Virus record (IMG/VR): IMGVR_UViG_3300027573_000108
Coordinates: 1 to 24,764 of that record
Length of the DNA stretch: 24,764 nucleotides
Origin: a virus
Reading direction: 5' to 3' (one strand)
Shown here: positions 1-24,764 of the stretch, in pieces
Numbering within the stretch: position 1 is the first letter of the stretch
Layout of the letters: the number at the start of each line of letters is the position of its first letter
Made by a program: the position numbers and the translations under genes
The notes under the pieces: model-generated
Told to the model about the DNA's origin: nothing
The model's database searches: none
Seen by the model: only the letters and a program-made list of their open reading frames with translations

Positions 1-511
1 GCTGAGTCCCATAGGCAAGCATGGTGTCAACCTGGCTGGCTAACGTAGCAGGCACGTCAGATTTGATTGTTAGAAGTTCAGTTGCAGGGTTCATTCCAAC
101 GAGTACCGGGCTCCATTCGAAGAGATCGAGTTCATCCAGCTGGCGGATGTCCTTCTGCTCTGCATCGAATGACTCCTTCATCACCCTGTACCCAATCGAA
201 AACTCATCGATGATGCCGAATTTAATATCGCTGAACGCTTCACGCCCACGCTGCGTATCGAGATTGAACTGGCCACGGATCACGAGCCCCTCAGCCGTCT
301 CAACTGCGCTCAGGGTTTTGGCAATCGGTTGCGACCAGTCGTGCGCCCAGACGCCTTTAGGTGTACGCCGCTCAAGGCTTGCCTTGAATGCGCCGGGCAT
401 TACCTTCTCATTGACGTGATCGATATTGCCAAAGACACTGACAAGGGCAGTGATTTCCCCGGCATCACCGGGCTCGACATTGGCTGTGAATTGTTTGCGC
501 TCAAGCTCCAT
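1..511 (-). CDS. HK97-type prohead protease (partial, C-terminus beyond left edge)
   Basis: Reading the minus strand from the ATG at 511 gives an open frame of 170 codons to the window edge with no stop. It begins MELERKQFTANVEPGDAGE. Motifs typical of the caudoviral prohead protease family (HK97 gp4-like serine protease) are visible: SVFGNIDHVNEKVMPGAF near residues 25-43, then WAHDWSQPIAK, then the DEFSIGYRV segment and EWSPVLVGMNPATEL. This protease cleaves scaffold and capsid N-termini during head maturation. Its place directly after portal and a head protein, in the same direction, is the usual HK97-type order, so the major capsid gene should lie just left of the window. The ribosome site is weak (AAGG about 12 bases upstream). 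Recognition of the family is confident; only the tail is missing. Confidence 0.88.
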   Translation of the reverse strand, partial: MELERKQFTANVEPGDAGEITALVSVFGNIDHVNEKVMPGAFKASLERRTPKGVWAHDWSQPIAKTLSAVETAEGLVIRGQFNLDTQRGREAFSDIKFGIIDEFSIGYRVMKESFDAEQKDIRQLDELDLFEWSPVLVGMNPATELLTIKSDVPATLASQVDTMLAYGTQ

Positions 512-562
512 TTGAGGATGGAGCCTTATACCATGTAGGGTGGCTTTACTTTTGGAGGGTAC

Positions 563-1177
563 TTATTCCGCGTCTGCAGATGGGGTGTCGCGATACTCGA
601 GCTCGCACTGATCATTAGCGCGACAGGTGCGATCGCCTACCGGCACGAGGCTGCCAATTGGCTGCCATCCCTTGCCTGCTTCCTGAAAGCATTCCTCGCA
701 ATGATCCGCACGAGGCTCGAGGAAGCTCCGTTCCTGCTGCATTCCGGCATACTTCTCACGCTGCGCAATCGATTCCGTGTAGCTGATCCAGCCGGACTGC
801 CCATATTGCGCTGATCGACCTGGCGCTGGATTCTCCTGGCCGGATTCAACACCCAGCAGGAAACGGCTGAGGAAGCCATACTGCTGCACAAGCAATGATC
901 CAAGCTTACCGCGCTGCCTTGCGCCCATCTGCTCCTTGCCGCCAAACGCAAGCTGGGACATGGCGCTATGCGTAGCCTTGACGCCTTCGCGCATCCCAAC
1001 GGCCCAATCCTCGAAACTGATTGCTCCGTCTACGTAGGTCTGGGTTAAATCTTCAAGCGCACCGGCACTCTTCGCAACAATTGAGAGCCCGATCTTGCGC
1101 TGCTCGGCAGGTGTGAGCGGTTTGCCGTTAGGTTTGATGTATCTGCGGAGTCTTGGATCCCACTGGTAGTCAGGCAC
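563..1177 (-). CDS. Putative head morphogenesis / minor head protein
   Basis: A 204-residue product between portal and prohead protease. It starts at GTG, five bases after the portal stop. The N-terminal half is helical. The C-terminal part (about residues 118-195) contains GQSGWISYTESIAQREKYAG followed by a Cys-rich stretch, RADHCEECFQEAGKGW with CRANDQC. That pattern resembles the cysteine motif at the C-terminal end of SPP1 gp7 / Mu F-like head morphogenesis proteins. The assignment rests on this motif plus position, not on overall similarity. The protein is shorter than full gp7-family members, so it may be a reduced version or an unrelated small head protein. The next gene (protease) starts about 50 bases further on. 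Confidence 0.55.
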   Translation of the reverse strand: MPDYQWDPRLRRYIKPNGKPLTPAEQRKIGLSIVAKSAGALEDLTQTYVDGAISFEDWAVGMREGVKATHSAMSQLAFGGKEQMGARQRGKLGSLLVQQYGFLSRFLLGVESGQENPAPGRSAQYGQSGWISYTESIAQREKYAGMQQERSFLEPRADHCEECFQEAGKGWQPIGSLVPVGDRTCRANDQCELEYRDTPSADAE

Positions 1178-1181
1178 ATTG

Positions 1182-2654
1182 TCACTCGTGGGTAACCGTT
1201 ACTTTGGGTTTTGCCTTGAGCATCTTTGCTGCCTCATCCTCGCCTAATGCGAGCAGCCAGGGAATGGCAGCATCAAGCACTTCATCGTTCCCTGTCTGGT
1301 TCGGGTCAGCAGCCTTGAACTTCAGGACTTTCCCCTGTTCGCCACCGTCAACTACGTCATCACCCATTGGTGGTCCTCCGGCCTGTATTGGTGCATATAT
1401 CTCATCTTCCGCATCGAACTCGTAGCCTGCGAGCTCGCGCACCTCACTGCGCTTCAGCCAGCCGCCATTGTAGGCAACCGAGAGGCGAGCATATAGCGCA
1501 TCCTGATCTTCGCTCAGTGCCCGAATTGCAGACAAATCGAAGCGAAATTGATTGCGCTCTGTGTCCTCTTCAAAGTCACCGAGGAACTGCGTAGTGAGTT
1601 CTTCCTCGATGTAACGGTAAAGCGGGACGAGATAGCTTTCAGTTGCGTATTCTACCAGTTGCCGCGCATTTGAGTAAGTAGCTTTGTCGAGTCCCGCACC
1701 GTATCCAAGCACGATTGCCGGTATGCCAATGACTGCACTTAATCGTTCTTCCGGCAGCCGGCGAAGCTGCGCGAGGTTCAAGTCATTCGGGCTGAAACCC
1801 ACCTTCTCAACATTCACTGCCGCACCGCTCACCCAGGCTTTGCCGCGCTGATCGCCTTGAGTCTGTCTCAGGTACTTGTCACGCACATCGTTCGGATCGA
1901 ACTGGAACGCATTCACGTTCTCTTTGAGCGAGATGACTACCGGGGGCACTGCGCCATTCTTCATCAGCAGCGCACTGTAGTCAGCAATCTCATTGTCTGT
2001 GTACACTTCGCGGAGCACACTGGCCACCGGGCTGAGGCCCATCCTCGTGTTCATCGGGTCAATGCCATCGCGGAAGTGGATCACATCTTCCTGTTCGAAG
2101 TGCTGTGTAGCGCCCTCGACCTTGTACTCATAGCCGGTGATGAACTCGTTGCCGCTTGCCGGCCACGTAGGGCGCATCATATGCGGTGGCACATACCAGA
2201 GCTCTGTGATCCGGCCGCCATTGTTGCGAATCTTCAAGACGTATGGATTCCCGCTCACGATCCACGAATATGCGAATGCTTTGAGCAGTGTTGTGCCTGA
2301 GTAGTAGAGATTGGGCCTGCGCCAGAGCTTGGCTGCGGGATGGCCTGGAATGATCTGTTCCATCCCATCGTCATCGAGCTCAACGACATTGAGCGGTGCT
2401 TCAGGTAGCACGCGCCCTAGCCAGTTGACTGCTGCCATCACAAGCGATGCATTGCCGATCTCACCGGCTTCTACTGTGTAATCAACCTTGTTGTAGCCAT
2501 AGCCATGCCAGGCATCTGAGAGCACGTTCCAGACTGGGAACTGATAGCCACCGCCCGATGTGCCACCACCCGAGCCGGGGAACTTGAGCGCATCTTTCAG
2601 GCTTGCGAGTGCCTGCACCGATCGCCTGATTAGACTGGTTTCCTTATTGCTCAT
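1182..2654 (-). CDS. Phage portal protein (HK97 family)
   Basis: A 490-residue protein, counted from the ATG at 2654 (MSNKETSLIRR). This start overlaps the terminase stop by four bases (ATGA) and is preferred over a longer frame that runs into terminase. Portal-family features include NASLVMAAVNWLGRVLPEAPL near the N-terminus, GNPYVLKIRNNGGRITELWYVPP, the DVIHFRDGIDPMNTRMGLSPV segment, and EERLSAVIGIPAIVLGYGAGL with the following YATESYLVPLYRYIEEELT. The portal forms the dodecameric ring at the head vertex through which DNA is packaged. Length and order (terminase, portal, protease) fit HK97-type siphoviruses. The acidic, Gly-rich C-terminus is typical of the variable tail of this family. Confidence 0.93.
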   Translation of the reverse strand: MSNKETSLIRRSVQALASLKDALKFPGSGGGTSGGGYQFPVWNVLSDAWHGYGYNKVDYTVEAGEIGNASLVMAAVNWLGRVLPEAPLNVVELDDDGMEQIIPGHPAAKLWRRPNLYYSGTTLLKAFAYSWIVSGNPYVLKIRNNGGRITELWYVPPHMMRPTWPASGNEFITGYEYKVEGATQHFEQEDVIHFRDGIDPMNTRMGLSPVASVLREVYTDNEIADYSALLMKNGAVPPVVISLKENVNAFQFDPNDVRDKYLRQTQGDQRGKAWVSGAAVNVEKVGFSPNDLNLAQLRRLPEERLSAVIGIPAIVLGYGAGLDKATYSNARQLVEYATESYLVPLYRYIEEELTTQFLGDFEEDTERNQFRFDLSAIRALSEDQDALYARLSVAYNGGWLKRSEVRELAGYEFDAEDEIYAPIQAGGPPMGDDVVDGGEQGKVLKFKAADPNQTGNDEVLDAAIPWLLALGEDEAAKMLKAKPKVTVTHE

Positions 2655-3886
2655 CCTGATACGACCCAGTTGCGCACGCCTACGGCTGCACGCCACGCAA
2701 GTGCGCGCGCGATAACCGTGTCATCATGCAATCCATCAGGCGCTGCATAGCTTACTCGCTGCGTATTGCCTGCCACCTTTGACTCGAATGCGTGGAGCTC
2801 TGCCGTTGCAGCCGGCACATCCAGCCACCTGCATTCCGCGCGCTCGAAGGCCAATGCAAGCGATTGGATGAGCGGTGGCTTGGATGCTGCCGTAGTCGTG
2901 AAGGCAAACACCGGCAGCCCATCACGCTGCAATGCTTCGATATTTGGTGAGCCAATCGAGTTCTCTTCCGCTTCGATATGACTCACAGCCCAGCGCCGCG
3001 CGAGTGCATCCAGGCGCCCACGCTGAAATGCCCATCCAATCTTGTTGAACCGATCGAGGGCAACCTCTTCACGACACGCGCTGCATAGCACGCTCAAGGC
3101 CGTAGAATCGTTTTTTTGCCCCCAGTCAACTCCCATTACCATCCTGTGCCCTTGATGCTCTGCAGGCTGCGCATTCTTCGGTGCAGTCAAATTCGCCACA
3201 ATGTTTCGAAAAACTGATCCCTCACCCTCAAGGAACTCCGCCATAATCTCCTGCCGATACGCCTCATCGCTCAGGTCAGATGTAATGTCATCAAGCGCGG
3301 CCCTGCTCAGATGCGGATTATCGAAGCTCGTGAAGTGCCATGCCTGCCACCGCCCGGTCGTGTCCGATTGCGCTTTCTGATAGAGATTGTGGAACCAGTT
3401 CCTGCGCCTTGGAGTACTGATAAACCAGGCATCGCCGTTGTTATCGAGCAACATCGGTGCGCCCACCTTGTCCCACGCATCCGGTGCGAGGAGCGCGCAT
3501 TCATCGAGCACCAGAAAATCCGCGTGATCCCCGCGCAACGTATCGGCATCGCTTGCAGTTTTCACCTTGATGCGCCCGCCATTGTGCGGAAACAACATAA
3601 TCCTGCGCTGCTCATTCTTCTCCACTACGCCAAACTCAGTGAGCTCATAGAGCCATTCCTTCACCTTGTCCCAGAAGGCGTCGGCCTGATCCTGCGTAGT
3701 CGAAGCAAGCAGAACCCTGCGCCCCTCGAGCATCTTCGTTACCGACACTCGAGCTGCAAGCGTAGTCTTGCCCGCCCTGCGCCCCGCATTAACAACCATA
3801 CGCTTCGCCGTCGATTTCGCTATCAACGACTGCTTCTGGTGGAGCTGCGGCAAGCGCACGGTCAGTTGTTTGGCTGTCGCTATCAT
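2651..3886 (-). CDS. terL: Terminase large subunit (TerL)
   Basis: A 411-residue DNA-packaging motor. The start chosen is the ATG at 3886 (MIATAKQ), preceded by AGGA six bases upstream. ATPase motifs: Walker A NAGRRAGKT at residues 33-41, Walker B FLVLDE at 124-129, and a coupling STP at 157-159. The nuclease domain opens with MGVDWGQKNDST (D254) and ends with GLHDDTVIARALA (D388/D389), the expected acidic metal-binding residues of the RNase H-like fold, with a further acidic cluster in HIEAEENSIG. It packages genome DNA into the prohead together with the small subunit encoded immediately upstream. The gene overlaps that upstream gene by 98 bases in another frame, an unusually long overlap, and overlaps portal by four. 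Confidence 0.95.
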   Translation of the reverse strand: MIATAKQLTVRLPQLHQKQSLIAKSTAKRMVVNAGRRAGKTTLAARVSVTKMLEGRRVLLASTTQDQADAFWDKVKEWLYELTEFGVVEKNEQRRIMLFPHNGGRIKVKTASDADTLRGDHADFLVLDECALLAPDAWDKVGAPMLLDNNGDAWFISTPRRRNWFHNLYQKAQSDTTGRWQAWHFTSFDNPHLSRAALDDITSDLSDEAYRQEIMAEFLEGEGSVFRNIVANLTAPKNAQPAEHQGHRMVMGVDWGQKNDSTALSVLCSACREEVALDRFNKIGWAFQRGRLDALARRWAVSHIEAEENSIGSPNIEALQRDGLPVFAFTTTAASKPPLIQSLALAFERAECRWLDVPAATAELHAFESKVAGNTQRVSYAAPDGLHDDTVIARALAWRAAVGVRNWVVSG

Positions 3887-4109
3887 TGACGATCCTGATG
3901 AGTACACCGCCAGTGTGCTCGTGATATTCCTTCGGCTTGCCAAAGGTGTATGCGAGCAGAATCTTGGTTGCTTCGAGGTCCTCTGCCTTTGCCTTGCGCA
4001 CCAGCATCTGGATGACTTCGATGCGGTCATCTTCAGTGAATGCCTGCTGAAGCAGCCAGTTGAGCCCTTGCGTATATGTCTTGCTTTTCCTTCCGCCTGT
4101 AAGTGCCAT
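3789..4109 (-). CDS. Probable terminase small subunit
   Basis: A 106-residue product just upstream of, and overlapping, TerL. The N-terminal two thirds (MALTGGRKSKTYTQGLNWLL, then AFTEDDRIEVIQMLVRKAKAEDLEATKILLAYTFGKP) look like a compact helical DNA-binding domain of the kind seen in short terminase small subunits. The C-terminal 35 residues are encoded inside the terL overlap. I do not recognise a specific family, so the call rests mainly on position, size and the helical basic N-terminus. The start is an ATG seven bases after the preceding stop, with no strong Shine-Dalgarno sequence, which suggests translational coupling. Confidence 0.55.
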   Translation of the reverse strand: MALTGGRKSKTYTQGLNWLLQQAFTEDDRIEVIQMLVRKAKAEDLEATKILLAYTFGKPKEYHEHTGGVLIRIVNDSDSQTTDRALAAAPPEAVVDSEIDGEAYGC

Positions 4110-4115
4110 AATTAT

Positions 4116-4382
4116 TCACTGTCGCCTCACGCGCATAATGCGAATGTCCTCAGCAAGTGGTCTGCCCCTGATTTCAACTGATGCCGGGGGATACACCTGC
4201 ATTGCATTTGTGACCAGTGGCGCATCAACTGACTGCTCGCCCTCAATATGCACGCCAGGGGCATAGACATTGAACGCGGCAGTGACCAGTGGCGGTGCGA
4301 TTGTGCCCGGCAGTGCCGCTGATGCACCTCCGCCTTGCCCGCCGCCATATGTCTCTTGTCCATAAACGCCACTGCCATACAT
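4116..4382 (-). CDS. Small virion-associated protein with [A]PLVTxxxxVYxP repeats
   Basis: An 88-residue protein. The N-terminus is Tyr/Gly-rich (MYGSGVYGQETYGGGQGGG). It is followed by two copies of a module seen in the large adhesin encoded at 6332-7663: IAPPLVTAAFNVYAPGV and DAPLVTNAMQVYPPASV. The C-terminus is basic. It lies between tailspike and terminase genes in the same direction. The shared repeat suggests it belongs to the same adhesion or decoration structure, perhaps as a connector, but no enzymatic domain is visible and the specific role is unknown. The initiator ATG at 4382 has an AGG about five bases upstream. Confidence 0.7.
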   Translation of the reverse strand: MYGSGVYGQETYGGGQGGGASAALPGTIAPPLVTAAFNVYAPGVHIEGEQSVDAPLVTNAMQVYPPASVEIRGRPLAEDIRIMRVRRQ

Positions 4383-4391
4383 ATGCGCCTA

Positions 4392-6332
4392 TCAGTTTGC
4401 CTCGATCCTGAAGTTGTCCATACAGGTCACCAGCGCCGTGCCGCGAAACATGCGCACCCCATGCTTAACTGCAGTTGAATTGAATGAACTGGTGGTTGAG
4501 AGCGTAGTTCCGTCAACGTCACACTGGATGCTTGTACCTGACAAGGTGACCGTCAGTATACTCGCGGTGCCTGCTGTAAACGCACGCGTAGCCGTTTGAA
4601 GTGCCGTTTCAGCGGCTGCCTCTCTCTTGACGATCTGAAAGTTATTTGCACCAAGATTGCACCAGCGAAGGATCCAATGATTGCTGGGATCTGTGAATCG
4701 AAAGATAAGCTCGCAATAAGCAGTTCCAGGTGTAGCGCCAATTGGAAATATCGCATCGGCTGTAATGATCACATTTGCCTGTGTATCGTCCGCATAGTAG
4801 GAATATGCATTGCCACTATCGAAATATCCTGTCAGGCAATTACTGACGATGCTGGCCTGATTAGCCCCGGCTCCTTCAAAGCGTGTCCAGCCAGTGCCAA
4901 TATCGGGTGAGTGAGCAGTAATCAGCGTGCCATCTGGATCACTGAACATGTCATTGAAAAGCCCGGCAGCGGTTTCGGGCACATCTGCCACTCCCAGCTC
5001 GCGCGTGATGAGATGCATACCCCCAAGCACAGTGAATACCGACTCACGCCCGAATGATGCGCGCACGCTAAGCCACTTGATTTCACCATAGGCATGATTG
5101 GCCGGATCGCTGACATCTGCGATGGTGGCAAACCAGCGCGACTCACCTGCCAAAGTATGCTCATTGTCCCATTGCTGAATCTCAACCGGATGATCATCCA
5201 TCCAGACCGCACCATATGGACACCAGAACACGAGTAGCCGGTCAATCAAGGAAGCGTGATAGCTGAATGGAAACTCGAGCCCACGCTGACACCACCAGAC
5301 ACCAAGATTCTCTGCGTGCATCAGCTCGCCGCACCTGACGCCAATGTAGAATCCAAACACATTCACCTGGCCCTCGAGCCGCTGACATATGCCGCAATTG
5401 AACTGTGGAAGGATGAGCCCATAGCTGCCTGTGCTAGTCGGCTGCGTGGCGCGCACCACGTCCATATACGGACCGGCAGCAATCACGCAATTAGTGACTG
5501 CCACGCTTGTGAAGCGCCTCAGATTGACGCACGAATAGGTAGGGTTTGGGATCGTTTCGAAAACGATATTTTCAAACTCAATGTGCAGGTAATTGACTTC
5601 ATCGAGATAGCCGCCCGATGGCCCACGCCCTGAGATAACACTTGGATCACTGCCACTGCCCGCAGCAAGCGTCGATTTGATGCGCGTGCCTCGAGGCAGC
5701 ACGATTGGCTCATAGCCAGAAGGCGAGCAGGCCGGCACGCTGTGCCCAATGAGTTGCACTGTATATTGCTGTTCATTGATGGCAACAGTCGGCAGCAGCA
5801 GCTGCGCATTCCGCCTCGAGCCATCCTGAAGTGCTCCCGCTATCAGGTATGTCGCATTGTCAAAATAGATTGTTGCATTCTCTGAGTCAGTGTCTATCGC
5901 AGTGAAGATAGCCTGCAGTGCCGCAGTGTCATCGGTGACGCCATCGCCTGCCAGGTAATTCCGCGCATCGTATTCGCGTGTGCGATAGCGCGTGAAGAAT
6001 GTGGGCAGGTCTGTGTTGATTACCTTTGCAGTCTGGCCGGCCACAAGCCGGTAGGTTTTGCCCGATGTATTGTGATCGCTCGCGCCCGTTGCCTCCTGTG
6101 CGCGCGTAACTGTCAGCGTGTCGCTGCTTCTATTCGTTACACGCACAATCTCGTAGCCAGGATCATCGTGCGGATCTGATGCATAATCAGTTGAGTTGTA
6201 TATCCAGGCATTGAATGGCACGGCCGGCATGCGCGCGCCGTGCCCGGTCGTCAGGCTGACGCTGGTAGCAGCAGCAGTAATACCGCTTGCCAGTGTTGCC
6301 CTTGCCCCGTTCTTTGCCTGATCCATTGCCAT
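4392..6332 (-). CDS. Tailspike / receptor-binding protein with pectate-lyase-like beta-helix
   Basis: A 646-residue protein. Residues 1-110 form a virion-attachment-type N-terminus (the EIVRVTNRSSDTLTVTRAQE segment is common at the start of phage adhesins). From about residue 122, DARNYLAGDGVTDDTAALQAI is the classic opening of a pectate-lyase-3-like right-handed beta-helix, which continues to about residue 480. The C-terminal 160 residues begin with LFNDMFSDPDGTLITAHSPD and look like a concanavalin A/LamG-type sandwich. The protein probably binds, and may depolymerise, a host surface polysaccharide; catalytic residues cannot be assigned by eye. The start overlaps the stop of the preceding adhesin by one base. 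Together with that gene it makes a receptor-binding cassette. Confidence 0.82.
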   Translation of the reverse strand: MAMDQAKNGARATLASGITAAATSVSLTTGHGARMPAVPFNAWIYNSTDYASDPHDDPGYEIVRVTNRSSDTLTVTRAQEATGASDHNTSGKTYRLVAGQTAKVINTDLPTFFTRYRTREYDARNYLAGDGVTDDTAALQAIFTAIDTDSENATIYFDNATYLIAGALQDGSRRNAQLLLPTVAINEQQYTVQLIGHSVPACSPSGYEPIVLPRGTRIKSTLAAGSGSDPSVISGRGPSGGYLDEVNYLHIEFENIVFETIPNPTYSCVNLRRFTSVAVTNCVIAAGPYMDVVRATQPTSTGSYGLILPQFNCGICQRLEGQVNVFGFYIGVRCGELMHAENLGVWWCQRGLEFPFSYHASLIDRLLVFWCPYGAVWMDDHPVEIQQWDNEHTLAGESRWFATIADVSDPANHAYGEIKWLSVRASFGRESVFTVLGGMHLITRELGVADVPETAAGLFNDMFSDPDGTLITAHSPDIGTGWTRFEGAGANQASIVSNCLTGYFDSGNAYSYYADDTQANVIITADAIFPIGATPGTAYCELIFRFTDPSNHWILRWCNLGANNFQIVKREAAAETALQTATRAFTAGTASILTVTLSGTSIQCDVDGTTLSTTSSFNSTAVKHGVRMFRGTALVTCMDNFRIEAN

Positions 6333-7663
6333 TATGCGGTCGCGTGCGTGACTCCCTGATGCATCACAATCACACCCTTTTCACATGTATAAACTGCGTG
6401 CCCGATCGTGATTACCTGCACATCGTAGTGGTAGGCAATCAAGGGCGTGAGTGCTGCAGTGTCAGTATTCGATAGATCGAAATAGAGCTGGATTGAGCCG
6501 CCGGTAGTGTCATCATCGACTATCTTGCCGCTTGCCTGTTCAGTTGCGGTGATTGTCTTTTGAACAACCGCCTCGGCGTCTGTGTCATCTTTCGCTCTGC
6601 GCTTGATCGTCAGATATGCCTTTGTGATCGTGATGCCGCCCTGCAGTTCCGTATAGGTCCTCGTAATTCGGAGATCATCACCGCCCACGAAATCAACAAT
6701 GCGTACCTTCAGGTTATGCGGCTCGAGTTCGCGTGAATCTTCCTGGATGGTTGATCCTGAAACGCTCACGCTCGGTGCATAGACAGTGAATGGGCTCGAT
6801 ACGAGAGGCACCGTCAGCCCCTGCTCGCCACTCGAAGATACGCCCGGCGCAAACACCTGGAAGGGATTCGTGACAAGTGGCGCGACTATCGCACCCGCTG
6901 CGGCAACTGTTGGCGCAAATACCTGGAACGCATTCGTGACTAGTGGCGGTGCAATCTCTAACCCTGCCACTGCAGCCGGTGGAAATGAGTAGACAAAACC
7001 AGTGGCTGGATAGAACACGCGCGGGTGCGGCGAGGGTGGATTAGTGCCAAGTACCGTCAGAGACTCGCCAGAAACTAAATCAATTTCAGGTGAGTTGCGC
7101 CCAATCAATGGCCCATAGCGAAGGAGGCCTAATGGCACTGACAGCGGGCAGCCAGTGGCTTCCAGGATGGCATGTTCTTCTGCACTCAACACCCTGTTCC
7201 AACGCCCCAGTTCTGCCATATCAGCATTTGCAGAACCAGACCCATTGGTGTAATTGCCAATTGAATAAAGCGTCGTCAGACCTACAGGCACAGTAAAGGC
7301 TGGAGTGTTGACCGTGCCTTTGAGTATAGTGTTCGCATAGTAATTAACTGTTTCAGTCAGTTCATTCCAGTCAATAATGTGATTGCCCCAGACCCCTGAC
7401 ACAAAGATTCCCGTATCAGCCACATCTACGCGAGTTTCAACACTACCGACTCGCCAGCCTGCCTTGATGTTGTTGTCTGAATATTTTTGGAACTGAAACA
7501 AATCAACGAAGCCTGCATTAGTTCCAAATACAAAGACGTGGTCAAGTGAATCACCAGAGCTCCAGTTTGGTTTCACGCGCGCAAAGATAGTGCCCTGACC
7601 CGAATAGAACGGGATATTCGCTCCAGTTAAATAATCGCCAGCGCCTGTGAATGATCGTGCCAC
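6332..7663 (-). CDS. LamG-like adhesin with internal repeats and a baseplate-type C-terminus
   Basis: A 443-residue protein with a GTG start. Residues 1-185 have the look of a concanavalin A-like/LamG sandwich, ending in the typical ELGRWNRVLSAEEHAIL. Residues 238-301 carry three tandem copies of a roughly 22-residue module: APPLVTNAFQVFAPTV, APLVTNPFQVFAPGV and VPLVSSPFTVYAPSV. Residues 310-443 (RIVDFVGGDDLRITRTYTEL, then AYLTIKRRAKDDTDAEAVVQK, ending with a beta-rich region) resemble the N-terminal domain of upper-baseplate (BppU-like) proteins. This is most likely a tail-tip adhesin or connector partnered with the adjoining tailspike. The same repeat occurs in the small protein at 4116-4382. 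Confidence 0.7.
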   Translation of the reverse strand: MARSFTGAGDYLTGANIPFYSGQGTIFARVKPNWSSGDSLDHVFVFGTNAGFVDLFQFQKYSDNNIKAGWRVGSVETRVDVADTGIFVSGVWGNHIIDWNELTETVNYYANTILKGTVNTPAFTVPVGLTTLYSIGNYTNGSGSANADMAELGRWNRVLSAEEHAILEATGCPLSVPLGLLRYGPLIGRNSPEIDLVSGESLTVLGTNPPSPHPRVFYPATGFVYSFPPAAVAGLEIAPPLVTNAFQVFAPTVAAAGAIVAPLVTNPFQVFAPGVSSSGEQGLTVPLVSSPFTVYAPSVSVSGSTIQEDSRELEPHNLKVRIVDFVGGDDLRITRTYTELQGGITITKAYLTIKRRAKDDTDAEAVVQKTITATEQASGKIVDDDTTGGSIQLYFDLSNTDTAALTPLIAYHYDVQVITIGHAVYTCEKGVIVMHQGVTHATA

Positions 7664-7669
7664 GTGGAT

Positions 7670-8164
7670 TTAAGTCTCGCGGAGTTCTACGCGCAGGAGT
7701 TGCGCATCGCCAGCCATGTTGTCGCCGGCATCAGGTGTATCGCGCACGATCTTCAGCCGGAAAGACTCACCCACTGCGAGCGAGTCAATCTGTGCGCCAT
7801 CAGTGAATGCGATGTTTGTATACTGCACGGCACCTGATGTGGCTGGCGCTGCCGTGGTAACTGTCTGCGCTGCGGCAAAATCATCAGCATCAAGATCAGT
7901 CGTGCCTGACTCATGCCGCTCAAACTGAGCATTCCATTTGACGCCGCCAGACGTTGCTGTGCTGGCCATCCAGTAGATGCGCACCGTGATACCGCCTCCC
8001 GCATAGTTGCGAGGCAAAACACCACCAAAGATGGCAGCTCGCGGATCTGCAGCCTGAAAATCAAGCACCATATGCGAGTTGCGCAAATCAATCGTGGCGA
8101 AGCCTGTAGGTGGTGGCTGATTAACGTGTGCCGTGAAGATGGCCAGGGTGTCACCGCTTGCCAT
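7670..8164 (-). CDS. Phage structural protein, unknown role
   Basis: A 164-residue protein from the ATG at 8164 (MASGDTLAIFTAH), with a strong GGGAGG eight bases upstream; a longer frame to 8230 would overlap the previous gene and lacks such a site. The sequence is beta-rich (LDFQAADPRAAIFGGVLPRNYAGGGITVRIYW read in pieces; C-terminus SFRLKIVRDTPDAGDNMAGDAQLLRVELRE). It resembles small virion proteins found beside tail or head-fibre genes in many uncultured phages. It is probably a beta-sandwich. No catalytic motif is visible. Its position directly before the adhesin genes suggests a role in attachment or decoration. Confidence 0.65.
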   Translation of the reverse strand: MASGDTLAIFTAHVNQPPPTGFATIDLRNSHMVLDFQAADPRAAIFGGVLPRNYAGGGITVRIYWMASTATSGGVKWNAQFERHESGTTDLDADDFAAAQTVTTAAPATSGAVQYTNIAFTDGAQIDSLAVGESFRLKIVRDTPDAGDNMAGDAQLLRVELRET

Positions 8165-8177
8165 GGTCGTGTCCTCC

Positions 8178-8576
8178 CTATAGCGCGATGATCCCTGATG
8201 CATTCCAGGTAACGAGAATGTTTGTTCCAACTGGTGTCACTGGGAACCCGCTCACACCTGTATCAATGAATGCGATGATCGGTGACGTGCCTTCTGTGCC
8301 GGTGTCTTTCCAGATCACAAGCGCTTCCGACTGATCACCAGTCACGCTCGTGAACGTCGCATCAGCTGCATCGAACACGCCCGCTGTGGTTGTCTTCGAA
8401 GCAAGCGTTGCACTCGATACACGCGCCGGCGCCGGCACATCGTCAATGAAATCGTGCGCTGCGCTGTAGGTGTAATCCGCCAGGTCAACGAGCGTCACCT
8501 TGATCGTGTCGGTCAAGAGGTCAATGTCACCATCGAGGAATAGCTTTTTAGCTGTAGCCTGCACTGCGTTTGCCAT
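8178..8576 (-). CDS. Conserved phage structural protein (MANAVxxxAKxLFLDGDIDLL family)
   Basis: A 132-residue protein. It opens MANAVQATAKKLFLDGDIDL and continues with IKVTLVDLADYTYSAAHDFI, GVFDAADATFTSVTGDQSEA, LVIWKDTG and the terminal VTPVGTNILVTWNASGI. I recognise this as a family common in environmental tailed phages, usually annotated as a structural or hypothetical protein. The repeated beta-strand pattern suggests a sandwich fold. The start has AGGAGA about eight bases upstream. It is the first gene of the leftward virion block, so a promoter or antiterminated readthrough from the region 8577-8856 should drive it. Confidence 0.7.
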   Translation of the reverse strand: MANAVQATAKKLFLDGDIDLLTDTIKVTLVDLADYTYSAAHDFIDDVPAPARVSSATLASKTTTAGVFDAADATFTSVTGDQSEALVIWKDTGTEGTSPIIAFIDTGVSGFPVTPVGTNILVTWNASGIIAL

Positions 8577-8588
8577 TGCATTATTCTC

Positions 8589-8687
8589 CTAAATGCGTTT
8601 CAGGATGATGAGAAGGGCGAGGATTACAACCAGCACCACGAGTAGTTCTATAGCCCAGAGGATCACACGATCCCTGTTCCAGTTCAT
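8589..8687 (-). CDS. Very small single-span membrane protein (32 aa)
   Basis: A 32-codon frame from the ATG at 8687. The product has a short polar N-terminus (MNWNRDR), then about 22 hydrophobic residues (VILWAIELLVVLVVILALLI), and ends KRI. Its stop sits beside the ribosome site (AGGAGA) of the next structural gene. The frame stays open further upstream, so a longer product from an upstream TTG is possible. It could be a holin-like or regulatory membrane peptide, but there is no direct evidence. An alternative 48-codon frame overlaps it and begins after a GAGG; its product is not protein-like. Confidence 0.45.
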   Translation of the reverse strand: MNWNRDRVILWAIELLVVLVVILALLIILKRI

Positions 8688-8786
8688 TTCGATCAATGCC
8701 AGCGTCAAGAAAGCTGCGAAACATACCTCACGCCGGGCGGGAGTATCGCATGCGGGATAGGCTTACTTTGTGAGGGGCAAAAGAAT

Positions 8787-8819
8787 GGGCGCCCGGAGAA
8801 TGCGAACTGTCAGGCGCCC
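8787..8819 (-). terminator. Probable terminator after the regulator gene
   Basis: Seven-base arms (GGGCGCC / GGCGCCC) enclose a 19-base loop. On the minus strand they are followed by ATTCTTTTG. It lies between the RHH/winged-helix regulator (ending at 8857) and the structural block. The long loop makes it a moderate candidate. The rest of 8688-8856 shows no convincing gene. Confidence 0.45.
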
Positions 8820-8856
8820 GAGAGTGTTAGAGAAGAATCTGACGGAAGTATACCTG

Positions 8857-9237
8857 CTACTTGCGAATGATGGTGTAGGTGCGGAGCTCGGGCCCCTTCG
8901 ACACGCTCTGCCGGCGCTCACGCACTTCCTTCACCATCCCGCGTGCCACCAGTCCCTCGAGCAGATCCACCACCTTCACCTTTTCCATTCGCGTGTACAT
9001 CTGGATGTCGAGCACAGTCTGATGATGTTCCTCAACCGCTTCGAAGATGAGTTCCTCATCAGACGTGAGCATCTTGAACGCCTGGGGAAACTCGCTCTTT
9101 GCCTTGCGTATTGTTGAGACTATCGTCTGGTGAATTCTGGCCGACATCGTAGTGCCGAGCAGCTGACACGAGCGGTAGTACTCGTACTTGAGCCGCTTGT
9201 TCGGAATCTTGATTACAACTCTAGGTGGTTCAGGCAT
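8857..9237 (-). CDS. Transcriptional regulator with N-terminal ribbon-helix-helix and C-terminal winged helix (predicted)
   Basis: A 126-residue protein from the ATG at 9237 (MPEPPRVVIKIPNKR); a longer frame to 9288 would run through the operator. Residues 5-45 fit an Arc/CopG-type layout: a strand VVIKIP, a helix NKRLKYEYYRSCQLLG, then a second helix MSARIHQTIVSTIRK. Residues 55-126 (SDEELIFEAVEEHHQTVLDI, VDLLEGLVARGMVKEV, ending TYTIIRK) fit a winged-helix domain. Three tandem palindromes lie directly upstream, suggesting autoregulation. The gene sits at the border between early genes and the virion block, so it could control late expression. No Shine-Dalgarno sequence is visible. The domain calls are by pattern only. 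Confidence 0.6.
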   Translation of the reverse strand: MPEPPRVVIKIPNKRLKYEYYRSCQLLGTTMSARIHQTIVSTIRKAKSEFPQAFKMLTSDEELIFEAVEEHHQTVLDIQMYTRMEKVKVVDLLEGLVARGMVKEVRERRQSVSKGPELRTYTIIRK

Positions 9238-9249
9238 GTGAAAATTTTG

Positions 9250-9275
9250 GTGTACACCGTGTACACCGTGCGCAC
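9250..9275. promoter_or_regulatory. Tandem palindrome operator (three 8-bp palindromes, 9-bp period)
   Basis: GTGTACAC at 9250-9257, GTGTACAC at 9259-9266 and GTGCGCAC at 9268-9275 are each perfect palindromes, separated by single C bases. The array sits 13 bases upstream of the regulator start at 9237. It overlaps a possible minus-strand promoter, TTGATA with a 17-base spacer to TGTACA. This layout suggests cooperative binding by a dimeric regulator, most simply the product of the adjacent gene. Confidence 0.65.
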
Positions 9276-9284
9276 AACACAATA

Positions 9285-9776
9285 TCAACCTAACTTGCGC
9301 AGCGGCGATTCGAATCTTTCCTCCATCGCCATCCTGTAAGCTTCATATGCGATCCCATCATCAGGCGCATCACACGATGGACCGCACTCATTGACGTAGT
9401 TGTAGCAGCACTGATCATCAAAGATCATCGAGCCGCGAATGATGTCAGGCCCACCAAAACACACGTATGCCTGGCGTGCTTTCGTTACTCGCCTCAACTG
9501 CTGCATCAGCCCCACCAGTGCAGGCGCATTCTGCTGCTCACTCATTGGCTTCACCTCAAACCACGCACGCCATTCCGGTATCCAGAAGTCAGGCAGGTAC
9601 GCTTTGCCAGCACCAAGGATGTAGCCTTCAGGTTCATACTCCCACGCGAGATTCATTGCATCGAACATCACACACCATCGTGCTTCAGTACGCGAACGAA
9701 AGTAGCGGCCGGCATAGCGCGTTTGGATTACGCGGCCAAAGCGGGTGTCAGTGTGTACAGATCGCGGCAGACTCAT
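9285..9776 (-). CDS. PD-(D/E)XK superfamily nuclease
   Basis: A 163-residue protein. FRSRTEARWCVMFDAMNLAW provides the helix with the conserved Glu. WEYEPEGYIL, AYLPDFWIPE (the PD motif) and FEVKP (the ExK motif) follow at the expected spacing, around residues 26-77. The core matches small phage PD-(D/E)XK endonucleases of the resolvase/restriction-like fold. The C-terminal part has a Cys-containing stretch (DDQCCYNYVNECGPSC) that could bind metal or be structural. It could process recombination or replication intermediates, or degrade foreign DNA. It overlaps the preceding small gene by four bases within the early operon. Confidence 0.75.
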   Translation of the reverse strand: MSLPRSVHTDTRFGRVIQTRYAGRYFRSRTEARWCVMFDAMNLAWEYEPEGYILGAGKAYLPDFWIPEWRAWFEVKPMSEQQNAPALVGLMQQLRRVTKARQAYVCFGGPDIIRGSMIFDDQCCYNYVNECGPSCDAPDDGIAYEAYRMAMEERFESPLRKLG

Positions 9777-9967
9777 TCAGTTTCCTTCTCCATCGCGGCG
9801 AGTTCATCGTAGACAGCCTGCCGATATGCTTTCAGCATCGCGTCGGCACCTCTGCCAGTGTCGTAATCCGGAAGCCGCTTCTCCACCCGCTCAACGAATG
9901 CGCGGATAGCTTCGAGTTTTGCTTCGGCAATCAACTTGCCCACTAAGTCAATCGTGGGTTCACTCAT
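9773..9967 (-). CDS. Small helical protein, paralogue of the gene downstream of integrase
   Basis: A 64-residue protein (MSEPTIDLVGKLIAEAKLEA...), with a good ribosome site and four-base overlaps on both sides. It shares IRAFVERVxKR and the C-terminal ELAAMEKExE with the 71-residue protein at 20417-20632. The similarity is also strong at DNA level (23 bases with one mismatch, and a perfect 20-base stretch). Two predicted helices are joined by a Gly-containing loop. No function is recognised. Its role is probably shared with the paralogue, one copy lying in the early operon and one in the lysogeny operon. Confidence 0.7.
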   Translation of the reverse strand: MSEPTIDLVGKLIAEAKLEAIRAFVERVEKRLPDYDTGRGADAMLKAYRQAVYDELAAMEKETE

Positions 9968-10146
9968 TCAGGCTCCGTCAGTTCCTCGGTATCAGCGTCA
10001 GCATCCTGCTCGAAGTACCAATCCACAATCTCGTGCAGCTTCTCCTGCAGCTCATCGAAGCGATCAGCATCCTTCTTCGCAGCCTTGCCGAAGATTGTTG
10101 CCTGAATATGCACGTGCAATTCAGTTGCAGTGATTTCCTTGCTCAT
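9964..10146 (-). CDS. Small acidic hypothetical protein
   Basis: A 60-residue protein (MSKEITATELHVHIQATIFGK...) with a very acidic C-terminus (EQDADADTEELTEPE). It overlaps both neighbours by four bases (ATGA type), and GGA sits five bases before the start, so it is translationally coupled. Mostly helical by eye. No family is recognised. The acidity is compatible with a DNA-mimic or protein-binding role, but nothing shows this. Confidence 0.65.
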   Translation of the reverse strand: MSKEITATELHVHIQATIFGKAAKKDADRFDELQEKLHEIVDWYFEQDADADTEELTEPE

Positions 10147-10748
10147 AGTGATCCGTTCAAGAGAGAAAGTTGATTTGATTTTGATCGATCCCGAATATTC
10201 AGGCGCATATGCGAGTACTGGCTGATACCTGAGCCATCAATTGAATCAACGCCAATCGGCTCAAACACCTCAAACCTATCGGCGGTATTGACACGCCCAA
10301 CATGCACCCATTTGCTTTGCCATTTAGCGCAACGTATGACGGACTCGGCATGGCGCGACAGTTTCCATTGCGTCGAACCGCCGATAAACACCGCATCGAT
10401 CAACTCCCAAGGTATCGGCAAATGTTCTTGCCCGTCTTGCGCAACAAAGGCAAGTCGCCAACCAGCAAGACGCTTGTACCAGTAATCGAAAAGCTCACGA
10501 GTACGCCTTGCATCGCCAACGACATCAGGGACAGCAACAAAAAGGCATTCCTTCTTTCGATAGATTTCACGATCAAGCAATGATTGAAACCCCTTCACAT
10601 CGCATTGAGAAAACCCGCCATTGTCAATTGCAAACTTTCCTCCGCGATTGCGAAACCGCGTTAAAGGCGTGATGAGCTGACCGACCGGCATGCCGATCTC
10701 AATCTCTGCAATCTCAAGATCGTCAGATGTGTCGAGTAAAGCAATCAT
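10143..10748 (-). CDS. tRNA-guanine transglycosylase-like protein (possible DpdA-type DNA transglycosylase)
   Basis: A 201-residue protein from the ATG at 10748 (MIALLDTSDD). Features of the TGT fold are visible in order: FAIDNGGFS at 39-47, matching the DSGGFQ active-site motif; VPDVVGDA at 73-80; FVAQDGQ at 101-107; FIGG at 121-124; HVGRV at 149-153; and GVDSIDGSG at 166-174, at the place of the nucleophilic Asp segment. The zinc-binding Cys/His cluster of tRNA-modifying TGTs is not seen. Known phage relatives (DpdA) insert 7-deazaguanine bases into DNA to evade restriction. No queuosine-pathway genes lie in this window, so a host precursor or genes elsewhere would be needed. The protein is shorter than most TGTs. 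Confidence 0.65.
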   Translation of the reverse strand: MIALLDTSDDLEIAEIEIGMPVGQLITPLTRFRNRGGKFAIDNGGFSQCDVKGFQSLLDREIYRKKECLFVAVPDVVGDARRTRELFDYWYKRLAGWRLAFVAQDGQEHLPIPWELIDAVFIGGSTQWKLSRHAESVIRCAKWQSKWVHVGRVNTADRFEVFEPIGVDSIDGSGISQYSHMRLNIRDRSKSNQLSLLNGSL

Positions 10749-10764
10749 CGTTGTGGCTCGCCGC

Positions 10765-10923
10765 TCATATCGCCAGCACCTTCCCTGCAAGTGCAAACGC
10801 CAATGCAAACACACCTGCGGCAAACAACAGCCTGCCAAGTTCAGCCACCTTTGCGTTAGCACTGAGCGCATAAGCCAATGCTCCAAGTATCGCCATCACA
10901 ATTGGAATTATCGCAGTTGCCAT
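10765..10923 (-). CDS. Small two-span membrane protein (52 aa)
   Basis: A 52-codon frame from the ATG at 10923, whose first base is shared with the preceding stop (TGATG). A strong GGAGG lies seven bases upstream. The product has two hydrophobic stretches: MATAIIPIVMAILGALAYAL, then LLFAAGVFALAFALAG, joined by SANAKVAELG. It ends AGKVLAI. It sits between the zinc-ribbon protein and the TGT-like protein. Such small hairpin membrane proteins in early operons can be holin-like or superinfection-related, but no specific evidence is available. Confidence 0.7.
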   Translation of the reverse strand: MATAIIPIVMAILGALAYALSANAKVAELGRLLFAAGVFALAFALAGKVLAI

Positions 10924-11141
10924 CACGTAGCCTCCTTGGTTGCTTGCTTGAGGTAAGTCTCAAGCGGTATCGGTTGAGGGAGCCATTCTGCATCACCCTT
11001 CGCCTTGCACACCCGGCAATGCCAGCTGCGCTCAGCACCACGCTTTTGCGCCTTCGGTGTGAAGATTGGCCGCCGTGCTCCACACTTCCCACAAGCGAAG
11101 ACTCCATAGACTGGCATCTTAGGCGGAAGCGTTTCGGTCAT
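10923..11141 (-). CDS. Small zinc-ribbon protein
   Basis: A 72-residue protein from the ATG at 11141 (MTETLPPKMPVYG), with GGAAGG eight bases upstream. CGKC near residue 17 and CRVC near residue 43 are spaced as in a four-Cys zinc ribbon, with basic residues between them (RRPIFTPKAQKRGAERSWH). It may be a nucleic-acid-binding accessory protein. Its start overlaps the preceding small gene by 23 bases, and its stop shares one base with the next start. Confidence 0.65.
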   Translation of the reverse strand: MTETLPPKMPVYGVFACGKCGARRPIFTPKAQKRGAERSWHCRVCKAKGDAEWLPQPIPLETYLKQATKEAT

Positions 11142-11316
11142 ATCGGCTGCCTTCCAGCGCCTTTTCGCCCACTCTCTTCGCGCGTTCCACATCGCTCGTG
11201 TGCCTGGCATGTTCCAAGAGCCGGATCATCTCGAAGATGGTGGCTTCGTACTTCTCGATGCGCGCCATTGCCTCGTAGTATTGCGCTTCGCCAGGTTCTA
11301 CTCTGCCCGTTCCCAT
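11119..11316 (-). CDS. Small hypothetical protein, helical
   Basis: About 65 residues if started at the ATG at 11316 (MGTGRVEPGEAQYYEAM). ATGs at 11343 and 11265 are alternatives, and none has a clear ribosome site. The body (ARIEKYEATIFEMIRLLEHARH) is a long helix with heptad-like spacing. No family is recognised. It overlaps the end of the upstream gene and the start of the zinc-ribbon gene, consistent with a tightly packed early operon. Confidence 0.5.
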   Translation of the reverse strand: MGTGRVEPGEAQYYEAMARIEKYEATIFEMIRLLEHARHTSDVERAKRVGEKALEGSRYDRNASA

Positions 11317-11804
11317 ATCACCGAATGCTTGCGCTTGTGCCATTCCGGTTCGCCAAGTGGCTCGAGCTTGCGAATCTCAAGCGGTGCTGCACTGCACGCG
11401 CACGGTCTGACAAACGTATTCTCTCCGAAAGAGTCCGGTACTTTGCGTGCAAGCGTCTGCCAGCCACTCCCTTCGCAGTACCAGCACACCTCGCCATGTT
11501 CAAGCTTAATCGGATCTGGCCTGTTGGCACGCTCTGCTTCCCGGATCGCATGCCAGGCTGCAATGAGCTCCTGCGGCTGCAGCAATGCCTTTACCACGCG
11601 GTTGCGAATTGCGTGCAGCTCGCACTCTTCGATCCGGTCAGCTGGTATCTGCGCAAGTATGCGCTGCCAGTCGCGGATCTCGTCAGCCAGGGCTGCGTCG
11701 CTCAAAGCTGCAACTCCTGCCCGCCGTCGCGCTGCGCTAATTATCCCGCTCAAGACTTGCGGCAACGCGTTTTGCCTGGGCGCTTGTGCCTCTGTCGTCG
11801 TCAT
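11298..11804 (-). CDS. Hypothetical protein with Cys cluster, possible replication accessory
   Basis: A 168-residue protein from the ATG at 11804 (MTTTEAQAPRQ), with AGGGG about ten bases upstream; an ATG at 11813 is an alternative. The first 95 residues are helical (SDAALADEIRDWQRILAQIP, ELIAAWHAIREAERA). The C-terminal part has CWYCEGSGW and, later, RPCAC, which could form a four-Cys zinc site. It overlaps the end of the replisome organiser by 68 bases. Position right after that gene suggests a primosome or helicase-loading partner, but no AAA+ motif is present and the family is not recognised. Confidence 0.6.
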   Translation of the reverse strand: MTTTEAQAPRQNALPQVLSGIISAARRRAGVAALSDAALADEIRDWQRILAQIPADRIEECELHAIRNRVVKALLQPQELIAAWHAIREAERANRPDPIKLEHGEVCWYCEGSGWQTLARKVPDSFGENTFVRPCACSAAPLEIRKLEPLGEPEWHKRKHSVIWERAE

Positions 11805-12459
11805 TTGCGCCATTCCCCTTTCGTGGCTCCTCACGGTTGAGCCAGTTGATCAAGCGATCTCGCGTTGGCTCCTGTCCGTGCTCCTTGCACCATCGGCGCA
11901 TCTTCGCGCAGACGTGGCGCACTTTGATTTCGCCGTATGCAGGATCGGCCTGGAGTTCATCGAGATACTCGTCAGGAAAAAGATTAGAAACAGCAGAAGC
12001 AGAAGCAGGTTCTTGCACGGTGCTCGCCGCGGATGCCTCCAGCTTCTCCTTCCCTTCCCTTCCTACCCCTTCCCTTCCCCTCCTACCCGGCGGGACTGGT
12101 TCTTGCACGGTGCTTGCACCGTTCTCGCACGGTGCTGGGGGTTCGGGGAGGGTACTCGGGGGTTCTTTGATGTGGAAATGTTGGTGTTTCCAGAAGGTTC
12201 GAATGTGAATGTATCGCTTCCCTTCTGCCTCATATCGCGTGATGAATCGCGCTTCGGCCAGCTCGCGCAACAGGTATTCGACATTTACGCTGTCATAAGC
12301 CATAAGCTCAACTTTCAGTTTGCGCGGCCTGTCCTCTAATCTTCCTTCGCGATCCGCCTGGGTGAAGAGACCGGCAAATAGCCATCTCGCTTCGAACGAG
12401 AGATCCCCGATATCTTCATCCGTAAACATTTGCGGCTTGATGGTCCGAATACGACCCAC
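11737..12459 (-). CDS. Phage replisome organiser / replication initiator-like protein
   Basis: A 240-residue protein with a GTG start, opening MGRIRTIKPQMFTDEDIGDL and LSFEARWLFAGLFTQADREG, the hallmark of phage replisome-organiser N-terminal winged-helix domains (about residues 1-100). A Pro/Gly/Arg-rich linker follows (105-165). The C-terminal helical domain (FPDEYLDELQADPAYGEI, MRRWCKEHGQEPTRDRLINW) resembles a helicase-loader contact domain. It should melt the origin and recruit host helicase. The linker-coding DNA contains iteron-like repeats and a G-rich tract, as in lambda O-type genes that carry the origin inside. There is no strong Shine-Dalgarno sequence. Confidence 0.75.
   Translation of the reverse strand: MGRIRTIKPQMFTDEDIGDLSFEARWLFAGLFTQADREGRLEDRPRKLKVELMAYDSVNVEYLLRELAEARFITRYEAEGKRYIHIRTFWKHQHFHIKEPPSTLPEPPAPCENGASTVQEPVPPGRRGREGVGREGKEKLEASAASTVQEPASASAVSNLFPDEYLDELQADPAYGEIKVRHVCAKMRRWCKEHGQEPTRDRLINWLNREEPRKGNGANDDDRGTSAQAKRVAASLERDN
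12008..12136. other. Candidate replication origin: iteron-like repeats plus G-rich tract
   Basis: GGTTCTTGCACGGTGCT occurs at 12008-12024 and 12098-12114, with a third copy differing at two bases at 12120-12136. Between copies 1 and 2, 12043-12088 is almost pure pyrimidine on plus, with repeated GGGAA units on minus. The repeats lie inside the replisome-organiser gene, where lambdoid phages keep their origin. Copies 1 and 2 encode STVQEP, while copy 3 is read in another frame (APCEN). Confidence 0.5.
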
Positions 12460-12520
12460 AATTAATGGTGCTCATTTAAGGTGCGTGAGGGGTTAATGGG
12501 ATGCTTCGAAGGCGAAGCGC

Positions 12521-13192
12521 TTATACAGCGGCACGGGCCTGCTTAAGAACTGCAGCGAGGAGCCCGTGCAACGTTCGCAATCGTTCAATGAGTAAGGGAT
12601 TGTTTACATCAAGCAAATCTGATTCGATCAAATCGATCAGCTGATTCGCATAAAATGACTGCTGCATGCCACCTAATCGCTTATTGGTTTCCTGCTGTTT
12701 CTTGTTTAGCTGCTTCCCAGCCATATGCGCTATTGTCCGCTTAAGCGGAATTGGCGCACCAGCACGTGTGGTACCAAACCCGCGCACCAAGTCCTGATAG
12801 CGTACTGATGGAATCTCCACCGTTTCGCAAAGGGTATCCTGCTTGATACCTAATTCCCGCGATCGCTGGATGATGTGCCGGATGTCGTATGGAGTGTATC
12901 GCCGACCGTGGTGTGTATTCGCTGCCGCCGCACGAAGAAACAAATCCTGATCATCTTTGACAGTGACGAGCTCGCATTCGATCTCATCCACGCCTGCCTT
13001 CTCACAAGCACGTACGCGAGTGAAACCATCAATGATTCGCAGCGTTTTAGCGCATACAAGGATGGGCGGAAACTTCGCACCTAAAGCTAAACTCTCAGCG
13101 TATTGCGCTGCCGTAACTTCATCCGTTTGTGATCGTGGATAGAATGCGTAATCACGAATCAGGGATGCTACTTCTAATTTTTTAGTGCTCAT
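12521..13192 (-). CDS. ParB-like protein (ParB/Srx N-terminal domain plus HTH)
   Basis: A 223-residue protein with AGGAG five bases before its ATG. Residues 5-95 resemble the ParB N-terminal domain: FPPILVCAKTLRIIDGFTRVRA matches the GERR-like box region (read in two pieces) and NTHHGRRYTPYDI matches the third box. Residues 100-145 (IRHIIQRSRELGIKQDTLCE) look like a helix-turn-helix. The C-terminal third is helical and could dimerise. No ParA partner is present, so it may be a regulator or DNA-clamp protein rather than a partition protein. Its upstream region is 700 bases of pentanucleotide array. A parS-like palindrome exists at 20890-20905. Confidence 0.7.
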   Translation of the reverse strand: MSTKKLEVASLIRDYAFYPRSQTDEVTAAQYAESLALGAKFPPILVCAKTLRIIDGFTRVRACEKAGVDEIECELVTVKDDQDLFLRAAAANTHHGRRYTPYDIRHIIQRSRELGIKQDTLCETVEIPSVRYQDLVRGFGTTRAGAPIPLKRTIAHMAGKQLNKKQQETNKRLGGMQQSFYANQLIDLIESDLLDVNNPLLIERLRTLHGLLAAVLKQARAAV

Positions 13193-13221
13193 GTTGTCTC
13201 CTCTGTTGAATAGTTAAAACC

Positions 13222-13886
13222 AAGCCTCGCCTTGCCACGCCGGACCATACCCCGCCACGCCCTACGGTGCCTCAAACTTGAAAATTCATAAGAACCAAAA
13301 CCCCGCCTTACCTTGCCTTACCCAGCCTCACCCCGCCGTACCTAGCCAAGCCAAACCAAGCCGCAACTCATTACAATCTCAGAATGCCAGAACAAATTCC
13401 CTGCCTTACCTTGCCTTACCAGACCCCGCCAAACCGCGCCAAACCCCACCTAGCCAGGCCCCGCCATGCCTTAATTCTATGAAAACGAAATCCCTGCCCT
13501 ACCTCGCCCTACCTAGCCAGGCCTCGCTCTGCCACGCCTCGCCGGACCGTGCCCGGCCTCACCCGGCCTCACCCGAAATTTATGAAAACGAAAATCCCTG
13601 CCTCGCCGCACCTCACCTCACCACACCCCACCGTGCCGCGCCTGACCCGGCCCAGCCAAACCATACCCCGCCTCACCCAATCGTAAAACTTATGACTGCG
13701 AAAACCCTGCCCTGCCTCACCGCGCCTAGCCTTGCCTGACCCCGCCCAGCCAGACCCCGCCGGAAACTTATAAATGCAAAGAAACCCTGCCATACCTTGC
13801 CGCGCCCGACCTCACCACGCCCTGCCTAACCCAGCCGAGCCACGCCAGACCGCGCCTCACCATGCCATACCCCGCATCGCCTCGCC
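13222..13886. repeat. Seven blocks of pentanucleotide units (GGYNN on minus, NNRCC on plus)
   Basis: Blocks of contiguous 5-base units, counted by hand: 13222-13261 (8), 13297-13362 (13, with one extra base), 13401-13470 (14), 13494-13573 (16), 13598-13677 (16), 13707-13761 (11) and 13787-13886 (20). In every block nearly all units keep GG on the minus strand with Y at position 3, while positions 4-5 vary. AT-rich spacers of 23-38 bases separate the blocks. Most share a pattern near TTATGAAAACGAAAATC on plus, and five blocks begin with CTGCC. The whole 13193-13891 interval holds no convincing gene. Confidence 0.9.
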
Positions 13887-13891
13887 TCAAC

Positions 13892-14473
13892 TCATTGAAC
13901 TAAAACAAATCTCCCATAAGGCCCACCACCACCCGCGCCTGGCCGGTATTCCCCAATGCCCATTCGCTGACCTGCATCCACCAACAACCCGCGCAAAATA
14001 TCTTCGATCTGTGGCACGAGTTCGATGTCACCGAGTATGTCGAACTTAACCATCCAGCCAGGGTATAGTGGCCGACCCCGCATTATTGCCTTTCTTTGAA
14101 TGACCACTCTGCGCACGTCTACCTCATATGCGGGTAATGGCTGGCCTGTTGCGGGATCGAGCAATACGACCAGTTCGGATGGTTCAATTTGAATATGGCT
14201 CATTGCCTGCTTTAGCGGCACTCTGCCAATCTTCTGAAAACTGGCACAAGCCATGATGCTATTCCGAATTGAAATAGACCTGATACAAAGGTTGCCTTGC
14301 TCGTTGCGATACGTGCCGCGTTCTGCTTCCTCTACAGGATCGTAGATTGGCTTCATGGCACCACGAGCCACAGGAACAGCATGGCCGTTCATTGACCCCA
14401 TCGGGTTGTGCGTCATTAATCCCGGTGGCAAACCTTGAATCGAAAAAGAGAATCGTTGGATTGTGTCTAACAT
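13892..14473 (-). CDS. Unknown phage protein with RAMP/Cas7-like sequence features
   Basis: A 193-residue protein with an ATG start and GGAGAG ten bases upstream. It has an N-terminal strand (QRFSFSIQGLPPG), a middle segment CIRSISIRNSIMACASF resembling the small-residue/basic helix of RAMP proteins, beta-rich stretches (YEVDVRRVVIQRKAI, WMVKFDILGD) and a C-terminal helix followed by a Gly-rich loop and strand (GIGEYRPGAGGGGPYGRFVL). That last element resembles the glycine-rich loop of Cas7/Cas6-type RNA-binding folds. I do not know a characterised homologue, and the RAMP idea is inference. The gene is bracketed by the pentanucleotide array: one block upstream, seven downstream. Confidence 0.6.
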   Translation of the reverse strand: MLDTIQRFSFSIQGLPPGLMTHNPMGSMNGHAVPVARGAMKPIYDPVEEAERGTYRNEQGNLCIRSISIRNSIMACASFQKIGRVPLKQAMSHIQIEPSELVVLLDPATGQPLPAYEVDVRRVVIQRKAIMRGRPLYPGWMVKFDILGDIELVPQIEDILRGLLVDAGQRMGIGEYRPGAGGGGPYGRFVLVQ

Positions 14474-14507
14474 TTGCTATAATCTCTCCAATCTGTTGAA
14501 AGTGTTC

Positions 14508-14530
14508 GGGCGTCTAATGGCGCCCTTTTT
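14508..14530 (+). terminator. Hairpin with T-run reading on plus
   Basis: GGGCGTC (14508-14514), loop TAAT, GGCGCCC (14519-14525), then five T's (14526-14530) followed by CTTT. One pair is G-T on plus, which becomes A-C on minus, so the stem is stable only as plus-strand RNA. It points against the surrounding minus-strand genes and sits 35 bases upstream of the start at 14473. It would stop plus-strand transcripts coming from the array. Confidence 0.55.
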
Positions 14531-14567
14531 CTTTAGAAACCAGCTTAATCGCTCATTGCAGAAATCC

Positions 14568-14637
14568 TTGCCTCGCCTCGCCATACCTTGCCGTGCCTGA
14601 GCATGCCGCACCGAGCCACACCATGCCGGGCCCCGCC
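14568..14637. repeat. Eighth pentanucleotide block
   Basis: Fourteen units in exact 5-base register with one irregular unit (14598-14602). It has the same GGYNN pattern on the minus strand as the main array 680 bases to the left. It lies immediately after the stop of the small membrane gene ending at 14644 and upstream of the gene starting at 14473. Its flank AATCTCATAA resembles array spacers. Confidence 0.85.
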
Positions 14638-14643
14638 GCAATC

Positions 14644-14808
14644 TCATAATTCACTCCAATACTTCGCCGCATCATCTTTCCTGACCGTATAGGCCAGGTC
14701 CCGCTTCGCTGCGAGCCGTGCCGCCTCAGCCACAGCGACAAACGTCAGCACCGCACCCAGAAATGCGCCACACAAAAATGCGCCAAGGATCCACGGCCAG
14801 AAGATCAT
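14644..14808 (-). CDS. Small membrane protein (54 aa)
   Basis: A 54-residue protein from the ATG at 14808, which overlaps the stop of the upstream 37-residue gene by four bases (ATGA). It opens MIFWPWILGAFLCGAFLGAV, giving one or two hydrophobic spans, followed by an Ala-rich basic helix (AEAARLAAKRDLAYTV) and an acidic end. The paired arrangement with another tiny membrane protein recalls holin/spanin-like or superinfection-exclusion pairs, but no family is recognised. GAGG lies nine bases before the start. Confidence 0.65.
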   Translation of the reverse strand: MIFWPWILGAFLCGAFLGAVLTFVAVAEAARLAAKRDLAYTVRKDDAAKYWSEL

Positions 14809-14918
14809 CGGTTTCTGCCTCGCGGGAGCGTGTAGAGCCTCACCACCGCGACCATTGCCGCACAGAACACCAGCGCCAGGATCACTCCCCATAGGATTAG
14901 TTCGAGCGGTTCCAGCAT
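14805..14918 (-). CDS. Very small membrane protein (37 aa)
   Basis: A 37-codon frame from the ATG at 14918. MLEPLELILWGVILALVFCA continues with a hydrophobic run to about residue 27, then RLYTLPRGRNR, a positively charged tail. This is the topology of an N-out or C-in single-span peptide. It is tightly coupled to the next membrane gene by ATGA overlap, which is the main reason to believe it is translated. The ribosome site is weak. Confidence 0.55.
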   Translation of the reverse strand: MLEPLELILWGVILALVFCAAMVAVVRLYTLPRGRNR

Positions 14919-15027
14919 TGCGTTTCACATTCGCGCTGCCAGGTTGCCACCCTCAAGTTGTCGCTCGTTGCCACTAGTAGACAGCCTGAGCAGAGTCCTG
15001 ACAGCGCGAATCCGGGGGCGCTTCGAA

Positions 15028-15114
15028 TCGTGCGTGAAGCGGCACGCTATATGCCCCAATCCCTGATTAGTGGGGCACTCGCTTGCCCTCCCGGTCAGGT
15101 GACTTCACGCACGA
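15028..15114. other. Nested inverted repeat in a gene-poor gap
   Basis: TCGTGCGTGAAG at 15028-15039 pairs perfectly with CTTCACGCACGA at 15103-15114. Inside the 63-base loop, GCCCCA at 15053-15058 pairs with TGGGGC at 15071-15076. The right arm covers the stop codon of the gene ending at 15105. No T-run follows on either strand, so this is not a simple terminator. The rest of 14919-15104 has no convincing gene. Confidence 0.6.
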
Positions 15115-15338
15115 ATATCGTGGGGCCAGTCAATTCCCTCACAGGTCAGCGTTGCGCATTCCACGAGCAACGACTGCGCTATCGTCACCTGCGAGGCCAA
15201 AATCATTTGGAGCAGCAGCAACTTGTCTTCGATCTTCCCGCCCATGCCAGAGTCAATCAGCAGCAGCACCCGTGTACGCTGCGCCTCAAGCGATTCCTGC
15301 TGATTAATCAATTCTCTGAAGTTGGCGGAGAGCTTCAC
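15105..15338 (-). CDS. Small hypothetical protein, helical
   Basis: A 77-residue protein with a GTG start overlapping the previous stop by four bases. MKLSANFRELINQQESLEAQ, then RTRVLLLIDSGMGGKIEDKL and LLLLQMILASQVTIAQSLLV. It looks mostly helical, possibly a coiled coil. No family is recognised. Last gene of the Gp157/RecT cluster; its stop lies within a large inverted repeat. Confidence 0.65.
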   Translation of the reverse strand: MKLSANFRELINQQESLEAQRTRVLLLIDSGMGGKIEDKLLLLQMILASQVTIAQSLLVECATLTCEGIDWPHDIRA

Positions 15339-15550
15339 CTGTTCTCGCGCTCCTTCCGCTCGTGTTCGATCTTGTGCGTGATCACAATGAGCGCACTTGA
15401 AAGATCGAGAAGCGCATCCCTGACGTGCCGGAACTCACGACGTATGGAGCTATCAAGGGCATCCACCGCTTCGTTCGCTACGCTTATCAGGCGATGCGCT
15501 TCTTCGAGATCGTTGTCTTTGATCAGGTATTCAGGTTTCACATTGGTCAC
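15335..15550 (-). CDS. Small hypothetical protein, helical
   Basis: A 71-residue protein with a GTG start, AAGGA four bases upstream, and four-base overlaps on both sides. The sequence (MTNVKPEYLIKDNDLEEAHR, VANEAVDALDSSIRREFRHV, ending KIEHERKERENR) is charged and helical, probably a coiled coil. No function is recognised. Tight coupling to the Gp157-like gene suggests co-expression with the recombination module. Confidence 0.65.
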   Translation of the reverse strand: MTNVKPEYLIKDNDLEEAHRLISVANEAVDALDSSIRREFRHVRDALLDLSSALIVITHKIEHERKERENR

Positions 15551-16065
15551 TTGATCCTTATCGACTTGCCCCGCTCACCCAATTCAGCAAACGACAACTT
15601 CTCACCACCCTCGAGCAATTCCCGAATCATCGGATTCATAGGCTTCCTGATAAACTCGATAAATTCGTCAGGTATCTCTTCGAGGGGAGCCGTGATGATG
15701 AGCGGTGCGAGTCCGCCATTCTGCGCAGCAGTCACGCGAAAGCGTGCGGTTTCCATCGTCTTCAGCTGGTGCGCTTCGAAGAACCAGAGCAGCCTTGCCT
15801 TGAGACGATCAACTGCGCCGGCATCAACGCTCGCCCTTTCTGCCAAACGCTTCGCCTCAGCTTTTCGCGCGGCTGCTCTGGATTCCAATTCGCGAATCAA
15901 CCCACAGTACGCATCCACCTTGTCCTTCGTGGCCGTGCCCGTTTCCTCGAGCCAGGAATCAATGGCAGCTTCAGCGATTGCATCCGGGAGCTCGCCGCCC
16001 ACTTCAGTGAGCAGCGCTTCGAGTGCGGCCAGGTCGCCGGAAATCTCATATAACGTGGCGCTCAT
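15547..16065 (-). CDS. Siphovirus Gp157-like protein
   Basis: A 172-residue protein. It opens MSATLYEISGDLAALEALL, followed by a long helical region (KVDAYCGLIRELESRAAARK, AEAKRLAERASVDAGAVDRL) and the diagnostic HQLKTMETARFRVTAAQNG and IPDEFIEF segments. This architecture matches the siphovirus Gp157 family, named from Streptococcus phages and commonly encoded next to single-strand annealing proteins. Its molecular role is unclear. The start has AAGGAG seven bases upstream and overlaps the RecT-like stop by four bases. Confidence 0.82.
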   Translation of the reverse strand: MSATLYEISGDLAALEALLTEVGGELPDAIAEAAIDSWLEETGTATKDKVDAYCGLIRELESRAAARKAEAKRLAERASVDAGAVDRLKARLLWFFEAHQLKTMETARFRVTAAQNGGLAPLIITAPLEEIPDEFIEFIRKPMNPMIRELLEGGEKLSFAELGERGKSIRIK

Positions 16066-16838
16066 TTGCCTGCTCCTTCGTGCTTTGCCGCGTGGAGCTC
16101 ATTTGCCCAGCTGCCAAAGTCTTCGATGCAGTCGAGCATCTGCCCTTCCTTCAGGTCGGCACGCTTGTCCACACCCGCCACTTCCTTCATACGTGCCTGG
16201 ATGTTGGCATTCGAAATCCCATAGCCACGCAGTTCGCGGATCAGGCTGTCAAGATCGCTGACAGTCTTGATCAGCTTCTCGCGCCCGTTGCCATTGGGTT
16301 TGGTTTCGACTGTCTCTGGCAGTGCCGGCTGCTGTGGCTCATCGTGGAGCACCACATCCGGTATCGTTTCGATTTCGCTCTCATCGAGGAAACCGAGGCC
16401 GCAGACACTAAGCGTGACTCTGCGCTTCGCCTTCGTCTCAGCCTTCATGATTGCGTTGCACAGCAGATCGCCCTGGAGCCTGCCAATGGCGACTGCGCCA
16501 ATTGATTCATCAGCGCGCCCTTCCTTGGTGGTTGCCCTGGCAGTGACGATGTAGACGTCATTGATGTGCTCACGGCTGACGATCTGAATCGACACGTTGT
16601 GAATCTTGCGAAGCTGATCTGTTGCATCGCGCCGTGTGTAGAGCGTGAGCTTTCCGTTCAGGGTTATATATTGAAACGGCTGTGTAAGCGGGTTGAGTCC
16701 GACCGATCGACAAACCGCGTTGTAATAGTTGATGCGATCCTGGCTTGATAGTTTTGCCAGGTCGCCGGTAGCCAGGACGCGCTCGATGATCGCAGCGTAT
16801 TCCTGGCCCTCACCTTGAGTTGCTATTGCTGTACTCAC
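16062..16838 (-). CDS. Putative single-strand annealing protein (RecT/Rad52-like)
   Basis: A 258-residue protein with its start set at the GTG at 16838 (MSTAIATQGEGQEYAAIIER), preceded by AGGAG; a longer GTG frame to 16901 would lie in the hairpin. The core segment LNPLTQPFQYITLNGKLTLY, TRRDATDQLRKIHNVSI, DESIGAVAIGRLQGDLLCNA and MKAETKAKRRVTLSVCGLG is a conserved phage family generally found at the recT position. The C-terminal third is a variable linker plus helices. Adjacent Gp157 and a PD-(D/E)XK nuclease further along support a recombination role. Membership in the RecT/Rad52 superfamily is likely but not proven by eye. Confidence 0.7.
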   Translation of the reverse strand: MSTAIATQGEGQEYAAIIERVLATGDLAKLSSQDRINYYNAVCRSVGLNPLTQPFQYITLNGKLTLYTRRDATDQLRKIHNVSIQIVSREHINDVYIVTARATTKEGRADESIGAVAIGRLQGDLLCNAIMKAETKAKRRVTLSVCGLGFLDESEIETIPDVVLHDEPQQPALPETVETKPNGNGREKLIKTVSDLDSLIRELRGYGISNANIQARMKEVAGVDKRADLKEGQMLDCIEDFGSWANELHAAKHEGAGK

Positions 16839-16884
16839 TTTGTTATCTTGTCTCCTGTTCAATTGGCTGTATTTTTGCTCGAGG

Positions 16885-16909
16885 ACGCCCGCGCTACCCA
16901 CGCGGGCGT
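16885..16909 (+). terminator. Strong hairpin with T-run reading on plus
   Basis: Perfect 9-base arms ACGCCCGCG (16885-16893) and CGCGGGCGT (16901-16909) with a 7-base loop, followed on plus by TTTCATTT. On minus the stem is equally strong but is not followed by T's. It lies in the gap between the excisionase-like and RecT-like genes, and either stops antisense RNA or acts as an mRNA structure. Confidence 0.5.
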
Positions 16910-16915
16910 TTTCAT

Positions 16916-17128
16916 TTATGCTGATCGCTTGAAAGCTTTCCTTGGATCGAAGGGCCGCTCAACGTTCCGGTTGATCCAGTCACGCACATCTGCTTCACGA
17001 AACCTGAGCGAATGCCCAAGCTTGATGCGCGGCAGGGTTCTCGTTCCCCCGCCGCGCACATACAGCGTCTTGACTGCAATTCCGGTAATCTTCGATACCT
17101 CTTCAATCGTTAGAAGCTTGTCGATCAT
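16916..17128 (-). CDS. Excisionase / AlpA-like helix-turn-helix protein
   Basis: A 70-residue protein. MIDKLLTIEEVSKITGIAVK, then LYVRGGGTRTLPRIKLGHSL, then RFREADVRDWINRN is a textbook MerR-type excisionase (HTH_17) domain. Such proteins bend att DNA for excision or act as transcriptional regulators. It is in the early leftward operon, opposite in direction to the integrase, so expression would favour lytic growth. The ATG lies one base after the previous gene's stop, with only a weak GGCGGG upstream. Confidence 0.8.
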   Translation of the reverse strand: MIDKLLTIEEVSKITGIAVKTLYVRGGGTRTLPRIKLGHSLRFREADVRDWINRNVERPFDPRKAFKRSA

Positions 17129-17129
17129 T

Positions 17130-17396
17130 TCAATACCCGCCGTCTCTCATCTCTTGAAACTGCCGCTCCTGGCGCATTGCTGCCAGGCCCTCTTCGTTCT
17201 CCTTGATGCACTTGGCATCGCAGAAGAATCTGCCCTTGAAATCGAACAATGCGGTCTCATCCTTCTTGAACGCATAGCCGCAGTTGTGGCACTCGCGATA
17301 CTGGGCATCGCGCTGATCAACCTTGCCGGTGTCAGGATTCGTTGGCAGCGTGTGCTCATCGAACCACTGCTCATATGACGTATTCACTACTGGCAT
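17130..17396 (-). CDS. Small zinc-finger-like protein
   Basis: An 88-residue protein with GGAGG before its ATG. CHNC near residue 36 and the paired Cys in FFCDAKCIKEN around residues 58-64 form a plausible four-Cys zinc site, separated by a basic/acidic beta hairpin (FKKDETALFDFKG). The C-terminus is helical and charged. No specific family is recognised. It overlaps the upstream gene by one base. Confidence 0.65.
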   Translation of the reverse strand: MPVVNTSYEQWFDEHTLPTNPDTGKVDQRDAQYRECHNCGYAFKKDETALFDFKGRFFCDAKCIKENEEGLAAMRQERQFQEMRDGGY

Positions 17397-17752
17397 TACG
17401 CACCTCCCTGGCTCTTCACGAGCTCACGTTCTGACCGTTTCAATTCTTCGAGCAGCCTGGCGCCTTCCAATGCCACCCCGCGCTCAGTTCCATCCCATCG
17501 GGCGAGCTCCGCACGAAAATGCGGGATGGTTACATATCTGTCGTTCTCAATGTGCTCGAGGATTCGGCATCGATCGCAGACGCCTTTATGCACTTCATCC
17601 ATCACATATGCCTGCTCGCAAACGCCGCAGACGGCTTCACACCCGGCGCATACAACCACCTGCTCGGCTTTATGCGACGATTCGCCAAACGCCACTGACC
17701 AGACAATCGAGAGGCCCTTGTGCCCACCACAGAAAACGCATTCGAGTTTCAT
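17396..17752 (-). CDS. Cys-rich zinc-binding protein
   Basis: A 118-residue protein with four CxxC-type motifs: CVFC (5-8), CAGC (35-38), CGVC (42-45) and CDRC (59-62), consistent with two zinc knuckles. The C-terminal half (FRAELARWDGTERGVALEGA, RLLEELKRSERELVKSQ) is helical. It overlaps both neighbours by one base. It may bind nucleic acid or a host protein as an early take-over factor; no known family is recognised. Confidence 0.65.
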   Translation of the reverse strand: MKLECVFCGGHKGLSIVWSVAFGESSHKAEQVVVCAGCEAVCGVCEQAYVMDEVHKGVCDRCRILEHIENDRYVTIPHFRAELARWDGTERGVALEGARLLEELKRSERELVKSQGGA

Positions 17753-18048
17753 TAGTTGGCCACCTCTTCCAGCTGCCTGAGCCGCGCTTCAATCTTCTCG
17801 AGCTGCATCCTGCAATCCACAAGGCGCTCGTGCCAGGCTGATCGAGTCACATACTTGTCGATCTCGTCTTCTGCCAGGTGCTTCTCGATCCTACTGATCT
17901 CGCGCATCATGCAAATCCGCTCAGTGCGCCAGAACTCCACACTGAGGCTGGTCGGCCAGCACGCCTCAGATTCCTTCAGGTACGCTTCGTATTCAGCGTC
18001 CTGCACTCCTTCGTATCTTTCTAATCTGTTGTCCATTGGTTGAATCAT
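17752..18048 (-). CDS. Coiled-coil protein, first gene of the leftward early operon
   Basis: A 98-residue protein. The ATG at 18048 (MIQPMDNRLERYEG) is chosen because AAGGA sits just upstream; a TTG at 18075 would start almost at the predicted transcript end. Long charged helices (RICMMREISRIEKHLAEDEI, then HERLVDCRMQLEKIEARLRQ) indicate a coiled coil. No family is recognised. It is about 30 bases downstream of the predicted transcription start of the promoter at 18084-18112. Confidence 0.7.
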   Translation of the reverse strand: MIQPMDNRLERYEGVQDAEYEAYLKESEACWPTSLSVEFWRTERICMMREISRIEKHLAEDEIDKYVTRSAWHERLVDCRMQLEKIEARLRQLEEVAN

Positions 18049-18083
18049 TGCCATCCTTTGCTCAATTTTCTGCAACGATTCGA

Positions 18084-18131
18084 AGTATATGTTAACAAAA
18101 ACACCGTGTCAAGACTTATTGTTAACAAAAA
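18084..18131 (-). promoter_or_regulatory. Leftward early promoter with two operator-like repeats
   Basis: On minus, -35 TTGACA (18112-18107), a 17-base spacer and -10 TATACT (18089-18084): almost consensus sigma70. TGTTAACAAAAA on plus occurs at 18090-18101 inside the spacer and again at 18120-18131 upstream of -35, exactly 30 bases apart. The repeats are likely operators for one or both RHH regulators encoded nearby. Confidence 0.85.
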
Positions 18132-18141
18132 GCCCAATTGC

Positions 18142-18339
18142 TTAAAGGGGCGGTCTGGGGCGGTTTCCGTTCATCTGGCGATACATCACCAGGCCATAAT
18201 CAATCAGCAGGGCGAGTATCTTGCTCTTGGTAGTATGTTCTTTTCTGCCTATTCGAGCGATTTCCTGATCGAGCTGCTTGGGAATCCTGCTCCCGACAGT
18301 GATCAGTACGTCCTCTTCGTGCTTCTTTGGCCTTCCCAT
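18142..18339 (-). CDS. Ribbon-helix-helix regulator, leftward (MGRPKK type)
   Basis: A 65-residue protein from the ATG at 18339 (MGRPKKHEEDVLITVGSRIP); a longer frame to 18372 would begin inside the promoter. The layout is basic N-terminus, strand LITVGSRIP, helix KQLDQEIARIGRKE, helix KSKILALLIDYGLVMYRQM, as in CopG/Arc repressors. Its predicted transcript starts only about 2-4 bases before the ATG, so the mRNA is nearly leaderless. It shares its N-terminal motif with the divergent regulator at 18431 and is probably its antagonist in the lysis-lysogeny decision. Confidence 0.78.
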   Translation of the reverse strand: MGRPKKHEEDVLITVGSRIPKQLDQEIARIGRKEHTTKSKILALLIDYGLVMYRQMNGNRPRPPL

Positions 18340-18348
18340 ACTCTCAGA

Positions 18349-18422
18349 CTTATAACTAACATAAACCCTCAAGTCAAGAGTTAAAAAAAACGTTTACACA
18401 AACTCGGAGATCTGTGTATACT
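18349..18422. promoter_or_regulatory. Back-to-back divergent promoters of the two regulators
   Basis: Leftward: -35 TTGACT (18377-18372), 17-base spacer, -10 TATAAG (18354-18349). Rightward: -35 TTTACA (18393-18398), 18-base spacer, -10 TATACT (18417-18422). Only 15 bases separate the two -35 boxes. Dyads: GTTTACACA (18392-18400) with TGTGTATAC (18413-18421), 8 of 9 matching, covering the rightward promoter; and an imperfect palindrome at 18364-18382 over the leftward -35. Confidence 0.85.
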
Positions 18423-18430
18423 GTTCGGGC

Positions 18431-18874
18431 ATGGGACGACCCAAAAAAGCCCCCGAAGAGAGGCTGGTAACCGTCGGTACTCGTGTCTCCCCAACCCTGC
18501 TAGAAAAGATAAGAAGCGTCATGCTTGAGCTTCATCGGCTTGGCAAGATTAGCCGGCCTAATGAAAGCGCAGCGTGCGGCTGGATGATCGGGCAAGGTAT
18601 GGAAGCATACGAGCGAGCTGACGATCCATTATTCATGGTCATGATGGCGATCTGGCCTCATTTGAATGAGATTGCTCATGAGGCGCTAGTAGGTGCCGCC
18701 AAAGGTCTCCACGAGATGGAATCCATGAAAGCTTCGAAAGGGAATGTCAGTCCATTGAAGCGTGAAGACGGAGATGGCAGAAAACCCGGCGATAAAGAAC
18801 CGCGCAAGCCAGGCGGCAATGGCAGGCGCGGGAAACAGAAGGACGACGAAGAAGACGAAAGATACGTGGCATAG
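18431..18874 (+). CDS. Ribbon-helix-helix regulator, rightward (candidate lysogeny repressor)
   Basis: A 147-residue protein, MGRPKKAPEERLVTVGTRVS at the N-terminus. A strand plus two helices (LLEKIRSVMLELHRLGK; ESAACGWMIGQGMEAY) fit an RHH domain in residues 1-60. Residues 60-100 are helical, and the last 45 are a highly charged, probably disordered tail (REDGDGRKPGDKEPRKPG, KQKDDEEDERYVA). The rightward promoter places the transcription start at or within two bases of the ATG, so the mRNA is leaderless, as for lambda cI from PRM. It heads the operon that includes the integrase, consistent with a maintenance repressor. Confidence 0.75.
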   Translation: MGRPKKAPEERLVTVGTRVSPTLLEKIRSVMLELHRLGKISRPNESAACGWMIGQGMEAYERADDPLFMVMMAIWPHLNEIAHEALVGAAKGLHEMESMKASKGNVSPLKREDGDGRKPGDKEPRKPGGNGRRGKQKDDEEDERYVA

Positions 18875-18914
18875 CGCCAGATTACTGTAAGAAAGACGTG
18901 GGATTTAGATACTA

Positions 18915-19364
18915 ATGAAGAACCTAATCATCGGAGCGGGAATCACGATCATGGGAACTATCGTGTTCTCGCTCATTATTGCAGCATCATCGACCGCCAG
19001 ACGATCATCGCAGGCGGCATCATTCACACCCGCACAGGCAACCCCGACACCAGCGCGACTGACACTCGAGCCATCTTATTACCGTTTGGAGCTTGAGACT
19101 GACTACCTGCACATGATCAATGAAGTCAACCACGGCTACTACAATCATGTAGAGGTAAAAGTGAAAAAGGCTAAAGGTGGATATACCTTGTATGCCTATC
19201 ATTCATTTTTCAATCAATACCAATTCCAAATCGGGGATTTCGGGAAAAAAGTCTCTGCCTGGGTAAGTAGCAACCGCGCCAAGCTCAGACTTGCAAAGAT
19301 CACACGTGTTGGAGTCTATGGCACTGGCGCTTATGCGTCCGGCACCTACTACGAAGTTCAATGA
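18915..19364 (+). CDS. Membrane-anchored protein of unknown function in the lysogeny operon
   Basis: A 149-residue protein. Residues 1-26 (MKNLIIGAGITIMGTIVFSL...) form a single membrane anchor or uncleaved signal; a Ser/Thr/Ala/Pro linker follows, then a folded domain (about 55-149) with aromatic-rich strands (YYNHVEVKVKKAKGGYTLYA, VGVYGTGAYASGTYYEV). The domain should face the periplasm or outside. Expression with repressor and integrase suggests a lysogenic-conversion or superinfection-exclusion function; this is inference. The stop overlaps the integrase ATG by four bases. The ribosome site is weak. Confidence 0.7.
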   Translation: MKNLIIGAGITIMGTIVFSLIIAASSTARRSSQAASFTPAQATPTPARLTLEPSYYRLELETDYLHMINEVNHGYYNHVEVKVKKAKGGYTLYAYHSFFNQYQFQIGDFGKKVSAWVSSNRAKLRLAKITRVGVYGTGAYASGTYYEVQ

Positions 19365-20416
19365 TCCACAAAGTCCTATCCAAACGCACAGGCAAGACAA
19401 CGTGGGCCATCTCTGTCCGGGTTGGCGGGCTTCGCTATCGTGAAGCAGGATTCAAGACAAAGGAAAAGGCGGATGAATACATCCGGGATCTAAAGGATGC
19501 CTACAGGAACCGCCGAATCGGGATCGAACCGGAATACGAACGCCGCGTGATCACCTTGCAGGATCTCTTCGAGGCACGCGCCCGCGATGCGATCAATATG
19601 AGCACAGGGTCCCGCCGCCAGCTGCTGCGACATTTTGCCGATTTCGTATCAATCGACCCTGACCTGCCGGTGCGTGACGTCACAGTTTCGCGCCTTGCAT
19701 CCTATCGCGCAGACCTGATGGGCCGGTTCAAGGTTTCAACCATTGAGTTCGTCATCGCCGGCATCGTTGCGGGTCTCAATTCGGGCCGCTTGTATTTCCC
19801 CGAACTCGAAACCTTCCGCGCGCCCGCGCTGGTCGGATTGCCGAATCCCGGCCGCGCAGTTCTCGTCCCTCGAGGTGAACTCATCGCAGTCCGTGACGAA
19901 CTCCGCCGGATGGACAGGACAGATGCAGCGGATGTTTTCGAAATGCTGATCCTCACAGGCTGCCGCGTGATGGAGTTGCTCACGCTTCGCCCTGAATGGA
20001 TTGAATGGGAGCGTGGCCTTGTCGGATTGCCCGCGAATGCAACAAAAACTAAAACATCTCGCATTCTTCCAATAACGCCTTCCCTTGAAGTTTTGCTTCG
20101 CCGGCGATCCGTTGGGCCTTCTCTTTGCTACGCGACGTTCTACAGGGCTGTATGCGCAGCAGGAAGGGCACAAGGGATTGTGATCGGTATGGACAGCTGG
20201 CGGATTCACGACATCCGGCATACGGCCGCATCGATCCTGGCAGAAGCAGGGATCAACCAGAAGATCATTGCAGACCTGCTGGGGCATAGCCTGGGCGGTA
20301 TGACGTCCCGGTACACTCACTCGACGTTGCCTGCACTCCGCGCCGCGTCCTCAGTCCTTGAAAGCTACTGGGAAGGGCGCCGCGTGGCAGCGTTCCCGAA
20401 GGCGGTGAATGAATAA
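19361..20416 (+). CDS. int: Tyrosine recombinase / phage integrase
   Basis: A 351-residue protein. The N-terminal arm-binding region (about 1-60, TWAISVRVGGLRYREAGFKT) and core-binding domain (65-150) precede the catalytic domain. Catalytic set visible: R202 in TGCRVMELL, K229 or K231 in ATKTKTSRILPI, H283 and R286 in IHDIRHTAAS, H309 in LLGHSLGGM and Y318 in SRYTH. It catalyses site-specific integration and, with the excisionase-like protein, excision. It is the third gene of the rightward operon, coupled to the membrane protein. The probable att region is 200-600 bases downstream. Confidence 0.96.
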   Translation: MIHKVLSKRTGKTTWAISVRVGGLRYREAGFKTKEKADEYIRDLKDAYRNRRIGIEPEYERRVITLQDLFEARARDAINMSTGSRRQLLRHFADFVSIDPDLPVRDVTVSRLASYRADLMGRFKVSTIEFVIAGIVAGLNSGRLYFPELETFRAPALVGLPNPGRAVLVPRGELIAVRDELRRMDRTDAADVFEMLILTGCRVMELLTLRPEWIEWERGLVGLPANATKTKTSRILPITPSLEVLLRRRSVGPSLCYATFYRAVCAAGRAQGIVIGMDSWRIHDIRHTAASILAEAGINQKIIADLLGHSLGGMTSRYTHSTLPALRAASSVLESYWEGRRVAAFPKAVNE

Positions 20417-20632
20417 ATGAGTGATGATTTTGGACATTTTGACTGTGAGGTTTGCGATGAGGCGCGCGCGAAAGAGCATCATCTCGACATCATCCGCGCA
20501 TTCGTGGAGCGGGTATACAAACGAATGGACGACTTAAAAGTCACCGAAAATCCTGCGCTTGCCGGATTGGAATGGTTATATTTGGCAGGAATACGGGAAG
20601 AGCTCGCCGCGATGGAGAAGGAGGCGGAATGA
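20417..20632 (+). CDS. Small helical protein following integrase, paralogue of 9773-9967
   Basis: A 71-residue protein whose ATG directly abuts the integrase stop. It starts MSDDFGHFDCEVCDEARAKE, with a CxxC motif (residues 10-13) absent from the paralogue. It continues with DIIRAFVERVYKRMDDL, a central LEWLYLAGI stretch and ELAAMEKEAE, shared with the early-operon paralogue. The nearly identical DNA in the shared segments indicates duplication within the phage or acquisition from a relative. No function is recognised. A terminator follows 28 bases after the stop. Confidence 0.7.
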   Translation: MSDDFGHFDCEVCDEARAKEHHLDIIRAFVERVYKRMDDLKVTENPALAGLEWLYLAGIREELAAMEKEAE

Positions 20633-20660
20633 GCTTGCTTCCCATACGAATTGCACTACC

Positions 20661-20682
20661 AGCCCGCGTTATCGCGGGCTTT
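20661..20682 (+). terminator. Terminator of the integrase operon
   Basis: AGCCCGCG (20661-20668), loop TTAT, CGCGGGCT (20673-20680), then TTAACTT. The stem is perfect over eight bases, but the T-run is short. It is well placed after the last gene of the rightward operon. Confidence 0.7.
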
Positions 20683-20685
20683 AAC

Positions 20686-20927
20686 TTGATGGCCGCTTTT
20701 TGGCCGCATAGAATGAAAAAGGGCGCAAAAGGTGGCCAAAATCCGGCCATTGAGCTTTTCGCCAGTTTCCCCGAACTGCTACAAAGTACGCTTTTTAGGA
20801 GGGTTATATGCTCCGGTCAAAGTTGCGTGATTCTATCCTGAGTAGTTTTGCACATCTCACCTAACTTCCCGCCATCATTAGCACATCCCCGTTTCACGTG
20901 GAACATTGATGGCCGCTTTTTGGCCGC
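20686..20927. repeat. 22-bp direct repeats and TGGCCGC motifs, candidate attP arms
   Basis: An identical 22-base stretch starting TTGATGGCCGCTTTT occurs at 20686-20707 and 20906-20927, 220 bases apart, with similar A/G-rich flanks. Each copy contains TGGCCGC twice (20690, 20701, 20910, 20921). Further TGGCC / GGCCA sites lie at 20733 and 20745. Clustered short repeats downstream of int are typical of attP arm sites. No gene is convincing in 20633-21065. Confidence 0.6.
20890..20905. promoter_or_regulatory. parS-like palindrome
   Basis: CGTTTCACGTGGAACA matches 14 of 16 positions of the B. subtilis parS sequence TGTTTCACGTGAAACA and also 14 of 16 of the TGTTCCACGTGGAACA form; each half matches one of the two. 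It ends directly against the second 22-base repeat. It could bind host chromosomal ParB or, less likely, the phage ParB-like protein. Confidence 0.6.
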
Positions 20928-20947
20928 TTGGAATAGAAAGGTACAGC

Positions 20948-20983
20948 AAAAACAAACTCCCACGCGTTTTACTTCGTGGGAGT
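20948..20983 (-). terminator. Terminator of the tail-fibre operon
   Basis: Nine-base perfect arms ACTCCCACG (20956-20964) and CGTGGGAGT (20975-20983) with a 10-base loop. On minus they are followed by TTGTTTTTGC. It lies 83 bases after the last minus-strand gene (ending at 21066) and faces the integrase operon, separating convergent transcripts. Confidence 0.8.
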
Positions 20984-21065
20984 GCATACGTCGCAATTAC
21001 CAGAAAATCTCGGTGGGCTGAGAGTGGCTTCAGTAATTGCTGACGATTCTATCTCAACTGTCAAC

Positions 21066-21314
21066 CTACTTGGGCTGTGGCTGGCCGCCCGGTGCTATCG
21101 GGTTCGCTGCGTGCGGGTTGTTTGGATCAGCCGGCAGCTGCGTTGGCTGGTTCTTGTAGCGTTCCACGAGCCCCTTTACCGCCTGTCTCAAGTTATCGAA
21201 ATCAGCCTTCGCATCCTGCGGCACCTTGACGCTGATCTTTTGAAAGCTCGCGTCAATCTTTTGAACTTCTACCTCGATCTCTTTTTGAAATCTGTCTCTA
21301 TCCTGATCTGCCAT
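21066..21314 (-). CDS. Small hypothetical protein with coiled-coil and Pro-rich tail
   Basis: An 82-residue protein with GGAG six bases before the ATG. The first 55 residues (MADQDRDRFQKEIEVEVQKI, then FDNLRQAVKGLVERYK) are charged and helical; the last 25 are Pro/Asn/Gln-rich (PADPNNPHAANPIAPGGQPQ). It is the last gene before the late terminator. Position after the fibre is sometimes held by fibre chaperones or lysis accessories, but nothing in the sequence supports either one specifically. Confidence 0.65.
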   Translation of the reverse strand: MADQDRDRFQKEIEVEVQKIDASFQKISVKVPQDAKADFDNLRQAVKGLVERYKNQPTQLPADPNNPHAANPIAPGGQPQPK

Positions 21315-21433
21315 GGTTTTCTCCCATAGTTAGTTGCGTTATGGAACTCTCGCCTGCGTACTCACGCCACAGTAGCGGAGGCGCAGATATGTCAGGGCAC
21401 GAGTTATGGTGCTGGTAGGTTAGGAACGTGCAA

Positions 21434-21778
21434 TTAGGATGCCGCGATTGCCTTGGGCTTATCCTTGCCTGCATCTTCAATCGATGAGCAGAACTCTTCG
21501 AAGGCACGATCAGCGAATGGCCAGATGAACTGATTGACGCGCCCCACAAGAAACTGATGATCAGCATCCTCGAGCGCAAGCATCCCGCCATCCTTCTGCT
21601 CATCAAGCGCATCCAGGACGCGCAGTGCTTTCCTGTTGGTGTCGCGGTCAAAGCCCTGGCGCTGCCCATTGGCGCCATCCATTGCTTCGCCTACGATGAG
21701 CTCAATCTGCTGGGCGTAGTTGAGGCGTACATTCTCGCCTTTGCGTGTTTTGACTTCCTTAAGTTCGATATATTTCAT
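21434..21778 (-). CDS. Hypothetical protein coupled to the tail fibre
   Basis: A 114-residue protein starting inside the fibre stop (ATGA). MKYIELKEVKTRKGENVRLN, then YAQQIELIVGEAMDGANGQR, KALRVLDALDEQKDGGMLAL, and a C-terminal helical part with NQFIWPFADRAFEEFCSSI. It looks like a compact alpha/beta phage protein; size and style recall tail-assembly or fibre-assembly factors, but I cannot place it in a family. The next 119 bases before the following gene contain no separate start-preceded gene, though a +1 frame stays open through them. Confidence 0.65.
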   Translation of the reverse strand: MKYIELKEVKTRKGENVRLNYAQQIELIVGEAMDGANGQRQGFDRDTNRKALRVLDALDEQKDGGMLALEDADHQFLVGRVNQFIWPFADRAFEEFCSSIEDAGKDKPKAIAAS

Positions 21779-24764
21779 GATGCGGCTACTGCCAGTTCTC
21801 CTTCACCGTGATAGAAAATATTGTAATAGCAGGTCAGCTGACTGACGCTGGTCATATTGGGCACTGCCGTGGCTAGCACCTTATAGGTGATTGCATTGGT
21901 GGCATAGGCATTAGGCGTGGAAGGTATATTCGTTCCTGTGCCTACTGCAGCGTCCAGATTCAGGGCATGTGATATGGCAGTCAGCCCCGTATCGTCACTG
22001 GCCCCGCCAGACCTGTGCGCTTGTACTTCAGTGAATTGCACCTGCATATCATTATTAGCGTTGTGGGCTATGGCAAAAGATATGACGCGCCGGTGCACAA
22101 AGGTATGCACCACCCCCGAAATCAGCCCCTTAGCCACCAGCACAATATGTATTTCACCCCCCATGGCTGACTGGTCACTGGCGCCATAGGTAATGGTGAA
22201 TAGGTCTGTGAGCGTGTTATTGGGCAGCGTTCGACAGGCGCCGACAATCATCCGGCCCGCTGGGATAATTGAATTAACCGGAGTGGTCCTCAGTCTGAGC
22301 ACAGTAGGGGCACTGGTGCTGGTAAAGGTGGCCTGTGCTGTAAAATCCATTGCCACGCCTTGCCGGATCACCACTCCACTATCGTAACCAAAACTCGAAA
22401 CAGTCAGCAGTGCGTCACCTGCAAAGATACCGCTCTTGCTGGCAAGCGTGCCGCGTGAACGTTCTGTGTATAGTGTCGGTCCACTGCCAGCTAATGCGGC
22501 CTTCATATACAGGAAGGCACCTACTGCGCTGCTTTGAAGTGTCAGCGCTCCACCACCAAATGTGGGATTGCCACTTGCATCCATAGCGGAATTTGCTGCT
22601 GCTGCAAATGCCCCAGTGGATGAATTTCTATATTGAATTTCTGATGCACTGCCGGCTGCTGATGCGCTGCCGCTTGCAGTCATAGTGGTACCGCTGATGG
22701 TCAGCCCAGTGCCAGGTATCAGCCAATCCACCACGCCTGCAGAGTCATCCCAGAACAGGATTCGGTCAGCGTTCGGATCAATCATCCCTGAGCCTGTGCC
22801 CCCGCGTGCCAGTGGCAGGGTACCTGACGTGATATGTGTGGCATCAATGCTGCCCCAGAATGGCGCTGATCCACCCTTCAGATACTGACTGGTGGTACCT
22901 GCTGCAGTTGGCACAAAGTACCCGAACGAATCCTTGTAATATACAGAGCCGGTCGAACCACTGGAGAAGTAAAAGCCTGCTGTCTGCACTTGAAAGATGA
23001 ATGTGGATGCTTCGAGCACAGTACCGCCCACAACATGAAGTCTAAGACTAGGCGTGGTGGTCCCGATACCCACCCAGCCGGCTGCTGTCACACCTGATGT
23101 AGCTACTGCACCAAAAGCCATGCTGCTGTTGTATTGGAGTTCTGAGCCGCTGCCTGCTGGTGTGCCGCCACCACCACCAGAGGCAGTCATCGTGGTACCT
23201 GTGATCGTGAGCCCTGAGCCTGCAGTCAGCCAGGTCACTGTGCCGGCTGACGCATCCCAGAAAGCTATTCGATCAGCTGCAGGTGGTGTGGACGTAGGCA
23301 CAAAGTAGCCGGCACTGTTGGTGTACCAGAGTGTGCCATTAGCCCCGCCATTGAAGATGTAGCCTGCAGTTTGCACCTGAAAGTAGTAGCTGCTCGAGCC
23401 AAACATTGTGATGGCTGCACTGCTCCCGGTATCGAGCATCGTGATGCGTGCAAAGTCATCTTCTGCCCCTGCTCCCAGATCGAGCCTGCCGCCGCCATAT
23501 ACCCCGTCATAGTAGCTTCTGATATAGCCTGACTGCCTCGAGGCACTGTCCCAGTAGCCATTGAACACAAACTTCCCAACAGTATCGTTATTAATCAGCG
23601 TTGTCTTTGCTGCCTGGCTGCCCCGGCTCCGATCAAACTGGATGTAGCCGCCGTCAGTAATGTTTCGAAAGCAGCGCATCACAAACCTTGTCGCGGCTGC
23701 TGTGGTGGCGCTGATGAAGAACTCCTGATCTATGTTGGGCACGCTTGCAGTCAGCCCGGCGGCTATCTGGAAGTAGCCACCGCCAAGCACCATATTGGGT
23801 GCTCCACCAGTGGCAGACACTTCAAAGCCAGTAATGCCGCCGAGTGCTGTAGCATTGTTGTACTGCACCTGCAGGTTTGTGCCGCCTGCCGTGGCTGCCC
23901 CACCACCGCTGGCTGTCAGCACAGTGCCGGTAATCGTCAATCCTGTGCCTGCCTCTAGCCAGGCCACAGTGCCTGCTGAGTTGTCCCAGAAGGCTATGCG
24001 ATCTGCTGATGCCGGTGATGCGGTGGGCACGAAATAGCCGAGGCTGTTCGTGTACCACATCGCACCATTAGAACTGCCTGAGAACTGGAAGCCGGCTGTC
24101 TGCACCTGCAAATAAGGCGTCGATGCCCCGCCGTATATCGTCACGCCGCCTGTGCCTGCATCTGTCTGAAGCAAATCGATTCTTGCATTTCCGAAATCAC
24201 CGACACCAACAGTCATCGTGCCGGCAGGCCCATAAGTCGTATTGAAGGTAGACTGAATATAGCCGAGCGCCTTATAAGCCGGACTGAACCAGCCATAGAA
24301 CATGATCCGGCCAGCGAGATCATCATGAAGTAAATATCCAGTGCTGCGTTCGTGTTTGAAATTTATCTGCGGTGGTTCCGTACTGTCTACAAGTTTATGA
24401 AGAGTCAGCAATCCACCAGTCCCTGCCCACGAAAAGCCCAGCTGATACGTCCCCATTGAGAAAGTCTTAGTCGCAGTGGGATCTAATATCTGATCGAGGC
24501 GTGGCGCCCCGCCAGCAGCCGCCCATCGAGGATACAGAGTGCCGCTCACATCAGTGACCGTGAGCACCTTACCCGCATCACCAGGGGTCACAAGATCGAG
24601 GTTTACAAAGAACCCTGCAGCATTCTTGTAATAGATTGAGCCAGTAGTGCCGTGGCTGAATATGAATCCGCCTGTCTGCACCTGAAAGTAGGGGGTGGTG
24701 GCTCCACCAAAGATGCTGACACCGCCAATGCCTCCATCTGTCTGGAGCATATCAATGCGTGCGT
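21775..24764 (-). CDS. Repetitive tail fibre (partial, N-terminus beyond right edge)
   Basis: At least 996 codons are in the window. The first Met at 24750 is internal: the in-frame residues before it (ARID) continue a repeat seen again downstream. Several long repeats are built from YFQVQTAGFxF, a GSxGxxWYTNSxGYFVPT segment, ADRIAFWDxSAGTVxWL, GxGLTITGTxxTASGGG and an LQYNxxxAxGG segment, the style of modular phage fibres with repeated beta structure. The last 170 residues (from about LFTITYGASDQSAMGGEIHI to YNIFYHGEGELAVAAS) are non-repetitive and probably form the receptor-binding head. No intramolecular-chaperone autocleavage motif is recognised. Confidence 0.85.
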   Translation of the reverse strand, partial: ARIDMLQTDGGIGGVSIFGGATTPYFQVQTGGFIFSHGTTGSIYYKNAAGFFVNLDLVTPGDAGKVLTVTDVSGTLYPRWAAAGGAPRLDQILDPTATKTFSMGTYQLGFSWAGTGGLLTLHKLVDSTEPPQINFKHERSTGYLLHDDLAGRIMFYGWFSPAYKALGYIQSTFNTTYGPAGTMTVGVGDFGNARIDLLQTDAGTGGVTIYGGASTPYLQVQTAGFQFSGSSNGAMWYTNSLGYFVPTASPASADRIAFWDNSAGTVAWLEAGTGLTITGTVLTASGGGAATAGGTNLQVQYNNATALGGITGFEVSATGGAPNMVLGGGYFQIAAGLTASVPNIDQEFFISATTAAATRFVMRCFRNITDGGYIQFDRSRGSQAAKTTLINNDTVGKFVFNGYWDSASRQSGYIRSYYDGVYGGGRLDLGAGAEDDFARITMLDTGSSAAITMFGSSSYYFQVQTAGYIFNGGANGTLWYTNSAGYFVPTSTPPAADRIAFWDASAGTVTWLTAGSGLTITGTTMTASGGGGGTPAGSGSELQYNSSMAFGAVATSGVTAAGWVGIGTTTPSLRLHVVGGTVLEASTFIFQVQTAGFYFSSGSTGSVYYKDSFGYFVPTAAGTTSQYLKGGSAPFWGSIDATHITSGTLPLARGGTGSGMIDPNADRILFWDDSAGVVDWLIPGTGLTISGTTMTASGSASAAGSASEIQYRNSSTGAFAAAANSAMDASGNPTFGGGALTLQSSAVGAFLYMKAALAGSGPTLYTERSRGTLASKSGIFAGDALLTVSSFGYDSGVVIRQGVAMDFTAQATFTSTSAPTVLRLRTTPVNSIIPAGRMIVGACRTLPNNTLTDLFTITYGASDQSAMGGEIHIVLVAKGLISGVVHTFVHRRVISFAIAHNANNDMQVQFTEVQAHRSGGASDDTGLTAISHALNLDAAVGTGTNIPSTPNAYATNAITYKVLATAVPNMTSVSQLTCYYNIFYHGEGELAVAAS

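What the first reader, a model, noticed from the sequence alone, without database searches (positions are those of the whole stretch)
13222..14637. 112-unit pentanucleotide array (GGYNN) flanking a RAMP-like gene and leading into a ParB-like gene
Eight blocks of 5-base units keep GG in strict register with only one single-base slip and two or three irregular units, while positions 4-5 vary freely. Such register is not expected from simple slippage, which would give identical units, and points to selection on spacing. GG every 5 bases is half a helical turn. In minus-strand RNA or ssDNA it also matches a two-tetrad G-quadruplex pattern (GG-N3-GG-N3). The array surrounds a protein with a RAMP-like glycine-rich loop and forms the 700-base region before a ParB-like gene. 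Possible roles: a loading platform for a filament-forming protein that contacts about 5 nt per subunit (annealing protein, ParB clamp, or the RAMP-like protein), a structured leader RNA, or a DNA-packaging or replication element. I have an impression of similar G-rich short-period arrays in other temperate phages but recall no assigned function.
Basis: partly seen in the sequence, partly recalled or inferred. Interest (0 to 1): 0.92.

Follow-up and report, generated by a model that had tools for sequence, protein, structure and literature searches.

The report
RNA-guided anti-rival system in phage
The strange five-base array is a set of eight guide RNAs that sit beside the protein using them, a recently described viral relative of CRISPR called VIPR that lets one phage find and silence chosen DNA, probably genes of rival phages; this is a new, divergent example from an uncultivated phage.

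Summary
The array is real: 114 GGNNN units in runs of six or more on the minus strand, against at most 12 in 1,000 shuffles. It is a VIPR locus (Viral Interference Programmable Repeat), described in an April 2026 preprint (PMC13142463). The "RAMP-like" gene (13892-14473) is a Vipr protein. A family profile hits the solved SUSP1 Vipr at E=1.9e-45, the window protein alone at 3.6e-5, and the confident AlphaFold model matches Csm3/Cas7. The eight blocks are vrRNAs: GGY/NN tracts, most followed by a recurrent AT-rich tail.

From the DNA pattern alone I recovered 120 array-bearing viral stretches. 86 encode a Vipr, against 0 of 118 other fragments. All 90 loci holding both have array and gene on one strand. 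Decoding one guide of Pseudomonas phage LESphi2 with the published one-base-skip rule gave 73 exact hits, with natural variants differing only at skipped wobble bases.

For this window no target was found. Guide B1 spells a motif of phage DnaB-like helicases, a lead only. The window Vipr is a lone deep branch (33% identity at most) with a ParB-fold downstream gene in an order shared with two other loci: a candidate accessory gene. G-quadruplex, packaging and replication roles have no support.

The parts
13892..14473 (-). vipr gene, 193 aa, RAMP-fold Vipr protein (phrog_4652); C-terminal G-loop DAGQRMGIGEYRPGAGGGGPYGRF
   Evidence: profile vs PDB 36pp SUSP1 Vipr E=1.9e-45, single sequence 3.6e-5; AF2 pLDDT 91.5; Foldseek Csm3/Cas7 E=8.8e-6
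14563..14637 (-). vrRNA B1 tract, upstream of vipr; NN = GG CC AT GT TC GC AT CA AC AA AT GA GA (AA); one irregular unit GCTCA
13777..13886 (-). vrRNA B2 tract and start of its tail; NN = GA GA GG AT AT GA GC CT GT TC TG TA AG GT GA CG GC AA AT (AG)
13702..13761 (-). vrRNA B3 tract; NN = GG CT TG GG CA AA TA GC GA AG (AG)
13593..13677 (-). vrRNA B4 tract; NN = GA GG AT TT TG CG CA GC AC GG GT GA GA GC GA (AG)
13489..13573 (-). vrRNA B5 tract; NN = GA CG GA CG AC CC GA GT AG GA CT TA AG GA AG (AG); one irregular unit AGCGA
13396..13470 (-). vrRNA B6 tract; NN = AT GG CT TA GG TT GC TT GG CT AA AA AA (AG)
13298..13362 (-). vrRNA B7 tract; NN = TT TT TT TA AC GG GA TG AA AA AA (GG)
13217..13271 (-). 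vrRNA B8 tract, ends just before the ribosome-binding site of the ParB-like gene; NN = AC AG GT GG AT CC GT AA GA TT; one irregular unit CGTAG
13574..13607 (-). example of the recurrent AT-rich 3' tail (after B4): GGCAGGGATTTTCGTTTTCATAAATTTC; similar tails follow B2, B3, B5 and, less closely, B1, B6, B7
   Evidence: alignment A2; no consensus fold
12521..13192 (-). ParB/KorB-fold protein, 223 aa, candidate vipr-accessory protein (vap)
   Evidence: PHROG 1033 E=9.7e-9; N-terminal part of the AF2 model matches ParB/KorB/Noc E=4e-6 to 4e-5; homologues follow vipr and arrays in L099 and L149
14508..14525 (-). hairpin GGGCG/CGCCC between the B1 tail and the vipr start codon; role unknown (possible B1 end or leader element)

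Best explanation
A VIPR locus of a temperate, uncultivated tailed phage. The minus-strand operon is transcribed through eight vrRNAs, each a tract of about 9-20 YNNGG repeats, most ending in a short AT-rich tail. The Vipr RAMP binds the RNA, contacting GGY in each repeat, and presents the NN pairs. The RNP then binds double-stranded DNA whose sequence reads NN-x-NN-x (one base skipped per repeat, usually a codon wobble base) and represses transcription there, most likely in competing phages or satellites. The ParB-fold gene is probably its accessory protein. Shown here: the anatomy, family membership, the array-Vipr association, RNA-sense orientation, and the skip code on a relative (LESphi2). 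From the paper: RNP formation, DNA binding, repression. Inferred for this window: expression, targets, role of the ParB-like protein.
For: Array and register. Vipr homology to PDB 36pp; RAMP fold. 86 of 120 array stretches found by DNA pattern alone encode a Vipr, 2 more with a looser ORF cut, against 0 of 118 control loci; same strand in 90/90. In bacterial genomes the four loci with a Vipr hit all have high-entropy arrays (H 3.5-4.1 bits), while most pattern hits without one are low-entropy repeats. Known VIPR-bearing phages (a Felixounavirus relative of SUSP1; LESphi2) show the same GGY/NN tracts beside vipr. LESphi2 vrRNA decoded with the 1-nt skip: 73 exact hits, all spelling NGPAQRAFA in the sense frame, two variants differing only at skipped bases. 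NN pairs across 71 loci are best explained by codon positions 1-2. Phage terminase, portal and integrase in the window. Preprint PMC13142463.
Against: No target of the window guides was found in IMG/VR. The window tail has no confident fold, unlike the SUSP1-clade tail. B2 is longer than the published 9-16 repeats. The window Vipr is a lone long branch that I could not assign to one of the seven types. No expression data. The preprint is not peer reviewed.
Confidence: 0.95

Rival explanations
1. The GGY array is a non-guide scaffold: the RAMP coats the phage's own mRNA (protection, translational control, autoregulation) and NN is unconstrained filler.
For: Arrays sit in 5' leaders between stop and start codons of the same operon, and the GG register alone would suffice for coating.
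Against: NN composition follows codon positions 1-2. A LESphi2 guide decodes to an exact, wobble-tolerant match in rival prophages. The paper shows programmable repression needing NN pairing.
Confidence: 0.03
2. Neutral expansion by slippage of a GGYNN microsatellite, kept by chance.
For: Simple GGYNN repeats of this type exist in many actinobacterial and other genomes without Vipr.
Against: Those are mostly low-entropy; the window array has 31 kinds of unit, entropy 4.67 of 5 bits. One-strand coherence and Vipr linkage.
Confidence: 0.005
3. G-quadruplex, DNA-packaging or replication element acting as DNA.
For: GG-N3-GG spacing permits two-tetrad quadruplexes in principle.
Against: Strict association and strand agreement with an RNA-binding RAMP family; the published function is in the RNA. 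Not tested biophysically here.
Confidence: 0.01
4. A VIPR locus whose guides mainly serve the phage itself (superinfection exclusion of close relatives, or self-regulation) rather than attacking unrelated rivals.
For: The paper notes some vrRNAs aimed at other VIPR systems and at lysogeny regulators.
Against: No window guide stood out against the window or the other held loci under any skip rule: in the 0-, 1- and 2-base tests 18 of 20 was the usual top score, and the 3-base test was cut short.
Confidence: 0.2

Closest known systems
VIPR of Escherichia phage SUSP1 (Vipr, PDB 36pp; type II, vap1)
   Same: Vipr RAMP; vrRNAs of GGY/NN repeats, one upstream and several downstream of vipr; phage-encoded
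   Different: Window Vipr is a separate deep branch; eight vrRNAs; AT-rich tail without a clear hairpin or pseudoknot; ParB-fold neighbour
VIPR of Pseudomonas phage LESphi2 and the P. fulva prophage clade
   Same: Same repeat code beside vipr in a temperate phage; used here as positive control (L297)
   Different: Tails are GC-rich hairpins; neighbours are not ParB-like
VIPR-like loci L099 (IMG/VR, GC 39%) and L149 (uncultured Fibrobacteres MAG)
   Same: Order array - vipr - array - ParB-like gene (L099 carries an extra short Vipr-like ORF in between); ParB-like proteins 24-42% identical to the window's
   Different: Different guides; their Viprs do not group with the window's with support
Type III CRISPR Csm3/Cas7 (RAMP backbone)
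   Same: RAMP fold with G-rich loop, oligomerises on guide RNA
   Different: No CRISPR repeats, no contiguous spacer; minimal locus; no sequence-level match to Csm3 in PDB at E<=1

Membership tests
VIPR | Vipr protein homologous to SUSP1 Vipr | tested here: met
   profile E=1.9e-45, single sequence 3.6e-5
VIPR | RAMP fold with glycine-rich loop, no elaborations | tested here: met
   AF2 pLDDT 91.5; Foldseek Csm3; 193 aa; GxGxxRPxxxGRF motif
VIPR | Noncoding tracts of 9-16 YNNGG repeats with conserved GGY and hypervariable NN flanking vipr, same strand | tested here: met
   eight tracts, roughly 9-20 units, B2 longer than the published range
VIPR | Invariable 3' tail after each tract | tested here: met
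   GGCAGGGWTTTYG...CATAAATTT recurs after B2-B5, less closely elsewhere
VIPR | Tail with conserved secondary structure (pseudoknot in the SUSP1 clade) | tested here: inconclusive
   no consensus structure; single folds weak
VIPR | Accessory vap gene in the locus | tested here: inconclusive
   ParB-fold gene in the same order in 3 loci; paper text does not mention ParB
VIPR | NN code with 1-nt skip recognising dsDNA | tested here: inconclusive
   met for LESphi2 by sequence; window guides gave no full target
VIPR | vrRNA expressed, bound by Vipr, represses target | not testable with these tools
   needs RNA-seq, pull-down and reporter assays
VIPR | Carried by phage, prophage or related element | tested here: met
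   portal, terminase, integrase in the window; virus record
Type III CRISPR-Cas | CRISPR repeat-spacer array with contiguous spacers and several cas genes | tested here: not met
   no such repeats; no cas-family hit above cut-off among the ten neighbouring proteins scanned

The most novel reading that the evidence does not exclude
The ParB/KorB-fold protein is an undescribed kind of Vap. The Vipr-vrRNA complex would act as a programmable loading site for a ParB-type DNA-binding (perhaps CTP-switch sliding) protein, spreading silencing from the RNA-guided site along the rival's DNA. Three deep-branching VIPR loci share this arrangement.
Probability: 0.25. Interest if true: 0.8.

Novelty: new member of a known kind. 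Interest (0 to 1): 0.62.

Why it matters
VIPR is the only described system in which a guide RNA addresses DNA with a gapped code, and it is proposed as the ancestor of CRISPR RAMPs. This locus adds a divergent Vipr with eight guides and a ParB-fold partner. The survey reaches the family from DNA pattern alone and reproduces the skip code on an independent guide, which gives independent computational support to an unreviewed preprint. Degenerate GGY/NN arrays can be used to find VIPR loci and to read out which rivals a phage has fought.

Tried and rejected
Rfam: no match. Pfam: no family for Vipr. BLASTN of the array against phages: none. Skip-rule test on held loci (2 Mb of mostly unrelated sequence): no difference between 0-, 1- and 2-base skips; the 3-base run was not completed because of time; wrong database rather than wrong rule, since LESphi2 works. 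Exact guide scans of IMG/VR: B2 10 units 0 hits, B4 9 units 0, B2 other 8 units 2 unrelated, B5 8 units 4 copies of one site with no extension. B1 8 units 39 hits: 19 lie in frame in ORFs of over 400 aa with the helicase motif [I]VSAIQTNR (one checked: DnaB_C E=1.2e-18), others in SbcC-like and ImmA-like frames or unrelated; best helicases match 23 of 28 guide bases, so lead only. The ParB model is confident only for the N-terminal part. G-quadruplex idea not pursued once the RNA-guide identity was clear. A tryptophan-attenuator-like 5-nt RNA-binding protein was considered from memory and dropped.

Full report
Observation. The minus strand of 13217-14637 holds eight tracts of five-base units with GG in strict register and a pyrimidine third. 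Runs of six or more units total 114 units; in 1,000 dinucleotide-preserving shuffles the maximum was 12. Thirty-one kinds of unit occur, entropy 4.67 of 5 bits. Four irregular units keep the register. One tract (B1) lies upstream of the 13892-14473 gene and seven (B2-B8) lie between it and the ParB-like gene.

The association. They span 39-73% GC and, with a single minor exception, each has its arrays on one strand. Searching their ORFs with the window protein and iterating once converged on a family present in 87 sources: the window and 86 of the 120 stretches. Two more appear when shorter ORFs are allowed; 118 other viral loci (1.04 Mb) have none. In all 90 loci holding both a counted array and the gene, they lie on the same strand, and arrays often start within 20 bases of the gene's stop codon. 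The one nominal mismatch printed there, L037, had no array passing the filter. In bacterial genomes the same pattern mostly finds simple repeats without the gene. The four loci with the gene all have high-entropy arrays, although some high-entropy arrays there lack it.

Identity. The family is PHROG 4652, function unknown, with no Pfam entry. AlphaFold2 with 64 relatives gives pLDDT 91.5, and Foldseek finds Csm3/Cas7 RAMPs (E=8.8e-6). A profile search of the PDB finds exactly one sequence, SUSP1 Vipr, entry 36pp (E=1.9e-45); the window protein alone also finds it (3.6e-5). [quoted passage not shown] It describes VIPR: a phage-encoded ancestral RAMP, vrRNAs of GGY/NN repeats with a 3' tail, DNA recognition through NN with one skipped base, and transcriptional repression of rival phages. 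A search for further papers using these terms found only this one.

Anatomy of this locus. Each tract is followed by an AT-rich stretch; B2-B5 share a recognisable tail (GGCAGGGWTTTYG, then CATAAATTT), B1, B6 and B7 resemble it less, and B8 runs straight into the ribosome-binding site of the next gene. No consensus fold was found for the tails. Other VIPR loci here carry hairpin tails (L012, L018, L011, L028), with stems that change on both sides while the fold is kept between copies in one genome (by inspection). The window Vipr is a lone long branch, at most 33% identical to any other, and not inside the clade of SUSP1-like and LESphi2 Viprs (support rough). The gene after the arrays has a ParB fold: KorB, Noc and ParB are the best structural matches, on the well-predicted N-terminal part. 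Homologues follow vipr and an array in L099 and L149. I take it as a candidate vap. The main text of the paper names DNA-binding vaps but not ParB.

The code. As a positive control I took a vrRNA of Pseudomonas phage LESphi2 (L297), wrote its NN pairs with one skipped base, and scanned IMG/VR: 73 exact matches. All spell NGPAQRAFA in the sense frame of one small phage gene; 71 are one sequence and the two others differ only at skipped wobble positions. Scans of window guides of similar specificity gave 0 to 4, apart from B1. Across 71 VIPR loci, NN pairs are best modelled by codon positions 1-2 of the sense strand (33 loci, plus 15 for its complement; 126 bits or more better in total than any other phase). 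Both results are independent of the preprint's data and agree with it.

Targets of this window. None was established. Exact scans of B2, B4 and B5 sub-guides found nothing convincing. The B1 core gave 39 hits, of which 19 lie in frame in ORFs of over 400 aa with the motif [I]VSAIQTNR; one was checked and is a DnaB-like helicase. B1 reads G-P-[IM]-V-S-A-[IM]-[HQ]-T-[NK]-[IM]-[DE]-[DE]; the best helicases match 23 of 28 bases. The highest score, 24 of 28 in L264, is not in a long frame of the right phase. B1 may therefore target a helicase gene of an unsequenced rival, but I hold this as a lead.

Verdict. The system is now described, so this is a new member of a known kind, with a divergent Vipr, a different tail and a possible new accessory protein. 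Shown here: anatomy, homology, association, strand, and the code on a relative. Inferred: expression, targets and the ParB-like protein's role in this phage.

Noticed in passing
L249: 892-1716 and 3762-4355 (Alphaproteobacteria MAG, JAPORR010000056.1): Two Vipr genes in one bacterial locus (E=4.8e-38 and 5.2e-45), with degenerate arrays.
   Followed up: no
L099: about 3425-3613: A short ORF (61 aa) resembling the N-terminus of Vipr (E=0.011) between two vrRNA tracts, near the ParB-like gene; possibly a truncated second Vipr.
   Followed up: no
L018, L012, L011, L028: spacers between array blocks: vrRNA tails fold as hairpins whose stems differ between copies in one genome while pairing and loop (e.g. 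TCTGAAATTACGG in L018) are kept.
   Followed up: partly
L036: after the arrays (minus strand of the locus): Tails hold tRNA T-arm-like hairpins (GCGTGGTTCGACTCCACGC), suggesting tRNA-type processing of these vrRNAs.
   Followed up: no
L098, L104, L053, L025 and similar: Blocks of 9-12 units separated by a register shift of a few bases (GGCAGGC...), fitting the 'staggered arrays' mentioned in the preprint.
   Followed up: no
L298-L370: A small gene (MAWDRNDPLNILALQLDGELRAAADFCHGYNGPAQRAFARHIQ...) in many prophage contigs is the decoded target of a LESphi2 vrRNA.
   Followed up: partly
genome loci L131-L250 without Vipr: Simple GGYNN microsatellites are frequent in actinobacterial and other chromosomes, unrelated to VIPR; naive pattern searches need an entropy filter. 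A few high-entropy ones (e.g. L181, L185) were not explained.
   Followed up: partly
L017, L041, L107, L108 and about 28 other array loci: Degenerate arrays with no Vipr found in the fragment; many are short fragments or single tracts, some (L041, L107, L108) are long and could hold orphan vrRNAs or a more divergent Vipr.
   Followed up: partly
window 12043-12088: Short GGAAG/GGGTA pentamer run inside a coding region (ORF 11737-12459); not part of the VIPR arrays.
   Followed up: no

Follow-up and report, generated by a model that had tools for sequence, protein, structure and literature searches.

A probable, divergent phage VIPR system whose guides v0 and v6 match genes of a sibling phage

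What does a lone RAMP-like gene do beside a repeat of 5-nt period in a virus that appears to have no cas genes? The question is raised by the window, the whole 24,764-nt stretch analysed here, which is an IMG/VR virus record (IMGVR_UViG_3300027573_000108) encoding terminase, portal and integrase. A sequence-only reading of this DNA had marked the ORF at 13892..14473 (-) as an orphan Cas7/Csm3-type RAMP candidate and had guessed that, together with the periodic repeat next to it, it might form an RNA-guided or RNA-coating system. The ORF boundaries given there are exact (ATG start, 193 aa). We consider it very likely that the locus is a VIPR system, composed of a phage-encoded Vipr RAMP and eight vrRNAs and working by the mechanism proposed below; the fold, the family membership, the strand-matched arrays and two decoded targets support this.

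VIPR (Viral Interference Programmable Repeat) is already known as a kind of system, having been named in a preprint of April 2026 (PMC13142463). There, biochemistry shows that Vipr binds its vrRNAs, which are built of GGY/NN repeats and co-purify with it; double-stranded DNA is recognised through the NN pairs, one base being skipped from each pair to the next; VIPR represses reporters and phages, its natural targets are mostly competing phages or prophages, and the mechanism was tested experimentally, including in the SUSP1 and P. fulva systems (PMC13142463). New here are a divergent member of VIPR and the decoding of two of its tracts to targets in a sibling phage that lacks Vipr.

First, the AlphaFold2 model of the window Vipr is confident (pLDDT 91.7, pTM 0.86) and takes the form of a single RRM-type RAMP with a Gly-rich loop. 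Csm3-type chains of Csm complexes stand at the top of the Foldseek list (E 1.5e-5), and Csm3 is also the best PDB match found by VIA-align (Z 12.0, rmsd 3.6, 160 residues). Because the model is confident and Csm3 leads with both Foldseek and the structural aligner, the Cas7/Csm3-type RAMP reading is correct; structure prediction followed by a fold search, which the sequence-only reading had suggested as its check, came out in its favor, with Csm3/Cas7 chains topping both lists. The two segments on which that reading drew are present, CIRSISIRNSIMACA mapping to strand 62-65 and helix 66-77 of the model, and GIGEYRPGAGGGGPYGRF, the Gly-rich C-terminal loop, lying between helix 156-171 and strand 189-191. 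The RRM fold, the loop and the Z score of 12 to Csm3 liken the protein to the Csm3/Cas7 RAMPs of class 1 CRISPR-Cas systems; unlike those systems, the window has one small RAMP of 193 aa, with a gapped repeat code in place of a contiguous spacer as its guide, and neither cas genes nor a CRISPR array were found in it. A PADLOC scan of ten window proteins gave no Cas match, the window proteins scanned against Pfam and PHROGs included no Cas family, and no CRISPR-like array was among the tandem repeats of the window. The description "phage without cas genes" thus holds as far as tested (PADLOC on ten proteins, Pfam, PHROGs).

Second, the protein belongs to the Vipr family, judging by sequence comparison. 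Alone, it matched SUSP1 Vipr (PDB 36pp, chain 36pp_D) with an E-value of 3.6e-5 (phmmer), and a profile of its family (82 members) matched the same protein at 6.4e-42. The label "orphan" therefore fails, the protein falling in the named VIPR family. A Pfam scan of the 13892-14473 (-) protein gave no match, and its sole PHROG match, which covers most of the protein, was phrog_4652 (E 1e-9), a family that it shares by this match and that itself has no assigned function. Homologues were found in phages DSL-LC04 and Medea1 and in one Salmonella phage, and an alignment-based scan found others in viral contigs; single-protein queries with the window Vipr gave zero matches in viral contigs and genome contigs, and a plasmid scan gave no match. 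Although it is a Vipr by profile, it is at most 35% identical to the sampled Viprs, and in a tree of Viprs it forms a long branch whose position is without support. A further Vipr homologue was seen in a phage that had been retrieved through its DnaD-like gene (L231, 184-750 (+), E 1.8e-43).

Third, the 5-nt periodicity beside the ORF is real and far above chance. The pattern (GGYNN)5GGY has 60 overlapping matches on the minus strand, all within 13219-14637, against 0 in 100 dinucleotide shuffles. The sequence-only reading had tied this period to the roughly 6-nt spacing of Cas7 contacts with RNA, which is wrong; the period is that of the GGY/NN guide code. The matches form eight GGYNN tracts of 10-21 units each, all on the coding strand of vipr. 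Tract v0 (14568..14637, 14 units) lies upstream of vipr, and v1-v7 lie between vipr and a ParB-like gene: v1 (13782..13886, about 20 units) begins right after the vipr stop codon and is followed by v2 (13702..13761, 11 units), v3 (13598..13677, 16 units), v4 (13494..13573, 16 units), v5 (13401..13470, 14 units), v6 (13298..13362, 12 units preceded by a degenerate one) and v7 (13217..13261, about 10 units including degenerate ones), which stops just short of the ParB-like gene. The layout of a single tract upstream and several downstream of vipr is that of SUSP1, and, as in VIPR generally, the tracts are within about 1 kb of the gene and on its strand. The range of 10-21 units is an apparent difference, 9-16 repeat units per vrRNA having been reported for VIPR (PMC13142463); counted on DNA tracts rather than transcripts, seven of ours have 10-16 units, and v1, with about 20, is outside the reported range.

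Could such tracts simply be low-complexity coding sequence? A 153-aa ORF, 13278-13739 (+), is open through several of them, and similar antisense ORFs occur at 61 array loci. However, a repeat of 5 nt does not fit a triplet reading frame, tracts and the A/T-rich segments between them are both spanned by the ORF, tract lengths are variable, and stop codons are rare from GGY composition alone; we give a coding origin next to no credence.

Each tract (v0-v7) is followed by an A/T-rich element of about 25-37 nt, only loosely alike from one to the next; the element after v1, at 13762..13784 (-), exemplifies the GGGTTTCTTTGCATTTATAAGTTTCC type. These elements are presumed to be the 3' tails of the vrRNAs. 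No stable hairpin emerged when they were checked for a common structure, in contrast to the tail reported as structured in SUSP1; the published pseudoknot tail is a feature of the SUSP1 clade (PMC13142463). An Rfam scan gave no match to hammerhead or other families, and therefore no known ribozyme lies between the tracts. A search of 12400-17500 for sigma-70-like promoters gave none. A GC-rich hairpin, GGGCGTCTAATGGCGCCC, occurs at 14508-14525, between v0 and the vipr start, and may be part of the v0 transcript end or of the vipr leader.

The pairing of protein and repeat extends beyond the window. When scanned for GGYNN, all relatives retrieved through the protein but one had same-strand tracts close by; the exception, a DSL-LC04-type Vipr relative (L006), has looser GGNNN tracts at 6415-6800, in which GGA is common alongside GGY. 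With the repeat pattern alone as the query, 120 stretches were found in viral contigs; Vipr was present in 90 of these loci, with the tract on the strand of the gene in 88 and a median Vipr-tract distance of 97 nt. Of the 30 stretches without an assigned Vipr, at least one is just a simple repeat (L152). The two elements travel together in viral contigs, and the proposed link of a single phage RAMP with a 5-nt repeat was right. So was the guess of a phage-borne, RNA-guided RAMP, because the locus has VIPR anatomy, that is, a Vipr with strand-matched GGYNN tracts (PMC13142463).

The gene directly downstream of the array (12521..13192 (-), 223 aa) encodes a ParB-N-like protein, recognized by a weak Pfam match and by PHROGs, and stands where SUSP1 carries an accessory gene of its own. 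ParB-like relatives lie just 3' of Vipr on the same strand at four other loci (L057, L113, L123 and L142), making five with the window; among the relatives fetched irrespective of Vipr (L159-L277) there was one weak ParB-like match, with no adjoining Vipr. The main text of the VIPR preprint makes no mention of ParB (PMC13142463). We regard the protein as a candidate VIPR accessory (vap) that may have a helper role. Its abutting the array and its recurrence beside Vipr could also suggest that the tracts are a centromere-like DNA site for this ParB-like protein, with the RAMP unrelated. Against this, most array loci carry Vipr without such a ParB-like gene, and neither hypervariable NN positions nor strand agreement with vipr is expected of a DNA-binding site; the idea strikes us as extremely improbable.

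Fourth, the published code finds targets. We compared all eight tracts, by their NN pairs and at skips of 0-3, with sequences fetched by terminase likeness to the window, regardless of guides. Both standout matches are in L170, a 17.2-kb relative with no Vipr match: the v0 site is at +14970 and the v6 site at -12076, and both agree in 21 of 22 NN bases over 11 units, at skip 1 only. They score 19 each, where 600 shuffles per guide peak at 14, and skips of 0, 2 and 3 gave nothing comparable for v0 or v6; a rough analytic estimate of chance, assuming even base composition, is about 3e-6 per guide. The v6 site, GCATTTTTGTTTTATCCCGGCGACTGGAAGAAG, is in frame near the start of the replication gene of L170 (peptide AFLFYPGDWKKDP), a DnaD-like helicase loader by its match to phrog_186 (E 3.5e-7). 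In other phages, homologues of the replication gene keep the v6 site with a few mismatches; these sites represent one conserved motif and do not count as independent matches. Tract v0 points to a 60-aa membrane-protein-like gene, in which its site is antisense. The window has a similarly placed small membrane-protein-like gene of its own (14644..14928 (-), upstream of v0), which when checked for v0 had no match; self is therefore spared. At both sites the skip base is the wobble codon position. Targets in a competing phage, read by the 1-nt-skip rule with the wobble position skipped, are a further likeness to VIPR/SUSP1.

For the other six tracts (v1-v5 and v7) no target was found in the relatives searched. 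Two matches from an eight-unit direct scan with v3 were judged to be chance, as neither extended past the searched core. A search of genome contigs with the window terminase found no host, and a near phage record was also absent.

The low yield invites the objection that the RAMP binds the repeat RNA for some other purpose (RNA coating, a host-protein sponge or packaging) and that the decoded targets are coincidental; RNA binding by a RAMP needs no DNA targeting, and just two of the eight tracts were decoded. Yet two independent 21/22 matches fall in one sibling phage, at skip 1 only and against a null maximum of 14, the wobble position is skipped at both, and relatives have been shown to target (PMC13142463). 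We judge this alternative very unlikely.

Scanning all 367 tracts of 102 Vipr loci under four skip rules (the L152 simple-repeat locus was left out of this final scan) gave matches of at least 17 only with skip 1; these came from six tracts, two of them from the window, compared with 0 or 1 in shuffles. The published skip rule thereby receives an independent, if modest, check. Elsewhere, a tract of Pseudomonas phage Medea1 (L004, 4873-4932) matches the related L021 at +986 (23/24 NN bases, skip 1), and an L021 tract (6905-6954) matches Medea1 at +1014, in an annotated tail assembly gene (19/20, skip 1). These two VIPR-bearing Pseudomonas phages thus appear, by their sequences, to target each other. 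As to gene content, L170 carries a ResIII-type helicase gene and an HNH endonuclease gene from its replication gene to its small membrane gene (12707-14879 (-)), and the window carries VIPR in the matching interval, which is possibly an exchangeable cassette.

Returning to the VIPR reading, homology to the SUSP1 and P. fulva systems suggests how the locus would work. Vipr subunits would coat each GGY/NN tract, the protein gripping GGY and displaying the NN pairs outward; the complex would then bind double-stranded DNA matching NN, with one base skipped between pairs, and once bound would block transcription of rival phages. By the same analogy, the vrRNAs of the window are presumably expressed and processed and form an RNP with Vipr, which would bind DNA and repress. 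We also raise, as a doubtful suggestion, that the locus is a distinct VIPR subtype, in which a divergent Vipr and unstructured, A/T-rich-tailed vrRNAs are aimed at siblings of the same group and the ParB-like accessory aids the RNP on DNA.

As an RNA-guided mechanism VIPR was described only very recently; it has been proposed to be older than CRISPR, and few of its systems have been tested. The window locus adds a divergent and independent case, where the gapped code as published finds targets in a sibling phage by itself. Its recurrent ParB-like neighbor is a testable accessory, and the decoded target in a replication gene, together with the skipped wobble position, supports both the code and a role for VIPR in conflict of phage against phage.

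Follow-up and report, generated by a model that had tools for sequence, protein, structure and literature searches.

Two divergent RHH regulators as the probable lysis–lysogeny switch of an uncultivated temperate phage

Textbook temperate phages keep their lytic genes silent with helix-turn-helix (HTH) repressors. The window analysed here, a 24,764-base fragment that constitutes an IMG/VR virus record, raises the question of how a temperate phage chooses between dormancy and lysis when the immunity position, between the integrase and the early/excisionase operon, is occupied by two divergent genes for small ribbon-helix-helix (RHH) regulators, which we call regL and regR. Our analysis suggests that in this uncultivated phage the choice is probably made by these two related RHH proteins, opposed to each other across common DNA sites, and that the pair probably stands in place of the HTH repressors.

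The two regulators and their neighbourhood

The regL gene (18142–18339, minus strand) is an open reading frame for a minimal RHH regulator of 65 amino acids (MGRPKKHEED...) and is the first leftward gene, ahead of the early operon. The regR gene (18431–18874, plus strand) encodes a regulator of 147 amino acids (MGRPKKAPEE...) with an extra C-terminal region, and heads a group of rightward genes, among them those for a putative exported protein and the integrase. An earlier note on this DNA had described the two proteins as sharing the start MGRPKK and as having RHH layouts. The common start in two divergently transcribed reading frames was confirmed, and regR is paralogous to regL (33% identity over 64 amino acids, E 4e-9). 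The RHH layout, however, held to different degrees for the two proteins. In the AF2 model of regL (mean pLDDT 71, and 86–87 over residues 21–40) helices at residues 21–34 and 38–57 follow an extended N-terminal stretch, which at modest confidence is the beta-strand-plus-two-helix layout of RHH proteins; the strand itself is absent from the model of a single chain, which would fit a strand that forms only by pairing in the dimer. The best structural matches of regL are RHH proteins (Z 4–6, with a modest maximum of 6.1), among them the Rv0298 antitoxin, CopASO, PutA, ORF56, AmrZ, CopG, Arc and ParG, and unrelated folds rank lower. The regR model also has helices (21–36 and 43–55) that match RHH, but its pLDDT of 52 is too weak for use, and regR is assigned to the RHH class, as a prediction, solely through its homology to regL.

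Family searches gave a mixed picture. In Pfam neither regulator of the window matches any RHH family, and the regL profile, run against the sequences of solved structures, returned no RHH match. When all twelve regulators were used, the search of solved structures returned CopG-type proteins at weak E-values, and the regL proteins of two related phages (L003 and L005, see below) match RHH_1 above the gathering score.

On the early strand, the first early gene (17752–18054, minus) starts near a conserved MIQ... start and has a 67% identical homologue in L005. This start (18040–18070, minus), placed after a similar leader, is common to the window, L003, L005 and L009, while some of the four phages differ in the remainder of the gene. 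Farther along the early operon is an excisionase-like HTH_17 protein (16916–17128, minus; Pfam HTH_17 E 4e-9, phrog_66 excisionase E 1e-6), which is 80–84% identical in three relatives. On the other strand, the next gene after regR encodes a putative exported or membrane protein (18915–19364, plus), which belongs to no known family and has counterparts in L009 (64% identity) and L003 (31% over 76 amino acids), and after it comes a tyrosine integrase (19361–20416, plus; Pfam Phage_integrase E 6e-20). Since regR thus heads a cluster with the integrase, and regL comes first on the early strand, which also carries the excisionase-like gene, the arrangement fits a lysogenic role for regR and a lytic one for regL.

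Several other features of the fragment were observed. The putative exported protein is a candidate for an exclusion protein expressed in the lysogen. Campylobacter phages and Paenibacillus genomes contain distant relatives of a conserved protein at 16062–16901, which has no Pfam match and which we take to resemble a single-strand annealing or RecT-like phage protein. Degenerate five-base units (RCCNN) form a C-rich array (GC skew about −0.40) at 13210–13900, with a shorter piece at about 14575–14640; the array adjoins a ParB-like gene (12521–13192, minus; phrog_1033) and is possibly a binding array. The two ends of the window share no direct repeat of at least 10 bases.

Direct queries with regL and regR against viral contigs and isolate phages gave no matches, and relatives were therefore reached by searching with two neighbours, the single-strand-annealing-like protein and the integrase. 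Four of them (L003, L004, L005 and L009) have two small, divergent RHH-like genes at the same place, adjoining int/xis in L003, L009 and L004, so that the two-RHH layout, which the earlier note had described for one sequence, extends to a group. The more distant loci (L010–L012, L032, L033, L040, L053–L057 and L060) gave no convincing RHH match, and a nucleotide search of isolate phages gave no match. A genome scan directed at the host produced distant matches only (Paenibacillus, an Acidobacteria MAG and an Epsilonproteobacteria MAG), and among 396 genomes of the phylum of the Acidobacteria MAG there was no match besides that MAG.

Promoters and candidate operators in the window

Three promoters are predicted in the region. 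The early promoter (18084–18112, minus; TTGACA-17-TATACT) is near-consensus, with 11 of 12 consensus bases. The regL promoter (18349–18377, minus; TTGACT-17-TATAAG) has a −10 hexamer that ends 9 nt before the ATG, and the regL mRNA of the window may therefore be leaderless or nearly so. The −10 hexamer of the regR promoter (18393–18422, plus; TTTACA-18-TATACT) ends 8 nt before the ATG, which predicts a leaderless mRNA. The five phages (the window and the four relatives) all have a TATACT or TATAAG hexamer whose end lies 7 or 8 bases ahead of the regR start codon, compared with 1.06% of background start codons, and leaderless translation of regR may thus be common to the five. The regL genes of L003 and L005 have GGAG ahead of the ATG and lack such a TATAAT-like hexamer. 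Between regL and the early promoter a terminator was considered and none was found (z 0.5), so the regL mRNA probably continues into the early genes.

The earlier note had placed four related motifs in these promoters, and all four lie exactly where it put them (plus-strand coordinates; mismatches are counted against the box at 18091). Box 1, GTTAACAAAAAC (18091–18102), with the palindromic core TGTTAACA, is in the spacer of the early promoter, and box 2, GTTAACAAAAAG (18121–18132), with the core TTGTTAACAA, is upstream of the early −35. The box GTTTACACAAAC (18392–18403; 10 of 12 bases matching) is over the regR −35, and a weak box, ACTAACATAAAC (18355–18366; 9 of 12), is in the spacer of the regL promoter. 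A fifth box, GTTAAAAAAAAC (18380–18391), had been overlooked although at 11 of 12 it is a closer match than those at 18392 and 18355. It overlaps no predicted promoter hexamer, lying between the regL −35 and the regR −35, and abuts GTTTACACAAAC, so that the two form head-to-tail 12-base units.

The proposed relatedness of these motifs across the three promoters found statistical backing: the early boxes far exceed chance, and the boxes of the divergent region do so as a cluster. In local dinucleotide shuffles, the early region has two sites with at most one mismatch (one being the reference itself) versus 0.004 expected (0 of 3000 shuffles), and the divergent region has one such site versus 0.003 expected (P 0.003) and three with at most three mismatches versus 0.31 expected (P 0.003). 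The sequence GTTAAC occurs twice in the 24,764 bases, both times in the early promoter. The 18355 box, at 9 of 12, is on its own indistinguishable from chance and is not to be relied on by itself. Over the whole window, sites with at most three mismatches are not enriched (15 seen versus 10.25 expected; 9 of 100 shuffles reach 15), and a tight pattern, which was derived from the boxes themselves, is seen 8 times versus 0.82 expected (0 of 100 shuffles). For the best word common to the two regions, early and divergent, the P values disagree (12-mers in the window, 0.02; L004, 0.98). Within the window, the case for operators common to early and divergent promoters is moderate.

Conserved layout and changing boxes in the relatives

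In the relatives the layout is kept while the boxes differ, and the window, L009 and the pair L003/L005 bring the number of different box sequences to at least three. The early promoters of L009 and the window still have alignable flanking sequence, and their cores occupy the same places to within 1 bp: counted from the start of the early −35, GTATAC is at −14 and +15 in L009, and GTTAAC at −14 and +16 in the window. The simulated chance of a 6-base palindrome common to both early-promoter places is 0.001–0.002 in each of the two phages. The candidate operators of L009 are GGTATACC; on the one strand searched, GGTATAC has only two sites in the 16.8 kb locus, both around the early promoter.

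L003 and L005 have a CTAG-rich operator set in common, with boxes in the early and the divergent regions. Within an immunity region of about 400 bases lie 8 of the 16 CTAG sites of L003 and 8 of the 15 of L005, versus 0.2 expected; two of these 16 immunity-region sites are in the regL gene or at its edge. In L004 an inverted repeat, CTAC-N-GTAG, is present in the early spacer and in the divergent region, with weaker statistical support. Common operators across promoters are well supported in L003/L005, in addition to the moderate case of the window; in L009 and L004 the case for them is weak.

The comparison of L003 with L005 also bears on which protein matters for operator choice. Their regL proteins are 98% identical and their early operators alike, and a second rightward RHH protein is 93% identical, whereas the first regR proteins are only 28% identical. 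The second RHH protein could therefore be the lysogenic repressor in these phages, or regL could set operator choice. The RHH-like gene for it follows regR (6972–7265 in L003, 1799–2092 in L005), and it may mark a recombination boundary or be a second repressor.

A proposed switch, its rivals and its known counterparts

On balance we favour the reading that the region is the primary immunity (lysis–lysogeny) switch of this phage group, with regR as the lysogenic repressor and regL as its lytic opponent. In the proposed mechanism regR would be transcribed rightward from its leaderless promoter, followed by the putative exported protein and the integrase, and its product would bind the short palindromic boxes of the early promoter (core GTTAAC, flanked on one side by an A/T tract). 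There it would obstruct RNA polymerase at two positions, within the spacer and immediately ahead of the −35; weaker boxes in the regL promoter would be bound as well. The product of regL, which stands first on the side of the early/excisionase operon, would play a Cro/Arc-like role by acting on the boxes over the regR −35, and the competition of the opposing RHH dimers for related boxes would create the switch. The placement of the boxes, in the early spacer (18091), upstream of the early −35 (18121), over the regR −35 (18392) and in the regL spacer (18355), is as the earlier note had described and would suit repression of all three promoters; it is from sequence that we infer the binding, its distribution over the boxes, the mutual repression and autorepression, the leaderless translation and the bistability. 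The interpretation offered in that note is supported in part.

Would a single RHH protein suffice to bind the boxes and set immunity, the other having a different target or role? We regard this as rather unlikely. It would account for the joint inheritance of regL and the operators in L003/L005 while the first regR varies, and for L009, where the strand residues predicted to face the DNA appear to differ between the two proteins. In the window, however, T14, G16 and R18, which by analogy with CopG and Arc we take to be DNA-facing, are identical in regL and regR, and boxes lie over the promoters of both regulators. It is improbable, too, that the pair forms a secondary module like P22 immI, tuning an antirepressor or an accessory early gene while a separate main repressor holds lysogeny. 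The closest known wiring, the divergent RHH pair Mnt/Arc, is such a module, but the pair described here lies between the integrase and the excisionase/early operon and not in late genes, and no candidate for the separate repressor emerged. Searches for HTH_3 and Peptidase_S24, which gave matches in control genomes, returned nothing over cut-off in the five records (the window and the four relatives, possibly incomplete, with two of 37.8 and 40.3 kb among them), the one sub-cut-off HTH_3 match reaching 12.3 bits in the record of L009. In 52 small proteins, taken from the window and the L003 record, Pfam (E 0.001) identified HTH_17 (excisionase-like) and RHH_1 as the only DNA-binding families, with no CI-like family, and no antirepressor family was found among the small proteins scanned (25 of 34 PHROGs families listed).

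Two further readings concern the nature of the boxes and of the proteins. The boxes are very unlikely to be AT-rich promoter features or host-factor sites instead of regL/regR operators: the GTTAAC and GGTATAC cores are confined to the corresponding early promoters and keep one register in the two phages, even though the boxes of the divergent region are A-rich and imperfect and the 18355 box alone is within chance. We give next to no credence to an antitoxin-like or partition-like RHH system that came to lie at the immunity position by chance, a reading suggested by the presence of RHH antitoxins and ParG among the structural matches of regL; no toxin or ParA-like neighbour was recognised, and the boxes at the early promoter suit repression of phage early genes.

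Elements of the favoured switch have precedents: a divergent RHH pair is known from P22 (Mnt/Arc), and an RHH repressor that serves lysogeny from SSV1 (F55). By analogy, the wiring appears to resemble that of P22 Mnt/Arc and the gene layout that of P2, with regL and regR outside the Arc family. Like the window, P22 immI encodes a divergent pair of RHH repressors whose operators lie over back-to-back promoters, one protein being minimal (Arc, 53 amino acids) and the other having an extra C-terminal part (Mnt, 83 codons); mnt is repressed by Arc, and arc/ant by Mnt. Unlike the window, immI is a secondary region beside late genes that controls an antirepressor, and Arc and Mnt have separate annotated operators, in contrast to the common boxes proposed here. 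The regL and regR proteins have no sequence similarity to P22 Arc and Mnt, and Pfam Arc, which both P22 proteins match as a positive control, is not matched by either.

In the C/Cox system of P2 the repressor is upstream of int on one strand and the lytic regulator and excision function are on the other, with face-to-face promoters, a layout like the regR–integrase and regL–excisionase arrangement. P2 C is an HTH protein, whereas in the window both regulators are RHH-type and there is a second early promoter after regL. Lambda cI/cro combines two opposed HTH regulators with a leaderless repressor mRNA and a self-cleaving CI. The window resembles it in its opposed regulators, its presumably common boxes and its predicted leaderless repressor mRNA, as well as in having relatives with the same layout and different operators; unlike lambda, its regulators are RHH-type and no S24 domain was found. 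In SSV1, the small RHH protein F55 is described as maintaining lysogeny, with binding to repeated sites at early promoters and at its own promoter (PMC5569661). This virus is an archaeal fusellovirus, for which the account is of one RHH protein and not of a divergent pair, and its repeat is different. Searches of the open-access literature turned up no report of a bacterial phage whose main immunity is an RHH pair.

More tentatively, paired RHH paralogues may be the sole immunity system of a bacterial phage group in which operators and regulators co-diversify into heteroimmune types, the GRPKK-like (AT-hook-like) arms reading the A tract, the beta ribbon reading the palindromic core, and induction proceeding without RecA-stimulated self-cleavage. 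No inducer-sensing domain is visible in the switch proteins, and the favoured reading, if right, would call for an explanation of how an RHH repressor that lacks a self-cleaving domain perceives the induction signal. It would also put a compact two-protein switch on hand for testing. An Arc/Mnt-type switch would then have replaced the CI/Cro type as the main immunity of a phage group, and the logic of the switch would be independent of HTH proteins.
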